Assembly: GCA_002840405.1 (NCBI GenBank)
Contig: PHAR01000001.1
Coordinates: forward strand, 76,384-140,383
Length of the DNA stretch: 64,000 bases
Reading direction: 5' to 3'
Origin: Deltaproteobacteria bacterium HGW-Deltaproteobacteria-8
Lineage (GTDB): Bacteria > Desulfobacterota > Desulfovibrionia > Desulfovibrionales > Desulfovibrionaceae
In this document: positions 1 to 64,000 of the stretch, piece after piece
Layout: every line of letters starts with the position of its first letter
Position numbering within the stretch: position 1 is the first letter of the stretch
Notes under the pieces: generated by a model
Databases searched by the model: none
What the model saw: the letters and a program-made list of their open reading frames with translations, nothing else
What the model was told of the DNA's origin: nothing
Made by a program: the position numbers and the translations under genes

Positions 1-468
1 AGCGGCAAGATCTGGTTCAAGCAGCCGTCCCTGGTGCGCTGGGACACGACCAAGCCGGATAAGGAGATCCTCGTGGTGGGCCAGAACGTGGTCTGGAACT
101 ACGTCGAGGCCGACAAGGCGGCCTTGAAATACCGCTCCAACCAAGTCTTCAAGTCCAAGACCATGATCCGCTTCCTGTCCGGCAAGGCGAACCTCAACGA
201 AGACTTTAAGGTTACGGAGCAGGGCGTCGAGGACGGGCTGATCAAGGTGCGCCTGCTGCCCAAGGAGCCGGAGACGAGCATGGTCATGGCCTACATCTGG
301 GTCGACCCCAAGACGCACCTCATGGGCCGCGTGCTCATCGTGGACTTCTTCGGCAACGGCAACCAGGTGACCCTGCTGGGCCTGAACACAAACAAGCGGC
401 CCGACGCCAAGCTCTTCGAGTTCACCCCGCCCGCGGGCGTGCAGGTGCACGACAACACCAAGCAGTAG
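1..468 (+). CDS. lolA: Outer-membrane lipoprotein carrier protein LolA (3' part)
   Basis: The reading frame is open from the first base of the window, so the signal peptide and N-terminus lie upstream. The visible 155 residues match the LolA/LolB-like beta-barrel half: an early W-F-K-x-P-S-L-x-R-W segment, a central block that includes FLSGKANL, then repeated strands ending in F-x-F-x-P-P-x-G-V. LolA shuttles lipoproteins across the periplasm from LolCDE to the outer membrane, so a diderm envelope is implied. It converges on rluB, with only about 34 bases between the stop codons. The fold assignment is firm. LolA versus a LolA-like paralogue cannot be settled without the N-terminus. Confidence 0.85.
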   Translation, partial: SGKIWFKQPSLVRWDTTKPDKEILVVGQNVVWNYVEADKAALKYRSNQVFKSKTMIRFLSGKANLNEDFKVTEQGVEDGLIKVRLLPKEPETSMVMAYIWVDPKTHLMGRVLIVDFFGNGNQVTLLGLNTNKRPDAKLFEFTPPAGVQVHDNTKQ

Positions 469-502
469 TCCCGGCCGTTACCGCAAGGGGTTGGCCTGTC
501 CG

Positions 503-1279
503 CTATTCCGGGGGCAGGCCAACGGCCTCGCGCAGGCGGCGCACTTCCTCTGGCCCCAGCTCCCGCGCCTCGCCGGGCTTGAGCCCGCCAAGCTCCAGGA
601 AGCCCTGGCGTACGCGGATCAGGCGCAGCACGGTGCGGCCCATGTCGCGGCACATGCGCCGGATCTGGCGGTTGAGCCCCTGCACCAGGGTCATCTCGAG
701 CCAGGCCTCCCGCTGGTCCTGCCGCAAGACGCGGACCTCAATGGCGGTCAGCTTCTCGCCCTCAGCCAGGGTCATGCCTTTGCGCATGACCTCGAGCCAG
801 GCCTCGTCCACCTGCCCGCGCACGAGCACATGGTAGACCTTGGGCAGATGCCAGCGCGGGGAGATGAGCCGGTTCATGAGGCTGCCATCTGTGGTCAGCA
901 GCAGCAGGCCCTCGGAAAAGTAGTCCAGCCGGCCCACGTGCAGCAGCCGCAGCTCTTTGAACTCCTTCGGAATAATGTTGAATACCGTTGTCCGGCCCTG
1001 GGGATCGCGGGTGGTGGTGACCACCTGCACCGGCTTGTGCAGGAGCACGGTCCGCTGCTGGCGCTCCGCTCCGGCAGGGTAGGGCGAGCGCACGGGCTCC
1101 CCGTCCACCAGCACCACGTCGTCCGCTGGATTGACCCGCACGCCTGGCTCTGCCACGAGCACGCCGTTCAATTGCACCCGGCCTTGTTGGATCAGTTCGT
1201 CTGCGCCCCGGCGTGAGGCCACGCCGCACTCGGCAAGGTACTTGTTGATGCGTATCGATAAGTCGTTTTGTTGTGTCAT
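503..1279 (-). CDS. rluB: Pseudouridine synthase, RsuA/RluB family
   Basis: This 258-residue protein has an N-terminal S4 RNA-binding domain at about residues 9-55 (RINKYLAECGVASRR then V-Q-L-N-G). The RsuA/RluB/E/F catalytic domain follows, with the signature G-R-L-D-Y-F-S-E-G-L-L-L-L-T-T-D-G, whose Asp is the catalytic nucleophile. The C-terminal motif GLNRQIRRM is also typical. The family isomerises uridine in rRNA. Length and S4 domain fit RluB (23S rRNA) best, but RluE/RsuA specificity cannot be excluded. It is a single gene between convergent lolA and a divergent acyltransferase. The ATG at 1279 is followed directly by the start of the S4 domain. Confidence 0.9.
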   Translation of the reverse strand: MTQQNDLSIRINKYLAECGVASRRGADELIQQGRVQLNGVLVAEPGVRVNPADDVVLVDGEPVRSPYPAGAERQQRTVLLHKPVQVVTTTRDPQGRTTVFNIIPKEFKELRLLHVGRLDYFSEGLLLLTTDGSLMNRLISPRWHLPKVYHVLVRGQVDEAWLEVMRKGMTLAEGEKLTAIEVRVLRQDQREAWLEMTLVQGLNRQIRRMCRDMGRTVLRLIRVRQGFLELGGLKPGEARELGPEEVRRLREAVGLPPE

Positions 1280-1291
1280 ATATTTCTTTGT

Positions 1292-1319
1292 GTTATGAGT
1301 CTAGAAATAGTTTAGACAA
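1292..1319 (-). promoter_or_regulatory. Possible promoter of rluB, overlapping a dyad
   Basis: On the minus strand TTGTCT (1314-1319) and CATAAC (1292-1297) are 16 bases apart, just upstream of the rluB start codon. The spacer contains the dyad GTCTA-N9-TAGAC at 1299-1317. Matches to the sigma70 consensus are partial, so this is a prediction only. Confidence 0.35.
1299..1317. repeat. 19-base imperfect dyad, copy 1
   Basis: GTCTAGAAATAGTTTAGAC has outer arms GTCTA/TAGAC. A 19-base site at 41696-41714 matches its reverse complement at 15 of 19 positions. Both sit in short AT-rich gaps upstream of minus-strand genes. It could be an operator, but no cognate regulator is identified. Confidence 0.35.
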
Positions 1320-1589
1320 TCTCTAACAGCCTTGGACGGAGGTGAATCGCGGAACAGGGGGGCTGGCCAGCCCGGCTTGAGCGGTTTATCTTGCCACAAG
1401 TGTCCCCATTCAGTACAGGTTTTCCGCAAAGACACGGGAGTTTCGACTTCCCGAAAAGGCAGTGTTCATGGCCACAGGATGCAAGACTACTTCCTGGACC
1501 GCCCTTTCAGCAAGCGCCGCCTTGCTGGTCGCGCACCCTGTTTTTCGTTTTCTCCCGGACCTGAACCCCTGACAGCAAACGGACCCGAT

Positions 1590-2264
1590 ATGCGCCTTGA
1601 TCCAGCCCGCATCGCCCCGGCCCTTACCTTCCTCTACCGGCTGTGGGTGCAGAGCATCCGCTACAGGGACGGCGACGACCTCATCCCCATCCGCAACTGC
1701 CTGGACCAAGGCAAGCCGGTCATGCTGGCCATCTGGCACGAGGAGCTCTTTGCCCTCACAGGGTACGGCACCACTGTGCTGCCAGGGCGCTTCGCCACGG
1801 TGGTCAGCGACAGCCGCGACGGGGAAATCATCACCCAGGTGCTGCGACGCATCGGCTTTGCCACGGCGCGCGGCTCCAGCACGCGTGGCGGCCTGAAGGC
1901 GTTGAACCAGCTGCGTCAGCATATGCTCGACGGACGCATCGGCGTCATCACCGTGGACGGGCCGCGCGGGCCGCGTCAGGAGGCCAAGGACGGGGCGGTG
2001 TACCTGGCCCATAAGGCGGGCGCCTTGCTCTTCCCCGTGCGCAGCCGCCCCTCGTCGTCCTTCGTGTTCAGGCGTTCCTGGGACCACTTCCAACTGCCCC
2101 TGCCGTTCTGCCGGTGTGAGGTGCACATCGGCAAACCGCTGGAGTTCGCGCAGGGCAGGATGTCCTCGGAAGAGCTGCACAAGGGCACCCAGCGCCTGAC
2201 CCAAGCCCTGCACGATGCCTTGCCCGGGCCAAGTTCTGAGGATGAACGAAGAGCTGAAGGCTGA
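1590..2264 (+). CDS. DUF374 lysophospholipid acyltransferase-family protein
   Basis: This protein of about 224 residues shows the hallmarks of DUF374: A-I-W-H-E-E-L-F near residue 49, where the HE replaces the HX4D block of PlsC-like enzymes, then SDSRDGE, A-R-G-S-S-T-R-G-G and V-D-G-P-R-G-P-R. The family is related to PlsC acyltransferases and is expected to act at the inner membrane on lipid or lipid A-like substrates; the exact acceptor is unknown. The ATG at 1590 is chosen because domain homology begins there and family members are about 220 residues. The frame is open to 1332, but that extension has no recognisable sequence. It is followed by a hairpin terminator. Confidence 0.8.
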   Translation: MRLDPARIAPALTFLYRLWVQSIRYRDGDDLIPIRNCLDQGKPVMLAIWHEELFALTGYGTTVLPGRFATVVSDSRDGEIITQVLRRIGFATARGSSTRGGLKALNQLRQHMLDGRIGVITVDGPRGPRQEAKDGAVYLAHKAGALLFPVRSRPSSSFVFRRSWDHFQLPLPFCRCEVHIGKPLEFAQGRMSSEELHKGTQRLTQALHDALPGPSSEDERRAEG

Positions 2265-2270
2265 AGAGGG

Positions 2271-2301
2271 AGGGGGGCGCATGCCCCCCTTTCTTTCTCT
2301 G
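2271..2301 (+). terminator. Rho-independent terminator after the DUF374 gene
   Basis: An 8-bp G/C stem (AGGGGGGC at 2271-2278, GCCCCCCT at 2283-2290) with a GCAT loop is followed by the pyrimidine run TTTCTTTCTCT. It is 3' of the acyltransferase and faces the convergent gcvT. Confidence 0.75.
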
Positions 2302-2324
2302 CGTTTTGTGTGCGCGATGCCCCG

Positions 2325-3410
2325 TTACACGAGCTTCATGCGGGCCGTGCCCTTGGCGTAGAAGGGCAGGGCGGCGCGCCTGGCCTCCAGGTCGCCACGC
2401 TGGGTGCGCACGCTAAACTGCTCCTGCTCGGCCACATCGGCCCGCACGTAGGCCAGGGCCACGCAATGCCCCAGCGAGGGCGCAAAGGAGCCGCTGGTGA
2501 CCACGCCGACCTCCTCGCCGCCGGGCAGGACAACGAGATCATAGTGCCGCGCGCTGCGGCGGCCGGGCAGCTCCAGGGCGATGAGCCGCTGGCGCACATT
2601 GGCCAGGGCGTCCTGTCCGGTGAAGGGCGTCTTCTTGCCGAGCAGCGGCCCGAACCCGGCCTCGGCCGGGGTGTGCTCGGTGTCGAGATCCTGCCCGTAG
2701 AGCGGGTAGCCCATCTCCAGGCGCAGGGTGTCACGCGCGCCCAGGCCCACGGGCTTCACCAGCGGGTGCGCGATGAGCGCCTCCCACATGGGCAGGGCCA
2801 GGGAAGAGTCGAGGTACAGCTCGTAACCCAACTCGCCGGTATAGCCTGTGCGGCTCACCAGCAGGGGCTCGCCCTGCCATATGGTGCGCACAAAGTTGAA
2901 GTAGCCCGGCGACTGGAAGTCGCTGCCCAGCACAGCCTTGATGGCCTCCAGGGATTTCGGACCCTGAACGTCGATCTTGCCGGTCTTGGGGGAGATGTTG
3001 GTCAGCTGCGGCCCCTTGGCCAGATGCGCGGACAGCCAGGCGAAGTCCCCCGCCTCGCAGGCCCCGTTGACCACGAGCATGTAGTCGTCCACATCCAGGC
3101 AGTAGATGATGAGGTCGTCCAGCACCCCGCCGGACTCGTTCAGCAGGAAGCCGTAACGGCACTTGCCCGGAGCCAGGGTGTCCAGGTCCTGGGTCACCAG
3201 CGCGCCCAGGGCGGCCTTGGCTCCCGCGCCGCGCAGGGAGAACTCGCCCATGTGGCAGATGTCGAAGATGCCCACGGCCTCGCGGGTGTGGTTGTGTTCA
3301 GCGATGATGCCCTCGTACTGGATGGGCATGTCGTACCCGGCAAAGGCCGCCATCTTGGCGTTCTTGCCGCGGTGCCACCCGGTGAGGGGCGTGGTGTTGA
3401 GGTTCTCCAC
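2325..3410 (-). CDS. gcvT: Aminomethyltransferase (glycine cleavage T protein)
   Basis: A protein of about 361 residues with GcvT features: [23 protein letters not shown] at the N-terminus in place of the usual T-P-L-x-x-x-H, F-D-I-C-H-M-G-E after it, [13 protein letters not shown] in the folate-binding half, and [11 protein letters not shown] further on. GcvT moves the aminomethyl carbon from lipoyl-H protein to tetrahydrofolate and releases ammonia. The GTG at 3410 is preferred over an upstream ATG because AAGGAG lies six bases before it and homology begins there. The other gcv genes are not in the window, so it is apparently monocistronic here. YgfZ-type folate proteins are less likely given the complete substrate motifs. 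Confidence 0.92.
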
Positions 3411-3577
3411 TGTATTCTCCTTGTCGCGGATTTCGTGCGAGGAACTATTCTGCCACATTCTTTCCCGGTGCTCAATCACCACTTTTTATAATATCCCTCT
3501 CCGATTGGTCCTTGTTGACGCTTCCGAGGATTTTCTTTAACAAACCCGGTAAGGCAAATCCGCTGCGGAGGAAGAGA

Positions 3578-3790
3578 ATGCGCAAACTGGACCAGTGCCC
3601 TCGCGTCAAGATCAACGAGAAGTATTGCGTATGCACCTATCCGGGCTGCAGCAGGCGCGGATTGTGCTGCGAGTGCATGCACTACCACCGCCTGCGCAAC
3701 GAATTGCCCGCATGCTACTTCACGGCGGATGAGGAAAAGACCTACAATCGCAGCGTCGAATTCTTCATCCAACGCAGATCCGGGAAGTAG
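3578..3790 (+). CDS. Small cysteine-rich protein (DUF6485-like)
   Basis: A 70-residue protein with cysteine pairs suited to metal binding: C-x8-KYCVC, then [17 protein letters not shown], and a final A-C-Y-F. The pattern resembles the short DUF6485 family, whose function is unknown. The ATG at 3578 follows a GGAGGAAGAG ribosome-binding site. It ends 9 bases before the MreB-like gene, so the two are probably co-transcribed. A zinc or iron-sulfur site is inferred only from the cysteine spacing. Confidence 0.7.
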
Positions 3791-3799
3791 GGCAGAGAC

Positions 3800-4831
3800 A
3801 TGTCACTTCGTCTGCGCAACCCGCTCAACCTTTTGCGCAGCCAAGCCATAGCCCTGGACGCCGGCTCGGGGCGCACTATCATCACCAATCAGCAGTCCGA
3901 GGTGCTCCTTGATGAGCCCTCTGTCATCGCTATAGAGCACGGCACGGGCGCGGTCATCGCCACGGGCGCGGAGGCCAAGAGCTACCTCGGCAAGGCCCCG
4001 GAGCGCATCCAGGTCATCCGGCCCATACAGGCCGGGGTCATTGTGGATTTCGACTCGGCCAAGGCCATGCTGCGCATCTTCTTCAAGCGCGTTTTGCCTG
4101 ATGACGGCTCCAGGTTCAAGGTCTGCGCCGTGGTCTGCCACGGCATCACGGCACTTGAGAAGCGCACCTTCGCCGACTGCTGCAAGGCAGCCGGGGCCGC
4201 AAGGGTCGACCTGGTGGACGCCCCGCTGGCCGCTGCCGTTGGCGCTGGCCTGGACATCCGCCAGGCCAAGGGCCGTCTCCTGCTGGGCATCGGCGCGGGC
4301 TTGGCCGAGGCCTCGGTGCTCTGCCTGTCCGACGTCGTGTACAGCGAAACAGCCCGCATCGGCGCAGAGGTTTTCCACGAGTCCGTGACCCAGCATCTGG
4401 CCGCGCGCTACAAGGTCGCCATTGGCGAGAACATGGCCGAGCAGACCACCATCCAATTGGCCTGGGCTGAGCGCCCGGCCGAGACCCGCCGCATGACCCT
4501 CACCGGGAAGTACTCCGGCAGCGGCACGCCCTGCGCCCTGGAGCTGACGGACGACGATCTGGAAGGCGCCTTGGACGGGCCCCTGGACATGCTGGAGGCC
4601 CTGGTGCGCAAGGCCATGGACAAAACCCCGGCCGAACTCGTGGCCGACATCGCGGACACCGGTCTCGTGCTGTATGGTGGCGGAGCCCAGATCCACGGCC
4701 TGGACATCGCCCTGGGAGCCCGGCTTGGGCTGCGCACTCGCGTGGCCCAGGAGCCCTCGAAGGTAGCGGTGCTTGGCGCGGCCGCCACCCTGCGCCCGGA
4801 CCTGGACTTCAAGAAGCTCTTGGTCAAATGA
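3800..4831 (+). CDS. MreB-like actin-family protein with degenerate ATPase site
   Basis: A 343-residue protein with the MreB/Mbl layout: an N-terminal strand ALDAGSGRTII (phosphate-1 loop), the LLDEPSVIAI block, P-I-x-A-G-V-I-V-D-F, and LVLYGGGAQIHGLD near the C-terminus (adenosine loop). MreB polymers organise lateral wall synthesis. Two key positions differ from canonical MreB. The catalytic Glu of the E-E-P-M-A-A-A-I-G motif is Ala (D140-A141-P142), and the phosphate-2 loop D-I-G-G-G-T reads G-I-G-A-G-L (163-168), losing its Asp. It is therefore probably a non-hydrolysing paralogue, with a canonical MreB expected elsewhere. It starts with ATG after GGGCAGAGAC. Confidence 0.8.
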   Translation: MSLRLRNPLNLLRSQAIALDAGSGRTIITNQQSEVLLDEPSVIAIEHGTGAVIATGAEAKSYLGKAPERIQVIRPIQAGVIVDFDSAKAMLRIFFKRVLPDDGSRFKVCAVVCHGITALEKRTFADCCKAAGAARVDLVDAPLAAAVGAGLDIRQAKGRLLLGIGAGLAEASVLCLSDVVYSETARIGAEVFHESVTQHLAARYKVAIGENMAEQTTIQLAWAERPAETRRMTLTGKYSGSGTPCALELTDDDLEGALDGPLDMLEALVRKAMDKTPAELVADIADTGLVLYGGGAQIHGLDIALGARLGLRTRVAQEPSKVAVLGAAATLRPDLDFKKLLVK

Positions 4832-4832
4832 C

Positions 4833-5660
4833 GTGACCCATCCCTTCACCCCCGATCACCTTGCCTCCCTTCTTGAGCGCACGGCCAGCGCCGTGCTTGA
4901 GGCAGGCCAGATCATCCGCGAGCATGACCGCCTGCCCCGGCGCATCCGCCACAAGGCCAGCCCAAAGGACCTCGTCACCGAAACGGACGTTTCCGTGGAG
5001 AATTTTCTTCGCGAAAGCCTGGGGCCGCTGGTTCCAGGGGCCGGGTTCCTGGGCGAGGAGGGCAGCGCCGGGCTGGGCCTGCAGGGCTTGGCCTGGGTGG
5101 TGGACCCTGTGGACGGCACCACCAATTTCGCCCACGGCGTGCCCTTTGTGGCCACCTCGGTGGCCCTGTGCCTGGACGGCGTCCCGCTTTTGGGCGTGGT
5201 GAACCTGCCGCTCCTGGGCGAGCTGTTCACCGCTGGGCTGGGCCTTGGCACCCGGATGAACGGCGAAGCCGTCAGCGTATCGGACACCGCGACCTTGCTG
5301 GAGGCTCTGGTGGCCACGGGCTTCCCCTACCGCATCGAGGAGCACCAGGCCGCGATCCTGCGCCAGCTGGCCCTGGCCATGCCCGCCACCCAGGGCGTGC
5401 GCCGAGCCGGGGCAGCCGCCCTGGACTTGGCCTTTGTGGCCTGCGGCCGCTACGACGGCTTCTTCGAGTTCGCGTTGAATCCCTGGGACACGGCGGCCGG
5501 GGTGCTGCTGGTCCAGGAGGCCGGGGGACACGTGGGGCGCATGACCGAAAACACTCCGTACCGCCTGGACTCTCCGGATATCCTCGTGTGCAACGCTAGG
5601 CTTGAGCCTGCCCTGCGGGCCTTGCTCAAACAGGCTTGCGTTCCCGTTTCGGAAGATTGA
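4833..5660 (+). CDS. suhB: Inositol monophosphatase-family protein
   Basis: A 275-residue protein carrying both Li-sensitive phosphatase signatures: W-V-V-D-P-V-D-G-T-T-N-F near residue 90 (metal-binding D-P-x-D-G-T) and N-P-W-D-T-A-A-G near residue 217. A GEEG-type glutamate block (FLGEEG) precedes the first. The family dephosphorylates inositol-1-phosphate and related sugar phosphates; bacterial SuhB also acts in rRNA transcription antitermination, so substrate and role are open. The GTG at 4833 lies one base past the MreB-like stop and is chosen because the ATG further upstream would lie inside that gene. Its 3' end overlaps the convergent Nudix gene by 35 bases. Confidence 0.85.
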   Translation: MTHPFTPDHLASLLERTASAVLEAGQIIREHDRLPRRIRHKASPKDLVTETDVSVENFLRESLGPLVPGAGFLGEEGSAGLGLQGLAWVVDPVDGTTNFAHGVPFVATSVALCLDGVPLLGVVNLPLLGELFTAGLGLGTRMNGEAVSVSDTATLLEALVATGFPYRIEEHQAAILRQLALAMPATQGVRRAGAAALDLAFVACGRYDGFFEFALNPWDTAAGVLLVQEAGGHVGRMTENTPYRLDSPDILVCNARLEPALRALLKQACVPVSED

Positions 5661-6183
5661 GCTCGCTGGCCAGCAGCAGAAAACGCGCGGACACGAGTTC
5701 GCTGAAGTCCCTGAGCAGGCAGCGCAACTCCTCCCGGCCAAAGAAATAGTTGTCGGCGTCTCCGAGCTGGGTCTGAATGGCATTGCATTCCGGCCGCGCC
5801 AGGGAAAAGACATGCAGGAACTCGTTGCCGTTCTCCAGGCTGGGGGGGATGGCCTGCACCAGACGCATGCGCTCGGCGTGAATGCCAAGCGTGCTCTGCA
5901 AGGCGCGGGTTGCTGCGTCCTGCAAGGATTCTCCGCTGTACACCGGGCTGCGCACCGGGATGTCCCAGCGCTCTGTCCCCTTGGCGCGCGGGCCTGGGCG
6001 TTTGCGCAGAAAAAGCTGTCCGGCCTCGTCGTACAAGAGGATGACGACGCTACGATGGCACAGCTGCTGCCGCCGCACCTCAGCCATGGGCATGGCCGCA
6101 AGCACGCGGTTGTGCTTGTCCATGACCTCGACCAGGGGACCCTGTTCGGTGCTGGAAACACTTGTTGCAGACGAAGTTTTCAT
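5626..6183 (-). CDS. Nudix-fold protein with degenerate Nudix box
   Basis: A 185-residue protein with the Nudix/IPP-isomerase-like fold: EVMDKHNRVL at the start, HRSVVILLYDEAGQLFLRKR, then W-D-I-P-V-R-S-P-V. The Nudix box should read G-x5-E-x7-R-E-U-x-E-E-x-G-U. Here it reads GESLQDAATRALQSTLGI, so the R-E-x-x-E-E core that binds Mg2+ is R-A-L-Q-S-T. Hydrolysis is therefore doubtful, and a binding role is as likely. The C-terminal 60 residues continue the fold. ATG at 6183. It is transcribed alone, divergent from rimI and convergent with the phosphatase gene. Confidence 0.75.
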   Translation of the reverse strand: MKTSSATSVSSTEQGPLVEVMDKHNRVLAAMPMAEVRRQQLCHRSVVILLYDEAGQLFLRKRPGPRAKGTERWDIPVRSPVYSGESLQDAATRALQSTLGIHAERMRLVQAIPPSLENGNEFLHVFSLARPECNAIQTQLGDADNYFFGREELRCLLRDFSELVSARFLLLASELNLPKRERKPV

Positions 6184-6256
6184 TTAAACTCATGCTGGTT
6201 GCAGTGCGCGGCGACAAAAATGCCGGGCGCTGTGAGAGCCAAGATAGCAGGACAGG

Positions 6257-6757
6257 GTGCGGATGCAAGATCATTCTGTGGTCACGCTGGGCGTGGCCGA
6301 CATCAGCGGTGTCATGGACCTGGAGCGCCTGTGCTTCCGCACCCACTGGACGCGCGAGCAGTTCCTTCTGGGGCTGGAGCGCAAGGCCTTCCGCATCCTG
6401 GGCATCCAGGAGCGCGGGGTACTCATCGCGTACTGCGCCTTCTCGGTCATCGCAGGCGAGATGGAGATCATGAACATTGCGGCGCACCCTTTTCATCGGC
6501 GCAAGGGGCTGGGCGCCCGTCTTCTGTCCGAGGTGCTGCGCCTGTGCCGGGCCGAGGGCGTGGCCGAGGGCTTTCTCGAAGTCCGCAGATCCAACGCAGG
6601 GGCCATTGACCTCTACAAGAAATTCGGGTTTATGCAGACAGGAACACGCAAGAATTATTATCCAGACAACAAGGAAGATGCGCTGCTCTTTCGCCTGGGC
6701 TTCCAGGACGGGCAGGACAAGGGGCTGAACGCACAATCTTCCCCAAAGGAGTCCTGA
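6257..6757 (+). CDS. rimI: Ribosomal protein S18-alanine N-acetyltransferase
   Basis: A GNAT acetyltransferase of about 166 residues. W-T-R-E-Q-F follows the N-terminus, MEIMNIAAHPFHRRKGLGARLL is the acetyl-CoA-binding motif A (R-x-x-G-x-G), and E-V-R-R-S-N-A-G-A-I-D-L-Y-K-K-F-G-F is the RimI signature that includes the catalytic Glu region. RimI acetylates the N-terminal Ala of S18. Two starts are possible, GTG at 6257 and ATG at 6263, with AGGACAGG upstream. It begins the rimI-ORF36-tpiA-secG run. Confidence 0.9.
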   Translation: MRMQDHSVVTLGVADISGVMDLERLCFRTHWTREQFLLGLERKAFRILGIQERGVLIAYCAFSVIAGEMEIMNIAAHPFHRRKGLGARLLSEVLRLCRAEGVAEGFLEVRRSNAGAIDLYKKFGFMQTGTRKNYYPDNKEDALLFRLGFQDGQDKGLNAQSSPKES

Positions 6758-6759
6758 GC

Positions 6760-6870
6760 ATGCGCTCTCACGTGCTGTTGGACTTCTCCACCGGCGGCGG
6801 CCTGTTTCTCGAATGTTTCGAGGGCGAGGACCTGCCTGCCTTCACAGCCCTCAAGGAGTGTGGCGCATGA
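6760..6870 (+). CDS. Possible 36-residue protein between rimI and tpiA
   Basis: An ATG at 6760 lies 8 bases after AAAGGAG and opens a 36-codon frame. Its stop overlaps the tpiA start codon as ATGA (6867-6870). The product has two hydrophobic/aromatic stretches (HVLLDF and GGLFLECF) and acidic and Cys residues; no known family is recognised. Its own strong ribosome-binding site and the ATGA overlap suggest that it is translated and coupled to tpiA. It could instead be a leader that only sets tpiA translation. Confidence 0.5.
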   Translation: MRSHVLLDFSTGGGLFLECFEGEDLPAFTALKECGA

Positions 6871-7622
6871 ACAAGCTCTTTGCCGCGAACTGGAAGATGC
6901 ACAAGACCACGGCCGAGGCCCGTCAATCCGCGAGCGAGCTTGTGGGCCTTGTCTCCGGCAAGCTGAAGGCGGGCCGCGAGGTCATGATCCTGCCGCCCTT
7001 CACGGCCCTGGCCCCGGTGGTCGAGGCCCTGCGCGGCAGTGCGGGCTTCCTGGTCGGCGCGCAGAACGTTTACCCCCAGAAGCAGGGCGCGTTCACGGGC
7101 GAGGTGTCGCCGGGCATGCTGCTCGATGCTGGCGCATCCTTCGTTCTGACCGGGCATTCCGAACGCCGCCACGTCCTTGGAGAAACCGACGATCTGGTGG
7201 GTACAAAGACCGCCTTTGGCCTGGAATCGGGCCTGGGCGTGATTTTGTGCGTGGGCGAAAAGCTCGGCGAGCGCAAGGCCGGTGAGCTCAAGGCCGTGCT
7301 GGAGCGGCAGATCCGCGCAGGCTTGCGTGATGTGCCCAAAGACACCCCGCCAGCCCGCCTTGTCCTGGCCTACGAACCCGTGTGGGCCATTGGCACCGGC
7401 GAGGTGGCCAGCCCCAAGGACATCCTGGAGGCGCACGCCTTTGTGCGGCACATGCTGGCGGAGATCTTCGGCCCCTCTGGCAGCGAACTGCGCATCTTGT
7501 ATGGAGGAAGTGTCAAACCTGACAACGCTTCTGAGATCATTGCGCTTGACAATGTTGACGGAGTCTTGGTAGGAGGCGCGAGCTTGAAGGCTGACGAGTT
7601 CAGCCGCATTGTTCTGGCCTAA
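6867..7622 (+). CDS. tpiA: Triose-phosphate isomerase
   Basis: A 251-residue TIM barrel with all catalytic residues: N8 and K10 in AANWKMHK, H97 in LTGHSERR, E170 in AYEPVWAIGTG, the flexible loop after it, and phosphate-binding LYGGSVKPDN and VGGASL. It interconverts dihydroxyacetone phosphate and glyceraldehyde 3-phosphate in the cytoplasm. The ATG at 6867 overlaps the stop of the 36-residue ORF and has AAGGAG eight bases upstream inside that ORF. secG follows after 32 bases; a tpiA-secG order is common in bacteria. Confidence 0.97.
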   Translation: MNKLFAANWKMHKTTAEARQSASELVGLVSGKLKAGREVMILPPFTALAPVVEALRGSAGFLVGAQNVYPQKQGAFTGEVSPGMLLDAGASFVLTGHSERRHVLGETDDLVGTKTAFGLESGLGVILCVGEKLGERKAGELKAVLERQIRAGLRDVPKDTPPARLVLAYEPVWAIGTGEVASPKDILEAHAFVRHMLAEIFGPSGSELRILYGGSVKPDNASEIIALDNVDGVLVGGASLKADEFSRIVLA

Positions 7623-7654
7623 AAGCCGCGACTGGTTTTCGCGAGGAGAATACG

Positions 7655-8023
7655 TTGACTACCCTGGTTCTGACCATACACATCCTGACTTGCGTCTTCC
7701 TCATCCTCTTCGTGCTCTTGCAGTCCGGACAGGAGGGCATGGGAGTCATTTTTGGCGGCGGCAGCGGCTCGGTCTTCGGCAGCACCGGAGCGGGCGGAAT
7801 TCTTGTGCGCGTCACGGCCGTGTTGGCTGGTATTTTCCTTGTTACTTCGCTGGCATATAATGTCTTGACAAAGCCCAGCAACTTGAGTGATTCTTCCCTG
7901 ATGCAGCAGGGCGCGGCAGGCATGAGCGCTCCCGCACCTTTGCAGGCTCCCGCCCCCGGTGGCGTCAGCTTTGAAGAAAAGACCCTTCCTGTCCCGGCCC
8001 CGGCCGCTGGAGAGACGAAATAA
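7655..8023 (+). CDS. secG: Protein translocase subunit SecG
   Basis: A 122-residue protein with the two SecG transmembrane helices: residues 3-21, ending in the conserved F-V-L-L-Q-S-G-Q-E-G, and about 50-68. Between them lies the glycine-rich loop IFGGGSGSVFGSTGAGG. A Pro/Ala-rich cytoplasmic tail of about 45 residues follows. SecG assists SecYE in preprotein export. The start is TTG at 7655, preceded by GAGGAGAATACG; no ATG is available before the first helix. A tRNA gene begins 8 bases after the stop. Confidence 0.93.
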   Translation: MTTLVLTIHILTCVFLILFVLLQSGQEGMGVIFGGGSGSVFGSTGAGGILVRVTAVLAGIFLVTSLAYNVLTKPSNLSDSSLMQQGAAGMSAPAPLQAPAPGGVSFEEKTLPVPAPAAGETK

Positions 8024-8030
8024 CACCTGT

Positions 8031-8117
8031 GCCGAGGTGGTGGAACTGGTAGACACGCTACTTTGAGGGGGTAGTGAGAGAAATCTCATAGGGGTTCGAG
8101 TCCCCTCCTCGGCACCA
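8031..8117 (+). tRNA. tRNA-Leu (anticodon GAG)
   Basis: The acceptor stem GCCGAGG (8031-8037) pairs with CCTCGGC (8107-8113), followed by A and an encoded CCA. The anticodon stem CTACT/GGTAG encloses the loop TTGAGGG, giving anticodon GAG, which reads CUC/CUU. The long variable arm TGAGA-AA-TCTCA is the class II feature of leucine tRNAs. The T arm is GGGGTTCGAGTCCCC. It may be co-transcribed with secG. Confidence 0.97.
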
Positions 8118-8128
8118 AAGATTATGAC

Positions 8129-8163
8129 AAGGAGATTGGCCACAAGCTGATCTCCTTTTTTTC
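8129..8163 (+). terminator. Rho-independent terminator after tRNA-Leu
   Basis: The perfect arms AAGGAGAT (8129-8136) and ATCTCCTT (8150-8157), with a 13-base loop, run into seven further T residues. It ends the rimI-tpiA-secG-tRNA unit before the sugar operon. Confidence 0.85.
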
Positions 8164-8180
8164 TGACCTGATCCAATTGA

Positions 8181-9251
<1,071 letters not shown>

Positions 9252-9266
9252 ACAGGGCGCACAGGC

Positions 9267-10589
9267 TTGAAGGGCGTCACGGCATACATCCTGGCGGGCG
9301 GGTTCGGCACCCGCCTCCGCCAGGTCGTGTCCGACCGGCCCAAGGTCATGGCCGAGGTTCTCGGCCGCCCTTTCCTCTACCACATCCTCGACCGCCTGGC
9401 CCGCCTGGGCCTCACACAGGCGGTTCTCTGCACCGGCTACATGGCCCAGGAACTCGAAGCAGCCGTTGGGACCGAGTACCGGGGCATGTCCCTGGCCTAC
9501 TCGCGCGAGGACTCGCCGCTCGGCACCGGCGGGGCGCTGCGCCTGGCTTTTGAGCGCCACCCGGCCGACCTGGCCTTGTGCCTGAACGGCGACTCCCTGG
9601 TTGAGGCTGATTTGGCCGCATATCTTGACTGGTACGCCCGGCAGGACTTCCTGGCGGCCTTGCTGCTGGTCCCTGTGGACGACAGCGAGCGCTTCGGCCG
9701 GGTTGAGACCGAGGGGAAATTGGGCGACGGGCAGGGCAGGGTGCTGGCCTTCCGCGAGAAGGGCCAAACCGGACCGGGCCTGATCAACGCGGGCATCTAT
9801 CTGCTGCATCCCGAGGCCCTGGCCTCCATTGCGCCGGGCTCTGCCGCCTCCATTGAGACGGATGTATTTCCCCACCTGGCGCAAGCTGGCCGACTTGGCG
9901 CGTTTCCGGTCCAGGGCCGGTTTCTGGACATCGGCACGCCGGAGTCCTACACCGAAGCCGGACGGTTTCTGCGCGGGGCAGGGCAGGGCGCAGGCCGGAA
10001 AACTCAGCGCGGGGCCGTGTTCCTGGACCGTGATGGCACGGTCATCGCCGAGCGCCACTACCTGCACGACCCGGTCGGCGTGGAGCTGCTGCCCGGCGCC
10101 GCCGAGGGCCTGCGCCGCATGCAGTCCCTGGGCCTGCGGCTGGTGCTGGTGACCAACCAGTCCGGCATCGGCCGGGGCTTTTTCGGCCGCGCGGCGGTGG
10201 AGCGCGTGCACGGACGGCTGCTGGAGCTGCTGGAGCGCGAAGGCGTCGACCTGGACGCCATCTACCTGTGCCCGCACACGCCGGACGAGGGCTGTTCATG
10301 CCGCAAGCCGCAACCTGGGCTCATCAAGCGCGCAGCAAACGATCTCGGCCTTGCTTTTGGGCCTGGCCAGGCACAGAGCTTCGTCATTGGCGACAAGGCT
10401 TGCGATGTGGACCTCGGTCTGGTAATGAACGCGACCACGTTCCTCGTCACCACGGGGCACGGAGCCGGGCAGGTCGCGGAGTGCGGTGGCCGGGCGCACC
10501 ATGTCGTTGACAGCCTGGAAGAGGCCGCCCGGCGCATTGAAACCATCCTGGCTGCACTCGACCCGAGTGATGGCGTGGAGATCACATGA
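9267..10589 (+). CDS. Fusion of heptose-1-P guanylyltransferase and heptose bisphosphatase
   Basis: This 440-residue protein has two enzymes. Residues 1-230 are a nucleotidyltransferase (A-Y-I-L-A-G-G-F-G-T-R-L-R, D-R-P-K-V-M, LNGDSLVEADL), matching HddC. Residues about 245-420 are a HAD-IIIA phosphatase like GmhB: FLDRDGTVIAE carries the two catalytic Asp, then VTNQSGIGRG, the zinc-site cysteines in CPHTPDEGCSCRKPQPG, and IGDKACDVDLG. Together they would remove the C7 phosphate of heptose 1,7-bisphosphate and load GDP onto the 1-phosphate. The order is inverted relative to the reactions. The start is TTG at 9267, 15 bases after the SDR. It overlaps hddA by ATGA. Confidence 0.82.
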   Translation: MKGVTAYILAGGFGTRLRQVVSDRPKVMAEVLGRPFLYHILDRLARLGLTQAVLCTGYMAQELEAAVGTEYRGMSLAYSREDSPLGTGGALRLAFERHPADLALCLNGDSLVEADLAAYLDWYARQDFLAALLLVPVDDSERFGRVETEGKLGDGQGRVLAFREKGQTGPGLINAGIYLLHPEALASIAPGSAASIETDVFPHLAQAGRLGAFPVQGRFLDIGTPESYTEAGRFLRGAGQGAGRKTQRGAVFLDRDGTVIAERHYLHDPVGVELLPGAAEGLRRMQSLGLRLVLVTNQSGIGRGFFGRAAVERVHGRLLELLEREGVDLDAIYLCPHTPDEGCSCRKPQPGLIKRAANDLGLAFGPGQAQSFVIGDKACDVDLGLVMNATTFLVTTGHGAGQVAECGGRAHHVVDSLEEAARRIETILAALDPSDGVEIT

Positions 10590-11659
10590 TAATCTGCAGA
10601 ACCCCTTTTAGAGTTTCATTTTTTGGCGGCGGCACGGACTATCCTGGTTGGTACCGTGAGCATGGCGGACAGGTGCTTTCCACGGCCATCGACAAGTATT
10701 GCTACATCACCCTGCGCTATCTGCCGCCCTTTTTCGAACACCGCATCCGCGCCGTGTACTCCAAGATCGAGCAGTGCCAGACCATCGACGAGATCAAGCA
10801 CCCGGCCATCCGCGAGACCCTTCGCTTCATGAATTTCGACCGCAGCGTGGAGATCCACCACGACGGCGACCTGCCCGCGCGCAGCGGCATGGGCTCCAGC
10901 TCGTCCTTCACCGTTGGGCTTTTGCACGCGCTTTACGCCCTCAAGGGCCAGATGCCGAGCAAGGAGCAGCTGGCGCGGGAGAGCATCAGCATCGAGCAGG
11001 ACTACATCAAGGAGACCGTGGGCTCCCAGGACCAGTGCGCCGCAGCCTACGGCGGGTTCAATCACATCATGTTCCACAAGGACGGAGAGATCGAGGTGCG
11101 GCCCCTGACCCTCTCGGCCTCGCGCCTCGGCGAGCTCACCGACCACCTCATGCTGTTCTACACCGGCATCATGCGCACCGCCTCGGACGTGGCTCAGACC
11201 TACGTCGAGAACCTTGGGGCCAAGGAAATCCTGCTCAAGCAGATGTATACCATGGTCGACGACGGCATCAAGGTCGTGCAGAGCAGCCGCTGCATCTGCG
11301 GCTTCGGCGAGCTGCTGAACGCCGCCTGGGAGGCCAAGCGGATGCTCAGCCCGAACATCTCCAACGGCGTGGTCGACGAGCTTTATGAACGCGCGAGGGA
11401 GAATGGCGCCATCGGCGGCAAGCTCATCGGCGCGGGCGGCGGCGGTTTTCTCATGCTCTTTGTGCCGCCCTCGGCCAAGACCCGCGTCCGCGAGGCCCTA
11501 AGCGAACTGCTGCACGTTCCCTTCCAGTCCAACCGCCACGGAAGCCAGATCATCTTTTACGAGCCGCAGTCTGAGGACTTCCGCGTGGCCGAACGCGACC
11601 GCAAGAAGCGCGACATCCAGTGCTTCCGTGAACTCGGGAGCATCAAGGACAAGCCATGA
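10586..11659 (+). CDS. hddA: D-glycero-alpha-D-manno-heptose-7-phosphate kinase (GHMP family)
   Basis: A 357-residue GHMP kinase. The N-terminal R-T-P-F-R-V-S-F-F-G-G-G-T-D-Y-P motif, the ATP loop L-P-A-R-S-G-M-G-S-S-S-S-F (about residues 92-104), GSQDQCAAAYGG, and the C-terminal GGKLIGAGGGGFLM motif are all present. HddA phosphorylates heptose 7-phosphate at C1, on the GDP-heptose branch. GmhA, which makes the substrate from sedoheptulose 7-phosphate, is not in the window. The start and stop overlap both neighbours as ATGA, so translation is coupled with the HddC-GmhB fusion and with E1-alpha. Fucokinase-like relatives share the motifs, but context favours heptose. Confidence 0.85.
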   Translation: MIICRTPFRVSFFGGGTDYPGWYREHGGQVLSTAIDKYCYITLRYLPPFFEHRIRAVYSKIEQCQTIDEIKHPAIRETLRFMNFDRSVEIHHDGDLPARSGMGSSSSFTVGLLHALYALKGQMPSKEQLARESISIEQDYIKETVGSQDQCAAAYGGFNHIMFHKDGEIEVRPLTLSASRLGELTDHLMLFYTGIMRTASDVAQTYVENLGAKEILLKQMYTMVDDGIKVVQSSRCICGFGELLNAAWEAKRMLSPNISNGVVDELYERARENGAIGGKLIGAGGGGFLMLFVPPSAKTRVREALSELLHVPFQSNRHGSQIIFYEPQSEDFRVAERDRKKRDIQCFRELGSIKDKP

Positions 11660-12627
11660 GCCTTGCCGCCGCCGCCAGGCGCGGCCTGTGGCGCACCATG
11701 CTGCGCATCCGCCGCGTGCAGGAGCGCATCGAGTCCGAGTACCTGAAGGACGAGATGAAGACCCCGGTGCACCTGTACATCGGGCAGGAGGCCATCGCCA
11801 CGGGCGTGTGCGCCGCCTTGCGCACGGACGACGCCATCAACAGCAATCACCGCAGTCACGGACACTACCTGGCCAAGGGCGGGGATCTGCCAGCCATGAT
11901 GGCTGAGCTGTTCTGCCGCAAGACGGGTTGCTCCAAGGGCTATGGCGGGTCCATGCACCTGGTGGACGTGGCCCACGGCAACATGGGCACCTCGGCCATC
12001 GTGGGCGGCGGCATCCCCATCGGCACGGGCCAGGGCCTTGCCTTCCAGATGCGCAAGCTTGACCGCGTGAGCGTGGTCTTTTTTGGCGATGGCGCGGCCG
12101 ACGAGGGCACGTTTTACGAATCCCTTAATTTCGCCCTGTTGAAGAAGCTGCCCGTGGTCTACGTCATGGAGAACAACGGCTGGGCTGTGTGTTCACCCAC
12201 GGCCACGCGCCACTGCGGCGACAATGTCTTCCACAAGGGGGCAACGGACCGGCTCTTCTCGGCCAAGATCGACGGCAATGACCCGGAGCTGGTTTTTGCC
12301 ACGGCGCAAAAAGCCGTGGAGCGCGCGCGCAGGGGAGAGGGCCCGTCCTTCATTGAATGCGTGACCTACCGTATCCTGGGCCATGCCGGGTGCGTGACCC
12401 AGGACCCCAAGGGCTACCGCGACCCGGCCGAGATAGAGGCCTGGCGCGAGCGCTGCCCGGTCTGCGCCTATCAGGCCAAGCTCCTCGCCGAGGGCGTCCT
12501 GGACGAGCAGGTCCTGAACGCCACAGAAACAATGATCGCCGCCGAGATCGACGCGGCCTTTGACTTTGCCCGCCAGAGCCCGCTGCCCACGGCCGCCGAC
12601 CTGCACCAAAACCTTTTCTGCGAGTAA
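11656..12627 (+). CDS. TPP-dependent E1 alpha-like subunit (sugar-cluster type)
   Basis: A 323-residue protein of the 2-oxoacid dehydrogenase E1-alpha family: HLYIGQEAIATGVC, the T-x-H-R-x-H-G-like NSNHRSHGHYLAKGG, G-G-S-M-H, and the thiamine-diphosphate motif FGDGAADEGTFYESLNFA ending in ENN. Normal E1 decarboxylates pyruvate or branched oxoacids and passes the acyl to lipoyl-E2. No E2 or E3 gene is nearby, and the gene sits inside a nucleotide-sugar operon. A role in transferring a two-carbon unit to a ketosugar, as proposed for the AviB1/AviB2 pair of avilamycin biosynthesis, is an inference. It overlaps hddA by ATGA, and the beta subunit follows after 3 bases. Confidence 0.8.
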   Translation: MSLAAAARRGLWRTMLRIRRVQERIESEYLKDEMKTPVHLYIGQEAIATGVCAALRTDDAINSNHRSHGHYLAKGGDLPAMMAELFCRKTGCSKGYGGSMHLVDVAHGNMGTSAIVGGGIPIGTGQGLAFQMRKLDRVSVVFFGDGAADEGTFYESLNFALLKKLPVVYVMENNGWAVCSPTATRHCGDNVFHKGATDRLFSAKIDGNDPELVFATAQKAVERARRGEGPSFIECVTYRILGHAGCVTQDPKGYRDPAEIEAWRERCPVCAYQAKLLAEGVLDEQVLNATETMIAAEIDAAFDFARQSPLPTAADLHQNLFCE

Positions 12628-12630
12628 GCC

Positions 12631-13737
12631 ATGCCCTGGTCACGCATCAAGCCAGACACCAACGAGCCGGACTTCCTGAGCCAGGACATGCACGGTTCCG
12701 CCACGCGCGCCATTGCCGCAGGCGACCCGGATTCCCAGCAGTGCGGCGCGGGACGCCGAATCACCTACGCCGAGGCCACCAACGAGGCCCTGTCCCAGGC
12801 GCTGAGCCTGGACCCCAGCGTCTTTGTCATGGGCCAGGGCGTGGACGACCCCTCGGGCATGTTCGGTGCCACCAGGGACCTGCACAAGCGCTTTGGCCGC
12901 GAGCGCGTGTTCGACACCCCGCTGGCCGAGACCGCCCTGTCCGGCATCGCCGTGGGCGCGGCCCTGGGCGGCATGCGGCCGGTCTACTTCCACAACCGCC
13001 CGGATTTCCTGCTTCTGGCCATGGACCAGCTGGTAAACCACGCGGCCAAGTGGCACTACATGTTCGGCGGCGCGGCAAGCGTGCCCCTGGTGTTCTGGGC
13101 CTGCGTGGGCCGGGGCTGGGGCTCTGCGGCCCAGCATTCCCAGGCCTTGCAGGGCCTGTTCATGCACGTGCCGGGCCTGAAGCTGATCATGCCCTCCACC
13201 TGCTTCGACGCCAAGGGGCTCATGCTCGCGGCCATCAAGGATAACAACCCGGTGCTCATCATTGATCATCGCATGAACTTCAAGCAGCGCGGCCTCGTGC
13301 CAGAAGAACCTTACACCGTGCCCATCGGCAAGGGCGTCATCCGCCGCTCGGGCCGCGATTGTACGGTGGTGGCCGTGTCGCACCTGGTCACCGACGCCTT
13401 TCTGGCCGCCCAGGACCTGGCAGGGGAGGGCATCGAGGTCGAGGTCATAGACCCGCGCACGTTGCGTCCACTTGACGAGGAGCTGATCCTTGCGTCCGTG
13501 GCCAAGACCGGGAGGCTGGTCATCTGCGATACCGGTTGGAAGACCGGCGGCGTCACGGCCGAGATCGCGGCCATGGTTGTGGAGAAGGGCTTCAGCTCGC
13601 TCAAGGCGCCCATCGCCCGGGTGGCCAACCCGGACCTGCCCACGCCTTCTGGCTACACCTTAGAGCAGGCCTACTACATCGGCCAGGACGATATCCGCCG
13701 CGCCATCATCAAAACCGTGCGCGGAAGCGAGGCCTGA
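12631..13737 (+). CDS. TPP-dependent E1 beta-like subunit (sugar-cluster type)
   Basis: A 368-residue E1-beta homologue. I-T-Y-A-E-A-T-N-E-A-L begins the domain near residue 46. DTPLAETALSG holds the conserved cofactor-activating Glu, A-A-Q-H-S-Q-A-L is the active-site His block, and H-V-P-G-L-K-L-I-M-P-S-T precedes the C-terminal transketolase domain (VVAVSHLVTDAFL, DPRTLRPLD). The first 45 residues are an extension with no recognised motif. The G-A-Q-H-S-Q of standard E1 reads S-A-A-Q-H-S-Q, and the hydrophobic block FHNRPDFLLLA differs from normal E1-beta. It should form an alpha2beta2 enzyme with the preceding gene. The acceptor is unknown. Confidence 0.8.
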   Translation: MPWSRIKPDTNEPDFLSQDMHGSATRAIAAGDPDSQQCGAGRRITYAEATNEALSQALSLDPSVFVMGQGVDDPSGMFGATRDLHKRFGRERVFDTPLAETALSGIAVGAALGGMRPVYFHNRPDFLLLAMDQLVNHAAKWHYMFGGAASVPLVFWACVGRGWGSAAQHSQALQGLFMHVPGLKLIMPSTCFDAKGLMLAAIKDNNPVLIIDHRMNFKQRGLVPEEPYTVPIGKGVIRRSGRDCTVVAVSHLVTDAFLAAQDLAGEGIEVEVIDPRTLRPLDEELILASVAKTGRLVICDTGWKTGGVTAEIAAMVVEKGFSSLKAPIARVANPDLPTPSGYTLEQAYYIGQDDIRRAIIKTVRGSEA

Positions 13738-14684
13738 TGCACACCCCGAAGATCTTCGTCGCCGGAAGCGCCAAGTCCCTTGGCAGCGCCCTTGTGCGCT
13801 CCTTCAGCGCGCGCGGGTATGAGGCCTTTGCGGGCCTTGGCGCGACCGAGCCAAGCTTGCGCGACCAGGCGGCCGTGGACGAGTTCTTCGAGGCCGAACA
13901 GCCAGACTGGGTGGTCTACGCCGCAGGCAAGGCCGGGGGCATCGGCCTGAACCGCCGCGCCCCGGCGGACCTGATCCTGGACAATCTGCTCTGCGCCACC
14001 CACGTCATCCACGCGGCTCAGCGCTTTGGCGTGAAAAAGCTTTTGTATCTCGCCAGTTCCTGCGTGTACCCCAAGGACGCGGCCCAGCCCATCCGCGAGG
14101 ATTCGCTCTATGGCTCGCCGCTTGAGCCCACAAACCTGGCCTACGCCGTGAGCAAGCTGGCTGGACTGGAACTCTGCCGGGCCATGCGCCAGCAGCACGG
14201 TCTGGACTTCAATATCGCTGTGCCCACCAACTACTTCGGCCCCGGCGACGACTTCAGCCCGGAGAACTCGCACGTTGTGGGCGCGCTCATGGCCCGCATG
14301 CGCGAGGCCAAGGCCAGGGGCCACGATTCCCTGTCCATCTGGGGCACGGGCCGGGCCAGGCGCGAGTTCCTCTTCGTCGACGACGTGGCCGACGCAGCCG
14401 TGTTCCTCATGCAGGGCCACAGCTGGGACGGTCCCCTGAACATTGGCTCAGGCATGGCCGTGTCCATCGCCGAGCTGGCCGCGATGCTCCAGGAGATCTG
14501 CGGCTATTCCGGCCAGCTTCATTATGATACCAGCAAGCCCGACGGCATGCCGGTCAAGGTGCTGGACTCCTCGCGTCTGGCCGCTCTCGGCTGGGCGCCC
14601 AGGGTGGCGTTTGCCGAGGGCCTGCGCCGCACCTATGACTGGTTCCTGCAACAGAAAGAGCCCAAGCACGAGGTTTCCCTATGA
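13737..14684 (+). CDS. GDP-fucose synthase-like SDR (ketosugar reductase/epimerase)
   Basis: A 315-residue SDR close to the Fcl/WcaG family: AAGKAGGIGLN, LLYLASSCVYPKDAAQPI, LEPTNLAYAVSKLAG (Y-x-x-x-K) and NYFGPGDDFSPENSHV. Fcl enzymes epimerise C3/C5 and reduce C4 of GDP-4-ketosugars; ColC and Cj1428 are relatives. The dinucleotide loop differs: Fcl has G-H-R-G-M-V-G, whereas this protein has G-S-A-K-S-L-G, so the central Gly is Lys. A change in cofactor binding is possible. The ATG at 13737 overlaps the stop of E1-beta (TGATG), and the stop overlaps the next gene by ATGA. It may reduce a 4-keto group or the ketone of an added branch. Confidence 0.75.
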   Translation: MHTPKIFVAGSAKSLGSALVRSFSARGYEAFAGLGATEPSLRDQAAVDEFFEAEQPDWVVYAAGKAGGIGLNRRAPADLILDNLLCATHVIHAAQRFGVKKLLYLASSCVYPKDAAQPIREDSLYGSPLEPTNLAYAVSKLAGLELCRAMRQQHGLDFNIAVPTNYFGPGDDFSPENSHVVGALMARMREAKARGHDSLSIWGTGRARREFLFVDDVADAAVFLMQGHSWDGPLNIGSGMAVSIAELAAMLQEICGYSGQLHYDTSKPDGMPVKVLDSSRLAALGWAPRVAFAEGLRRTYDWFLQQKEPKHEVSL

Positions 14685-15856
14685 GTTTCAAGTGGCCGCT
14701 GATGGAGGACAACGTCTCCCGCGAGGATCTGGACGTTCTCATCAACTTTTTGCAGGGCATGCCCCGGCTGACCCAGTCCGAGAACGTGCGCGCCCTGGAG
14801 CGCGAATGGTCCCAGTGGGTTGGCGTCAAGCACTCGGTGTTCGTCAATTCCGGAGCCTCGGCCAACCTCATCACCATGGCCGCGCTCAAGCACCTCTATG
14901 GCGGGGGCGAGGTCATCGTGCCCACCCTGACCTGGGTCTCGGACATCGCCTCGGTGCTGCAGAACGGCTTCACGCCTGTGTTCGTGGACATAAACCCCAA
15001 GAACCTGTGCATGGACGAGGATCAGGTCATCGCCAAGCTGACGGACAAGACCCGCGCGGTGTTTCTGACCTACGTGCAGGGCTTCAACGGCCTGTCCGAG
15101 CGGCTGCTGGCCGAGCTCACCCGTCGCAACATCCCGCTCATTGAGGACGTCTGCGAATCCCACGGCGCGACCTTCAAGGGCAAGCGCCTGGGGTCCTTTG
15201 GCCTGGCGTCGAACTTCTCCTTTTATTTCGCGCACCACATGAGCACGGTCGAGGGCGGCATGGTCTGCACCAACGACGACGCCTTTTACGACGCCATCCG
15301 CATGTTCCGCTCCCACGGCATGGTGCGCGAGGCCGAAAACGCGGACACCAGGGCGCGCTATGCCAGCGAGAACCCCGAGCTTTCCCCGGACTTCATCTTC
15401 GCCTTCCCGGCCTTCAACGTGCGCAGCACGGAGATCAACGCCGTGCTCGGCCGCAGCCAGTTGAAACGCCTGGACGCCTGCAATGATCGTCGCCGCGAAA
15501 ACTTCGAGTTGTTCTTGAAGTTGATGGATTCCTCCAAGTATCGCACGGATTTCGACCTTGAGGGCAGCTGCAACTACGCCTTCAACCTGGTGCTGAAACG
15601 CCCGGACGAGGCCTTGCGCGAGCGCCTGGAGACCACCATGCGCGAGAGCGGCGTCGAGTTTCGCCGGGGCAGCGCGGGCGGCGGCAACCAGATGCGTCAG
15701 CCCTATCTGCGCGGCATCGTGCCGGATGGGCACTACAAGAACTTCCCCGAGGTGGAGCACATCCACTTCTTCGGCTACTACATCGGCAACTATCCGACCC
15801 TTTCCGCCGAACGCATCGTTGAGCTCTGCGCCGTGCTCAACTCGGTGCAGGGGTAG
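14681..15856 (+). CDS. ColD-like PLP/PMP-dependent 3-dehydrase
   Basis: A 391-residue DegT/DnrJ/EryC1/StrS-fold protein: FVNSGASANLI near residue 55, EDVCESHGA with the PLP-ring Asp at 156, and F-A-H-H-M-S-T-V-E-G-G-M (183-194). The Schiff-base Lys of aminotransferases, six residues before E-G-G, is His185. This is the diagnostic change of the 3-dehydrases ColD and RfbH, which use PMP to remove the C3 hydroxyl of 4-ketohexoses. The iron-sulfur cysteine cluster of RfbH is absent, so the ColD type (glutamate as amino donor) fits. ColD works on a GDP-4-ketosugar, in line with the GDP-heptose genes upstream. Confidence 0.82.
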   Translation: MSFKWPLMEDNVSREDLDVLINFLQGMPRLTQSENVRALEREWSQWVGVKHSVFVNSGASANLITMAALKHLYGGGEVIVPTLTWVSDIASVLQNGFTPVFVDINPKNLCMDEDQVIAKLTDKTRAVFLTYVQGFNGLSERLLAELTRRNIPLIEDVCESHGATFKGKRLGSFGLASNFSFYFAHHMSTVEGGMVCTNDDAFYDAIRMFRSHGMVREAENADTRARYASENPELSPDFIFAFPAFNVRSTEINAVLGRSQLKRLDACNDRRRENFELFLKLMDSSKYRTDFDLEGSCNYAFNLVLKRPDEALRERLETTMRESGVEFRRGSAGGGNQMRQPYLRGIVPDGHYKNFPEVEHIHFFGYYIGNYPTLSAERIVELCAVLNSVQG

Positions 15857-15870
15857 GGGAGGGGGCCTGC

Positions 15871-17352
15871 ATGTCGCTGTCGCGCAAGCTCGACATCCTG
15901 TTCATCAAGCCCGGCAGTCAGAAGCAGATCTACGGCAGCCTGTCGGACTACGACCTGACAGCCATCGAGCCGCCGCTCTGGGCCGCCATCCTGGGCGGCT
16001 ACCTGCGCGGGCTTGGCTACGGCGTGGCGATCCTGGACGCCGAGGCTGAAGGGCTGTCCTGGGACCAGGCGGCTCAGGCCGCTGTGGACCGGGGCGCGCT
16101 TTTGACCGCGGTCATGGTCTCCGGCCACAACCCCTCGGCCTCGACCATGAACATGCTCGGCGCCGGGGCCATCACCAGCAAGATCAAGGAGTTGGCGCCG
16201 GACATGGCCGTGTGCCTGACCGGCCTGCATGTCAGCGCCCTGCCGGAGCGCACCACGCGCGAGGAAACTGCCGACTTCGTCGTCCAGGGCGAAGGCCTGC
16301 GCACCTTTCCGCCGCTCATCGAGGCCTTGAAGTCGGCAAGCCCCAACCTGCGTAACATTCCCGGCCTGTGGCATCGCCAGGACGGCCAGGTGGTGCCTGC
16401 CGTGATGCCCGAGATGTGGGCCGACCTGGACACCCTGCCCATGCCCGCCTGGGACCTGCTGCCCATGGAGCGCTACCGCGCCCACAACTGGCACTGCTTC
16501 GACGACGTGACGCGCCGCCAGCCTTACGCCACGCTCTACACCAGCCTGGGCTGCCCCTACCACTGCTCGTTCTGCTGCATCAACGCGCTCTTCGGTGAGC
16601 ACCGCCTGCGCTCACGCGGGGTGGACGCGGTCCTGGCCGAGATTGACTTTCTCGTGAACAACTACGGCGTGCGCAACATCAAGATCATGGACGAGCTCTT
16701 TGCCGTGAACGAGAAGCGTGTGCTGGAGCTCTGCGGGAAGATCGCCGAACGCGGCTATGACCTTAATTTCTGGGCCTACGCCCGGGTGAACACTGTGAGC
16801 GAACGCATGCTCGCGGCCATGAAGGGTGCCGGCGTCAACTGGATCGCCTACGGGTTCGAGTCCGGCAGCAAGCGCGTCATCGAGGACGTGACCAAGGGCT
16901 ACAAGCTCGATCAGGTCCTGCGCGTGGTGGAGATGACCTATGCGCAGGACCAGCACATCTGCGCCAACTTCATCTTCGGTCTGCCCGAGGACGATTACGA
17001 TTCCATGCAGGAGACCAATGCCCTCATGCAGGAGATCAACGCCGAGTGGGCCAATATCTATTCCGCCATGGCCTACCCGGGCTCCAAGCTCTATGACGAC
17101 GCCGTGGCCGCAGGCGCGCCGCTTCCGTCCACCTGGAACGGCTTCTCCCAGTATTCATCCGACTGCCTGCCCCTGCCCACCAAATACCTCTCCGGCGGCC
17201 AGGTCTTGTCCTTCCGCGACTATGCCTTTGACGCCTACTACAAGAGCCCGCGCTACCTCTCCATGATCCGGGCCAAGTTCGGGGAAGAGACCATGCGCCA
17301 CATCCAGATCATGGCCCAGAAGTCGTTGGACAGAAACAACGCCGTCATATAA
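15871..17352 (+). CDS. B12-binding-domain radical SAM protein
   Basis: A 493-residue protein. An N-terminal Rossmann-like cobalamin-binding domain (about residues 8-140, VMVSGHNPSASTMNM) leads to a radical SAM core with the cluster motif C-P-Y-H-C-S-F-C (C-x3-C-x2-C) near residue 228 and GFESGSKRVIEDVTKGY. The D-x-H-x-x-G cobalamin-ligand motif of methionine synthase is not seen, as in many BchE/HpnP-type members. These enzymes often methylate unactivated carbons or modify antibiotics, lipids and sugars. Placed last but one in the operon, C-methylation of the sugar or its acceptor is plausible but unproven. RBS GGGAGGGGG, ATG at 15871. Confidence 0.8.
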   Translation: MSLSRKLDILFIKPGSQKQIYGSLSDYDLTAIEPPLWAAILGGYLRGLGYGVAILDAEAEGLSWDQAAQAAVDRGALLTAVMVSGHNPSASTMNMLGAGAITSKIKELAPDMAVCLTGLHVSALPERTTREETADFVVQGEGLRTFPPLIEALKSASPNLRNIPGLWHRQDGQVVPAVMPEMWADLDTLPMPAWDLLPMERYRAHNWHCFDDVTRRQPYATLYTSLGCPYHCSFCCINALFGEHRLRSRGVDAVLAEIDFLVNNYGVRNIKIMDELFAVNEKRVLELCGKIAERGYDLNFWAYARVNTVSERMLAAMKGAGVNWIAYGFESGSKRVIEDVTKGYKLDQVLRVVEMTYAQDQHICANFIFGLPEDDYDSMQETNALMQEINAEWANIYSAMAYPGSKLYDDAVAAGAPLPSTWNGFSQYSSDCLPLPTKYLSGGQVLSFRDYAFDAYYKSPRYLSMIRAKFGEETMRHIQIMAQKSLDRNNAVI

Positions 17353-17395
17353 TGTGCCCCCGCCTGCAAGGGACGCAACACCATCCGGAGAATGC

Positions 17396-18100
17396 ATGAA
17401 GACGACGCTTCTGGTCATGACGCTTAACGAAATCGATGGCATGAAAGCCATCATGCCCCAGGTCCAGCGCGACTGGGTGGATCAGATCATCGTTGTCGAC
17501 GGCGGCTCCAAGGACGGCACCATCGAATGGTCGCGCGAGCAGGGCTATGAGGTGTTTGTGCAGAAGCAGCGCGGCTTCCGCCACGCCTATGAGGAGGTCC
17601 TGCCCCTGGTCAAGGGCGATGTGCTGCTGACCTTCAGCCCGGACGGCAACTCCGTGCCCGAACTGATCCCGGACATTCTGCAGAAGATGCGCGAAGGGTA
17701 TGACATGGTCATCGCCTCCCGCTACCTCGGCCCGGCCAAGAGTGAGGACGACGACCCCATCACGGCCTTCGGCAACTGGCTGTTCACCAAGACCATCAAT
17801 GTCCTGCACGGCGGGCACTACACCGACGCCATGGTCATCTACCGGGCCTACAAGAAGCAGATGGTCTATGATCTTGAACTGTTGGACGAGGGCGCCTACC
17901 GCACGCCGGAGAAGCTCTTCTTCACCAAGATCAGCTGGGAGCCGCTTTTGTCCGTGCGTGCGGCCATACGCAAGCTCAAGATCGCCGAGATTCCAGGCGA
18001 TGAGCCCGCGCGCATCGGCGGGGAGCGGAAACTGCAGATCATCCGCTGGGGAGCCGCTTACTATTTCCAGTTCATCAGGGACTGGCTGCTCTGGAAATAG
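17396..18100 (+). CDS. Family 2 glycosyltransferase
   Basis: A 234-residue GT-A protein: LLVMTLNEIDGM at the start, I-I-V-V-D-G-G-S-K-D-G-T (nucleotide-binding), LLTFSPDGNSVPEL in place of D-x-D, and RYLGPAKSEDDD. No transmembrane helix is obvious; the tail W-G-A-A-Y-Y-F-Q-F-I-R-D-W-L-L-W is amphipathic and may touch the membrane. The likely job is to transfer the product of this operon. The ATG at 17396 follows CGGAGAATGC. It is the last gene of the operon and converges on a minus-strand radical SAM gene with no clear terminator between them. Confidence 0.85.
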   Translation: MKTTLLVMTLNEIDGMKAIMPQVQRDWVDQIIVVDGGSKDGTIEWSREQGYEVFVQKQRGFRHAYEEVLPLVKGDVLLTFSPDGNSVPELIPDILQKMREGYDMVIASRYLGPAKSEDDDPITAFGNWLFTKTINVLHGGHYTDAMVIYRAYKKQMVYDLELLDEGAYRTPEKLFFTKISWEPLLSVRAAIRKLKIAEIPGDEPARIGGERKLQIIRWGAAYYFQFIRDWLLWK

Positions 18101-18169
18101 CCGGTTTTCCTGACTGCGACGACCGCGCCAGAATTTCCTGACGCCGCAAAATCCCTCTCCAAAGACGAG

Positions 18170-19591
18170 CTAAGAGTCGAGGCCTAACCCTCGTTTGATG
18201 CGCAGCTTGATTGCCTCCAGGGCTGGGGCCGCAATGGCCCTGAGTCCGTGACGCTTCAGCATCGGAATGAAACGCCAATAGCATGAGTAGATGCGGCTTA
18301 AGCCAACCGTCTGCAATTTCACCAACTCATCAGGGCTAAGGCCGTTCACGGACATGACGGCCGATCCATAGCGCTGGTAGTGGGAATAGTCGGTCTCGAG
18401 AAGCGTGAGGCCGTGCTGTCCCGCTTCCGCCATGCGGCGCATTTCCGTGCCAGGGTAGGGCATGGCGATTCCGTATGTGGCGTGGTGGATGTCTTTGGCG
18501 TGTTGCAGGAATTTTATGGTGCGTTCGATGCTTTCCAGCGTTTCGCCCGGAAGGCCCAGCATCACAGAGTTGATGGTCTCGATTCCCAGCTTGTTGTTGA
18601 GCCTGTTCGATTCCACATAGCTCTCAAGCGGAACTTCCTTTCGGATGATCTTCCTCACATTGATATCTGCAGTCTCCAGCCCGAAACTGATTCGGATGAG
18701 GCCGCATTTTTGCAATCTGCGCACCAACGGCTCATCCCACAGGTTGGCACGGGTGCTGCCCTCAAAGGTGAAGTGAAGGTTTCTGCGTTCAATCTCATCC
18801 AGCAATTCAATGATGTACTTCCGGTCCAAGGTCAGCGTATCATCAATGAAGAAGATGTGCTCAAAACCCATGGTGTTGATAAGCATGTCAAGTTCATTAA
18901 TGACATGCGCCACGCTACGGCGACGCACCTTCTTGCCGAAGAGGTCGCTTGCGCAGAACACGCAGCTGAAAGGGCAGCCTCGGCTCATCTGCACCGTGGT
19001 GAAGCGCCTTCGTCCATGGAGCGTGCCCAAATTGTAGATATGGTTGGGCAGAAGACCACGCGCCGGCAGGGGCGCAAGGTCGAGGTCCTCGAGTCTTGAC
19101 GCATCGCCGCTGTAAATGGCCACGCCATCCTTGCGTGAGATGATCCCTGGCGTGTCCGGATTCATGTTCCCTGCGGCAAACTGCTGCAGAAAATCTCCGA
19201 ATGTCAGCTCGCATTCTCCTACCACAAGATAGTCAAAGCAATCCAGGAAAGCGTTTTCGCGTTCGATGCTGGCATGGACGCCGCCGAATATGATGGGTTT
19301 GCCAAGGGCCTTTCGGACCTCCTGCGCCACCTGGGTAGCGGTATGGAAAAACGGCGTTGTGGCCGTCAGCCCGATCAGGTCCGGCTGGAAGGCAGCGGCG
19401 CGTTCAATTATCTCGTGAACATCCAGGAGTTCTGCCTGGGCATCAATGAGCTGAACCTCCCAGCCGTTCTGCTGGGCAATGGCAGCAACAATGGCCAGAT
19501 TGATCGGTGGAAAGGCCGAAGCCTTCTGCGCAACCTGCTTGTACTTTCCAAAGGCGGTGCACCAGGCTGGAAAAATCAGTGTCAGTTTCAT
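18170..19591 (-). CDS. Second B12-binding-domain radical SAM protein
   Basis: A 473-residue protein with an N-terminal cobalamin-type domain (FPAWCTAFGKY; LIGLTATTPFFHTA; FGGVHASIER) and a radical SAM core, C-P-F-S-C-V-F-C, then FFIDDTLTLDRKYI and SFGLETADINVRKIIRK. It shares domain order with the gene at 15871 but is clearly divergent from it. The region is visibly less GC-rich than its surroundings and runs against the sugar operon, so it may be an acquired insertion. The ATG at 19591 is preferred because homology begins with K-L-T-L-I-F-P; the ribosome-binding site is weak. The substrate is unknown; a modification of cell-surface or lipid material is a guess. Confidence 0.75.
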   Translation of the reverse strand: MKLTLIFPAWCTAFGKYKQVAQKASAFPPINLAIVAAIAQQNGWEVQLIDAQAELLDVHEIIERAAAFQPDLIGLTATTPFFHTATQVAQEVRKALGKPIIFGGVHASIERENAFLDCFDYLVVGECELTFGDFLQQFAAGNMNPDTPGIISRKDGVAIYSGDASRLEDLDLAPLPARGLLPNHIYNLGTLHGRRRFTTVQMSRGCPFSCVFCASDLFGKKVRRRSVAHVINELDMLINTMGFEHIFFIDDTLTLDRKYIIELLDEIERRNLHFTFEGSTRANLWDEPLVRRLQKCGLIRISFGLETADINVRKIIRKEVPLESYVESNRLNNKLGIETINSVMLGLPGETLESIERTIKFLQHAKDIHHATYGIAMPYPGTEMRRMAEAGQHGLTLLETDYSHYQRYGSAVMSVNGLSPDELVKLQTVGLSRIYSCYWRFIPMLKRHGLRAIAAPALEAIKLRIKRGLGLDS

Positions 19592-19702
19592 ACTTGTGGT
19601 CCCCAAAGGTGGTGAATTCCCGAAACGCACGGGCTTTATGCTGGATGAAAAGTTAAGGGAGAAAACGTCATCCCCCTGGGGCCACAACAAAACTTCCGGG
19701 AA

Positions 19703-20116
19703 TCAGAGCACCTTTATGGACGCAAGACGCTTTTTCATCAGCATCTCCGGGTGGGCGCTGGCGCAGGCAGACACATCCTCGAAAATTCTCTGCACAACGG
19801 ACACCGGCACATTGGCCGCTTCGCGCAGAATGGGAGACTCTTCGACAAACAAGGGGAGCCAGTCAAAGAGGGCCAAGTGATCCCAGGCACTCCTTTTACC
19901 GCAGATGGAAACGCCGGGCTTGGTCTGCAGGATCACTTGGAAAGCCTTGTACTCGTTCACATCATTCAGCAGCTCGGACGGAGTGCTGTCGTGCAGGGCG
20001 CTGGCCTGAATGGAAAGATAAAAGATTCCGGCAATATCCAGGTCCTCGAACCAGCGTTCACCGCGAGCATCGTTCCTCATAGATTCCTTTAACAAACTGC
20101 GAAAGTCCTCGGCCAT
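19703..20116 (-). CDS. Hypothetical protein, 137 residues
   Basis: No family is recognised. The 137-residue product is soluble and acidic in its first half (EDFRSLLKESMRNDARGERWFEDLDIAGIFYL is one hydrophobic/charged block), has a WDHLALFDWLPLFVEE segment, and ends with a basic helix (KKRLASIKVL). It lies 111 bases upstream of the second radical SAM gene on the same strand and shares its lower GC content, so the two may form a unit. The ATG at 20116 has a CAGGAG site upstream. It could be a small substrate or helper of the radical SAM enzyme, but nothing in the sequence shows this. Confidence 0.6.
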   Translation of the reverse strand: MAEDFRSLLKESMRNDARGERWFEDLDIAGIFYLSIQASALHDSTPSELLNDVNEYKAFQVILQTKPGVSICGKRSAWDHLALFDWLPLFVEESPILREAANVPVSVVQRIFEDVSACASAHPEMLMKKRLASIKVL

Positions 20117-20150
20117 GCTGGCTTCTCCTGGGGCTTAAGGTTGTCTGAGG

Positions 20151-22367
20151 TCAGAAGGGGTACACGGCTTCCGGGCCGTCCTTGGCCGATGTCGGCTTGC
20201 CGGACTTGGCCTCCAGAGCGTTCAGGCGATTGCGCGCAGCCTCTTTCGCTTCCTTGGTGTCTGCCGTGGCGATGACCGCGTTCAGAAACTTCTTGGCAGG
20301 CTCGAAATTCCCCTTGAGCTCATAGATCATGGCCGCGCGGTACATGGCCACGGTTGGCCACATGGGCTCTTTGGGATATTCGTAAGCCAGTCTCAGGTAA
20401 AAGTCCAATGCTGCGTCATAGTTGCGTAAAGAATGTTCGCCTTCGCCGAGCCAGAACAGCACCTCGGCCTGGAGCGACCTAGGCAGGCTCGCGCGCTGCG
20501 CCCAGAGGATAGCCAGCTGCTTGCGGCCGCCCTCGAAATCGTTCTTGAGCTGCAGGAAGGTGGCCATGTCCAGGCGGGTCTTGGGATCAAGGTCAACGCC
20601 AAGGGCGGTCAGGGCGTGATAGGACTCCAGGGCCTCGGCATCCCTGCCTGCATCCCGCTCCATCTTGGCCTTCAGCCCCAGACGGACAGCCTGGCTGGCT
20701 TTGTCAGCTGACATATCGGCCATTCGATTGAGGTAGGTGTCCGCAAGCTGGAAGTACCGTCCTTCAATGGCCTTTTTGGCCAGATAGGTCAGGCAGTCAT
20801 AGCCGTAGGCCGTGTCCGGGAAAAGGAAGGCTGAGCGGCGGGCCAGCTCCGGGCCGGGAGCGGCTTCCCAACGGGCCTGCCAGTCAGCCAGGACGAGCAG
20901 TCGGTCCAGGGGCCAGACCTTGTTCACAGTGCTGGAGCGGCCGACCTCGGCCTTGGTCCAGAAGGGCGCTTCGGCGATGAGCGCGGTGCCTGTTCCTGCG
21001 GCGGCCAGCAGGCTGCGCAGGGCAGGGGAGAGCTTTGCGGCCGCGCCGAGCTCCTGCGGGAGGAGGTTTTTCACGTTTTCCTGGGTGAGGATGCCCCCGG
21101 CCAGGCGCAGGCTTAAGGGCAGCTTGCGCTTGTCCAGGCCCTCCCAGGTCTGGCGGGCGGCATCAAGGTCGCCGCTTTCGATGAGAAGCACGAACTTGAG
21201 GGAGCGCAGCAGGCGCGACATGTCGTCAGAAAGCAGCAGGGACTGCAGTTCCTTGTCCACGGCCGCGCGGGCTTCCTCGTTGGGCAGCTGGTTGATGCTG
21301 TTGCGGAACTTGAGCCAGGACGCCGAACCAGGACCGCCCAGGAACCAGGCTTCACGGCTTTGGGCGTAGGGGGCCAGGAGGTTGGCGCTCCAGAACCCGG
21401 CCGCCTTGGCGTATCCGGCCGCGCGCAGGGTCTTGGTCTCATGGGGCTTGCCGGTCTCCATGAAGGTTGCCATGGCCGTCCAGAAGCCCTTGAGCGCCGG
21501 GTCCGACAGCTTCTCAAGTGCGGTCTTGGCGCGGGCGAAATCCTCAAGGCTGGCCGCGGCCAGGGCCTCGGCGATGTGTTGGCGGTCGTCAGGGGTGACG
21601 TTGAGCGGGGCGTCCTTGTCCTTGGCTGCTTTCTTGGCCGGGGCCTTGACCGCAGGGGCCTGGGCGTCGGCCTGCGCATCGGGCTGTGGGTCGCCCGTGG
21701 CCAGGGTCAGGGACTCGGTGGACTTGACCCAGAAGTTTTGCGGTCCCCAGGCAGCCTCGGCCTGGGTCAGAAGGGTGCGAAGATTCTCTTCCAGGGCCGC
21801 GCTGGAGGCCGAGGTGGAGCCGACAAAGGCCCAGAACTGGCGACGCCAGACGTCCACCCACAGGGACTCCAGGCCGGGCTCGGCGGAAAGCCGCTCCTTG
21901 AGGGTTTTGGCGTCCATGAGCTTGGCCGCGTGGCTGTACCAGAGAACAGCCTTGTAGGGATCGCCAAGGGCGCGGTAGGCCTGGGCGCCGAGCCAAAGCC
22001 GCTGGGTTTCTGCCGCAGGCTCTGCAAAGGCTGGCTGGGCCTCGATGAGCGCCAGGGCCTCCTGCGATGCGCCTTGCATGAGCAGGCCTTCCGCGCGCTT
22101 CAGAACGTTGGCGTCCGCGTCCTGACCAGTTTGCTCAGGCTCCGGGAGCACGATGCGGTCGTACGCCCCGTATTTCTTGAGCCATTGCTCAAAGGCGGCG
22201 TCTGTGGGCGCAGGATTGGCCGTGCCCGACTTGTCGGATTTGGCGGCCTTGGCCGGAGCCTTGCGCGCAGCGCCCAGGGAGGAATTCGGGGTCATGAGCA
22301 GGACCATGAGCACAGGCACGAGTGTGATCGCGCCGGTCATTCCGGTCATGCGAGGATGTTTCAACAT
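20151..22367 (-). CDS. Secreted tetratricopeptide-repeat protein
   Basis: A 738-residue protein with a basic start and hydrophobic segment (TLVPVLMVLLM, about residues 15-26), read as a signal peptide or anchor. A Lys/Ala-rich linker follows, then a long alpha-helical region with TPR-like helices, clearest near the C-terminus: LPRSLQAEVLFWLGEGEHSL, YDAALDFYLRLAYEYPK, MWPTVAMYRAAMIYELKGN, FEPAKKFLNAVIA. A second Ala/Lys/Pro linker occurs at about residues 225-250. It is probably a periplasmic scaffold; the partner is unknown. It has a candidate promoter 120 bases upstream. The hypothetical gene follows after about 34 bases. Confidence 0.75.
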   Translation of the reverse strand: MLKHPRMTGMTGAITLVPVLMVLLMTPNSSLGAARKAPAKAAKSDKSGTANPAPTDAAFEQWLKKYGAYDRIVLPEPEQTGQDADANVLKRAEGLLMQGASQEALALIEAQPAFAEPAAETQRLWLGAQAYRALGDPYKAVLWYSHAAKLMDAKTLKERLSAEPGLESLWVDVWRRQFWAFVGSTSASSAALEENLRTLLTQAEAAWGPQNFWVKSTESLTLATGDPQPDAQADAQAPAVKAPAKKAAKDKDAPLNVTPDDRQHIAEALAAASLEDFARAKTALEKLSDPALKGFWTAMATFMETGKPHETKTLRAAGYAKAAGFWSANLLAPYAQSREAWFLGGPGSASWLKFRNSINQLPNEEARAAVDKELQSLLLSDDMSRLLRSLKFVLLIESGDLDAARQTWEGLDKRKLPLSLRLAGGILTQENVKNLLPQELGAAAKLSPALRSLLAAAGTGTALIAEAPFWTKAEVGRSSTVNKVWPLDRLLVLADWQARWEAAPGPELARRSAFLFPDTAYGYDCLTYLAKKAIEGRYFQLADTYLNRMADMSADKASQAVRLGLKAKMERDAGRDAEALESYHALTALGVDLDPKTRLDMATFLQLKNDFEGGRKQLAILWAQRASLPRSLQAEVLFWLGEGEHSLRNYDAALDFYLRLAYEYPKEPMWPTVAMYRAAMIYELKGNFEPAKKFLNAVIATADTKEAKEAARNRLNALEAKSGKPTSAKDGPEAVYPF

Positions 22368-22489
22368 GCTGGTTTGCCTCAGCGAAATGTCGCCCTGGGG
22401 ACAAGGCGGTCAAGGTTGCAACAAGCAGATGGCTCCATGCCACAATTCCAGGCCCGAGGGAAGAGAGCAGCCCTCCTGGCGCATAGCAA

Positions 22490-22517
22490 AGTTTACATAA
22501 TTTACATTATGAGACAA
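22490..22517 (-). promoter_or_regulatory. Candidate promoter of the TPR gene with dyad in the spacer
   Basis: On the minus strand TTGTCT (22512-22517) and TAAACT (22490-22495) are separated by 16 bases. Those 16 bases are exactly the dyad CATAAT-N4-ATTATG (22496-22511). A dyad filling the -35/-10 spacer is a typical place for a repressor or MerR-type activator. The surrounding AT-richness is unusual for this window. No regulator gene is adjacent. Confidence 0.4.
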
Positions 22518-22560
22518 CATGGGGTTGGCGCAAGTGACCTGGGGGAGTGCCCTGTCGGGT

Positions 22561-23199
22561 CTACTTCTTGGCCCAATCAGCCAGGAACGAGGCCAAGCCG
22601 ATGTCGGTCAGCGGGTGTTTGGCCAGATCAAGGAGAACGCTGAGCGGCAAGGTGATGGCGTCAGCTCCAAGCAGCGCCGCCTGGAAGAACTGGCTGCTGT
22701 TGCGGATGCTCGCCGCCAGCACCTGGGTGGACAGATCATAGTTCCGGAAGATGGACATAAGATCCTGGACCAGCTGCATGCCGTCCTGGCCCACATCGTC
22801 AAGCCAGCCAACGAACGGGCTCACGTAGCTGGCGCCGGCCTTGGCCGCGAGCAGCGCCTGATTTGCGGAGAACACCAGGGTCGCATTGGTCTCGATGCCA
22901 CGCAGGTGCAATTCCTTGATTGTCTTGAGACCTTCAAGGGTTACTGGAACTTTGACCACGATATTCGGGCCGATCTTCACAAGATCACGCGCCTCGGTCA
23001 GCATGGCCGGGGACTCCGTACTGATGACCTCAACACTCACCGGGCCTTCGATCTCCTTGCAGATCTGGCGGACGATCTTTTTCCAATCGCCCTTCTCCCT
23101 GGACAAAAGGCTCGGATTGGTGGTCACGCCATCAATGGCCCCGAGGGCTTTGGCCTGGCGGATCTGCTCGATGTTCGCGGTGTCGAGGAAGATTTTCAT
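22561..23199 (-). CDS. fsa: Transaldolase, small FSA/TalC subfamily
   Basis: A 212-residue TIM-barrel transaldolase: MKIFLDTANIEQIRQA, DGVTTNPSLL, the Schiff-base Lys at residue 83 in V-V-K-V-P-V-T, and Y-V-S-P-F-V-G-W-L-D-D. Length fits the short TalC/FSA group, which includes both true transaldolases and fructose-6-phosphate aldolases; the motif alone does not decide. It would join the pentose phosphate intermediates that also feed sedoheptulose 7-phosphate, the heptose precursor. GGGAGG precedes the ATG at 23199. It stands alone, with about 40 bases to the upstream TRASH-like gene on the same strand. Confidence 0.9.
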   Translation of the reverse strand: MKIFLDTANIEQIRQAKALGAIDGVTTNPSLLSREKGDWKKIVRQICKEIEGPVSVEVISTESPAMLTEARDLVKIGPNIVVKVPVTLEGLKTIKELHLRGIETNATLVFSANQALLAAKAGASYVSPFVGWLDDVGQDGMQLVQDLMSIFRNYDLSTQVLAASIRNSSQFFQAALLGADAITLPLSVLLDLAKHPLTDIGLASFLADWAKK

Positions 23200-23240
23200 G
23201 AAGCCTCCCGAGGGGCGTATGGCGCTCAGCGTGCGAAAGT

Positions 23241-23525
23241 TCAGGACTGGCCGCCCTGCTCCGGACCCTGGATGCGCTTGAGGTAGGTCTCGCGGCAATC
23301 GTAGGAACAGAAGTTGAGGACAACGTCTCCCTGGCGGACGCGGATGTCGCTGTTCTTGGACACATAGGCTCCGCAGACCGGATCCTTGACCATCTCACCG
23401 GAGGCCTGGAGGTTCTCGGATTTCTCTTCAGTCTTGTTCTGCTTGTAACGCTTGTCGCCCATGAAGAGCTTCCACACGACAAAGCCACAAATAAAGACGA
23501 TGAGCAGCTTGGTCAGGTTCATCAT
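23241..23525 (-). CDS. Membrane-anchored TRASH-like small protein (PP0621-like)
   Basis: A 94-residue protein with one N-terminal membrane segment (LLIVFICGFVVWKLF, residues 7-21), a charged linker, then a metal-binding-type domain: D-P-V-C-G-A-Y-V and F-C-S-Y-D-C-R-E-T-Y. The C-G and C-x3-C pairs resemble the TRASH/YHS domain and the PP0621 family, which is uncharacterised. A thiol-metal site (Cu, Zn or Fe) is inferred. The two Met codons at the start are both possible. GAAGGAG-like sequence lies upstream. It is followed by the transaldolase gene. Confidence 0.7.
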   Translation of the reverse strand: MMNLTKLLIVFICGFVVWKLFMGDKRYKQNKTEEKSENLQASGEMVKDPVCGAYVSKNSDIRVRQGDVVLNFCSYDCRETYLKRIQGPEQGGQS

Positions 23526-23580
23526 GACTCCTTCTCTTTCTCAGCGGGGGACGGCGAAGGGCCGCCCTGCCTGCGTGAGC

Positions 23581-24072
23581 CTATTTCTGGGCTATGTTCA
23601 AGCCGTCGAGCGTGTAGTTCAGCCCGGAAAGCACCTGATCGATGGTGCGGCCGTCTTTGAACACGAGCTTCGGGGCCACCTCACGCAAGGGCACGAGCAC
23701 GAAGGCACGCTTAAGCATGCGCGGGTGCGGCAGCGTCAGGTAGTCCGAATCCATCTCCGTGTCGCCGAAAAGGAGCAGGTCCAGGTCGATGATGCGGGGG
23801 CCGCCCGGGTCCATGCCCCGGAGACGTCCCATCTTGACCTCAATGGCCTGGATTGTGGACAGAAATCCCTCCGGCGCCCAGACGTCCGAGGCAATCTCCA
23901 GGCGCACCACGGCGTTGGAGAACCACGGCTGGTCCTTCACATCGCCCTGCGGGTCGGTGCGATAGATGTGCGAGAGCGCACCGAAGCTGATGTCGTTTCC
24001 GTAGTCCTCAAGGAGCGTCAGAGCGTCATTGATGTTCGCCTCGCCGTCTCCGATGTTGGAGCCCAGGGCCAC
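23581..24072 (-). CDS. folK: 2-amino-4-hydroxy-6-hydroxymethyldihydropteridine pyrophosphokinase
   Basis: A 163-residue HPPK. A-L-G-S-N-I-G-D-G opens it, and it has the W-F-S-N-A-V-V-R-L-E core, then G-G-P-R-I-I-D-L-D-L-L-L-F-G with the Mg-binding D-x-D and L-P-H-P-R-M. HPPK diphosphorylates the pterin in folate synthesis. The only standard start, GTG at 24072, has no good ribosome-binding site and would cut the usual Y-x-x-L-G-S-N first strand. The in-frame sequence just upstream (T-L-T-T-Y) fits that strand and lies in the last codons of dapL, so initiation at a non-standard codon or by coupling to dapL is possible. Confidence 0.9.
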   Translation of the reverse strand: MALGSNIGDGEANINDALTLLEDYGNDISFGALSHIYRTDPQGDVKDQPWFSNAVVRLEIASDVWAPEGFLSTIQAIEVKMGRLRGMDPGGPRIIDLDLLLFGDTEMDSDYLTLPHPRMLKRAFVLVPLREVAPKLVFKDGRTIDQVLSGLNYTLDGLNIAQK

Positions 24073-24080
24073 ATACGTGG

Positions 24081-25247
24081 TTAGAGTTGGGAAATCCGTA
24101 ACACCGCCTCCTTCAGTCGATCCGTGTTCACCGTGAGCGAGATGCGGAAATAGCCCTCGCCCGGAGCGCCAAAGCCGTTGCCCGGAGTGGTCACCACGCC
24201 GGTCTGCTTGAGAACCCTGGTCACGAAGTCCTGGGAGCTGACGCCCTGCGGGACCTTGGACCAGATGTAGAAGGTGGCCTCGGGGACGCGGCAGGAGATG
24301 CCCGCCTTTTTCAAGGCCTCGATGACCACGTCGCGGCGCTCGCGGTAGATGCCGCGCAGTTCCGCGCCATAGGCGTCGCCCTGGTTCAGGGCCACGATAC
24401 CAGCTTCCTGTACGGCCTGGAAGATGCCGGAGTCCACATTTTCCTTCACTTTTCCCAGACCCTTGACCAGGGAGGCGTTGCCCACGGCCATGCCGATGCG
24501 CCAGCCGGTCATGTTGTAGGTCTTGGACAGGGAATGGAACTCGATGGCCACGTCGCGTCCGCCGGGAATCTCAAGGATCGACAGCGGCTTGTTGGCCTCG
24601 TTGAAGTACATCTCGGTGTAGGCCGCGTCGTGCACGACGATGACTTCAAATTCCAGCGCCTTGGCGATGAGCTTCTCATAGAAGGAGCGCGGGGCCATGG
24701 CCGCTGTGGGGTTGTTCGGGTAGTTGACGTAGATGGCCTTGGCCCGCTTCCAGGTGTCCGAGCTGATGGCGTCGAGGTCGGGAAGGAAGTTGTTTTCGTC
24801 GGTCATGGGCAGGTACATGGGCACGCCGCCAACGAACTCCGTGGTCACGCCGTACACCGGATAGTTGGGCGTGGCGATGAGCACCAGGTCACCGGGGTTC
24901 ACAAACGCCAGGGGGAAGTGCGCGATGCCTTCCTTGGAGCCGATGAGGCTGACGACCTCTGTGTTCGGGTCCAGGCTGACCTTGAAACGGCGCAGGTACC
25001 AGTCGGCCACGGCCTGGCGGAAGGCCAGCAGGCCGACGTAGGACGGATACTGGTGGTTGACGGGATTGCGCGCCGCAGCGCACAGGGCGTCGATGATGAA
25101 GTCCGGGGTGGGCAGGTCAGGATCGCCGATGCCCAGGCTGATGATGTCCAGCCCCTTGGCGCGAACCTCTTCCTTGGCCTTGTCCACGGCGGCGAACAGA
25201 TACGGGGGCAGGTTCGCAAGGCGTTGTGCAAGCTGGAAATCAGGCAT
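24081..25247 (-). CDS. dapL: LL-diaminopimelate aminotransferase
   Basis: A 388-residue class I aminotransferase: SLGIGDPDLPTPDFI near residue 37, Y-P-N-N-P-T for PLP contacts, V-V-H-D-A-A-Y with the PLP-ring Asp, and the Schiff-base Lys in HSLSKTYNMTGWRIG. Overall character fits DapL, which converts tetrahydrodipicolinate directly to LL-diaminopimelate, the route known in sulfate reducers and in plants and chlamydiae. lysA is elsewhere in the window (37050). AAAGGAGC lies 9 bases before the ATG at 25247. It heads a minus-strand run with folK overlapping its 3' region. A generic aspartate aminotransferase remains a weaker option. Confidence 0.85.
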   Translation of the reverse strand: MPDFQLAQRLANLPPYLFAAVDKAKEEVRAKGLDIISLGIGDPDLPTPDFIIDALCAAARNPVNHQYPSYVGLLAFRQAVADWYLRRFKVSLDPNTEVVSLIGSKEGIAHFPLAFVNPGDLVLIATPNYPVYGVTTEFVGGVPMYLPMTDENNFLPDLDAISSDTWKRAKAIYVNYPNNPTAAMAPRSFYEKLIAKALEFEVIVVHDAAYTEMYFNEANKPLSILEIPGGRDVAIEFHSLSKTYNMTGWRIGMAVGNASLVKGLGKVKENVDSGIFQAVQEAGIVALNQGDAYGAELRGIYRERRDVVIEALKKAGISCRVPEATFYIWSKVPQGVSSQDFVTRVLKQTGVVTTPGNGFGAPGEGYFRISLTVNTDRLKEAVLRISQL

Positions 25248-25279
25248 GATGAGCTCCTTTGGTGCAAATGGAAACGCCT

Positions 25280-25308
25280 GTGTAATTGTTCGGCCCTGCT
25301 TCTGTCAA
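25280..25308 (-). promoter_or_regulatory. Possible dapL promoter
   Basis: A perfect TTGACA (25303-25308, minus strand) stands 17 bases from TTACAC (25280-25285), 32 bases upstream of the dapL start. The -10 match is poor. Confidence 0.3.
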
Positions 25309-25465
25309 TCTGGCCTGCCAAGGCATCTGCAAGGAAGTACCTTTCGCGGCCGCTCTTGCCGAGGGCCGAGAAAACGTTTAGGCCCTGGCTGGAGACCTTT
25401 GGACCAGCGCATGCCCTAAGCGAGACGGAGCGGACTCCCCTGCTCCGGTTGGCGGTGATGATCTG

Positions 25466-26419
25466 ATGAACACCATGTTTGACGACACCGGCGCACACGC
25501 CTTCCACCCGGTCGTTGACCGCTATCTCCAGCACCTTGTTGTGGAACGCGGCCTGTCCGAAAACACCACCCAGGCCTACGCGGCTGACATCTCTGCCCTG
25601 CTCGCCTTCCTCGACACCATCGGCGCAGACCTTTCTACCTGCACCCAGCGGCACCTGTTCCTGTTCCTCACGCATTTGCGCGCCAGAAAGCTGGCTGCCA
25701 CGAGTCTAGCCCGGCACCTGTCCAGCGTGCGCGGCCTGTTCGCCTTCGCTGTCCAGGCCGGTCTGCTGGCCGAAGACCCGTCGATCCTGCTCGAGAGCCC
25801 CAAGCTCCCGGATCAGCTCCCCGAATTCCTGACCCGTGCGGAGATGGACCGCCTGCTGGAACAGCCCGATGCCAGCACGGCCCTGGGCTACCGCGACCGG
25901 GTCATGCTGGAGCTGCTGTATGCCTGCGGGTTGCGCATCTCCGAGCTCATCGGGCTGGTGCTGGGCGACTTCGACCCCCAGACTGGCATCCTGCGCGTGT
26001 TCGGCAAGCGGGCCAAGGAGCGCCTGGTGCCAGTACATTTTGCCGCCCAGCGCCTGCTGAACGACTACCTGGACCACAAGCGTGCTGGGTTCAAGCCCGT
26101 GCAAAAGCACATCTTCCTGAACCGCTCCGGCAAGGGCCTGACCCGGCAAGGCGTATGGAAGCTGGTCAAGCGCTACGCCGAGGACGCAGGCATCCGGCGC
26201 AGCATCTCGCCGCACACCTTCCGGCACTCCTTTGCCACGCACCTGCTGGAAGGCGGCGCGGACCTGCGCACCGTGCAGATCCTGCTCGGCCACGCGGCCA
26301 TCAATGCGACGGAGATCTACACCCACATCCAGTCCGGACGGCTCATGCGCATCCATGAACAGTACCATCCGCGCTCGACCGGAGCCCTGTCGCCGCATGA
26401 GGTTGAGACGCCAACATGA
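25466..26419 (+). CDS. xerD: Tyrosine recombinase XerD
   Basis: A 317-residue tyrosine recombinase with an N-terminal SAM-like core-binding domain (about residues 15-100, RYLQHLVVERGLSENTTQAY) and a complete catalytic set: Arg in C-G-L-R-I-S-E-L, Lys in GKRAKERLVP, H-T-F-R-H-S-F-A-T-H, LLGHAAINATEIY with His, and the Tyr nucleophile in Y-T-H. Length and motifs match XerC/XerD, which resolve chromosome dimers at dif; no dif site is visible here. Its stop overlaps the next gene by ATGA. The GATGATCTG leader offers only a weak ribosome-binding site for ATG 25466. Confidence 0.92.
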   Translation: MNTMFDDTGAHAFHPVVDRYLQHLVVERGLSENTTQAYAADISALLAFLDTIGADLSTCTQRHLFLFLTHLRARKLAATSLARHLSSVRGLFAFAVQAGLLAEDPSILLESPKLPDQLPEFLTRAEMDRLLEQPDASTALGYRDRVMLELLYACGLRISELIGLVLGDFDPQTGILRVFGKRAKERLVPVHFAAQRLLNDYLDHKRAGFKPVQKHIFLNRSGKGLTRQGVWKLVKRYAEDAGIRRSISPHTFRHSFATHLLEGGADLRTVQILLGHAAINATEIYTHIQSGRLMRIHEQYHPRSTGALSPHEVETPT

Positions 26420-29127
26420 ACAAGCCCACACGAATCCAGGCGCGCACGGTCATCACGGCCCACGCCAACGCTGACTTCGACGCGCTGGCCGCCATGATCG
26501 CGGCCAGCCGCCTGTACCCGGACGCGGTGCTCATCTTCCCCGGCAGCCAGGAAAAGAACCTGCGCAACTTCTACATCCAGAGCACCACCTACCTGTTCAA
26601 TTTCAAGCACTTCAAGGACATCGACCCAGAGGCCGTGGAGCTGCTTGTGGTGGTCGACACCCGTCAGAAGTCACGCCTGCCCCACATCGCCCCCCTGCTG
26701 GACATGCCGGGCATCAAGATCCATGTCTACGACCACCACCCGGACACTGATGAGGACCTGCAAGCCGATTTTTCACGCGTGGAGAACTGGGGCTCGACCA
26801 CCACCATCCTCGCCCATGAGATGATGGCCAAGAATGTGCTGCCCAACATAGAGGAGGCCACGGTCCTGGGCCTCGGCATCTTCGAGGACACGGGTTCCTT
26901 CAGCTTCGCCTCCACCACGCCGGAGGACTTCAACGCCGCTGCATGGCTGCGCAAGAACGGCATGGACCTGGACGTCATCTCCGACCTATTGGCGCGCGAC
27001 CTGTCCTCGGAACAGATCACCATCTTGAGCGCCCTCATAGAATCGGCAAAGATTCATGACTTCCACGGCATCGAGGTGGTCATCTCCGAGGTCACCACCG
27101 AAGATTTCGTCAGCGATTTTGCGTATCTTGTCCACAAGTACATCGACATGGAGAATGTCCGGGTCATGTTCGCCCTGGGCCGCATGCACGACCGCATCCA
27201 CCTGGTGGCGCGCTCGCGCACCGCCGAGGTCAACGTGGGGCACATCTGCACCTATTTCGGCGGCGGCGGGCACGGCTACGCGGCCTCTGCCACCATCAAG
27301 GACAAGACCTTGAGCCAGGTGCGCGACGAGCTGCTGGCGCTTTTGTACTCCCACATCAACCCCCAGCTCGTGGCCGAGACCCTCATGTCCACCCCGCCGG
27401 TGACCATCGAGTCGGACCGCAGCATGGCCGACGCGGCGGAGCTCATGACCCGCTTCGGGCTCAAGGGCGTGCCCGTGGTGGCGCCGGGCACCATGCGCTG
27501 CGTGGGGCTCATGGAGCGCAAGATCTCGGACAAGGCCATCAGCCACGGCCTGGGCGGCGCGGCCCTAGGCGTGTACATGCTGGCGGAATACGAACAGGTG
27601 GCTCCGGAGGCCGACCTGTACCAGGTCATGGAGATCATCATCGGCAAGCGCCAGCGGCTTCTGCCGGTGATCCGGGGTGACGAGGTCGTGGGCGTGGTCA
27701 CGCGCACGGACCTGGTGAACCAGATGGTCGAGCAGTCGGCGCGCATCTCCGAGGTGGTGTTGCCAGACCGCATGAAGGAGCGCAACATCCGGCCCATCAT
27801 GCGCACCCGCCTGCCCGGTTCGGTCATCGCCCTGCTGGAACAGGCCGGACACCTGGGCCAGCAAATGGGGTACAAGGTCTATGCCGTGGGCGGCTTCGTG
27901 CGCGACATCCTCATCGCCCGGCCCAACCTGGACATCGACCTGGTGGTGGAGGGCGACGGCATCCAGTTCGCCCGGGAGCTGGCGGCCCTGCGCCAGGGCC
28001 GCGTCAAGGAGCACCTCAAGTTCAAGACCGCGGTGGTGGTCTTCCCGGACGGCCAGCGCATCGACGTGGCCACGGCCCGGCTGGAATACTACGAGTACCC
28101 CACCGCCCTGCCCACGGTGGAGCTCTCATCCATCAAGATGGACCTGTACCGCCGCGACTTCACCATCAACGCCCTGGCCCTGCAGCTCAATCCGGGCGAC
28201 TTCGGCAAGCTCATGGACTTCTTCGGCGCGCAGCGCGACATCAAGGAAAAAATAATCCGCGTCCTGCACTCGCTGAGCTTCGTGGAAGACCCCACGCGCA
28301 TCCTCAGGGCCATCCGCTTCGAGCAGCGCTTCAACTTCCGCATCGACGGCCAGACACACCGGCTCATCAAGAATGCGGTGCAGCTCAAGCTGTTCCACAA
28401 GCTCTCCGGCTCGCGGCTGACCCACGAGCTTCAGCTGATCGTGGATGAGGACAATGTCCTGGAATGTTTGAACAGGCTGCATGAGCTCAAGCTCATGGCC
28501 GCCATTCATCCCCTGCTGGCCCTGGACGCCGAGCGCATGCGCGTTCTGAGCGAGGTGCACAAGGTCCACACCTGGTACAAGCTCCTGTATCTGGAGCCAA
28601 AGGCCAATTCCTGGCGCCTGTTCATGCTGGGCCTGACCATGGGCCTGGAGCGCGACCAGCTGGAGCTGGTCTGTCAGCGGCTGCGCTACCCGGAGCGCGA
28701 GTTGCGCGAGTTCCTGGGCCTGCGCGATCAACTGGGCGACGCCCTGGCCAAGCTCATGGTCTGGCAGGACGGCCAGTCAGCCCTGAGCGAAATCTACTTC
28801 ACCCTGGCCCCCCTGTCCGTGGAGGCCGTGCTCTTCCTCATGGCCCGCAGCCGCCGCGAAGCCATCCGCAAGAACATCTCACTGTTTCTCACGCGCTTGC
28901 GCACCCAGGAGATGTTCATCGATGGCAGCGACCTGAAGGCCCTCGGGCTCCAGAGCGGGCCTGTTTTCGCGCACATCCTGCGCAAGGTGCGCGCCGCCCT
29001 GGTGGATGGCGAGGCCATAACACGGGAGAAGCAATTGGAGCTTGCCAAGAGCCTTATACTGGAGCTACGGGAGGAGGGCTTGGACAAGTTCCCGCCTCAT
29101 CGCGCGAGACGTGCCCAAAAACAATGA
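26416..29127 (+). CDS. DHH-CBS-tRNA nucleotidyltransferase/poly(A) polymerase fusion
   Basis: A 903-residue multidomain protein. Residues 1-310 form a DHH phosphoesterase (H-A-N-A-D-F-D-A; Y-D-H-H-P-D; DHHA1-like FGGGGHGYAASATIK). Two CBS domains follow (about 320-445), then the class II nucleotidyltransferase (about 480-700): K-V-Y-A-V-G-G-F-V-R-D and L-D-I-D-L-V-V-E-G-D with the catalytic D-x-D, Y-R-R-D-F-T-I-N-A-L-A, and DPTRILRAIRFEQRF. Fusions of this type in deltaproteobacteria and some other phyla are assigned to adding A, or CCA, to tRNA 3' ends. This genome's tRNA-Leu encodes CCA, so repair is the likely role. xerD overlaps its start. Confidence 0.88.
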   Translation: MNKPTRIQARTVITAHANADFDALAAMIAASRLYPDAVLIFPGSQEKNLRNFYIQSTTYLFNFKHFKDIDPEAVELLVVVDTRQKSRLPHIAPLLDMPGIKIHVYDHHPDTDEDLQADFSRVENWGSTTTILAHEMMAKNVLPNIEEATVLGLGIFEDTGSFSFASTTPEDFNAAAWLRKNGMDLDVISDLLARDLSSEQITILSALIESAKIHDFHGIEVVISEVTTEDFVSDFAYLVHKYIDMENVRVMFALGRMHDRIHLVARSRTAEVNVGHICTYFGGGGHGYAASATIKDKTLSQVRDELLALLYSHINPQLVAETLMSTPPVTIESDRSMADAAELMTRFGLKGVPVVAPGTMRCVGLMERKISDKAISHGLGGAALGVYMLAEYEQVAPEADLYQVMEIIIGKRQRLLPVIRGDEVVGVVTRTDLVNQMVEQSARISEVVLPDRMKERNIRPIMRTRLPGSVIALLEQAGHLGQQMGYKVYAVGGFVRDILIARPNLDIDLVVEGDGIQFARELAALRQGRVKEHLKFKTAVVVFPDGQRIDVATARLEYYEYPTALPTVELSSIKMDLYRRDFTINALALQLNPGDFGKLMDFFGAQRDIKEKIIRVLHSLSFVEDPTRILRAIRFEQRFNFRIDGQTHRLIKNAVQLKLFHKLSGSRLTHELQLIVDEDNVLECLNRLHELKLMAAIHPLLALDAERMRVLSEVHKVHTWYKLLYLEPKANSWRLFMLGLTMGLERDQLELVCQRLRYPERELREFLGLRDQLGDALAKLMVWQDGQSALSEIYFTLAPLSVEAVLFLMARSRREAIRKNISLFLTRLRTQEMFIDGSDLKALGLQSGPVFAHILRKVRAALVDGEAITREKQLELAKSLILELREEGLDKFPPHRARRAQKQ

Positions 29128-29185
29128 GCTTTCTTTTTGGTCGGTTGACAACACCAGTCGACACGGCCATGCCGGAGGGGGGGGT

Positions 29186-29956
29186 ATGACGCAGGATGAC
29201 GGCCTCAAGATCGTTAAGATCGAGAAGGAGAACGAAGACACTACCTCCATATATTTCACCGGCCCGGACATGGAGCGGTTCAAGAACCGCAAGCCCGGCC
29301 AATACGCCTCCATACGGGTCTTCAAGGACGGCGCGTGGAGCGCGCCACACCCCTTCACCTTGTCCAGCTCGCCAAAAGACGAGACCCTGCGCATGACCAT
29401 CAAGAGGTCAGGCGAGTTCACCTCGACCATCCCGGACATAGAGCCCGGAACCCCCGTCCAATGCGCCGGCCCCTTCGGCCAGTTCTGCAAGGACATCGGC
29501 ACCAGCAAGGAGATCGTCATGATCGCCGGGGGGGTTGGCATCACCCCGTTCTTGAGCGTCCTGCGGCACTTCCAGGAAACCCGTGCGGACAACGCGGTCA
29601 CGCTTTTTTGGGCCAACAAGGGCCCAAACGACGCCTTTGCCGCAAAGGAGCTGGAGGAGTTCACCAAGAGCCTCAACCTGCACGTGATCCATGTCTTCAG
29701 CCGCGTGGCGCCCGAGGACCAGGCCGCCTTGACCGCCCCGGCTTTCGACGACGGACGCCCAGGTAAAATTTCACATGAATATGGTCGATTGACTCAGGAC
29801 ATTTTTTTGCGCCACATCCCTTCCACGAATGCCTCCTTCTACCTCTGCGGGCCTCCGCCCATGCAGCAGACCGTGCTTGAGGTGCTTTCGTCGTTTGGTG
29901 TGGACCCCGGCAGAGTGGATAAGGAAGCCTTTGTCTTCAGTCCTAAACAATCGTGA
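29186..29956 (+). CDS. FAD/NAD(P)-binding ferredoxin-reductase-type oxidoreductase
   Basis: A 256-residue FNR-fold protein: a flavin domain with RKPGQYASIRV and H-P-F-T-L-S-S-S (flavin phosphate loop), then a pyridine-nucleotide domain with AGGVGITPFLSVLR and Y-L-C-G-P-P-P-M. The C-terminus ends in E-A-F-V-F-S-P, close to the FNR C-terminal contact. No iron-sulfur domain or membrane segment is seen, so it needs a partner for electrons. The ATG at 29186 follows GGAGGGGGGGT. It lies 19 bases before a CBS-domain gene and a transporter, suggesting a three-gene unit. Which donor or acceptor it serves is not evident. Confidence 0.78.
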   Translation: MTQDDGLKIVKIEKENEDTTSIYFTGPDMERFKNRKPGQYASIRVFKDGAWSAPHPFTLSSSPKDETLRMTIKRSGEFTSTIPDIEPGTPVQCAGPFGQFCKDIGTSKEIVMIAGGVGITPFLSVLRHFQETRADNAVTLFWANKGPNDAFAAKELEEFTKSLNLHVIHVFSRVAPEDQAALTAPAFDDGRPGKISHEYGRLTQDIFLRHIPSTNASFYLCGPPPMQQTVLEVLSSFGVDPGRVDKEAFVFSPKQS

Positions 29957-29974
29957 GCCCTCAGGGAGGAGCGC

Positions 29975-30439
29975 ATGAAGATCGCGCGATGCATGAACAC
30001 TGAAATTACCCGTGTTTCCCCGGACACGACTTTTGCCACGCTTCTGGCAAAACATGCCACGACAGGCAACCGACACAGCTACGTCGTTGACGAGACCGGA
30101 CAGCTTCTGGGCTTCGTCACGAACCTGGACATGATGGCTCGGATGGTGCCCTCATATCTCACCTCGACCCTCGCCGCCTCCATCTCGGACGGTGCGGAGC
30201 TCATCCGCAAGCGTTTTGACGAAAGCAAGCACCTCACCGCTGCGGACATCATGCAGCGCAAATTTGTGGTGCTGCATCCCGAGGACACGCTCATCGAGGC
30301 CAATGTCCAACTCCACGAGGGCAACTTCAATGCCCTGCCGGTGGTCAACGACGCCGGCATTCTCCTTGGTGATATTGGACGCAAAGACATCTTGAAGCAT
30401 ATCGCCATGGACATCTGCGGCGTTATCGGCGCGGCCTGA
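29975..30439 (+). CDS. CBS-domain pair protein
   Basis: A 154-residue protein made almost only of two CBS repeats: residues 3-60 (KIARCMNTEITRVSPDTTF, V-V-D-E-T-G-Q-L-L-G-F-V) and about 88-146 (ADIMQRKFVVLHPEDTL, LPVVNDAGILLGDIGRKDIL). Such Bateman modules bind adenosine nucleotides and control a partner. The neighbours, a flavin reductase 19 bases before and a transporter 11 bases after, suggest it senses energy state for that transporter. RBS AGGGAGGAGCGC before the ATG at 29975. No catalytic domain is present. Confidence 0.8.
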   Translation: MKIARCMNTEITRVSPDTTFATLLAKHATTGNRHSYVVDETGQLLGFVTNLDMMARMVPSYLTSTLAASISDGAELIRKRFDESKHLTAADIMQRKFVVLHPEDTLIEANVQLHEGNFNALPVVNDAGILLGDIGRKDILKHIAMDICGVIGAA

Positions 30440-30449
30440 GGGGGATGTG

Positions 30450-31772
30450 ATGTTCTGGGTAGCCACTTGCATTTTCGTTGTCTGCTACGCTGCAATCGTC
30501 TCCGAGAAGATTCACAAAACCAAGGTGGCGCTGGCTGGCGCAGCGCTGACCCTCATCCTCAAGGTCGTTACGCAGGAAGACGCCTTTCACAGCGTTGAAC
30601 TGGGCGTTGACTGGAACGTCATATTCCTGCTCATTTCCATGATGATCATGGTCAACATCATGAGCAAGACGGGCGTGTTCCAGTACGTCGCCATCAAGGC
30701 GGCCAAGCTGGGCCGTGGAAATCCCTTTTCGATCATGGTCATTTTCTCCGTGATCACGGCAGTGGCCTCGGCGTTGCTTGACAACGTGACCACGGTGCTG
30801 CTCCTCGCGCCGGTCACGCTGCTCATCGCCGATGAACTGGAGATCGACCCCATTCCCTTCCTGATCACCGAGGCCCTGGCCTCAAATATCGGCGGCACGG
30901 CAACCCTCATTGGCGACCCGCCGAACATCATGATCGCCTCCAAGGCCGGCCTCAACTTCATGGACTTCATCGTGCATATCGCGCCGATCATCGTGGTCAT
31001 CATGATCGCCTGGATGTTCTTCTGGAAGATCGTGTTCGGCAAAAGACTTCATGTCAGCGAGAAGAACAAAGTGCGCGTCATGGCCATGAACGAGCGCGAG
31101 ATGATCAAGGACCCCATGCTGCTCAAGAAGTCCGGCATCATCATGGGCTTGACCATCCTGGGCTTCATGCTCCACGGTTTCCTGCACTTTGAGCCTGCCA
31201 CCATCGCCCTGGCTGGCGCGGCCACGCTGCTGCTGGTGAGCGGCGAAGATCCCCATAGCGTCCTGGTGGAGGTTGAATGGCCCACGATCTTCTTCTTCAT
31301 CGGCCTGTTCATCATCATTGGCGGCACGGTGAAGGCCGGGATGATCTCCTTCATGTCCCAGGAGATGATCGCGCTCACGGCCCCGACTGCGGACAACACC
31401 CTTGTGCTCAGCATGGTCATGGTCTGGTTCTCGGGCATCGCGTCCGCAATCGTGGACAACATCCCGTTCGTGGCAACCATGAACCCGCTGCTGGTGGAAA
31501 TGGCGGAAAAGATCTTCGGCGGCACCGGGGTTGACGCCCTGCAGCACGCCAAGATGCTCCCGGTCTGGTGGGCGCTGTCCCTGGGCGCCTGCCTGGGCGG
31601 CAACGGAACGGCCATCGGCGCCTCGGCCAATGTCATCATCGTCGGCATGGCCGAGAAGGCTGGCAAGCCCATCTCCTTCCTGCGCTTCATGAAGTACGGC
31701 GTGCCGGTCACCATGCTCACGCTTGCCATTTCAACAGCCTACATATACGTTCGATACTACTACTTTGGCTAG
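30450..31772 (+). CDS. ArsB/NhaD-superfamily ion transporter
   Basis: A protein of about 440 residues with ten or more hydrophobic segments in the ion-transporter (IT) superfamily layout: WNVIFLLISMMIMVNIMSKTG, DNVTTVLLLAPVTLL, SNIGGTATLIGDPPNIMI in the first half, and a second repeat with V-D-N-I-P-F-V-A-T-M and GGNGTAIGASANVIIVG. The D-N-x-T/P motif and the G-D-P-P-N motif are characteristic of ArsB/NhaD/SLC13 anion or Na+/H+ transporters. Substrate cannot be assigned by sequence. GTG at 30447 or ATG at 30450 may start it. It ends a likely unit with the CBS protein and flavin reductase. Confidence 0.8.
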   Translation: MFWVATCIFVVCYAAIVSEKIHKTKVALAGAALTLILKVVTQEDAFHSVELGVDWNVIFLLISMMIMVNIMSKTGVFQYVAIKAAKLGRGNPFSIMVIFSVITAVASALLDNVTTVLLLAPVTLLIADELEIDPIPFLITEALASNIGGTATLIGDPPNIMIASKAGLNFMDFIVHIAPIIVVIMIAWMFFWKIVFGKRLHVSEKNKVRVMAMNEREMIKDPMLLKKSGIIMGLTILGFMLHGFLHFEPATIALAGAATLLLVSGEDPHSVLVEVEWPTIFFFIGLFIIIGGTVKAGMISFMSQEMIALTAPTADNTLVLSMVMVWFSGIASAIVDNIPFVATMNPLLVEMAEKIFGGTGVDALQHAKMLPVWWALSLGACLGGNGTAIGASANVIIVGMAEKAGKPISFLRFMKYGVPVTMLTLAISTAYIYVRYYYFG

Positions 31773-31868
31773 AATCAAGGCGTCCTTGCCCTGCTCCGGC
31801 GCTCACTGTAGAGTGCTGGAGCAGGGCATTCCGCCCGGCCAGAAATTTGGGACAGGTGAAACGAGCAC

Positions 31869-32354
31869 ATGAACGTATTGTGGGCGCCCTGGCGGCTTGA
31901 TTACATCCTCGGCCCCAAGCCGGATGAATGCGTGTTCTGCGTTCCGAACCACACAGGCGAGGACGCGGAGCGCTTCATCCTGCATCGCGGTCGCCACAAC
32001 TTTGTCATCATGAACCGCTACCCATACAACAACGCGCACCTCATGGTGACGCCCTTCCGCCATGTGGGCTGCCTAACAGACTTGCGGCCCGAAGAGGCGC
32101 ACGAAAATGTGGAGATGCTCCAGTCCTGCGTGCGCATTCTGCAGGAGGTCTTCCAACCCCACGGCATCAACGCCGGCCTGAACCTGGGCGAGGCTGCCGG
32201 CTCAGGCATCGCCGCGCACATCCATTTCCAGATCGTGCCGCGCTGGAACGGGGATTCTTCGTACATGGCCGTGTTCAGCGAAACCAGAGTCATCCCGGAG
32301 CATCTGCGCTCCACGTACAACCGCCTCAAGCCCCATTTCGACGCCCTGGGCTGA
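31869..32354 (+). CDS. HIT-family hydrolase/phosphorylase with HxHxQ motif
   Basis: A 161-residue HIT protein beginning with A-P-W-R-L-D-Y-I and a C21-x2-C24 pair for zinc. The active-site motif reads A-H-I-H-F-Q-I-V-P-R-W (116-126). The canonical H-x-H-x-H-x-x has Gln as its third ligand position, as in the GalT/Ap4A phosphorylase branch. The product is thus expected to bind nucleoside polyphosphates, possibly acting as an Ap4A phosphorylase. It starts at ATG 31869 after GGTGAAACGAGCAC, a weak site, and runs into lapA with 23 bases between. Confidence 0.8.
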   Translation: MNVLWAPWRLDYILGPKPDECVFCVPNHTGEDAERFILHRGRHNFVIMNRYPYNNAHLMVTPFRHVGCLTDLRPEEAHENVEMLQSCVRILQEVFQPHGINAGLNLGEAAGSGIAAHIHFQIVPRWNGDSSYMAVFSETRVIPEHLRSTYNRLKPHFDALG

Positions 32355-32377
32355 GCCTTCGCTCAAAGGAGTCACGT

Positions 32378-32716
32378 ATGCGCTATTTCAAGACCATTGT
32401 GCTGGCCCTGCTTTTCGTCATCTCCCTGCTCTTCTTTGTCCAGAACAGCGGGTCGCTGTCCACCAACCTGCAGTTGGAGTTCAATCTCGTCACCCTGCAC
32501 CTCATCTCCATTCCCCTGCCTTTGTATCTGTTCGTGCTGGTGGCCTTCCTGCTGGGCGTTGTGTTCACCCTCGGCTTTCTGCTGGTGGAGCGCATCCGCC
32601 TCGGCCTGGAGCTCAAGGCCCTGCGCAGGCAGCACGCCTCCCTTGAGGACGAGGCCCTGGCGCTGCGCACCCTGCCCCTGAACCAGCCAGAGAACAAGCC
32701 GCAGACCGGAAACTAG
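32378..32716 (+). CDS. lapA: LapA-like inner-membrane protein (DUF1049)
   Basis: A 112-residue protein with two membrane helices: residues 7-24 (TIVLALLFVISLLFFVQ-like) ending in the conserved F-V-Q-N, and about 45-68 (LYLFVLVAFLLGVVFTLGFL). A coiled-coil, Arg/Glu-rich tail follows. This is the LapA/DUF1049 plan. In E. coli LapA works with LapB to tune LpxC and LPS level. An AAAGGAG site precedes the ATG at 32378. The gene after it encodes a LapB-like protein, reproducing the known lapA-lapB order. Confidence 0.85.
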   Translation: MRYFKTIVLALLFVISLLFFVQNSGSLSTNLQLEFNLVTLHLISIPLPLYLFVLVAFLLGVVFTLGFLLVERIRLGLELKALRRQHASLEDEALALRTLPLNQPENKPQTGN

Positions 32717-32730
32717 GGTCGGAGCAGCCG

Positions 32731-33870
32731 GTGCCCTGGAACGAAATCTTCCTCCTTGGACGCCGCAAGTCCAGGCACCAGCCAGATCCAGCGACCTCCG
32801 GCGCGGGTGAGCAGCACACGCTCCAGGATACCCGCGCGGCCATCGAGGAGCTCTCCCAGGCCGTTCGTAACAACCCGGAATCCGTCGAGATATATCTGGC
32901 CTTGGGCAACCTGTACCGTTCCCAGGGCGAGATCGAGCGGGCCATCCACATCCGCAACAGCCTCATCGCCCGGCCAGGGCTTGATCCCACCCTCAAGGCG
33001 CGCAGCCAGTTCGAGCTTGGCCGCGACTTCCGACGCGGCGGCATGCTCGACCGGTCGCGTCAGGCCTTTGAGGACGCAAGCGTTGTCCTGGGTCGCACCG
33101 AGGACATCGAGCTGGAACTGGCACGTCTGGCTGCGGACTCCGGTGAATTCGAACGCGCGGCCGAGCACTACGCCCGCATGGGCCGCTCCATGGCCGAGGC
33201 TCATTTTCTTGCGCGTCAGGCAGGGGAGCATTTCCGCCAGGGCGACGTCATTCAGGGCGAGAAATTCCTCAAGCGGGCCTTGACGGTTTTTCCGGCCTCG
33301 CCCGAGGCTTGGCTGGCCAGCGTGGTCCAGGCAACCCTGTCCGGCAACACCGATCTCCTGGGGCAGAGCCTGCAGAACGCCTGCGCCAACATCCCGGCCC
33401 CGCAGCGCTTCATGCTGCTGGAGGGCCTGCTGGAGGCCCTGTCCGCCGCGCGCGTGGACAACGTCGGCGGGACCGGCGCCAAGGCCCTGAACCGGGAGCA
33501 GATCAGCGCCCTGGTCCAGGCCTCGGTGCGCATGCTGGCGACTTTTCCGCCGGATACGCTTCTCTGCTACTACTGCGCCAAGCTCTTTCTCTTCGAGGCC
33601 GACCTGGAGAACGCCAAGCACTGGCTGGAGAAGGCTCTGGTACTCAACGCGGACTTCTGGCTGGCAAGGCTGGAGCTGGTGTCCCTGGTGCTCACGGACC
33701 AGGACTTGACGCATTTCCTGCGCGACCAGATGTCCTATTTCATCAGCCACGCGCGCAAGTCCAAGCGTTTTGTCTGCCAGGCCTGCGGGTTCCGCTGGGA
33801 CAAGACCTTCTTCGTCTGCCCGCGCTGCCGCTCCTGGCACAGCATCCTGTTCCGGCAGGAATTCTCCTGA
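32731..33870 (+). CDS. lapB: LapB/YciM-like TPR protein with C-terminal zinc ribbon
   Basis: A 379-residue protein of tandem TPR helices (AIEELSQAVRNNPESVEIYLALGNLYRS; QGDVIQGEKFLKRALTVFPASPEAW; NAKHWLEKALVLN) ending in a rubredoxin-like knuckle: V-C-Q-A-C-G-F-R-W and F-V-C-P-R-C-R-S-W-H-S (two C-x2-C pairs). This is the LapB/YciM plan, which couples LPS synthesis to FtsH degradation of LpxC. It lacks the long N-terminal membrane helix of E. coli LapB; the neighbouring LapA may anchor it. GTG at 32731 is the first in-frame start. It is in the same operon as lapA, 14 bases apart. Confidence 0.82.
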   Translation: MPWNEIFLLGRRKSRHQPDPATSGAGEQHTLQDTRAAIEELSQAVRNNPESVEIYLALGNLYRSQGEIERAIHIRNSLIARPGLDPTLKARSQFELGRDFRRGGMLDRSRQAFEDASVVLGRTEDIELELARLAADSGEFERAAEHYARMGRSMAEAHFLARQAGEHFRQGDVIQGEKFLKRALTVFPASPEAWLASVVQATLSGNTDLLGQSLQNACANIPAPQRFMLLEGLLEALSAARVDNVGGTGAKALNREQISALVQASVRMLATFPPDTLLCYYCAKLFLFEADLENAKHWLEKALVLNADFWLARLELVSLVLTDQDLTHFLRDQMSYFISHARKSKRFVCQACGFRWDKTFFVCPRCRSWHSILFRQEFS

Positions 33871-33907
33871 CCCACCGGCCCTGGCCAAGGCCAGCCCGAA
33901 CAGACGC

Positions 33908-36565
33908 ATGGATACCCGCATGAACGCCCCGAAACTCACCCCCATGTTCGAGCAGTACATGCAGGTCAAGGCCGAGCATCCGGATGCCCTGCTCTTCTTC
34001 CGCATGGGCGACTTCTTCGAGCTGTTCTTCGAGGACGCCGAGGTTGCTGCGCGGGAGCTCTCCATCACGCTCACCTCGCGCAACCCGGGGTCCGAGTCCA
34101 AGGTGCCCATGTGCGGTGTGCCGCACCATTCCGTGGACGGCTACCTGGCCCAGCTGCTGGAAAAAGGCTACAAGATCGCCCTCTGCGACCAGATCGAGGA
34201 CCCGCGTCAGGCCAAGGGGCTGGTCAAGCGCGCCGTGACCCGCGTGCTGACCCCCGGCACCATTGTTGAGGATTTGTCGCTGTCCGCCAAGGCCCACAAC
34301 TACCTCGCGGCGCTTTACTGGGATGCGGACAAGGGCGCGGGCGGCCTGGGCTGGGTGGACTTCTCCACCTCCGAGTGGTCGGGCCTCTTCTCCCGGCGCG
34401 AGACCGACCTCTGGCAGTGGGCCATGAAGATCGCACCACGCGAGCTGCTTTTGCCGCCTGGCAAAAAAGTGCCGCAACAATATTTCGAGCTGGGCGCACA
34501 GGTGACCCAGCTGCCCAGCCCCAGCTCCTTTGATCTGGCCGGAGGGACCGAAGCCGTGCTGCGTGCGCAGAACGCCCCGGAGCTCTCCACCCTGGACCTG
34601 GCCGACAAGCCGGAGCTGGTGCGCGCGCTCGGCGCGCTGCTGGGCTATCTGCGGCGCACTCAGATGACCGACTCCCCGCCCCTGGGCGAGTTCCAGGTGC
34701 TGGACCTGTCGCGCCATCTGGTGCTGGACGAGGTCACCGAGCGCAACCTGGAGATCTTCCGCAGGCTGGACGGCCGTCCTGGCCCCGGCACCCTTTGGCA
34801 GGTGCTGGACTACACCCAGACCGCCATGGGCGGACGCCTGCTGGAGTCGCGCCTGCGCCAGCCCTGGCGCGAACTGGCCCCGGTGGAGCGCACGCTGGAC
34901 GTGGTGGACTTCCTGTTCAAGCGCGACTCCCTGCGCCAGGACCTCAGGCGGCAGCTCTCCGACGTGCGCGACCTGGAGCGTCTGGCCACGCGCATCGCGC
35001 TCTCCCGCGCGACCCCCCGGGACATCGTGGCCGTGCGTGAGAGCCTGTCCCGGCTGCCCGGCTTGCATGAGCTGCTCAGGCAGGCTGCGGAGGCTGACCA
35101 GGACGCCGCCCCGGCCGAGCTGAAGAGCCTGCTCAAGTCCTGGGATTCCATGAGCGACGTCGCCGAGATGCTCACCCGTGCCCTGGTGGACGCCCCGCCC
35201 CTCGTCATCACCGATGGCGGCCTGTTTCTGCCCGGGTACGACCCGACCTTGGACGAACTCATCTCCCTCACCGAGCACGGCGAGGCCCGCATCCACACCA
35301 TGCTCGAACGCGAGCGCGACGCCTGCTCCATCCCCAAGCTCAAGCTCGGCTACAACAAGGTCTTTGGCTATTACCTGGAAATATCTCACGCTTACCAGGG
35401 CCAGGTGCCGGAGCATTTCATCCGCCGCCAGACCCTCGTCAATTGCGAGCGCTACATCACCCAGGAGCTGAAGGATCTGGAAGAGCGCCTGCTCTCGGCA
35501 GCCGACGAGCGCAAATCCTTGGAATACCGCCTGTTCAACGAACTGCGCGAACAGCTCGCGGGCCTGCGCACGCGCTTCATGTTCATGGCCGCAGGCCTGG
35601 CTGGGCTGGACTACTGGCAGGGCCTGGCCGAGGCCGCGCGCCAGAACGACTGGGCCAGGCCAACACTGCACGAGGGCATCGAGACCGAGATCATCCAGGG
35701 GCGGCACCCCGTGGTGGAGGCGGCCAGCGGAGCGGCCAACTACATCCCCAACGACCTGCGACTGGACGAGACCCGGCGCATCCTGCTCATCACCGGCCCG
35801 AACATGGCGGGCAAGTCCACCGTGCTGCGCCAGGCCGCGCTCATCACCATCCTGGCCCAGATGGGCTCCTTCGTCCCGGCCAAAAGCGCCCGCCTGGGCC
35901 TGGTCGACCGCGTGTTCTCGCGTGTCGGGGCCTCGGACAACCTGGCGCGCGGCCAGAGCACCTTCATGGTCGAGATGATGGAGACGGCGCGCATCCTCCG
36001 CCAGGCCACCTCTCGTAGCCTAGTCATCCTGGACGAGATCGGCCGGGGCACCAGCACCTTTGACGGCCTGGCCCTGGCCTGGGCCGTGGTCGAGGAGCTG
36101 TCCCGACGCGGACGCGGCCAGGTGCGCACGCTCTTCGCCACCCACTATTTTGAGCTGACCTCCCTGGAGGGCCGCATCCCCGGCCTGCGCAACCTGAACA
36201 TCGCGGTGCGCGAATGGAAGGGCGAGATCGTGTTCCTGCGCAAGCTGGTGCCCGGACCGGCGGATAAGAGCTACGGCATTGAGGTAGCCCGGCTGGCGGG
36301 CGTGCCCCAGGCCGTGGTCCAGCGGGCGCGGGAAATCCTTGCGTCCCTCGAGGAAAAATCGCAAAGTGAGCGTAGCGGCGCTTCCCAGGCCATCCTGGCG
36401 CGGCAGAGCCTGCTCCCGGGAATGGCTCCCAGTGTGGAGTCCCAGTCCCCTGAACCGGAAAGCCCGGTGCTGGTGGAACTCAAGCGCCTGGACCTCAACG
36501 GGCTGTCGCCCCTGGCCGCCCTGACCCTGCTGCATGAATGGAAAAAGAGCGTGACCCAGCAATGA
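33908..36565 (+). CDS. mutS: DNA mismatch repair protein MutS
   Basis: An 885-residue MutS. The mismatch-binding block F-F-R-M-G-D-F-F-E-L-F-F has the F-x-E wedge, and the connector, core and clamp domains follow. The ATPase has GPNMAGKST (Walker A), V-I-L-D-E-I-G-R-G-T-S-T-F-D-G (Walker B and signature) and T-H-Y-F-E-L. The dimerisation helix-turn-helix is the C-terminal L-N-G-L-S-P-L-A-A-L-T-L-L-H-E-W. Full length. ATG at 33908 or 33920; neither has a strong ribosome-binding site. Its stop overlaps the start of a lipoprotein gene (ATGA). Confidence 0.97.
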   Translation: MDTRMNAPKLTPMFEQYMQVKAEHPDALLFFRMGDFFELFFEDAEVAARELSITLTSRNPGSESKVPMCGVPHHSVDGYLAQLLEKGYKIALCDQIEDPRQAKGLVKRAVTRVLTPGTIVEDLSLSAKAHNYLAALYWDADKGAGGLGWVDFSTSEWSGLFSRRETDLWQWAMKIAPRELLLPPGKKVPQQYFELGAQVTQLPSPSSFDLAGGTEAVLRAQNAPELSTLDLADKPELVRALGALLGYLRRTQMTDSPPLGEFQVLDLSRHLVLDEVTERNLEIFRRLDGRPGPGTLWQVLDYTQTAMGGRLLESRLRQPWRELAPVERTLDVVDFLFKRDSLRQDLRRQLSDVRDLERLATRIALSRATPRDIVAVRESLSRLPGLHELLRQAAEADQDAAPAELKSLLKSWDSMSDVAEMLTRALVDAPPLVITDGGLFLPGYDPTLDELISLTEHGEARIHTMLERERDACSIPKLKLGYNKVFGYYLEISHAYQGQVPEHFIRRQTLVNCERYITQELKDLEERLLSAADERKSLEYRLFNELREQLAGLRTRFMFMAAGLAGLDYWQGLAEAARQNDWARPTLHEGIETEIIQGRHPVVEAASGAANYIPNDLRLDETRRILLITGPNMAGKSTVLRQAALITILAQMGSFVPAKSARLGLVDRVFSRVGASDNLARGQSTFMVEMMETARILRQATSRSLVILDEIGRGTSTFDGLALAWAVVEELSRRGRGQVRTLFATHYFELTSLEGRIPGLRNLNIAVREWKGEIVFLRKLVPGPADKSYGIEVARLAGVPQAVVQRAREILASLEEKSQSERSGASQAILARQSLLPGMAPSVESQSPEPESPVLVELKRLDLNGLSPLAALTLLHEWKKSVTQQ

Positions 36566-37020
36566 CCAAGCAGAACCGCCTGACCATTTTCCTGAGCGCC
36601 GCCCTGATGCTGACTGCCCTGCTCAGCCTGTCCGCCTGCGGCAAGCGCGAATGGCCCATACCCGTGGCCAGCGAGGACAAGTTCCGTTGGCGCAGCATAG
36701 AAATCCAGCGCAACCAGGGCTGCATCATCCTGAATTGCGAACTCTCCGGGAACTGGGAGAACATCGACACGGTGGATATTCTGCTGGAGCCGGTGGGTGA
36801 CGGGCCTGACGATGGCTGCGCGAGCTGCCCCTTCACCCCGCGCCAGACCATCATCTTCAACCCCGGAGCAGCCGGGATGCGCAAGGACCTGAACCGCATC
36901 GTGCTCACCGCCTGCGAGTTGGACCCCAAGAAGACGTACCGGATTCAGGTCGTGGGCTTCAACGCCTTTGCCCGCCTTGCCCCTGTGGCGTCGGAGCTTG
37001 TGCTCAGCGCCCCGAAATAA
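36562..37020 (+). CDS. Small lipoprotein, function unknown
   Basis: A 152-residue protein with a signal peptide and lipobox: a basic start, hydrophobic LTIFLSAALMLTALL, then L-S-L-S-A-C with the Cys to be lipidated. The rest has paired cysteines (CIILNC, CASCPF, TACELD) and predicted beta strands (IFNPGAAGM, IVLTACEL, YRIQVVGFNAF). No family is recognised. The following residues K-R-E are not the inner-membrane Asp retention signal, so outer-membrane sorting is likely. It overlaps mutS (ATGA) and is 29 bases before lysA, so it is carried in their operon. Confidence 0.8.
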   Translation: MTKQNRLTIFLSAALMLTALLSLSACGKREWPIPVASEDKFRWRSIEIQRNQGCIILNCELSGNWENIDTVDILLEPVGDGPDDGCASCPFTPRQTIIFNPGAAGMRKDLNRIVLTACELDPKKTYRIQVVGFNAFARLAPVASELVLSAPK

Positions 37021-37049
37021 CCAACTTTGCACAGGAGAATTCATCCCCC

Positions 37050-38288
37050 ATGCATCATTTTCAGCAGCGAAACGGAACCTTGTTTGCGGAAGGCGTCAGC
37101 GTGACGGAACTTGCGGAAGCCCATGGCACCCCGCTCTATGTCTACTCCGCGGCCACGCTGAAGCGCCATTTCGAGGCCTTTGACTCGGCTTTCGCCTCCA
37201 TGGAGCACCTGACCTGCTACTCGGTGAAGGCCAACTCCAACCTGCATGTGCTGCGCCTGCTGGCCTCCCTTGGCGCGGGCATGGACATCGTGTCCGGCGG
37301 CGAGCTGTACCGCGCGCTTCTGGCTGGCGTTCCGGCCGGGAAGATCGTCTACTCCGGTGTTGGCAAGAAGCCTGCGGAGATCCGCCAGGCGCTTGAGGCC
37401 GGCATCCTCATGTTCAACGTCGAGTCCACGCAGGAGCTTCTGCGCATCAACGAGGTGGCAAAGGCCATGGGCAAGGTGGCCCAGATAAGCTTCCGCATCA
37501 ACCCGGACGTGGACCCCAAGACCCACCCGTACATCTCCACCGGCCTGAAGAAGAACAAGTTCGGCCTGAACATCGACCTTTCCCTGGATGCCTACGCCCT
37601 GGCGCGCGACCTGCCCGCTGTGGAGCCCGTGGGCATCGACTGCCACATCGGCTCACAGCTCACCACCATCGAGCCTTTCATGGAGGCCCTGGACAAGCTG
37701 CTTATTTTCTACGACAAGCTCAAGGCCATGAACCTGGACATCCGCTACCTCGACCTTGGCGGCGGTCTGGGCATCAACTACGACGAGGAGCAGCCGCCGC
37801 ACCCCAAGGAATTCGGCGCGGCCCTGACCAAGGTCCTGGGCAAGCTGCCGCTCAAGATCATCCTTGAGCCCGGCCGGGTCATCGTCGGCAACGCGGGCAT
37901 CCTGGTCACCGAGGTGCTCTATACCAAGCAGAGCCCGACCAAGAGCTTCGTCATCGTGGACGCGGCCATGAATGACCTGGTGCGGCCGTCCTTGTACGGC
38001 TCGTTCCACCGGGTGGAGGAAGTGACGCCCCAGGGCCGCCCGGCCCAGGACGTGGACGTGGTCGGCCCCATCTGCGAGTCCGGCGACTTTTTGGCCAAGG
38101 ACCGCCAGCTGCCCGAGGTGCGCCAGGGCGAACGCCTGGCAGTCTACTCCGCCGGAGCTTACGGCTTCACCATGTCCTCCAACTACAACTCCCGCCCGCG
38201 CGCCGCCGAGATCCTTGTGGACGGCGAGCAGGTCATCGTGGCCCGCAGGCGCGAAACCTTCGAGTCCCTGGTTGCCCAGGAACTGTAG
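37050..38288 (+). CDS. lysA: Diaminopimelate decarboxylase
   Basis: A 412-residue fold-type III PLP enzyme: the PLP Lys in C-Y-S-V-K-A-N-S-N, GVGKKPAEI, CHIGSQL, L-D-L-G-G-G-L-G-I, I-L-E-P-G-R-V-I-V-G-N-A-G, and the substrate-site Cys in C-E-S-G-D-F. It makes L-lysine from meso-diaminopimelate, so DapL and a DapF elsewhere would complete the route. The ATG at 37050 follows CAGGAG. It begins a run with rsmE and rarA, with a hairpin after its stop. Confidence 0.96.
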   Translation: MHHFQQRNGTLFAEGVSVTELAEAHGTPLYVYSAATLKRHFEAFDSAFASMEHLTCYSVKANSNLHVLRLLASLGAGMDIVSGGELYRALLAGVPAGKIVYSGVGKKPAEIRQALEAGILMFNVESTQELLRINEVAKAMGKVAQISFRINPDVDPKTHPYISTGLKKNKFGLNIDLSLDAYALARDLPAVEPVGIDCHIGSQLTTIEPFMEALDKLLIFYDKLKAMNLDIRYLDLGGGLGINYDEEQPPHPKEFGAALTKVLGKLPLKIILEPGRVIVGNAGILVTEVLYTKQSPTKSFVIVDAAMNDLVRPSLYGSFHRVEEVTPQGRPAQDVDVVGPICESGDFLAKDRQLPEVRQGERLAVYSAGAYGFTMSSNYNSRPRAAEILVDGEQVIVARRRETFESLVAQEL

Positions 38289-38294
38289 CCGGTC

Positions 38295-38327
38295 AGGGGG
38301 CCGGGCCTGATGCGCCTGGCCCCTTTC
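38295..38327 (+). terminator. Hairpin after lysA, possible weak terminator
   Basis: AGGGGGCCGGGC (38295-38306) can pair with GCGCCTGGCCCC plus T (38312-38324), leaving one bulge and a wobble. Only three T residues follow, so read-through into rsmE is likely. Confidence 0.4.
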
Positions 38328-38338
38328 CGGATGACCGC

Positions 38339-39094
38339 ATGCCGCGCCTGAACTCCTACCACCTCCCGCCGAACCTCTGGCCCGACCAGGAAACCTCATG
38401 CGTACTGCTCCAAGGCCCGGAGGCCAGACACCTGCTCGGTGTGCTTCGCGCCAAGAGCGGCGAGATCCTGCGGCTTTTCGATGGACAGGGACGCTCTGGG
38501 CTGTTCGAGCTCGTCGCGGCCACCGGGAAGGACAAGGCCGAGCTGGTGGCGCAATCCTTGAATATCGAGCCCAGGCCTGCTTCCGGCCTGGTGCTGGCCC
38601 TGGGCTGGAACAAGTCCTCGCGCCGCGACTGGGTGCTGGAGAAGGCTGTGGAACTCGACGGCCTCGGCATCCTGTTCTGGGCCGCCGCCCGCAGCCAGGG
38701 GGAACCGCCGCCTGCGGCCAAGGACTCCTGGCGCGAGAAGTGCGTGCAAGCCGCCAAGCAATGTGGCTCGGCCTGGCTGCCAGAGCTGGATGTTGTTGCT
38801 GGGGGTGTGGAGGGGCTTCTTCGCGTTGCGGCAAATTTCGACGGATGCTACATGCTGGACGAGGGCGCACCGTTGGGCGCCCTGCCCGACCCGGCGGCCC
38901 TGGCCTCGGGAAAGAACCTCGTGGTCATCGGACCCGAGGGCGGACTTGAACGCCGCGAGGCCGAGCGCCTGGCCCAGGCCGGATTCACGGCCTTAAGCCT
39001 CGGGCCGCGCCCGCTGCGGTGGGAAACGGCGGCCCTGTACTGCCTGGGGCTGGCGCACTTTGCGGCCCGCACACAAGAACAGTTGAGGACCTGA
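38339..39094 (+). CDS. rsmE: 16S rRNA (uracil-1498-N3)-methyltransferase
   Basis: A 251-residue SPOUT-class methyltransferase. PUA-like N-terminus: H-L-L-G-V-L-R-A-K-S-G, with D-G-Q-G. C-terminal trefoil knot: V-I-G-P-E-G-G-L and LSLGPRPLRWETAALYC, the RsmE signature (usually L-G-x-R-I-L-R-x-E-T-A). It methylates m3U1498 in 16S rRNA. The ATG at 38339 has no strong ribosome-binding site (GGATGACCGC). Its stop overlaps rarA (TGATG), so the two are coupled. Confidence 0.93.
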   Translation: MPRLNSYHLPPNLWPDQETSCVLLQGPEARHLLGVLRAKSGEILRLFDGQGRSGLFELVAATGKDKAELVAQSLNIEPRPASGLVLALGWNKSSRRDWVLEKAVELDGLGILFWAAARSQGEPPPAAKDSWREKCVQAAKQCGSAWLPELDVVAGGVEGLLRVAANFDGCYMLDEGAPLGALPDPAALASGKNLVVIGPEGGLERREAERLAQAGFTALSLGPRPLRWETAALYCLGLAHFAARTQEQLRT

Positions 39095-40332
39095 TGCGCA
39101 TCGAGATCACTGAAAAGCAGCCGTTGGCGGACAAGATCCGCCCCCAGACCCTGGACGAGTTCGTCGGCCAGAGCCACCTGCTGGAGCGCATCGCGGCCTT
39201 TGCCCAGGGGCCGCGCCTGCCGAGCCTCTTGTTCTTCGGCCCGCCGGGCTGCGGCAAGTCCACCCTGGCCATGCTCATGGCCAAGGCTGCGGGCAAGAAA
39301 TGGATACGCATGAGCGCGCCCGAGGCCGGCCTGGCCACCCTGCGCAAGAACCTGCAAGGGGCCGAGGTGCTCATCCTGGACGAGATCCACCGTTTTTCCA
39401 AGGCCCAGCAGGACTTCTTCCTGCCCATCCTGGAAAGCGGCGAGATCGTGCTGCTGGCCACCACCACCGAGAACCCGTCCTTCAGCGTCACGCGCCAACT
39501 GCTCTCGCGGCTGCATGTGCTGCGCTTCCGCTCGCTCACGCGCGAGGAACTCTCGCGCATGGCCCGGCGCGGGGCCAAGGTGCTTGGTGCCGAGTGGGAG
39601 GACGAGGTCTTTGACCTGCTGGCGTCCATGTCCGCTGGCGACGGCCGCGCCCTGCTGAATCTGGTGGAGCATGTAGCGGCCATGCCCAAGGACAAGCTGG
39701 GCATTGAGGAGCTGCGCCAGGCCCTGCCCGAGGTGGTCATCCGGGGCGACCGCGACGGGGACTCGCACTACGAGCTGGCCTCGGCGCTCATCAAGTCCAT
39801 CCGGGGCAGCGACCCGGACGCGGCCCTGTACTACCTGGCCTGCCTGCTGGAGAGCGGCGAGGACCCGCGCTTCATCTGCCGCAGGCTCGTGCTTTCGTCC
39901 TCGGAGGACATCGGCCTGGGCGACCCGCAGGCCCTGCCCCTGGCCGTGGCCTGCCAGCAGGCCGTGGAATTTGTGGGCATGCCCGAGGGCTTCATCCCCC
40001 TGGCCGAGACGGTCATCTACCTGGCCCTGGCGCCCAAAAGCAACGCCAGCTACGCCGCGTACCTGAACGCGTTGAAGGAAGTCCGCGAAAACGGGCTGCA
40101 GCCGGTGCCCCTGCATCTGCGCAACGCCAGCAGCACCCTGCACAAGGAATGGGGCTACGGCCGGGGCTACAAGTACCCGCACGCCTTCCCCCAGGCCTGG
40201 GTGGAACAGGAATACCTGCCCCACGAGCTGGCCCAGCGCAAGGCCCAGTTCTATTTTCCGAAGAATGAGGGGGCCGAATCCAGGCTGCACACCTGGCTGG
40301 CCTCAAGAAAGCGCACGACCCGAAAGCCTTAA
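39094..40332 (+). CDS. rarA: Replication-associated recombination protein RarA
   Basis: A 412-residue AAA+ clamp-loader-like protein: L-D-E-F-V-G-Q-S-H-L-L, Walker A FGPPGCGKST, L-I-L-D-E-I-H-R-F (Walker B), sensor TTTENPSFSV with a following L-L-S-R arginine finger, and the C-terminal S-S-E-D-I-G-L-G-D-P and Y-L-P-H-E-L-A tetramer domain. RarA/MgsA acts at stalled forks with RecQ and SSB. The short lid and C-terminal region are full length. It overlaps rsmE and converges on a glycosyltransferase gene, whose stop is 7 bases away. Confidence 0.95.
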   Translation: MRIEITEKQPLADKIRPQTLDEFVGQSHLLERIAAFAQGPRLPSLLFFGPPGCGKSTLAMLMAKAAGKKWIRMSAPEAGLATLRKNLQGAEVLILDEIHRFSKAQQDFFLPILESGEIVLLATTTENPSFSVTRQLLSRLHVLRFRSLTREELSRMARRGAKVLGAEWEDEVFDLLASMSAGDGRALLNLVEHVAAMPKDKLGIEELRQALPEVVIRGDRDGDSHYELASALIKSIRGSDPDAALYYLACLLESGEDPRFICRRLVLSSSEDIGLGDPQALPLAVACQQAVEFVGMPEGFIPLAETVIYLALAPKSNASYAAYLNALKEVRENGLQPVPLHLRNASSTLHKEWGYGRGYKYPHAFPQAWVEQEYLPHELAQRKAQFYFPKNEGAESRLHTWLASRKRTTRKP

Positions 40333-40339
40333 GCCCGTC

Positions 40340-41611
40340 CTAAGCCTGCTGCCCGCCCTTCTTGTCGTAGAGCTTGCGCCACTCGTCCAGGAACAGGACA
40401 GCAGTGTCGAGCTCGCCGAGTTTGCCTTGCTGCTGGCGGATGGCCCAGACCAGATCCTCGAAGCTCGTGCCTGCCGGGAGCGCCAGCCTGTCCAACAGGG
40501 CCGCGATGTCTCCAGCCAGCTCTGGCGGCAGGCCTTCGGCGGCCTGAACCGTGGCCCGGGCCATGGGCCAGCCGGGCAGGCGCTCGGCCACGAAGTCGAG
40601 CAGGGTTTGCATGCGCGCGGCGTAGGTATGCTCGCCCAGGACCCGGGCCTGGCCACGCTGGGCAATGGCCGTGCGTTCTTCGGCGTTGGCCAGATAGTGC
40701 GCAATTTTGTCCTGCAACTCCTCCATGCTGCCGAAGGTCGCAAGCTCATCCTCGCTGAAGGCCCCGGGCATGAGGCTGCGCCGGTCCACCAGCTGGAAAG
40801 CCCGGCAGGCCGCGATCTCAAAGGTGCGCGGGTTGATGAAGTCTCCGCCGGTGACGAGGTCCTTGGCCTGGACGCTGGAGTGCAGGTTGATGTTCACCCG
40901 CGTTGCGTTGAAGATCTTGACGCAGTCCTCGCTGGACACGCGCGCGCCGTCCATCTGCACGTAGGGCTCAAGCACGCTGTCGCCTTCCCATTCCGTGCCC
41001 CAGAGCTTGAAGTCATGGCGGATGAGCTCCCGAAAGGCCACGCGCCGGTTGGCGTAGCCCGCGCCCATGAAGGACACGTCCGAGCCGAACTTGCGCTGCT
41101 CCGCCACGGATAGTTCAAGTGGTTTGTGAACTTCCGGGTGGGCGGCCAGGGGCAGGTACAGGGCGTTTTGCACGCCAATGGCCTGCAACTCTTCAAAAAT
41201 TTCTTCCCTCTGGATGACGGCGAAGCAGTCGTAGTACGGGGCAAACCCCTTCCAGTAGGTGAACAGCCGGAAGTCCTCCACGAACCACATGGCCGTGGTC
41301 ACGCCGTCGCGCTTGAGGCGCTTCAGGGCCTGGATGGACAGCGGGGCCTGGGCCTGGGCCAGCACGAGGTCCGGCTCAAAGGTCTCGACCTTGGCCAGCA
41401 CGGCCTGGGAAACCACCTGCAAATAGCTGTTCTCCAAGTATTGCAGGCGGTCAGTCCCTACCTTGAGCCCTTTCAGGGCCTTGTAGGTCGGATAGAAATC
41501 CGGGGCCTCGAACACCTCCACCAGATGTCCAAGCTGGCGCAGAGCCGCCGTACAATACCTGCCGATGGGCAGGGAACCGCCATAGAGCGGCAGCACCACC
41601 AGTATCCTCAC
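40340..41611 (-). CDS. CgeB-like glycosyltransferase
   Basis: A protein of about 423 residues with a GT-B plan. The N-terminal half (V-R-I-L-V-V-L-P-L-Y-G-G; DLVLAQAQAPLSIQAL; WFVEDFRLFTYW) matches the CgeB/DUF3880 family. The C-terminal half holds a sugar-nucleotide site: VSFMGAGYANRR, NINLHSSVQAKD and F-E-I-A-A-C-R-A-F (E-x7-E region). The acceptor is unknown; glycosylation of surface polysaccharide or flagellin-like protein is possible. GTG at 41611 has AAGGGGG seven bases upstream and homology begins there; an ATG at 41635 is the alternative. A GT9 gene precedes it on the same strand with a 108-base AT-rich gap. Confidence 0.75.
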   Translation of the reverse strand: MRILVVLPLYGGSLPIGRYCTAALRQLGHLVEVFEAPDFYPTYKALKGLKVGTDRLQYLENSYLQVVSQAVLAKVETFEPDLVLAQAQAPLSIQALKRLKRDGVTTAMWFVEDFRLFTYWKGFAPYYDCFAVIQREEIFEELQAIGVQNALYLPLAAHPEVHKPLELSVAEQRKFGSDVSFMGAGYANRRVAFRELIRHDFKLWGTEWEGDSVLEPYVQMDGARVSSEDCVKIFNATRVNINLHSSVQAKDLVTGGDFINPRTFEIAACRAFQLVDRRSLMPGAFSEDELATFGSMEELQDKIAHYLANAEERTAIAQRGQARVLGEHTYAARMQTLLDFVAERLPGWPMARATVQAAEGLPPELAGDIAALLDRLALPAGTSFEDLVWAIRQQQGKLGELDTAVLFLDEWRKLYDKKGGQQA

Positions 41612-41695
41612 CCTCGCCCCCTTGCGTTCAGGCATCCCTTGCGGGCCTGAAACGTCTTCGTGCCCTTTTCCAATGCGGAATCCGCAGACATAATC

Positions 41696-41714
41696 GTTTA
41701 GAGTAATTCTAGAC
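41696..41714. repeat. 19-base imperfect dyad, copy 2
   Basis: GTTTAGAGTAATTCTAGAC matches the reverse complement of the site at 1299-1317 at 15 of 19 positions. It lies in the AT-rich gap 85 bases upstream of the CgeB-like gene. The two could bind the same regulator, or be chance similarity in AT-rich sequence. Confidence 0.3.
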
Positions 41715-41719
41715 TTTCT

Positions 41720-43054
41720 TTAACAAGCTGCAATAGAAAGATTATCATCAATTTCAGAAGAAAATCCGTTCAATCTTGATGCCGAGGATTCCAGGTCCGG
41801 CACCAGCCAGTCGCGCTCCGTGTACAGGCGTTCAGCCAGCTCGTGCAGGACGGCCGAGGGTTCGCCCTGCCCTGCCCCGAGGTGTTCCGAGAGGAAAGTA
41901 CGGAAGTGCTCGCGCAGGTCAGCCTGAGTGTCCGGCCCGGCCAAGGCCGTGAAGGTCAGGCCCAGCCCGTCCGTGTCCGAGGCAAAGACCGTGAGGCCCG
42001 GCGGCAGGTGGCTGGTCTCCTGCGTGGACAGGTAGCGCAGCAGTCCCGGCGCGGCAAAGGGCGACAGACAGGCCACCTGCCCCCCTGCCTGGGATGGGCA
42101 GGCCTGGGACTCCAGGCAGGGCGCGCACTCCAGGTTGGCCTGAAGCGCCAGATGCCCCAGCCCGTAAGGACCGGTCTCGAAACACCAGGCCGAGGAAAGA
42201 AAGGTGGCCAGCACCGGCACGCCGAGGTGCGCGGCCAGGTGCATGGTCCCGGTGTCCGGGGTCAGCACCAGGTCAAGCTCGCCCACGGTCTCGACCAGCC
42301 CGGACCAGTCCGTTGCGCCGCAAAGGTTGCGCACCAACCGGGCGTGCCGCGTCGGAAGCTCGCGCACCAGCTGCCGGGCCGCATGGACCTCGGCTGCGCT
42401 GCCAAGGAGGGTCAGACAGCCGCCTTTCTGGAGTTCAGGGCGCAGGTCGAGCAGGCCCGTGACCAGCCCGGCCAGGACCTTGGGCGGCAGAGAGCGCCGG
42501 GACTCGCGCCCGGCCATGACCACGCCCAGGCCCTTGCCCCGGCCCTGAGCAGGCGGGTTGACCTCCGCCGCAGGCACTGGCGACGGATGGTGCCAGGCCC
42601 AGAAGTCGGCAATGTTCAGCCCGAGGCGACGCATGGAGGACCAGCGCATGGCCAGTCTGGACCACTGGCCCACGGTCTCCTGGCCGCTTTGCCAAACATG
42701 CCCGCGCACCAGCGAAGGCTCGAAGAGCGCGGCCAGGCGGTAGTTCAGGGGCGAAAAGTTGAGGTTGTAGACCCTCGTGAAGGGAATGGCGGCAAGTTCG
42801 CGGAAGGCCGGGACGTTCTTTTCCAGCAGCAGGCGCGCCTGTTCCCCGGCCGAAAGCCTGGCCAGGGCCGTGCCATGGGCCACCACCGGGTGCACCTGCA
42901 CCGAGGGGTACAGAAGCCGGGCCAGGGGAGCCAGGGACTCGTCCAGGCAGAGGTGGACCTCGCTGTCTGGTTCCGCGCACAGCGACAAAACCAGACGCTT
43001 GGTCTGCACGAGGTCGCCGAAGCGGGCGAGCTGGATCACGAGGTATGCGGTCAT
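41720..43054 (-). CDS. Family 9 glycosyltransferase (heptosyltransferase-like)
   Basis: A 444-residue GT9 protein: L-V-I-Q-L-A-R-F-G-D-L-V-Q-T at the start (first motif of WaaC/WaaF/WaaQ-type enzymes), a long GT-B body, LTPDTGTMHLAAHLGVPVLATF (the D-T-G-T-M-H-x-A-A motif that binds the nucleotide sugar) and S-A-W-C-F-E-T-G-P-Y-G. Such enzymes add heptose to LPS core, here perhaps from ADP- or GDP-heptose. Two C-terminal Cys blocks (CAPCLESQACP) are unusual. The ATG at 43054 is preferred over an upstream TTG. It is divergent from the siroheme gene. Confidence 0.85.
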   Translation of the reverse strand: MTAYLVIQLARFGDLVQTKRLVLSLCAEPDSEVHLCLDESLAPLARLLYPSVQVHPVVAHGTALARLSAGEQARLLLEKNVPAFRELAAIPFTRVYNLNFSPLNYRLAALFEPSLVRGHVWQSGQETVGQWSRLAMRWSSMRRLGLNIADFWAWHHPSPVPAAEVNPPAQGRGKGLGVVMAGRESRRSLPPKVLAGLVTGLLDLRPELQKGGCLTLLGSAAEVHAARQLVRELPTRHARLVRNLCGATDWSGLVETVGELDLVLTPDTGTMHLAAHLGVPVLATFLSSAWCFETGPYGLGHLALQANLECAPCLESQACPSQAGGQVACLSPFAAPGLLRYLSTQETSHLPPGLTVFASDTDGLGLTFTALAGPDTQADLREHFRTFLSEHLGAGQGEPSAVLHELAERLYTERDWLVPDLESSASRLNGFSSEIDDNLSIAAC

Positions 43055-43147
43055 GGGCCGTGGGGGTCTCCTGTGCGGGGTGCCGGGCAATGTTTGGACA
43101 CCCTATCCCAGGGCCGGGGAATCTGGCAAGAATGGCCGCATTGCCAT

Positions 43148-43177
43148 TTTACAGACCGCCCAAGGATTTGCTATGGT
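43148..43177 (+). promoter_or_regulatory. Possible promoter giving a leaderless siroheme mRNA
   Basis: TTTACA (43148-43153) and TATGGT (43172-43177) are separated by 18 bases. The ATG of the next gene starts six bases after the -10 hexamer, so the expected transcript would begin at or next to the start codon. No ribosome-binding site is present. Prediction only. Confidence 0.3.
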
Positions 43178-43183
43178 TTGTGG

Positions 43184-43885
43184 ATGCGCTACTATCCCAT
43201 GTTCCTGAGCCTCGCCGGCCGGGCCTGCCTTGTGGTGGGCGCGGGCCAGGTGGGCCTGCGCAAGATCGAAACCCTGGTCGACTGCAATGCCTCCAGCGTG
43301 CTCGTGGTGGACCAGAATCTGCCGGACGAGGCCCTGAGCGCCCTGCTCGCACGTCCCAGCCTCGGCTCGGTCCTTTGCTTTGCCCAGCGCGACTTCCAGG
43401 ACGCGGACCTGGACGGGGTGTTCCTGGCCATCGCCTCCACCAGCAGCCCTGCGGTCAACCAGCACATCAGCGACCTCTGCCGTGAGCGCGGGGTGCTCTG
43501 CAACATCGTGGACCAGCCAGAGGCCTGCTCGTTCATCGTCCCGGCCACGGTGAGCCGGGGCGACCTGACCCTGGCCGTGTCGACTGGGGGCCAGAGCCCG
43601 GCTCTGGCCAAGCGCATCCGCAAGGACTTGCAGGAGGCCTATGGTCAGGAGTATGCACTCTTCCTCGACCTCATGGGGCGGCTGCGGCCCCTGGTCCTGG
43701 CCCTTGGGCTGGACACCGGGGTCAACACCGCAATTTTCCGCTCTCTGGTGGGCTCGCGCCTGTTGGAAGCCCTGAAACTCGGCGATGCGGCCCTGGCCCA
43801 GGCGGAACTGGCTGCGTCCCTGCCCCCTGAGCTGTCGCCCCAACTACATGAAATGATCACGGAGATCCTGCATGGCCCTGCCTGA
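43184..43885 (+). CDS. Precorrin-2 dehydrogenase / sirohydrochlorin ferrochelatase domain
   Basis: A 233-residue protein equal to the N-terminal half of CysG (Met8 type): R-Y-Y-P-M-F-L, the NAD loop C-L-V-V-G-A-G-Q-V-G-L-R-K, CNIVDQPEACSFIVPA, GDLTLAVSTGGQSPALAKRIR, and a helical tail. It oxidises precorrin-2 and may insert iron, giving siroheme, the cofactor of dissimilatory and assimilatory sulfite reductases. The methylase half (CobA/UroM) is not fused and must be elsewhere. It overlaps the next gene by 14 bases. This gene, the HemX-like gene and hemA form the familiar tetrapyrrole cluster. Confidence 0.9.
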   Translation: MRYYPMFLSLAGRACLVVGAGQVGLRKIETLVDCNASSVLVVDQNLPDEALSALLARPSLGSVLCFAQRDFQDADLDGVFLAIASTSSPAVNQHISDLCRERGVLCNIVDQPEACSFIVPATVSRGDLTLAVSTGGQSPALAKRIRKDLQEAYGQEYALFLDLMGRLRPLVLALGLDTGVNTAIFRSLVGSRLLEALKLGDAALAQAELAASLPPELSPQLHEMITEILHGPA

Positions 43886-44705
43886 ACTGCTCCCGATCCT
43901 CGTCATCGCCCTGTACTTCCTCGGCACCGTGCTTTTTGTGGTGGGCTCGGCCCTGCGCAACGAGTTCCTCAAGAACACGGCGCTCGGTCTGGCCGCGCTT
44001 GGTTTCGCCCTGCACACCCTTGACCTGGCGCAGTTCCTGGCCGGCGCTGAGGCGGCCCGGAACCTCACGGCCGGACGCTTTTTGTTCTGCCTGCTCGGCT
44101 GGGGCATCTTGTTCATCTTCCTGCTGCTCTGGTGGCGGCTCAAGCTCAAGTTCCTGGCCGTGGTGGCCATGCCCCTGGCCCTGGTGCTCTACATCACAGC
44201 CAACGCCACGGTCGGCGTCAACACCAAGCTGCCGCCCATGCTCTCGGGCCTGTTCTTTTTCCTGCACATCGGCACGCTCTTTTCCAGCATGGCGCTTTTG
44301 GCCATGGCCTTTGGCGCGGGGCTGGCCTTCCTGCACCTGGAGAAGCGCATCAAGGCCAAGGCGGGCCTGAAGCAGTTCCAGAAGGACATGCCCTCGCTGG
44401 ACACCTTTGACCGCGTGAACCACTTCGTGGCCCTGTGCGGCTTCCCGCTGTACACGCTGGGGCTGGCCTCAGGCTATGTCTGGGCCTGGCTCTCGGCCCG
44501 GCGCGTGTTCTCCCTGGACCCCAAGGAGATCGTGGCCCTCATCGTGCTGGGGCTCTATGCCTACCTGTTCCACCAACGCCTGGCCATGGGCTGGCGCGGA
44601 CGCAAGCCCGCGATCATGGCCATCTGCGTGTTCCTGCTCACCGTCATCTCCATGCTCGGCATCAACTTCCTGGTGCCCACAACCTTCCACGGTTTCAAAC
44701 CGTAG
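43872..44705 (+). CDS. HemX/CcsA-like integral membrane protein
   Basis: A 277-residue protein with about eight transmembrane helices (ILVIALYFLGTVLFVVGSAL; ILFIFLLLWWRL; FLAVVAMPLALVLYI; GLFFFLHIGTLFSSMALLAMAFGAG; EIVALIVLGLYAYLF; MAICVFLLTVISMLGINFLV). It resembles the cytochrome c assembly/CcsA-HemX family, with histidines in LHTLD and FLHIGTL but without a clear W-x-x-W-x-W motif in the long loop. HemX proteins are encoded before hemA and moderate its level. A role in cytochrome c biogenesis is the alternative. It is translated from within the previous gene and ends 8 bases before hemA. Confidence 0.75.
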   Translation: MALPELLPILVIALYFLGTVLFVVGSALRNEFLKNTALGLAALGFALHTLDLAQFLAGAEAARNLTAGRFLFCLLGWGILFIFLLLWWRLKLKFLAVVAMPLALVLYITANATVGVNTKLPPMLSGLFFFLHIGTLFSSMALLAMAFGAGLAFLHLEKRIKAKAGLKQFQKDMPSLDTFDRVNHFVALCGFPLYTLGLASGYVWAWLSARRVFSLDPKEIVALIVLGLYAYLFHQRLAMGWRGRKPAIMAICVFLLTVISMLGINFLVPTTFHGFKP

Positions 44706-44713
44706 CGGCCATA

Positions 44714-46189
44714 ATGGATAAAATGATCTTCCTTGTCGGACTCAATCACCGCTGCGCCGGTGTGGATGTGCGCGAAAAGTTCGCCCTGACCAACGTGGCG
44801 GACTTCGAAAAGAGCCTGCTGGACGCCTGCCCCCTGCGTGAGGTCATGGCCCTGTCCACCTGCAACCGCGTGGAGATCCTCGTGGTTGCGGATGCCGACC
44901 GCTGCGCAGGCATCGACCTGCCCGAGGCCGTGCTGCGCCACTGGGCAGAGACCTGCGCAGGCCCGCTCAGCACCTTGCGTGAACACACCTACCGCCACAC
45001 CAGCCTGGACGCCGTGACGCACCTGTTCTGCGTGGCCGCCAGCCTGGATTCCATGGTCATGGGCGAGCCGCAGATCCTGGGCCAGCTCAAGACCAGCTAC
45101 CGCAAGGCCGTAGAAACCGGCACGGCGCGCGTCATCATCAACCGCCTGCTGCACAAGTCCTTCTCCGTGGCCAAGCGCGTGCGCACAGAGACAGGCATCG
45201 CCAGCAGCGCCGTATCCATCAGCTATGCCGCCGTGGAGCTGGCCAAGAAGATCTTCGGCGAGCTCTCCGGCAAAACCGCCATGCTCGTGGGCGCGGGCGA
45301 GATGGCCGAACTGGCCGCCACGCACCTGCTGGCCTCGGGCATTGAGAAGCTCTACATCACCAACCGCACGTTCTCGCGCGCCCAGGAGCTGGCCAAGACC
45401 ATGCATGGCGAGGCCATCCTCTTCGAGGGCATGGTCGAGCAGCTGCGCGATGTGGACATCGTCATCAGCTCCACCGGCTCGCCCACGGCCATCATCCGCG
45501 CCAAGGACATCCGCGAGGTGCTCAAAAAGCGCCGCAACCGTGCCATGTTCTTCATCGACATCGCCGTGCCGCGCGACATCGACCCGGACGTGAACGCACT
45601 CGACAACGTGTACCTCTACGACATCGACGATCTGAAAGAGGTCGTGGAGGAGAACATGAGCGCGCGCCAGGGGGAGGCGGTCAAGGCCCGGGCCATCGTG
45701 GAGGTGGAGACCCAGGCCTTCGCCACTTGGCTGAAATCATTGGCCCTGCAGCCCACCATCACCGACCTGCTGGGCCGGGCCGAGGATGTGGCGAGCCGTG
45801 AGCTGGCCAAAACCTTGAAGCGCCTGGGCGAGGTGGACGACCAGACCCGCCTGGCCCTGGAGGTCCTGGTGGCCTCGGTGAGCCGCAAGCTCCTGCACGA
45901 GCCCATCTGCTTCCTCAAGCGCCGCACGCGCGAGGAAGGCTCGGCCGAGCGCTTCATCGACATGACCCGGCGCATCTTCAACCTCGACGCCGACGCGGTC
46001 ATCGAGGACGCGCACCTGGACCGGCGCACCGTGGACGACGACACAGCCGAGAATGACGCCCTGGACTGCGAATGCTGCCGCGACGACGCGCTTCTTTCAC
46101 GGAGCAGCCTGGAATTTCAAGCAGACCCCCCTGAGCAGCCGAACCAGACGGGTCTGCCGAACCAGCCGAGCCAGACAGGCCAGAAATAG
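44714..46189 (+). CDS. hemA: Glutamyl-tRNA reductase
   Basis: A 491-residue HemA. GLNHRCAGVDVREK opens it and L-S-T-C-N-R-V-E carries the nucleophile Cys. GEPQILGQLK, the NADPH loop M-L-V-G-A-G-E-M-A-E-L-A and I-T-N-R-T-F-S-R follow, then RAMFFIDIAVPRDIDP and the dimerisation helix. It reduces glutamyl-tRNA to glutamate-1-semialdehyde, the first committed step of tetrapyrrole synthesis. The C-terminus has an extra Pro/Gln/Asn/Thr-rich tail of about 45 residues with an acidic patch, beyond the usual family length. ATG at 44714; a second at 44723 also fits. It lies in the siroheme cluster. Confidence 0.95.
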   Translation: MDKMIFLVGLNHRCAGVDVREKFALTNVADFEKSLLDACPLREVMALSTCNRVEILVVADADRCAGIDLPEAVLRHWAETCAGPLSTLREHTYRHTSLDAVTHLFCVAASLDSMVMGEPQILGQLKTSYRKAVETGTARVIINRLLHKSFSVAKRVRTETGIASSAVSISYAAVELAKKIFGELSGKTAMLVGAGEMAELAATHLLASGIEKLYITNRTFSRAQELAKTMHGEAILFEGMVEQLRDVDIVISSTGSPTAIIRAKDIREVLKKRRNRAMFFIDIAVPRDIDPDVNALDNVYLYDIDDLKEVVEENMSARQGEAVKARAIVEVETQAFATWLKSLALQPTITDLLGRAEDVASRELAKTLKRLGEVDDQTRLALEVLVASVSRKLLHEPICFLKRRTREEGSAERFIDMTRRIFNLDADAVIEDAHLDRRTVDDDTAENDALDCECCRDDALLSRSSLEFQADPPEQPNQTGLPNQPSQTGQK

Positions 46190-46199
46190 CGGAGCCTCC

Positions 46200-46538
46200 A
46201 TGCGTACCTATCTTCTTGAGGATTTTCTGCCCGAACAGCTGGTTACGGTCTGTAAGCGCTTGGCCGAAATGGACCTGTCCGGCTCGCTTGACGGCATTTA
46301 CTACCTGCCGCTGCCGCTGGACCTGCTGACTGAAGAGCAGCGCGAGCACCACGCCGAGTGCGGGCCGTACATCTTCGTCCTGGAGGTGGTTGGCGATACC
46401 AGCCTGAAGCTGGAGCTCCTCGTACGCGCCCAGGGCAAGCTGCGCTGCTCCTGCGTGGCCTACGCCACACCGAAACAGCGCGAGCACATCATGGATTATA
46501 TGGACAATCTCCTGCGCGAGCTGGACATCACCGTGTAG
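46200..46538 (+). CDS. Hypothetical protein, 112 residues
   Basis: No family is recognised. The product is acidic, with a mostly alpha/beta pattern: YLLEDFLPEQLVTVCKRLAEMDL, then a strand block YYLPLPLDLLTEEQ and YIFVLEVVGDTSLKLELLVR, a short CSC, and an amphipathic C-terminal helix. It lies 10 bases after hemA and 2 bases before tilS, so it is part of the operon. GCGGAG precedes the ATG at 46200. Its role is unknown. Confidence 0.65.
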   Translation: MRTYLLEDFLPEQLVTVCKRLAEMDLSGSLDGIYYLPLPLDLLTEEQREHHAECGPYIFVLEVVGDTSLKLELLVRAQGKLRCSCVAYATPKQREHIMDYMDNLLRELDITV

Positions 46539-46540
46539 GC

Positions 46541-47584
46541 ATGAACAACAAACCGCTGCGTTTGCAGGACCTTCCGCGCAAGGCGGCCCGGTTCTGCCTC
46601 GGCATCGGCGCCTTTGCAGCGCACGAGCTGGGCTGCGACTTCCCCACCCTCCGCTGTCTGGTGGCCTGCTCCGGCGGCGCGGACTCCACGTCCCTGCTCT
46701 TCATCGCCCACCTGCTCTGCCAGTCCAAGGGCGGCTCGATCACGGTCGCGCACCTGGACCATTCTCTGCGCCCCGAGTCCCCGGACGACGCCCGCTTCGT
46801 GGCTGAGCTTTGCCAGACCCTCGGCGTCCAGCTCTTTGCCGAACGCCAGGACATCGCGGCCCAGGCCAAGGCTTCGGGCATGGGGCTGGAGGAGGCCGGA
46901 CGCGTCGCACGCTACGCCTTTCTGGAGCGCATCCGGCAGCAGACAGGCGCGGACATCATCCTGGTGGCGCACCAACTGAACGACCTGGCCGAGGACCAGC
47001 TCCTGCGGCTCATGCGCGGCACAGGCTGGCCCGCCCTGGGCGGCATGGAGGGCGATGATCCGGACCGGCACCTGCTCCGCCCGCTTTTGCTGTGTCCTCG
47101 CGAAGACTTGGAAGAATTCTTGAAAATGTCGCATCAGCCCTGGCGCGACGATAGCAGCAATTTCGATCGTGCAACAACACGCAACCGGGTACGCCTTGAT
47201 GTGCTGCCGGAACTGTTGCGCAACAACCCGGGCTATCTGGACAGCGCAGCCCGGCTCTGGCGGCAGGCGCGCATGGACGGAGCGCATTGGGACGAGGAGC
47301 TGAGCAAGATCCTGCCCAAGATCGTGCTGGACGGGCCGAGGCGGCTGATTCCGGCCGAGGCTTTAGAGTCCTCTCCTGCCCCCCTGCGCCTGCGCCTCTA
47401 CAAGGCCGTGCTTGAGGCCACCGGGCCGGGCCAAAGCCTGTGCGACGGACTGTTCCGCCTGGATGAGCTGTGGCTGGAACACGGCACGGGCAAAAGTGTC
47501 CGCTTCCCTGGGGACAAGGAGGCGCGCATCGCCAAGTCAGGCATCATCGTTCAGGTCATTGACAGGAAAAAAGAGTGCGGATAA
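46541..47584 (+). CDS. tilS: tRNA(Ile)-lysidine synthase
   Basis: A 347-residue PP-loop ATPase: V-A-C-S-G-G-A-D-S-T-S-L near residue 44, A-H-L-D-H-S-L-R, G-M-G-L-E-E-A-G-R-V-A-R-Y, V-A-H-Q-L-N-D-L-A-E-D (usually H-x-x-D-D-Q/N-x-E-T), and R-P-L-L-L-C-P-R-E. It lysidinates C34 of tRNA-Ile(CAU). The C-terminal TilS domain is short, as in many bacteria. The ATG at 46541 has no clear ribosome-binding site but follows a stop two bases earlier. It is followed by adk after a 51-base gap that holds a hairpin. Confidence 0.93.
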   Translation: MNNKPLRLQDLPRKAARFCLGIGAFAAHELGCDFPTLRCLVACSGGADSTSLLFIAHLLCQSKGGSITVAHLDHSLRPESPDDARFVAELCQTLGVQLFAERQDIAAQAKASGMGLEEAGRVARYAFLERIRQQTGADIILVAHQLNDLAEDQLLRLMRGTGWPALGGMEGDDPDRHLLRPLLLCPREDLEEFLKMSHQPWRDDSSNFDRATTRNRVRLDVLPELLRNNPGYLDSAARLWRQARMDGAHWDEELSKILPKIVLDGPRRLIPAEALESSPAPLRLRLYKAVLEATGPGQSLCDGLFRLDELWLEHGTGKSVRFPGDKEARIAKSGIIVQVIDRKKECG

Positions 47585-47586
47585 GA

Positions 47587-47609
47587 GCTTGTGAATCTTT
47601 TGCACAAGC
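47587..47609 (+). promoter_or_regulatory. Hairpin between tilS and adk
   Basis: GCTTGTG (47587-47593) and CACAAGC (47603-47609) form a 7-bp stem with a 9-base loop, 15 bases before the AGGAGG of adk. It lacks a T-run, so it could be an RNA-stability or leader element. Confidence 0.35.
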
Positions 47610-47635
47610 AAAAAGCAATCATCTTAGGAGGCATA

Positions 47636-48304
47636 ATGAATATTCTCATGTTCGGACCCAACGGCAGCGGCAAAGGCACCCAGGGCACCCTGGTGAAGGC
47701 CAAGTTCAACCTTGACCACATCGAATCCGGCGCCATCTTCCGCAAGCACATCGGCGGCGGAACCGAACTCGGCATGAAGGCCAAGGAGTACATCAACCGC
47801 GGCGAGCTGGTGCCTGACGACATCACCATCCCCATGGTCCTCGACGTGCTCAAGAACGCAAGCAGCAACGGCTGGCTCCTGGACGGCTTCCCGCGCAGCC
47901 TGGTCCAGGCCGAGAAACTTTGGGAAGCCCTGCAGAAAGGCGGCGAGAAGCTTGATTTCGTCATCGAGATCCTGCTGCCCCGCAAGGTGGCCAAGAACCG
48001 CATCATAGGCCGCCGCCTGTGCGCCAATGACAACAACCACCCGAACAACATCTTCATCGACGCCATCAAGCCCAACGGCGATGTCTGCCGCGTTTGCGGC
48101 GGCGCCCTGACCGCCCGCGCCGACGACATCGACGAGGGCGCCATCGACAAGCGCCACGACATCTACTACGACGACAAGACCGGAACCATCGCCGCCGCCT
48201 ACTTCTACAAGGCCCTGGCCGCCAAGGGCGCCTGCAAGTACATTGAGCTGAACGGCGAAGGCACCATCGACTCCATCAAGAAGACCCTGCTCGACCAGCT
48301 CTAA
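47636..48304 (+). CDS. adk: Adenylate kinase, metal-binding (Desulfovibrio gigas type)
   Basis: A 222-residue kinase: Walker A F-G-P-N-G-S-G-K-G-T-Q-G, ESGAIFR, L-L-D-G-F-P-R-S and a LID domain with R-R-L-C. The LID carries Cys129, His135, Cys151 and Cys154, the same pattern and numbering described for the Zn/Co/Fe-binding adenylate kinase of Desulfovibrio gigas. It interconverts ATP, AMP and ADP. RBS TTAGGAGGCATA before ATG 47636. A strong terminator follows 25 bases after the stop. Confidence 0.95.
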   Translation: MNILMFGPNGSGKGTQGTLVKAKFNLDHIESGAIFRKHIGGGTELGMKAKEYINRGELVPDDITIPMVLDVLKNASSNGWLLDGFPRSLVQAEKLWEALQKGGEKLDFVIEILLPRKVAKNRIIGRRLCANDNNHPNNIFIDAIKPNGDVCRVCGGALTARADDIDEGAIDKRHDIYYDDKTGTIAAAYFYKALAAKGACKYIELNGEGTIDSIKKTLLDQL

Positions 48305-48329
48305 GCCGGTCGACGGAACGCCAAGAATA

Positions 48330-48365
48330 AAGGCCCCCTTCCGCAAGGAAGGGGGCCTTTTCTAT
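48330..48365. terminator. Strong bidirectional terminator between adk and secF
   Basis: A 13-bp stem, AAGGCCCCCTTCC (48330-48342) with GGAAGGGGGCCTT (48347-48359), closes a GCAA tetraloop. T-rich sequence flanks it on both strands (TTCTATTT on plus, TTATTC on minus). It serves the convergent ends of adk and secF. Confidence 0.9.
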
Positions 48366-48384
48366 TTGACGAAGTCAGTAGGGA

Positions 48385-49488
48385 TTAGGCGGTCTTGGCC
48401 TTGAGCTTGGTCTTGCCTCTGGGCGCGACCGGAGCAGCAGGGGTTTCAATTTCCGGCGGGGCAAGGCTGATGATGATCGGGGCAGCCACGTAGATGGAGG
48501 AATAGGTTCCCACCACGATGCCGATGAGCATGGCCAGGGCGAAGTCGTGGATCACCGCACCGCCGAAGAGGAAGAGGCTGAACACGGCCAGGAAGGCCAA
48601 GCCGGAGGTCAGGATGGTGCGCGACAGGGTCTGGTTCACGCTCTTGTTGATGATGACCGGCAGCGTCTCCCCGGTCTTGAGCCCGCGGGTCTCGCGGATG
48701 CGGTCATAAACGATGATGGTGTCATTGAGCGAGAAGCCGATGAGCGTCAACAGCGCCGCAATGATGGTCAGGTCGAATTCCTTGTCCATGATGGAAAAGA
48801 GCCCGACGGTGATGAGCACGTCATGGATGAGCGCCACGATTGCCCCAAGGGCGTAGTTCAGTCGCAAGACGAAGCACAGGCCAAGCGTGATGATCAGCGC
48901 GCCAAGCACAAGCCAGACCTGCGGTGCGTGGAAGTATTGCAGGGCCGTGATGCCCGCGAAAAGCCCGGCTGCCATGAGCCCGGCGGCCATCCAGCGGTGC
49001 TCAAAGCGCCCGGAGATGTAGATGGCGATGATCAGGATGGCGAAGTACATGGCCTCCATGGCCTTGCCGCGCAGGTCCTCGCCGACCTTTGGACCGACCA
49101 TCTCGATGCGCTTGAACTCGTACTTGTTGTCGCTGAAGCCCTCATCCAGGGCCTTGGCCACGGTCTTGTGGATGTTGGCGCTGGAGTCGTCCGTGGTCGA
49201 TGTGCGCACAAGGAATTCGTTATCCTTGGCCTTGCCCATCTGCTGGACGACGAGCCCTGGCACATTCGAGCTCTCCAGCACCTTCTTGACCTTCTCAATG
49301 TCCGTGGGGGCACTGAACTTGGTCTGAAGGATGACGCCGCCGGCGAAGTCGATGCCGTAGCGCGGGCCGCCCTTCATGACCAGCGAGACTGCTCCGATGA
49401 GGATCATCGCCGCCGAAAGGATGAAGGCCAGCTTGCGCAGCCCGATGAAGTCGATGTTTGTTTCGTGCTTGATGAAGGAAAAGCTCAT
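48385..49488 (-). CDS. secF: Protein translocase subunit SecF
   Basis: A 367-residue SecF: six transmembrane helices with the first near residues 24-40, the periplasmic G-I-D-F-A-G-G start, E-M-V-G-P-K-V-G and the C-terminal pore block FSLNDTIIVYDRIRE. The last residues are Ala/Pro/Lys-rich. With SecD it drives the proton-dependent late step of export. The TAAGGAG overlap with the end of secD (9 bases before) gives a good ribosome-binding site for the ATG at 49488. It ends the GOGAT-yajC-secD-secF run at the terminator. Confidence 0.96.
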   Translation of the reverse strand: MSFSFIKHETNIDFIGLRKLAFILSAAMILIGAVSLVMKGGPRYGIDFAGGVILQTKFSAPTDIEKVKKVLESSNVPGLVVQQMGKAKDNEFLVRTSTTDDSSANIHKTVAKALDEGFSDNKYEFKRIEMVGPKVGEDLRGKAMEAMYFAILIIAIYISGRFEHRWMAAGLMAAGLFAGITALQYFHAPQVWLVLGALIITLGLCFVLRLNYALGAIVALIHDVLITVGLFSIMDKEFDLTIIAALLTLIGFSLNDTIIVYDRIRETRGLKTGETLPVIINKSVNQTLSRTILTSGLAFLAVFSLFLFGGAVIHDFALAMLIGIVVGTYSSIYVAAPIIISLAPPEIETPAAPVAPRGKTKLKAKTA

Positions 49489-49497
49489 GTCGTCTCC

Positions 49498-51102
49498 TTA
49501 GATGCTCACGGGCGCGTCGGCCTTACGTTTGGACATGTACAGGTCGAACATGATGCGCGAAACGAAGATGGCCGTGAACATGCTCATGATGATGCCCAGG
49601 ACCAGGGTGACGGCGAAGCCCCGGATGGGGCCGGTGCCGAACTGATACAGGATGATGGCCACGATGACGTTGGTCGTGTTGGAGTCCAGGATGGTCAGGG
49701 TGGCCTTGCCATAGCCCTTGTCCACGGCCTCAAGCGGCTTCACGCCCTTGCGCAATTCCTCGCGGATGCGCTCGTAGATGAGCACGTTGGCGTCCACGGC
49801 CATGGCGATGGTCAGGATGATGCCCGCGATGCCCGGCAGGGTCAGGGTCGCGCCAAAGGCGGCCAAGCCGGCCATGGTCAGCACGATGTTCAGGAGCAGC
49901 ACGATGTCGGCGATGATGCCAGCCGTGCTGTAGTAGATGGCCATGAACAGGATGATGGCGATGGCCGCGATGCCCGTGGCCATCATGCCAGCGTCGATGG
50001 ATTCCTGCCCCAGGGTGGGTCCGACGGTGCGCTGTTCCAGGATGTTCACCGGTGCGGGCAGGGCTCCGGCGCGCAGCACGATGGCCAGGTCCCTGGCCTC
50101 TTCCTGGGTGAAGCTGCCGGTGATCTGGGCCTTGCCGCCAGAGATCTTGTCCTGGATGACCGGCGCGGAGTAGCACTTGCCGTCCAGCACGATGGCCAGG
50201 CGCTTCTTGAGGTTCTCCTCGGTGACGCGCTCGAAGATCTTGGCGCCGCGCGCATTGAAGGTCAGGCTCACGGAAAACTGGTTGTTGTTCTGCTCAATGG
50301 TGGCGCGGGCGTCGGTGATGTGCTCGCCGCTCATCACCGCTTCCTTCTTGAGCACGATGGGCAGGTCTCGCGTGGTGTTGTTCGGCCCACGCTGCATCAT
50401 GACGGACAGCTCGCGGCCGGGGCCGAGGAGCCCCTGCTTGATGGCTTCCGGGTCAACGGTATCGTCGACGATCTTGAATTCCAGGTGCGCGGTCTTGCCG
50501 ATGACGGCGATGGCGCGCTCAGGATCACTCAGGCCGGGCAGCTGCACCTGGATGCGGTTGCCTTCCTGACGACGGATGTCCGGCTCGGCCACACCAAACT
50601 GGTCAATGCGGTTTCGGATGGTCTTCACCGCCTGATCTATGGTCAGCTTGGCAAGTTCTTTCTTGTATTGCGGCGTCATGGAAAGCACGTACTTGACGCG
50701 GTCCTCGGGCAGAGTCTCCTTGCCGTCGATGCGCAGGTTCGGGAACTGCTTGCCCAAAAGCTTCTCAAAAGCTTCCTGCTTGGCCGACCCCACGAGCACG
50801 GCCTCAAGGCGGGTGCCGGGAAGCGAAGTGGGCTTGAGCACGGCCAGGTCGTCCTCGCGGGCGCTGGCTTTGACGTCCTGCCCCATGTTGGCCATGTTGT
50901 TCTCAATGGCCTTGTCCACATCGACGCCAAGCGTCAGGTGGATGCCGCCCTTGAGGTCCAGGCCGAGGTTGATGGCTGAGTCAGGCAGAATTTTGCCCAG
51001 CATGGTGTTTTTGATGCCAGGCACCGAGGGCAGGACCAGGCTCAGGGCCACGGCCATAACCGCCAGTGTGAGCAGAATGCGCCAGCGCAGATTCCGATTC
51101 AT
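49498..51102 (-). CDS. secD: Protein translocase subunit SecD
   Basis: A 534-residue SecD with a first helix (about residues 5-25), the N-L-G-L-D-L-K-G-G-I-H motif, a large periplasmic domain with I-R-N-R-I-D-Q-F-G-V-A-E, and a C-terminal six-helix module (VDANVLIYERIREE; NTTNVIVAIILYQFGTGPIRGFAVTL). It partners SecF and YajC in the SecDFYajC complex. The ATG at 51102 is preferred because AAGGGAG lies just upstream; a GTG at 51123 would add seven residues. It lies 9 bases before secF. Confidence 0.96.
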   Translation of the reverse strand: MNRNLRWRILLTLAVMAVALSLVLPSVPGIKNTMLGKILPDSAINLGLDLKGGIHLTLGVDVDKAIENNMANMGQDVKASAREDDLAVLKPTSLPGTRLEAVLVGSAKQEAFEKLLGKQFPNLRIDGKETLPEDRVKYVLSMTPQYKKELAKLTIDQAVKTIRNRIDQFGVAEPDIRRQEGNRIQVQLPGLSDPERAIAVIGKTAHLEFKIVDDTVDPEAIKQGLLGPGRELSVMMQRGPNNTTRDLPIVLKKEAVMSGEHITDARATIEQNNNQFSVSLTFNARGAKIFERVTEENLKKRLAIVLDGKCYSAPVIQDKISGGKAQITGSFTQEEARDLAIVLRAGALPAPVNILEQRTVGPTLGQESIDAGMMATGIAAIAIILFMAIYYSTAGIIADIVLLLNIVLTMAGLAAFGATLTLPGIAGIILTIAMAVDANVLIYERIREELRKGVKPLEAVDKGYGKATLTILDSNTTNVIVAIILYQFGTGPIRGFAVTLVLGIIMSMFTAIFVSRIMFDLYMSKRKADAPVSI

Positions 51103-51154
51103 GTACTCTCCCTTGACATTCACGCTTCACGAGGGACTTGGAGTGAAAGATAAG

Positions 51155-51184
51155 CGCGGACCCAGGCGCTTTCCCAGGTCCGCG
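51155..51184. promoter_or_regulatory. Hairpin between yajC and secD
   Basis: CGCGGACC (51155-51162) and GGTCCGCG (51177-51184) form an 8-bp stem with a 14-base loop, and flanking GATA/TATC could extend it. There is no T-run, so it is more likely an RNA processing or stability element than a terminator. Confidence 0.45.
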
Positions 51185-51218
51185 TATCTGCCTTTCGGCT
51201 GAAAATCAAAGGAAAATT

Positions 51219-51566
51219 TTACTTGTCCTTCTTTTCCAACTTCTCGAAGGCATCAGCCTTGTCGGCAACGGTGTTGCGCAGCATCTCGATCTGGACCTTT
51301 TCGGCGATCTCCAGGACGATGGTGGTGTCCTTCATGCGCACGATGTTGCCGTAAATGCCGCCGTTGGTGACAATACGGTCGCCGATCTTGAGGTTGCCGA
51401 TCATTTCCTTGTGCAGCTTGGCCTTTTTCTGCTGGGGACGGATGAGCAGAAAATAGAAGATGGCGAACATGAGGATAAGCGGAACAAAGGCGCCAAGAGG
51501 ATTGCCCTGCGCACCGCCACCACCGCCGCCGAGTCCGCCTAAGGCCAAAGCAATACTGTCAAACAT
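51219..51566 (-). CDS. yajC: Preprotein translocase subunit YajC
   Basis: A 115-residue protein with a Gly-rich N-terminus, one transmembrane helix (about residues 27-45, LGAFVPLILMFAIFYFLLI) followed by the signature R-P-Q-Q-K-K, then GDRIVTNGGIYGNI. YajC joins SecD-SecF. AGGAGGAATTC sits before the ATG at 51566. It begins the sec part of the minus-strand run, 54 bases after the GOGAT operon, so transcription may continue from it. Confidence 0.95.
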   Translation of the reverse strand: MFDSIALALGGLGGGGGGAQGNPLGAFVPLILMFAIFYFLLIRPQQKKAKLHKEMIGNLKIGDRIVTNGGIYGNIVRMKDTTIVLEIAEKVQIEMLRNTVADKADAFEKLEKKDK

Positions 51567-51620
51567 CTTGAATTCCTCCTGGGTTTAACGGGCACAAACG
51601 CTGCGCCACCGCTTCCCCGC

Positions 51621-52373
51621 CTACGCCGGAACGTACAGATTGCCGTACGGGCGGTGGGAGAAGGGCTTAATCTTCACAAAATCAGCCGCAAGGATCGCCT
51701 TGGCGTCCAGCCCAAGTTCCTTGGCATAGTCTTTGACGATGCCCTGGATCACCAGCTTGTCCGACTCATCCAGAGGCTGGGTGGTCAGGCCGGGGCCAAT
51801 CTGCTCCTTGGGAACTCCGCCACGCACGTAGATGACTCCGCCGTGCATGCCCGTTCCCAGGCTGCGACCAGCAATGGGTTCGCTCGGCTTATCAGAAAAC
51901 ATTCCAAGAAGCAAAATGATTCCACCGGCCATATATTCGCCCAGGAAGTCTCCGGCCTTACCGCCGATGACGATGGTCGGGAGCTTCTCCATGTAGGCCT
52001 TCATGTGGATGCCCACGCGGTAGCCCACGTCGCCCTTGATGAAGATTTTCCCGCCGCGCATGGCATAGCCCACCACGTCGCCGGCCAGGCCCTCGATGAT
52101 GACGGTGCCGTCATCCATGGTGTTGCCCACGCCGTCCTGGGCGTTGGCCTTCACGCGGACCTTGGGGCCGCGCATGAACGAGCACATGTCCTGTCCCGGA
52201 ACGCCCTGAATCTCGAAGTTCAGGTCGCCGTCCATGGCCCCGGCCAGATAGCGCTGGCCGTTCACATTCTTCAGCACGATGTCCGTGGCGCCATTGGCCA
52301 CGGCCTCGCGGATCTGCTCATTGAGCTGGCGGTAGTAGATGCCGCTCGCGTCCAGGGTAATTTTCTTCGCCAT
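51621..52373 (-). CDS. Glutamate synthase GXGXG-domain subunit
   Basis: A 250-residue protein equal to the C-terminal beta-helix of glutamate synthase (GltB). It has repeated glycine-rich turns: G-D-V-V-G-Y-A-M-R-G-G-K-I-F-I-K-G, G-D-F-L-G-E-Y-M-A-G-G-I-I-L-L-L-G and MHGGVIYVRGG. It is structural and links the glutaminase and synthase sites. Here it is a separate gene, 5 bases after the glutaminase domain, as in archaeal-type split GOGAT. The AAGGA of the preceding stop region provides the ribosome-binding site for ATG 52373. Confidence 0.9.
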   Translation of the reverse strand: MAKKITLDASGIYYRQLNEQIREAVANGATDIVLKNVNGQRYLAGAMDGDLNFEIQGVPGQDMCSFMRGPKVRVKANAQDGVGNTMDDGTVIIEGLAGDVVGYAMRGGKIFIKGDVGYRVGIHMKAYMEKLPTIVIGGKAGDFLGEYMAGGIILLLGMFSDKPSEPIAGRSLGTGMHGGVIYVRGGVPKEQIGPGLTTQPLDESDKLVIQGIVKDYAKELGLDAKAILAADFVKIKPFSHRPYGNLYVPA

Positions 52374-52378
52374 TGTCC

Positions 52379-53476
52379 TTACGCCTCCAGATGCACGATG
52401 ACCGGTTCGCCAGCCTTGGGCATCCACACGCGGTCCAGGTCGGCCTGGACTTCGCGGATGGAGCTCTCCTCGCTCGACATGAAGACCATGTCGTCCTTCT
52501 CGGCAACCACCAGCGGCCGCAGCTTGATGCGGTCGTTCAGGCCGAAAAGCCCGGTGTTGTCGGCCACGAGGATGGCGAAGGGGCCGTTCAGGAGCGCCTG
52601 GCCGTAGACCATGCGCAGAGCAGTGTAGGCTTCCTTCTCCTGCTTGGGCATGCGCTCGATCTCGTCCCAGAAAGGCGGGGCAAAGACCTTGCAGGCCATC
52701 TCCTTGGAGAGGCCGTGCTTTCGGATGAGCATGTCCAGGAGGTAGGCCACGACCTCGGTGTCGGTCATGAGCGTGCACACGTAGTCGTGCTCGCAGAGGT
52801 AGCGGCGGTTGATGCCGTAGGAGGAGATCTCACCGTTGTGCACGATGGACCAGTCAAGCAGCGTGAAGGGGTGCGCCCCGCCCCACCAGCCCGGCGTGTT
52901 GGTCGGGAAACGGTTGTGGCCGGTCCAGATATAGCCGGAGTACTCTTCCAGACGGAAGAAGTCGGCGATGTCCTCAGGGAAGCCGACGCCCTTGAAGGCG
53001 CCCATGTTCTTGCCGCTGGAGAAGACAAAGGCCCCGGTAACCTTGTGGTTGATGTGCATGACCGCGCTGACCACGTAGTCCTGCTCGCCGAGGTCGCGAC
53101 CCTCCTGCGGGCGCTCCTTCTTGGGGGTCAGGAAGTAGCGCGTCACGATGGGCGGGTTCTTGATGGCTATGTTCTTGCGGGTCGGGATGGGCTCGGCCAG
53201 GTGCACGGTGAAGTAGTGCTTGAGCACTTCCTCGGCGCTGTCCAGGGCCTGCTGGGTGTCGCACATGAGGTGGAAGGCATACTTGTCGGCCAGCTCCGGA
53301 TAGATGCCGTAGGCCGCAAAGCCGCCGCCCAGGCCGTTGCCGCGGTCGTGCATGCAGGTCATGGCGCGGATCGGGATGTCACCCGGGATAAGCCCGCGCT
53401 TCTTGTGGATTACTCCGAAGACGCCGCATCCGGAGATGTCCTTCTGGAAGTCGTAATAACGTTCAGGTGCTTTCAT
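52379..53476 (-). CDS. Glutamate synthase glutaminase-domain subunit
   Basis: A 365-residue class II glutamine amidotransferase. The nucleophile would be Cys17 in S-G-C-G-V-F-G, after a 16-residue leader that must be removed. [37 protein letters not shown] and [16 protein letters not shown] follow. It frees ammonia from glutamine for the synthase subunit. Here the domain is its own gene. GGAG lies 10 bases before the ATG at 53476. It is the fourth of five GOGAT genes. Confidence 0.9.
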
Positions 53477-53524
53477 CTGCTCTATGCTCCTGCGGGATAT
53501 GTCGCCAGCCGGGTGCCGAAGGCC

Positions 53525-54850
53525 CTAGCGGGCAGCCTTGGCCGGGGTCGGATTCCAGGTCTCGTCAAACAGCTTCTCGGGCCAGAGGAAGACCTCGGGA
53601 CCGGCGTTGATCAGCTTGTCCTTGGCCTCGCCGCCAAGGGCCATCTCGAACTTGATGAAGGCGGTGAACATGCCGGCCTTGTCGATGTCGCCCACAAGGA
53701 CATAGCCCACAAGCTTCTCGTCGCGGAAGACGAGCTTGCGGTAGGTCTCCTTGGCCTCGTCCAGCAGGGCGTGGACCTCGAAGCTCTTGTCGCCCTCGGG
53801 CGGGTTGACCACGCCCACAGAGATGGTGGGCAGCCCATAGAAGCTGATGGAGTTCATGGGCAGGCCGCCCTGGTAGGGCTCCTTGGCCCCGGCCATGTTG
53901 CGGCCGGAGGCGTAGCCCTGGTTGTAGGCGTTGGGCCAGATGGGCACAACGCGGTGCTCACCGGAGAGATGGTCCATGGCCTGGGCAACGTCGCCCGCAG
54001 CGTAGACGTCCTTGGCATTGGTCATGAGCTTCTCGTCGACCATGATGCCGCGCTCGACCTTGATGCCAGCGTCCTTGGCGATGGCGCTGTGCGGCACCAC
54101 GCCGATGGCCACCACCACAACGTCCGTCTCCAGGAAGCGTCCGTCAGTCAACAGCACGCCCTTGACCCGGCCCTTGGGGTCGCGCTGGATCTCCTTGGCA
54201 GTGACGCCGCAGTTGACCTCGATGCCGACGTTCTTCAGGCGGTTGGCGGCAAGCGCCCCGGCCTTCTCGTCGAAACCGGCGGAGAGGATGCGCGGCGCCA
54301 ACTCCAGGATGGTCACGGCCACGCCACGGTCGTGCAGGCTCTCGGCAGCCTTGAGGCCGATGAGTCCGCCGCCGATGACGATGGCGCGCTTGATCTTGGC
54401 CGAGAGCTCGATGAGCGTCTGGGCGTGGGCCAGGGTGGTGAAGCTGTAGATGTCCTCGCCCTGCACCCCGGGAATGGGCGGGATGAAGGGGATGCCGCCG
54501 GTGGCGATGAGCAGGCGGTCATAGGCGATGGTCTCGCCCTTGTCCGTGGTCACGGCCTTCTTGGCGGAGTCGATCTTGGTCACCGTGGTGCCGAGCTTCA
54601 GGTCCACCTTGTTCTTGGTGTAGTAGTCGTCGCCGCGCAGGGCCAGCTGGTCCACGCCGATCTTGCCCGCCAGAAGGTAGGAGATGAGCGGGCGGCCATA
54701 GGCGGCGGAGTCTTCCGCGCCGATGACGACGATCTTGCCTTTCTGGTCGTGCCGGCGGATGCCCTCGATGGCGCCGATGGAGGCAACGCCGTTGCCGATG
54801 ATCACGTAGGTCATAGCATCCTCATGAGCTTTGCGTTTCGTGACGGGCAT
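53525..54850 (-). CDS. NAD(P)/FAD-dependent oxidoreductase of the GOGAT operon
   Basis: A protein of about 441 residues with two Rossmann sites: Y-V-I-I-G-N-G-V-A-S for FAD near the N-terminus, IATGGIPFIPPIPG, A-I-V-I-G-G-G-L-I-G for NAD(P), and VYAAGDVAQ near the end. It resembles NADH oxidase/NirB-type or rubredoxin reductase-like enzymes, not the usual GltD small subunit. It probably passes electrons from NAD(P)H to the ferredoxin partner. ATG 54850 has AGGAGGGG close upstream; ATG 54814 with GAGGA is an alternative. It is third in the operon. Confidence 0.85.
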   Translation of the reverse strand: MPVTKRKAHEDAMTYVIIGNGVASIGAIEGIRRHDQKGKIVVIGAEDSAAYGRPLISYLLAGKIGVDQLALRGDDYYTKNKVDLKLGTTVTKIDSAKKAVTTDKGETIAYDRLLIATGGIPFIPPIPGVQGEDIYSFTTLAHAQTLIELSAKIKRAIVIGGGLIGLKAAESLHDRGVAVTILELAPRILSAGFDEKAGALAANRLKNVGIEVNCGVTAKEIQRDPKGRVKGVLLTDGRFLETDVVVVAIGVVPHSAIAKDAGIKVERGIMVDEKLMTNAKDVYAAGDVAQAMDHLSGEHRVVPIWPNAYNQGYASGRNMAGAKEPYQGGLPMNSISFYGLPTISVGVVNPPEGDKSFEVHALLDEAKETYRKLVFRDEKLVGYVLVGDIDKAGMFTAFIKFEMALGGEAKDKLINAGPEVFLWPEKLFDETWNPTPAKAAR

Positions 54851-54859
54851 ATGCCCCTC

Positions 54860-55306
54860 CTAGCGTTCCTCTTGCTTCAACGCCTGATTGGGACAGGCAG
54901 CCACGCAGGCCGGACCGCCGGGGCGATCAAAGCACAGGTCACACTTGACGATCTTGTTCTCCAGCGGGTGCCGGGCAATGGCCCCGAAGGGGCAGGCCAT
55001 GAGACAGGACCAGCAGCCCACGCACTTCTCGCGGTCGTAGGTGGTGCGGCCGGACTCGGGGTCCTTCTGCAGCGCGCCGGAGATGCAGGCGGCCACGCAG
55101 GAGGGCTCGTCGCAGTGGCGGCAGGACAGGGCCACGCAGGTGGGCCCGCCCTCGTGCACGTGTTTGCAGGAGGACAGCCCCTCGCCCGTGCGCTCCACTG
55201 TGTAGGCCAGGATGAGATCCTTGCTCTTGGAGTGCGCGGTGAGGCAGGCCAGCTCACAGATGTGGCAGCCGATGCAGTAGTCCTTGTTGGGGTAGACGCG
55301 TTTCAT
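54860..55306 (-). CDS. Polyferredoxin-type 4Fe-4S protein of the GOGAT operon
   Basis: A 148-residue ferredoxin-like protein with four Cys clusters: C-I-G-C-H-I-C-E-L-A-C, C-R-H-C-D-E-P-S-C-V-A-A-C, CVGCWSCLMACP, and CDLCFDRPGGPACVAACP. It looks like the HycB/DMSO-reductase-B type electron carrier, with up to four 4Fe-4S clusters. It sits between the synthase and the flavin reductase genes, so it is the likely electron bridge. ATG 55306 has AGGGGGGC upstream. It follows the synthase gene by 18 bases. Confidence 0.9.
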   Translation of the reverse strand: MKRVYPNKDYCIGCHICELACLTAHSKSKDLILAYTVERTGEGLSSCKHVHEGGPTCVALSCRHCDEPSCVAACISGALQKDPESGRTTYDREKCVGCWSCLMACPFGAIARHPLENKIVKCDLCFDRPGGPACVAACPNQALKQEER

Positions 55307-55324
55307 GATGTTAGAGCCCCCCTT

Positions 55325-56854
55325 TTAGCGACCGGCGTGCTTGACGCCGAGGATGTCCATCTCGGTGTCGGAGAGGCCAACCGCACGGAGCTTGTCGCGG
55401 TTGCCGCGCAGGCTCTCGATGGAGTTGAGCCCCATGCCGCCGAGCATTTCTTCGATCTCGTGGCCCCAGGCATGCACCAGGTTGACGAGCTTCTTGGCCG
55501 CCACGTCCGGGTTCTGGCGCTTGGCCAGCTTGGCGTCGTTGGTGGCGATGCCCCAGGAGCACTTGCCGGTGTAGCACTTGCCGCAGAGCGTGCAGCCCAC
55601 GGCCAACAGCGCGGCGGTGGCGAAGTACACGGCGTCCGCGCCGAGCGCGATGGCCTTCACGACGTCGGCGCTGCAGCGGATGCCGCCGGCGGCCACGATG
55701 GACGCGCGGTTGCGGATGCCCTCGTCGCGCAGACGCTGGTCCACCTGGGCCAGGGCCAGCTCGATGGGGATGCCCACGTTGTCGCGGATCATGCCCGGAG
55801 CCGCGCCCGTGCCGCCGCGCATGCCGTCGATGGCCACGATGTCGGCCCCGGCGCGCACGATGCCCGAGGCGATGGCGGCAACGTTGTGCACGGCCGCGAT
55901 CTTCACGCTGACGGGCACGCGATACTCGCTGGCCTCCTTCAGGGCGAAGATGAGCTGGTGCAGATCTTCAATGGAATAGATGTCGTGGTGCGGCGCAGGC
56001 GAGATGGCGTCGGAGCCCAGCGGCACCATGCGGGTGACGGAGACCATCTCGTTGATCTTCTCGCCGGGCAGGTGCCCGCCGATGCCGGGCTTGGCGCCCT
56101 GGCCGACCTTGATCTCGATGCCCGCGCCCGCGTTCAGGAAGTCGCGGTGCACGCCGAAACGGCCCGAGGCCACCTGGACGATGGTGTTCTTGCCATACTG
56201 GTAGAGGGTCTTGTGCAGACCGCCCTCACCGGTGTTGTAGCAGATGCCAAGCTCCGTGGCGGCGCGCGCCATGGCGATGTGCAGGTTGAAGTTGATGGAG
56301 CCGAAGCTCATGGCCGAGAACATGAGCGGATAGTTCAGCTCGATGTTCGGGGTGAGCTTGGTCTTCAGCTTCGGGCTGCCGTCCTTGGTCTTGGTGAACT
56401 CAAGCTTCACCGGCTTGGCGCCCAGGAAGGTCTTGAGCTCCATGGGCTCGCGCAGGGGGTCGATGGACGGGTTGGTGACCTGGCTGGCGTCGAGCAGGAG
56501 TTTGTCCCAGTAAACTGGGATATTTCCCACCGGGCTGCCCATGCCGGTCAACAGCACGCCACCGGTGTCGGCCTGCTTGTAGATGTATTTGATGAACTCC
56601 GGCTTCCAGAGGGCGTTGTCCTTGAAGTCGGACTTCTTCTTCTGGATCAGAAGCGCCGAGGTCGGACAGAGCGCTTCGCAGCGGTGGCAGCCGACACACT
56701 TGGCGTTGTCGTGCATGACCTTCTGGCGCGACTCATCCCAGTAGTGCGCCTCATAGGCGCACTGCCGGATGCAGACCTTGCAATTGATGCAGGCGTCCTT
56801 GTCGCGGACAATGGAGAAATCGTGGTAGTTTCGGTTGATCGGTTGGAAAAGCAA
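55325..56854 (-). CDS. gltB: Glutamate synthase FMN-binding domain with N-terminal ferredoxin module
   Basis: A 509-residue protein. An N-terminal ferredoxin domain has C-I-N-C-K-V-C-I-R-Q-C and C-V-G-C-H-R-C-E-A-L-C-P. The FMN barrel has SAMSFGSINFNLH, G-E-G-G-L, GQGAKPGIGGHLPGEKI, SPAPHHDIYSIEDLHQLI and AAGGIRCSADVVKAIALGAD, and a Cys cluster C-T-L-C-G-K-C near the C-terminus. It makes glutamate from 2-oxoglutarate and ammonia supplied by the glutaminase subunit. TTG 56854 is chosen because GAGG lies nine bases before and homology begins there; an upstream TTG at 56962 would extend into probable promoter sequence. First of five genes. Confidence 0.9.
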   Translation of the reverse strand: MLFQPINRNYHDFSIVRDKDACINCKVCIRQCAYEAHYWDESRQKVMHDNAKCVGCHRCEALCPTSALLIQKKKSDFKDNALWKPEFIKYIYKQADTGGVLLTGMGSPVGNIPVYWDKLLLDASQVTNPSIDPLREPMELKTFLGAKPVKLEFTKTKDGSPKLKTKLTPNIELNYPLMFSAMSFGSINFNLHIAMARAATELGICYNTGEGGLHKTLYQYGKNTIVQVASGRFGVHRDFLNAGAGIEIKVGQGAKPGIGGHLPGEKINEMVSVTRMVPLGSDAISPAPHHDIYSIEDLHQLIFALKEASEYRVPVSVKIAAVHNVAAIASGIVRAGADIVAIDGMRGGTGAAPGMIRDNVGIPIELALAQVDQRLRDEGIRNRASIVAAGGIRCSADVVKAIALGADAVYFATAALLAVGCTLCGKCYTGKCSWGIATNDAKLAKRQNPDVAAKKLVNLVHAWGHEIEEMLGGMGLNSIESLRGNRDKLRAVGLSDTEMDILGVKHAGR

Positions 56855-56952
56855 AACCGTTACCTCGCTCCAAATGGTTTGGCTGTATGTGCCTCTAGAC
56901 CACCAATCCTCGCCCAGGAAAAAATCCCGAAACAACAAGGAAAGGGGTCGAC

Positions 56953-56981
56953 AGAAAATCACAAGGTCTACATGCTGTCAA
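56953..56981 (-). promoter_or_regulatory. Possible GOGAT operon promoter (-35 only convincing)
   Basis: A perfect TTGACA (56976-56981, minus strand) lies about 120 bases upstream of the GOGAT start. The hexamer 17 bases downstream (TTTTCT) is a poor -10. The surrounding gap (56855-57112) is AT-rich and holds no other recognisable element. Confidence 0.25.
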
Positions 56982-57112
56982 CAAATGTTTCTGCAAAAAG
57001 GTAAAATTTGACAATAATGTAGTGCGGAGCGAAAAAAACTGTGAGGAATCGTGCGGTAAAACGTATAAATCTGTACTTTTAGGTGATCAACAAGACTGTG
57101 GAGAACAAAGAA

Positions 57113-59683
57113 TCAGGATTCCGTGGCCCAGTGCAGCAGGCCCAGGGCGTGGGAATCCAGGAGCAGCGGGTGGTGAGGCAGGATGCGCACAGTGAAGCCA
57201 AAGCGGCCGGCCTCGGCCGGGAGCACCTCGCCACGGTACAGGTGCCAGCCCTCCCCCAGATCCTTCTCCGGCGACATGACCGAGGTCTTGCGCTTGGTGA
57301 AGGACGAGTCCTGGGACACGGGGCCGTAGTATATCTCCACCTGGACGTCGCGCGTGGTCAGCCCGTCGAGCTGCACCTGGGCCTCCACCAGCACCGGCTC
57401 TTCCACGAAGACCTTGTCGTGGGTCTCGGTGCGGATGTCGCGGATAGCGAGCTTGTTCCAGCTGGTCATGAGCTTCATGCGCCACTGGGCCAGATCCTTG
57501 GCCGCGCGGAAATCGTCGCGCACAAGGCTCTGGTAGTTGCGGCACGAGGGCAGGTAGGCGCGCTCGGTGTAGTCCTCGACCATGCGGTGGGCGTTGTAGA
57601 TGGGGCCGAGCTCGCGCAGGGCGCCCTTCATCTTGAGGATCCAGGTGCGCGGCAGGTTGCCGTGGCCACGGTCATAGAACTCCGTGAGCACGTCGTTCTC
57701 CAGGATGTTGAACAGGGTCTGGCTCTCCACGAAATCCTGGTAGATGCTGTCCTCGTACTCCTCTCCCCTGCCGATGGCCCAGCCCAGGCTGTTGTCCTGG
57801 CGGTAGGCCTCGGCCCACCAGCCGTCCAGGGTGGAGAGCTGGAGCACGCCGTTGGCCAGGGCCTTCATGCCGCTGGTGCCACAGGCCTCCAGGGGGCGGC
57901 GGGGATTGTTCAGCCACACGTCGCAGCCCTGGACCATGCGGCTGGCGATCTTCATGTCGTAGTCCTCGAGGAAGACCATGGACAGGCGGCAGTCCTCGCG
58001 GCGGCACAGCTGCACCAGGTCCTGGATGATCTTCTTGCCCTCGTTGTCGTTGGGGTGCGCCTTGCCCGCGAAGATGAACTGCACGCGCCGCTCCGTGTTG
58101 GTCAAGAGGCGCACCAGGCGTTCCTTGTCCAGCAAAAGCAGGTTGGCGCGCTTGTAGGTGGCGAAACGCCGGGCAAAGCCGATGGTCAGGGCCTGGGGGT
58201 CAAGCACCTCGTCGGCCTGCTGCAGCTCCTTGTGCCGGGCGCCCTTCTCCATGAGCTGCTTGCGCAGGCGCTTGCGCACAAAGTCCACCAAACGCTCCCG
58301 GAGCCGTTCATGCGTCCGCCAGAGTTCGGCGTCGGGGATGCCCTCGGCCTGGTTCCACACGCGCACGCAGTCCGAGTCCTCGCGCCAGTTGCCCAGGTAG
58401 CGGTCGTAGAGGATGGCCATGTCCGTGGCCACCCAGGTGGGGGTATGCACGCCATTGGTGATGGCCCCGATGGGCACGTCCTCCACGGGGTTCTGAGGCC
58501 AGACCTTCTGCCACATGCGCCGGGAAACCTCGCCGTGCAGCTTGGACACGCCGTTTGAAAAACGCGAGAGCCGAAGCGCCAGCACGGTCATGCAGAACTG
58601 CTCGCCCTCGTCGCGCGGGTCCTCCCGGCCCAGGGCCAAAAAGACCTTGAAGGCCAGGTTCAGCTTGCGCGCATACTCTTCGAAATAGGCGTGCATCAGC
58701 TCCGCCGGGAAGCGGTCGTTGCCTGCGGGCACCGGGGTGTGCGTGGTGAACACGCTGGAGGAGGCGGTGAGCTCCGAGGCTGCCTCAAAGGACAGGCCCT
58801 GGTCCTGCATGTACACGCGGATGCGCTCCAGGCCGGCAAAGGCCGAGTGGCCCTCGTTCATGTGGATGACCATGGGCTCGACGCCCACGCAGGCAAGAGC
58901 CCTGATGCCGCCGATGCCAAGCAGGATCTCCTGCTGCAGGCGCATCTCCAGCCCGCCGCCGTACAGACGCGAGGTGACGGCCCGCAGCTCAGGCGAGTTC
59001 TCCGGCACATTGGAGTCCAGCAGGTACAGGCTGACCTTGCCGACGTTCACCTCCCAGACCCTGGCGTGCAGGGGCTGGCCCTGGCAGTCAACGCAGATCA
59101 CGCAGGGGTTGCCGTTGACGTCCTTGGCGGGGCGCATGGGCATCTGCTCGAACTCGTGACCCGGGTAGCGCTCCTGCTGCCAGGCGTCCGGTGTCATGTA
59201 CTGGCGGAAGTAGCCCTCGCGGTACAGCAGGCCTACGCCCACCAGCGGGATGTTCAGGTCGCTGGCGGACTTCAAATGGTCGCCCGCCAGGATGCCCAGG
59301 CCTCCGGAGTAGATGGGCAGGCACATGGCGATGCCGTACTCCAGGCTGAAATAGGCCACGCAGGGCGATCCCTCATGGCCTGTGGGGAACTTGAAGGCCG
59401 AGTGCTTGCGCGCCAGGTAGTGATCCAGGGCGCGTTTGGCGTCGGCCAGGCGCTGGAGGAAGAAGTCGTCGCGCGCCAGCTCCTCGATGCGGCGCTGGGG
59501 CAGGCGGTTCAGGAGCCGCACGGGGTTCTGCTGGCAGGAGACCCAGAGGTTGTGGTCGATGGTGGTGAAGATGTTCGTCAGGTCGTTATTCCAGGAGAAC
59601 CAGAGGTTGGTTGCGATGTCCCAGAGGGCCTCCAGCTTTGGCGGCAATTTGGGAACAACGCTGAACACGCGCAGGGCCTGCAT
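57113..59683 (-). CDS. glgP: Alpha-glucan phosphorylase (GT35, short form)
   Basis: An 856-residue phosphorylase of the archaeal/bacterial short type: F-S-V-V-P-K-L-P-P-K-L-E-A-L at the start, AYFSLEYGIAMCLPIYSGGLGILAGDHLKSASDL near residue 110 in parts, M-N-E-G-H-S-A-F-A-G-L-E-R, and the C-terminal PLP block R-R-P-L-E-A-C-G-T-S-G-M-K-A. It releases glucose-1-phosphate from glycogen or maltodextrin. ATG 59683 is preferred because CAAGGAG lies close upstream. It is divergent from dut, with a 168-base gap. Confidence 0.93.
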   Translation of the reverse strand: MQALRVFSVVPKLPPKLEALWDIATNLWFSWNNDLTNIFTTIDHNLWVSCQQNPVRLLNRLPQRRIEELARDDFFLQRLADAKRALDHYLARKHSAFKFPTGHEGSPCVAYFSLEYGIAMCLPIYSGGLGILAGDHLKSASDLNIPLVGVGLLYREGYFRQYMTPDAWQQERYPGHEFEQMPMRPAKDVNGNPCVICVDCQGQPLHARVWEVNVGKVSLYLLDSNVPENSPELRAVTSRLYGGGLEMRLQQEILLGIGGIRALACVGVEPMVIHMNEGHSAFAGLERIRVYMQDQGLSFEAASELTASSSVFTTHTPVPAGNDRFPAELMHAYFEEYARKLNLAFKVFLALGREDPRDEGEQFCMTVLALRLSRFSNGVSKLHGEVSRRMWQKVWPQNPVEDVPIGAITNGVHTPTWVATDMAILYDRYLGNWREDSDCVRVWNQAEGIPDAELWRTHERLRERLVDFVRKRLRKQLMEKGARHKELQQADEVLDPQALTIGFARRFATYKRANLLLLDKERLVRLLTNTERRVQFIFAGKAHPNDNEGKKIIQDLVQLCRREDCRLSMVFLEDYDMKIASRMVQGCDVWLNNPRRPLEACGTSGMKALANGVLQLSTLDGWWAEAYRQDNSLGWAIGRGEEYEDSIYQDFVESQTLFNILENDVLTEFYDRGHGNLPRTWILKMKGALRELGPIYNAHRMVEDYTERAYLPSCRNYQSLVRDDFRAAKDLAQWRMKLMTSWNKLAIRDIRTETHDKVFVEEPVLVEAQVQLDGLTTRDVQVEIYYGPVSQDSSFTKRKTSVMSPEKDLGEGWHLYRGEVLPAEAGRFGFTVRILPHHPLLLDSHALGLLHWATES

Positions 59684-59851
59684 TGGAACTCCTTGATTGA
59701 ACGGGGGGGGCTGATGTTTGAAACAGCAGGGTATAAAGGCTGGGGACAAAAAGCAAGCGCCCCCGACAGCCCGCCGCCTGCGGCCTTTCCTTCATTGACA
59801 CGGGCGGAATTTCCAGAGAAAGGAAAGCTCTTTGCAGATGGAGGAAAAGCC

Positions 59852-60334
59852 ATGGACAAGTCCACCAAATCCGCGCCGCAGCCCTTGGCCGTGAACGTGC
59901 GTTTCTTGCACCCCATCTGGGATGAGCACCCCCTCGCCTACGCCACGGACCACTCCGCCGGGCTGGACCTGCGGGCCTGCCTCGACACCGAGCGCCTGGA
60001 CATCCCTGCCGGTGGCCGCGCGGCCATTCCGGCCGGCATCGCCATCGAGATCCTTGAGCCCGGCGTGGCCGGGTTCGTGTTTTCGCGCAGCGGCCTGGGC
60101 ACCAAGGAAGGCCTGACCGTGAGCCAGGGCGTCGGCGTCATAGACCCGGACTACCGGGGCCAGATCATCGTGTCCCTGCTGAACACCTCCGGAGAGATGC
60201 GAAGCGTGGAACGCGGGCAGCGCATCGCGCAGCTCGTGTTCCTGCCCTGCTTCACCGCGCGTCTCATCAAGGTCGAAGAGCTCGGCGCCACAGAGCGCGG
60301 CGCGGGCGGTTTCGGCCATACCGGAAAGATTTAG
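59852..60334 (+). CDS. dut: Deoxyuridine 5'-triphosphate nucleotidohydrolase
   Basis: A 160-residue trimeric dUTPase with the five motifs: D-H-S-A-G-L-D-L-R-A, S-R-S-G-L-G, G-V-G-V-I-D-P-D-Y-R-G, E-R-G-Q-R-I-A-Q-L-V-F, and R-G-A-G-G-F-G-H-T-G. It removes dUTP from the pool and makes dUMP for thymidylate. The ATG at 59852 follows GGAGGAAAAGCC. It begins the dut-argD run. Confidence 0.96.
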   Translation: MDKSTKSAPQPLAVNVRFLHPIWDEHPLAYATDHSAGLDLRACLDTERLDIPAGGRAAIPAGIAIEILEPGVAGFVFSRSGLGTKEGLTVSQGVGVIDPDYRGQIIVSLLNTSGEMRSVERGQRIAQLVFLPCFTARLIKVEELGATERGAGGFGHTGKI

Positions 60335-60355
60335 CAAGTATATAAGGAGAGAGTC

Positions 60356-61573
60356 ATGACCAAAGCTCCGAGCCAAGCATACAACAGCCTCGTCAGCCGG
60401 GACAAGAAGGTGCTGTGCCAGACCTATGGCCGCTACCCCCTGGCCATTGAACGGGCTGTGGGCTCGCGCATGTTTGATCTGGACGGCAAGGAATACGTGG
60501 ACCTGCTCGCGGGCATCGCCGTGGTCAACCTGGGCCACAGCCACCCGGAACTGCTGGAAGTCATGTCCAGCCAGGCCAAGGATCTCATCCACATCAGCAA
60601 CCTGTTCTACCAGCCGAAGCAGGTGGAGCTGGCCGAAAAGCTCGTGGCCACCTGCGACTGCGACCGGGTGTTCTTCTGCAACTCCGGGGCCGAGGCCAAC
60701 GAGGCCGCCATCAAGCTGGCCCGGCGCTTCATGCGCACCGTGCGCTACAAGGACGCCTGCGAGATCATCACGCTCTCCGGCTCGTTCCACGGGCGCACCC
60801 TGGCCACGCTCACGGCCACGGGCCAGGGCGGCCGCATCAAGGAGGGCTTCGACCCCCTGCCCGAGGGCTTTGTCACCGTGCCCTTCGGCGACATCGAGGC
60901 CATGCGCGCCGCCATCGGCCCCAGGACCGCCGCAGTGCTCATCGAGATGGTCCAGGGCGAGGGAGGCGTGCTGCCCCTGCCCGAGGCTTACGTGCGCCAG
61001 GTGCAGGACCTCTGCCAGGAGGCCAACTGCCTGTTCATGGTCGACGAGATCCAGACCGGCCTGTGCCGCACCGGAAAATTCTGGGCGCACCAGCACTTCG
61101 GCCTCACGCCGGATGTCTTCACCACGGCCAAGGGCCTGGCCAACGGCTTGCCCATGGGCGCCATGCTGGTCAAGGAGCATGTGGCCAGGGGCTTTGCGCC
61201 CGGCTCCCACGCCACGACCTTTGGCGGAGGTGGGGTGCTCTCGGCCGTGGCCTCCAAGGTCGTGGACATCATGCTGCGCGACGACCTGGCCGGACGCGCC
61301 CGGGACCTGGGCAACCTGGCCCTGGACGCCTTCCGCAAGATCCAGGCCGACCTGCCGGGCAAGATCAAGACCGTGCGCGGCCTGGGGCTGATGATCGGCA
61401 TCGAGCTCTCCGGTCCGGGCGAGGCGGTGCATGCGGAGCTGCGCGAGCGCGGCTTCATCTGCAACCTGGCCCACGGCAAGGTGCTGCGGCTTCTGCCGCC
61501 TCTTGTCATCGCCGAAGATGATCTGCTTGCCTTTGCTGCGGCGCTGGGGGATATTCTCAAGCAGGACAAGTAA
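60356..61573 (+). CDS. argD: Acetylornithine aminotransferase (ArgD-type class III)
   Basis: A 405-residue class III aminotransferase: N-S-G-A-E-A-N-E-A-A-I-K-L-A-R, SFHGRTLATL, D-E-I-Q-T-G-L-C-R-T-G-K-F with the PLP Asp, the Schiff-base Lys in T-A-K-G-L-A-N-G-L-P-M-G-A and H-A-T-T-F-G-G. Sequence fits ArgD/succinyl-DAP aminotransferase; in this genome lysine synthesis uses DapL, so arginine synthesis is the likely role. AAGGAGAGAG precedes the ATG at 60356. Confidence 0.9.
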   Translation: MTKAPSQAYNSLVSRDKKVLCQTYGRYPLAIERAVGSRMFDLDGKEYVDLLAGIAVVNLGHSHPELLEVMSSQAKDLIHISNLFYQPKQVELAEKLVATCDCDRVFFCNSGAEANEAAIKLARRFMRTVRYKDACEIITLSGSFHGRTLATLTATGQGGRIKEGFDPLPEGFVTVPFGDIEAMRAAIGPRTAAVLIEMVQGEGGVLPLPEAYVRQVQDLCQEANCLFMVDEIQTGLCRTGKFWAHQHFGLTPDVFTTAKGLANGLPMGAMLVKEHVARGFAPGSHATTFGGGGVLSAVASKVVDIMLRDDLAGRARDLGNLALDAFRKIQADLPGKIKTVRGLGLMIGIELSGPGEAVHAELRERGFICNLAHGKVLRLLPPLVIAEDDLLAFAAALGDILKQDK

Positions 61574-61602
61574 CAGGATACAAACAAGCGCAGGAGCTGA
61601 CC

Positions 61603-61854
61603 ATGACCGTGGTCGATGCGATGATCCAGCCCAGACCGCAGGTGACTGCGGATCAGCGCCCCCAGGGCGTGGCTACGGAGCCGCATCTGCCCGCCGGAAA
61701 GCCCCTGCGCTCGATCCAGCCCCTGCCCCTGCCCCTGATCGGCGCGAACGAAGGACCAAAGGCGCCCCTGGACGAGCAGGCCCTGCACAGGCAGGTGGCC
61801 CTGACCAGGGCCGGAATCACCGGCACGGGCGTCATCGTGGACACCGTGGCCTGA
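61603..61854 (+). CDS. Small hypothetical protein, 83 residues
   Basis: No family is recognised. The 83-residue product is Pro-rich (about residues 9-60, including IQPLPLPLIG) and probably disordered, with a hydrophobic/Gly end G-I-T-G-T-G-V-I-V-D-T-V-A. An AGGAGCTGACC site precedes ATG 61603. It lies 29 bases after argD, and prmA starts 50 bases after it. The strong ribosome-binding site supports translation; the function is unknown. Confidence 0.55.
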   Translation: MTVVDAMIQPRPQVTADQRPQGVATEPHLPAGKPLRSIQPLPLPLIGANEGPKAPLDEQALHRQVALTRAGITGTGVIVDTVA

Positions 61855-61904
61855 GCGCGCCGACCGCAACAACACTCCAACACAATAATGGAACCACACC
61901 TGAT

Positions 61905-62798
61905 ATGACCATGTCCCTGCTCAAGATCGAGTTTTCGTTGCCCCCCGCCGACTACGACGAAGCCGTGGTCTTCCTGTCCGGAGCCATCCAGCACGGCTGG
62001 GAGGAAACCCAGGCCGTGGACGGCACCACGCACTTCAGCACCTACCTGGAGAACCACGAGGCCGGACTTGACGTGGCCAGGCGCATCAAGGAACTCTGGC
62101 CGGACTCGGGCATCCGCACCGAGGAGAGCATGAGCCAGAACTGGGGCGAGAGCTGGCGCGAGTTCTTCACGCCCATCGAATGCGGCGGGCGTTTCGAAAT
62201 CCTGCCGCCGTGGCTGTCCGAGGAGGGTCACGACAACCTGACGCCCATCATCATCGAGCCCAAGATGGCCTTCGGCACCGGGCACCACCCCACCACGGCC
62301 CTGTGCCTGGCCTGCCTGGCCGACCTGTTCCGCGAAGGCCACCTGGCCAAGGGCATGGACTTTTTGGATCTGGGCACCGGCTCGGGCATCCTGGGCATCG
62401 GACTGGCCAAGCTCGGGCTCACGGGCCTGGGCCTGGACATCGACCCCCAGGCCTCCTCCTGCGCCACGGAGAACGCCCAGATCAACAACGTGGCCGACAC
62501 GTTCCGCGTGGCTGTGGGCGGCATCAACACCGTGCCCGAGGGCACCCGGTTTCAGGTGATCGTCGCCAACATTTTGTCCAAGCCGCTCATTTTTATGGCC
62601 CCGGACATCGTGCGCCGCATCACTCCCGGCGGTTGCCTGGCCCTGTCCGGCATCCTGGTGGAGCAGGCCCCGGACGTGGTCCGGGCGTATGTGCGCCTGG
62701 GCCTGCCCGAGCCGGAGCTGCGCGTGGACGGCGAGTGGTGCGCCCTGCTCTGGACTCAGCTGCCCGCGCTCCCCGCTCAGGGATCCCAGAGGGACTGA
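61905..62798 (+). CDS. prmA: Ribosomal protein L11 methyltransferase
   Basis: A 297-residue methyltransferase of the PrmA family: N-terminal L11-docking domain, then N-W-G-E-S-W-R-E-F-F, AFGTGHHPTTALC, the SAM loop FLDLGTGSGILGIGLAKLG, and I-V-A-N-I-L-S-K-P-L. It trimethylates L11. ATG 61905 or 61911; neither has a strong ribosome-binding site. Its stop overlaps the next gene (TGATG). Confidence 0.93.
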   Translation: MTMSLLKIEFSLPPADYDEAVVFLSGAIQHGWEETQAVDGTTHFSTYLENHEAGLDVARRIKELWPDSGIRTEESMSQNWGESWREFFTPIECGGRFEILPPWLSEEGHDNLTPIIIEPKMAFGTGHHPTTALCLACLADLFREGHLAKGMDFLDLGTGSGILGIGLAKLGLTGLGLDIDPQASSCATENAQINNVADTFRVAVGGINTVPEGTRFQVIVANILSKPLIFMAPDIVRRITPGGCLALSGILVEQAPDVVRAYVRLGLPEPELRVDGEWCALLWTQLPALPAQGSQRD

Positions 62799-63472
62799 TG
62801 GGCAGACGCGCCGACACCATCCAGGGACTCTACCGCGCCTTTTCCGGGGCGCTGGGTCCGAGCCATTGGTGGCCCGGCGACACGCCCTTCGAGGTGGCCG
62901 TGGGGGCCATCCTGACCCAGAACACCAACTGGCAGAACGTCGAGAAGGCCATCGCCAACCTCAAGGCCGAGGGCGCGCTCACGGCTCGGGGCCTGCGCGC
63001 CCTGCCCCTGGCCAGGCTGGAGGAACTCATCCGCCCTGCCGGGTACTTTCGCGTCAAAACCCAGCGCCTGACGGATTTCCTGGACTTCCTCGAACAGGAA
63101 GCCGGACTTGAGATCGAGGCTCTGGCGGAGCAATCCCTGGAGCAATTGCGGCCAAAGCTCTTGTCCGTGCGCGGCATCGGCCCGGAAACCGCAGACTCCA
63201 TCCTCCTCTATGCCTTGGGCAAAACGACCTTTGTGGTGGACGCCTACACAGTGCGCATGTTCTCCCGCCACGGCCTCATCCCCGAGGTCACTGATTATTA
63301 CGAGGTGCAGGACATCGCCCAGTCCGCAATGGAACCAGAGGTGGCGGACTACAACGAGTTCCACGCGCTCATCGTGCGCGCGGCCAAACAGTGGTGCCGC
63401 AAGTCCAAGCCGCACTGCGCTCTCTGCCCGGCCCGCGCGCTTCTGCACAACCCGGACGAGCTGCCGTCATGA
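62798..63472 (+). CDS. Endonuclease III-family DNA glycosylase (MagIII-like)
   Basis: A 224-residue HhH-GPD protein: I-L-T-Q-N-T-N-W (helix after the DNA-binding start), the hairpin L-S-V-R-G-I-G-P-E-T-A-D (123-133) and catalytic Asp148 in FVVDAYTVRM. The Lys that gives endonuclease III its AP-lyase activity is Glu130. The iron-sulfur Cys are three, C200, C207, C210, and the fourth position is Leu216. Together these fit a monofunctional glycosylase like Helicobacter MagIII (3-methyladenine) more than Nth. Overlaps prmA (TGATG) and EnvC-like (ATGA). Confidence 0.82.
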   Translation: MGRRADTIQGLYRAFSGALGPSHWWPGDTPFEVAVGAILTQNTNWQNVEKAIANLKAEGALTARGLRALPLARLEELIRPAGYFRVKTQRLTDFLDFLEQEAGLEIEALAEQSLEQLRPKLLSVRGIGPETADSILLYALGKTTFVVDAYTVRMFSRHGLIPEVTDYYEVQDIAQSAMEPEVADYNEFHALIVRAAKQWCRKSKPHCALCPARALLHNPDELPS

Positions 63473-64000
63473 CCCGAAGCCTGCGAATTGCCCTTGCCCT
63501 GGCCCTGGCGGTCGGCCTCGCGTCTTCCGCACTTGCCCAGTCCGGCCAGATCGAGAAGGCCCTGCAGCGCGAACACCAGAAGGCCGCCGAGCACAAGGGC
63601 GTTGTGCGGCAATTGGCCGAACGCGAGAAGGCCCTGGCCAACCGCCTGAGCGTCATCGAGACGCGCATGCAGGCCGCCGAGGGCCGCATCGAGAAGCAGG
63701 AAGCCGCCCTTGAGGGAATCCGAAAGGAGGAGGCCCAGTACGCCCAGCTGCATGACGCCGTGCGCGCCAAGCGCGAGAAGGCCGTGCGCGAGCTCCGGCG
63801 CCTGCTCGACCTGCTCTGGCCCATCAACGCCCAAGGCATGCACGAGGGCGCCCGCTCGGCCGACAGCTGGGACTCGGCCGACCGCCGCTTCCAGTGGACC
63901 GGCGCGGTCTACGCCAAGACCCGCGCGGCGCTCGAGGTCGTGCGCCTGCAGGAGCAGGAGCTGGCCGGGGTGCTGGCGCACCAGAAGGAGTTGGAGGCCC
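63469..64000 (+). CDS. EnvC-like murein hydrolase activator (5' part)
   Basis: The frame starts at ATG 63469, overlapping the glycosylase stop, and is still open at the window end. A signal peptide is clear (residues 1-24, R-I-A-L-A-L-A-L-A-V-G-L-A-S-S-A-L-A ending A-L-A-Q). It is followed by a coiled coil rich in Gln, Glu, Lys and Arg (EKALQREHQKAAEHK, LSVIETRMQAAEGRIEKQEAAL, VRAKREKAVRELRRLLDLL). This is the N-terminal plan of EnvC/NlpD-type amidase activators; the C-terminal LytM (M23) domain would lie beyond the window. Other coiled-coil periplasmic proteins cannot be excluded. Confidence 0.65.
   Translation, partial: MTRSLRIALALALAVGLASSALAQSGQIEKALQREHQKAAEHKGVVRQLAEREKALANRLSVIETRMQAAEGRIEKQEAALEGIRKEEAQYAQLHDAVRAKREKAVRELRRLLDLLWPINAQGMHEGARSADSWDSADRRFQWTGAVYAKTRAALEVVRLQEQELAGVLAHQKELEA

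What the first reader, a model, noticed from the sequence alone, without database searches (positions are those of the whole stretch)
3800..4831. MreB-like protein lacking the catalytic Glu and phosphate-2 Asp
The E-E-P-M-A-A-A-I-G catalytic motif reads D-A-P-L-A-A-A-V-G and the D-I-G-G-G-T loop reads G-I-G-A-G-L. The fold motifs at both ends are kept. This suggests a pseudo-ATPase actin homologue, paired with a Cys-rich small protein.
Basis: partly seen in the sequence, partly recalled or inferred. Interest (0 to 1): 0.5.

Follow-up and report, generated by a model that had tools for sequence, protein, structure and literature searches.

The report
MreB copy without ATP-splitting residues
One genus of sulfate-reducing bacteria keeps, beside its normal cell-shape protein MreB, a second MreB whose ATP-splitting residues have been replaced in every species where the gene was found, which makes it a probable bacterial actin that works without burning ATP.

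Summary
Window 3800-4831 (+) encodes a 343-residue MreB-fold protein without the catalytic Glu (A141), the magnesium-holding Asp (G163) and the catalytic Thr (L168). The genome has an ordinary mreB elsewhere, followed by mreC.

It is the orthologue of a second, intact MreB ("MreB2") of its relatives: same gene place, same clade. The three residues are kept in 94 of 94 MreB2 rows and lost in 13 of 13 rows from this genus, probably Humidesulfovibrio.

MreB2 normally follows a tandem-GAF-domain gene (76 of 83 loci). A wider clade around this genus lacks that gene; in it mreB2 stayed intact (two genera), lost its active site (this genus) or disappeared (two genera).

The window gene is under purifying selection (dN/dS 0.18 among close species, like its neighbours), although across the genus it changes faster than most of them. 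Its altered phosphate-2 segment is its most invariant part.

Best reading: a pseudo-ATPase MreB2 acting as a hydrolysis-independent filament subunit or regulator; the filament role is inferred. The Cys-rich neighbour is not a specific partner. Closest precedent: Spiroplasma MreB3.

The parts
3800..4831 (+). pseudo-ATPase MreB2 (343 aa), MreB/actin fold
   Evidence: best AlphaFold2 model aligns to T. maritima and C. crescentus MreB crystals at Z 38.1-39.9, model residues 12-343
3800..3841 (+). N-terminal peptide MSLRLRNPLNLLRS, 8 of 14 residues invariant in 11 species; possible membrane or protein anchor (inferred)
   Evidence: helical moment like that of other MreB N-termini but less hydrophobic; low model confidence
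3857..3859 (+). Asp20, phosphate-1 Asp, kept
4100..4114 (+). place of the hydrophobic membrane loop, here DDGSR, polar and one residue shorter than in canonical MreB
   Evidence: 13 of 13 rows; compare F102/V103 of C. crescentus MreB (PMC4051119)
4148..4192 (+). helix of the inter-protofilament contact, changed V>L, A>T, V>F/I
4217..4243 (+). connect-1 motif DAPLAAAVG; codon 4220-4222 = Ala in place of catalytic Glu
4286..4309 (+). phosphate-2 loop GIGAGLAE in place of DIGGGTTE; the surrounding segment (residues 156-172) has 12 of 17 residues invariant in 11 species
3578..3790 (+). DUF6485 Cys-rich small protein, upstream neighbour (start inferred from an SD-like stretch)
2325..3482 (-). gcvT-like gene (name recalled, not from a family search), conserved flank
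4833..5660 (+). inositol monophosphatase family gene, starting just after the mreB2 stop (start inferred); conserved flank

Best explanation
It is the orthologue of MreB2, a second MreB of the Desulfovibrionales that is normally encoded directly behind a tandem-GAF-domain protein. In the ancestor of this genus and its closest relatives the GAF gene was lost. In this genus MreB2 then lost its ATP-hydrolysing residues along one long branch and was kept by selection in the new form. It most likely works as an MreB-fold subunit whose assembly no longer cycles with ATP hydrolysis: either a static filament of its own, or a passive subunit or regulator of the canonical MreB filament, held to membrane or partner through its conserved N-terminal peptide rather than the lost hydrophobic loop. 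Shown here: loss of the residues, orthology, purifying selection, absence of the GAF gene, predicted fold. Inferred: the order of events, no ATP hydrolysis, the filament or regulator role, the anchoring.
For: Residues lost in 13 of 13 and kept in 94 of 94 MreB2 and 53 of 53 canonical rows, but for one canonical row with Glu at the Asp. Same gene place. Tree: the 13 rows form one clade (SH-aLRT 100) inside MreB2 on a stem of 3.04 changes per column; with other long rows left out they join the GAF-less MreB2 rows (99; stem about 2.9, the two halves's root branch added). A tree of canonical MreB puts this genus and the GAF-less genera g5, g25, g32, g40 and g44 in one clade (98). GAF protein found in 148 of 199 family genomes, 0 of 15 of this genus. 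dN/dS 0.18 in six close species, ten neighbouring genes 0.06-0.26. Former cleft, as I defined it: 24 of 44 residues invariant against 99 of 343 overall, p 1e-4. The sites of S283 (A282) and V118 (L119) of C. crescentus carry no charge. Precedent: Spiroplasma MreB3 lacks the motif, releases phosphate very slowly and still polymerises; Spiroplasma MreB5 E134A still forms filaments (passages).
Against: No biochemistry. D20, E170, glycine turns and the adenosine loop remain, so nucleotide binding or very slow hydrolysis is possible. The inter-protofilament helix and hydrophobic loop are altered, so it may not form canonical double filaments. Related genera lack the gene, so it is dispensable in this group. 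Over all loci of the genus its dN (0.30) is higher than that of most neighbours (gcvT 0.19, phosphatase 0.21, tpiA 0.21; LPLAT 0.30 and NUDIX 0.38 are similar or higher). Only the best of five structure models is good (mean pLDDT 84.4; the others 44.7-59.9).
Confidence: 0.5

Rival explanations
1. It has left the cytoskeleton: the MreB fold is kept as a folded regulator or adaptor that neither polymerises nor uses nucleotide.
For: Long stem, altered inter-protofilament helix and lost hydrophobic loop, loss of the universal Asn (canonical 24) and Lys (canonical 220, here Thr217).
Against: 40 of 77 positions universal in canonical MreB and MreB2 are kept, K60 and D283 among them; these probably match K57 and D276 of the Spiroplasma MreB5 longitudinal contact (the mapping is inferred).
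Confidence: 0.25
2. A relic on its way to loss, kept only by time.
For: No GAF gene in the genus, the gene cleanly absent in related genera g5 and g32, fast stem, and a faster rate across the genus than most neighbours.
Against: Open frame in all 13 genomes that hold it (two are cut by a contig end, L043 and L046), dN/dS among close species like that of neighbours, invariant new phosphate-2 segment.
Confidence: 0.12
3. Still a nucleotide-binding switch: it binds ATP or ADP without catalytic turnover, so that nucleotide level and not hydrolysis sets its state.
For: Phosphate-1 Asp20, glycine turns, E170, E210, E214 and the adenosine-loop glycines kept; former cleft unusually conserved.
Against: Mg Asp, catalytic Glu, Thr and the conserved Lys (here Thr217) lost.
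Confidence: 0.12
4. Sequencing or assembly artefact or pseudogene.
For: None found.
Against: Thirteen assemblies carry it at the same locus.
Confidence: 0.01

Closest known systems
MreB2, second MreB of Desulfovibrionales (Desulfovibrio genomes with two mreB genes, D. gigas with three: PMC4287179, passages seen)
   Same: Same locus, orthologous by tree, same fold
   Different: 94 of 94 MreB2 rows keep the catalytic residues, and 76 of 83 loci have a tandem-GAF gene directly upstream. That the paper's second genes are this MreB2 is inferred
Canonical MreB (C. crescentus, T. maritima)
   Same: Actin fold over nearly the whole length, phosphate-1 Asp, adenosine glycine loop
   Different: Lacks catalytic Glu, Mg Asp, Thr and hydrophobic loop; not in an mreBC operon; 36% identical to this genome's own canonical MreB
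Spiroplasma MreB3 (PMC9597168 and PMC13310574, passages seen)
   Same: A natural MreB that lost the E...T-x-[D/E] motif, in a cell that keeps active MreBs
   Different: Spiroplasma has E>D, T>K, E>S/T in a wall-less cell; here E>A/T, T>L/V plus Mg Asp>Gly, last Glu kept, in a walled group; independent origin is inferred, not tested in a common tree

Membership tests
MreB/Mbl family (fold level) | Pfam PF06723 above gathering score | tested here: met
   269.2 bits, cut-off 27
MreB/Mbl family (fold level) | actin fold over full length | tested here: met
   best AlphaFold2 model, Z 38.1-39.9 to T. maritima and C. crescentus MreB crystals
Canonical MreB ATPase | NCBIfam MreB subfamily cut-offs | tested here: not met
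   273.1 against 293 and 241.2 against 365.75; the canonical copy and one MreB2 pass both
Canonical MreB ATPase | catalytic motif E...T-x-[D/E] and Mg Asp | tested here: not met
   A141, G163, L168; only E170 kept
Canonical MreB ATPase | ATP hydrolysis and antiparallel double filaments | not testable with these tools
   needs purified protein
Canonical MreB ATPase | gene beside mreC and mreD | tested here: not met
   the canonical copy has mreC and a next ORF that Pfam does not recognise; this one sits between DUF6485 and an inositol monophosphatase gene
Desulfovibrionales MreB2 | orthologous place and tree position | tested here: met
Desulfovibrionales MreB2 | tandem-GAF gene directly upstream | tested here: not met
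   76 of 83 MreB2 loci have it, none of 12 fetched loci of this form nor the window; not found in 15 of 15 genomes of the genus
Spiroplasma MreB3 | MreB without the catalytic motif | tested here: met

Spiroplasma MreB3 | common descent with MreB3 | not tested
   the orthology to MreB2 by place makes it unlikely

The most novel reading that the evidence does not exclude
MreB2 of Desulfovibrionales is a signal-gated actin controlled by its tandem-GAF partner (one genome even encodes both in one open frame). In this genus, after loss of the sensor, MreB2 was remade into a constitutive, nucleotide-independent cytoskeletal element: a pseudo-actin of the MreB family fixed across a whole genus of walled bacteria.
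Probability: 0.25. Interest if true: 0.65.

Novelty: new variant of a known kind. Interest (0 to 1): 0.45.

Why it matters
What ATP hydrolysis does for MreB in the cell is unsettled (PMC13310574, passage: the biological roles of MreB ATPase activities remain controversial). A natural series at one locus, from GAF-linked and intact through GAF-less and intact to catalytically dead or gone, gives a test of that question and of what a second MreB does. It also points to a GAF-MreB2 gene pair in sulfate reducers that I did not find described: three full-text searches (7 of 7, 8 of 8 and 12 of 38 papers listed) show no paper that treats such a pair by its title and the start of its abstract.

Tried and rejected
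Rejected: DUF6485 as specific partner (present at six of six loci without mreB2). Rejected: the protein as the cell's only MreB (canonical copy found). Rejected: plain pseudogene.

The first tree (93 of 160 rows) placed the window form beside other MreB2 rows, not beside the GAF-less ones. Because the program warned of long branches meeting, I rebuilt it without the long rows L154, L205-L208 and L215 and with many other rows dropped to shorten it (51 of 160 rows); it then joined the GAF-less genera, in line with the canonical-MreB tree (which has 25 open forks of 50). All three are quick searches without bootstrap.

Other MreB2 rows have lost the FIRST Glu of EEP (7 of 94, among them the three GAF-less g25 rows); that residue is Asp in C. 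crescentus, so it was not counted as catalytic.

The two genomes of the genus without the gene (G007, G010; 86 and 81% complete) gave only a distant match (29% identity) to the neighbouring phosphatase, so absence is read as missing sequence. G062, perhaps nearest to the genus (72% complete), gave no phosphatase and cannot be used. Three of the 11 genomes (G020, G068, G071) gave none either and were not followed.

The cleft definition was mine (residues 19-27, 140-148, 162-171, 208-217, 291-296). Literature: searches found no paper on a pseudo-ATPase MreB (0, 1 and 0 papers held all the terms; the one, PMC4207490, was seen in the listing only). One search looked for the morphology of Humidesulfovibrio: two papers in the listing, none opened.

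Full report
What is there. Window 3800-4831 (+) is a clean 343-residue ORF. Pfam gives MreB_Mbl, 269 bits. NCBIfam's MreB models match but below their cut-offs, while the genome's canonical MreB and one relative's MreB2 pass them. The best of five AlphaFold2 models (mean pLDDT 84.4, pTM 0.81; the other four 44.7-59.9; 10 sequences in the alignment) aligns with T. maritima and C. crescentus MreB crystal structures at Z 38.1-39.9 and 32-36% identity.

The active site. Taking the C. crescentus alignment, the catalytic Glu140 is Ala141, Thr167 is Leu168, and Glu169 is kept as Glu170; the Mg-coordinating Asp (Asp156 of Spiroplasma MreB5) is Gly163. The roles of these residues come from passages of three papers (PMC9597168; PMC9195046; PMC4051119). 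In 160 distinct MreB rows from the genome and its relatives (53 canonical, 94 MreB2, 13 of the window form; one row per genome in each group), the Glu and the Thr are kept in 147 of 147 canonical and MreB2 rows and the Asp in 146 of 147 (one Glu); all three are lost in 13 of 13 of the window form. Of 77 positions at least 97% uniform in canonical plus MreB2 rows, 40 are kept, 18 lost and 19 mixed in the window form. The lost ones include Asn24, Glu144, Asp166, Gly169, Thr171 and Lys220 of the canonical numbering (nucleotide site; that Asn24 and Lys220 belong to it is recalled) and three in the inter-protofilament helix. The hydrophobic membrane loop is replaced by a polar, shorter loop in 13 of 13.

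Where it comes from. The genome carries an ordinary mreB followed by mreC (Pfam) and an ORF in the place of mreD that Pfam does not recognise. Of 40 genomes, counting the window's own, 15 are of its genus: 13 have the window form (one of these, G011, 73% complete, shows no canonical copy) and two (G007, G010) only the canonical one. Of the 25 from other genera, 23 have canonical MreB plus a second, intact MreB (MreB2); G018 and G020 show none. MreB2 lies at the place of the window form: in 23 of 23 MreB2 loci at least one of the flanking genes gcvT, DUF6485, inositol monophosphatase, NUDIX, rimI and tpiA is beside it, though several loci outside the family keep only part of the set (some gene names recalled from sequence). 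Titles of matching public contigs say Humidesulfovibrio in 3 of 12 loci (others say Desulfovibrio, Desulfocurvus or less); I take that as the genus.

The partner. MreB2 directly follows a gene for a protein with two GAF domains (Pfam) in 76 of 83 MreB2 loci from 83 genomes of 45 genera (75 plus one, L053, in which GAF and MreB2 lie in one 688-codon open frame; an internal ATG after a possible ribosome site leaves separate starts possible). The GAF protein is found in 148 of 199 family genomes and in none of the 15 of this genus. The seven exceptions are one genome with the gene on another contig (L170, G085) and six loci of genera g25 and g40. In a tree of canonical MreB, this genus and the rows from g5, g25, g32, g40 and g44 form one clade (support 98), and by my reading no genome of these genera is among the 148. 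In that clade g25 and g40 keep the three catalytic residues of MreB2 (six rows; the g25 rows have lost the first Glu of EEP), g5 and g32 have lost GAF and mreB2 with the flanking genes in place (five loci), and this genus holds the window form. With other long-branched rows left out, the window form and the MreB2 of g25 and g40 are one clade (99). Outside that clade G053 (g35) lacks both as well, and some genomes (G068 of g50, G071 of g53) have the GAF gene without a second MreB, so the link is strong but not strict.

Is it alive? In six close species dN/dS is 0.18 (15 pairs, NG86, dS 0.63), against 0.06 to 0.26 for ten neighbouring genes, for example 0.18 for the phosphatase and 0.19 for tpiA. 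Over all loci of the genus its dN, 0.30, is higher than that of most neighbours, and it changes far faster than the canonical MreB of the same genus (97% identity or more in the five loci, against 59-86% for the window form). Across 11 species 99 of 343 positions are invariant; in my definition of the former nucleotide cleft 24 of 44 are (p 1.1e-4), and in the phosphate-2 segment 12 of 17. A dying gene would hardly hold its altered active-site loop this tightly.

How it may work. Losing the Glu and the Thr should stop positioning of the attacking water, and losing the Asp removes a magnesium contact, so hydrolysis is very unlikely (inferred from PMC9597168 and PMC9195046). Spiroplasma MreB3, which lacks the motif, has phosphate release below detection by a conventional method yet polymerises, and a catalytic-Glu mutant of Spiroplasma MreB5 still forms filaments with altered dynamics. 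The position whose mutation to Asp makes C. crescentus MreB monomeric (S283) is Ala282, as in canonical MreB here, and the inter-protofilament Val118 is Leu119. I therefore favour a filament subunit or regulator free of the ATP cycle, attached through the conserved N-terminal peptide, but a non-filament role cannot be excluded.

Novelty. Loss of the motif in an MreB is known: it is conserved in 95.8% of non-Spiroplasma MreBs, so absent in about 4% (PMC9597168), and MreB3 is characterised. What I did not find described is the genus-wide fixation in a walled group, the loss of the Mg Asp as well, and the stepwise history with the GAF partner; my searches for that were made, which cover open-licence papers only.

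Noticed in passing
L053:3974-6037 (-), genome G015: Tandem-GAF protein and MreB2 lie in one 688-codon open frame without a stop; possible fusion, though an internal ATG with an SD-like stretch is present at the joint.
   Followed up: partly
L047:6424-8229 (+) and homologues upstream of MreB2: A roughly 600-residue protein without a Pfam match lies near DUF6485 and MreB2 in many relatives and was not found in any of 15 genomes of the window's genus.
   Followed up: partly
L154, L202-L205, L208, L215: Seven other MreB2 proteins have lost the first Glu of the EEP motif (to Ala, Ile or Val); L205 and L215 are on long end branches and L202-L204 on a long stem, perhaps other MreB2s drifting from the canonical mechanism.
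   Followed up: partly
genera g50 and g53 (for example G068, G071): The tandem-GAF gene is present but no second MreB is found, so the GAF protein has some role without MreB2.
   Followed up: no
L241:2-256: A contig of a MAG labelled Elusimicrobia begins with an 84%-identical fragment of the window gene (residues 42-126); none of the neighbouring genes was found in the 4,256 bases held. Probably a chimeric contig.
   Followed up: partly
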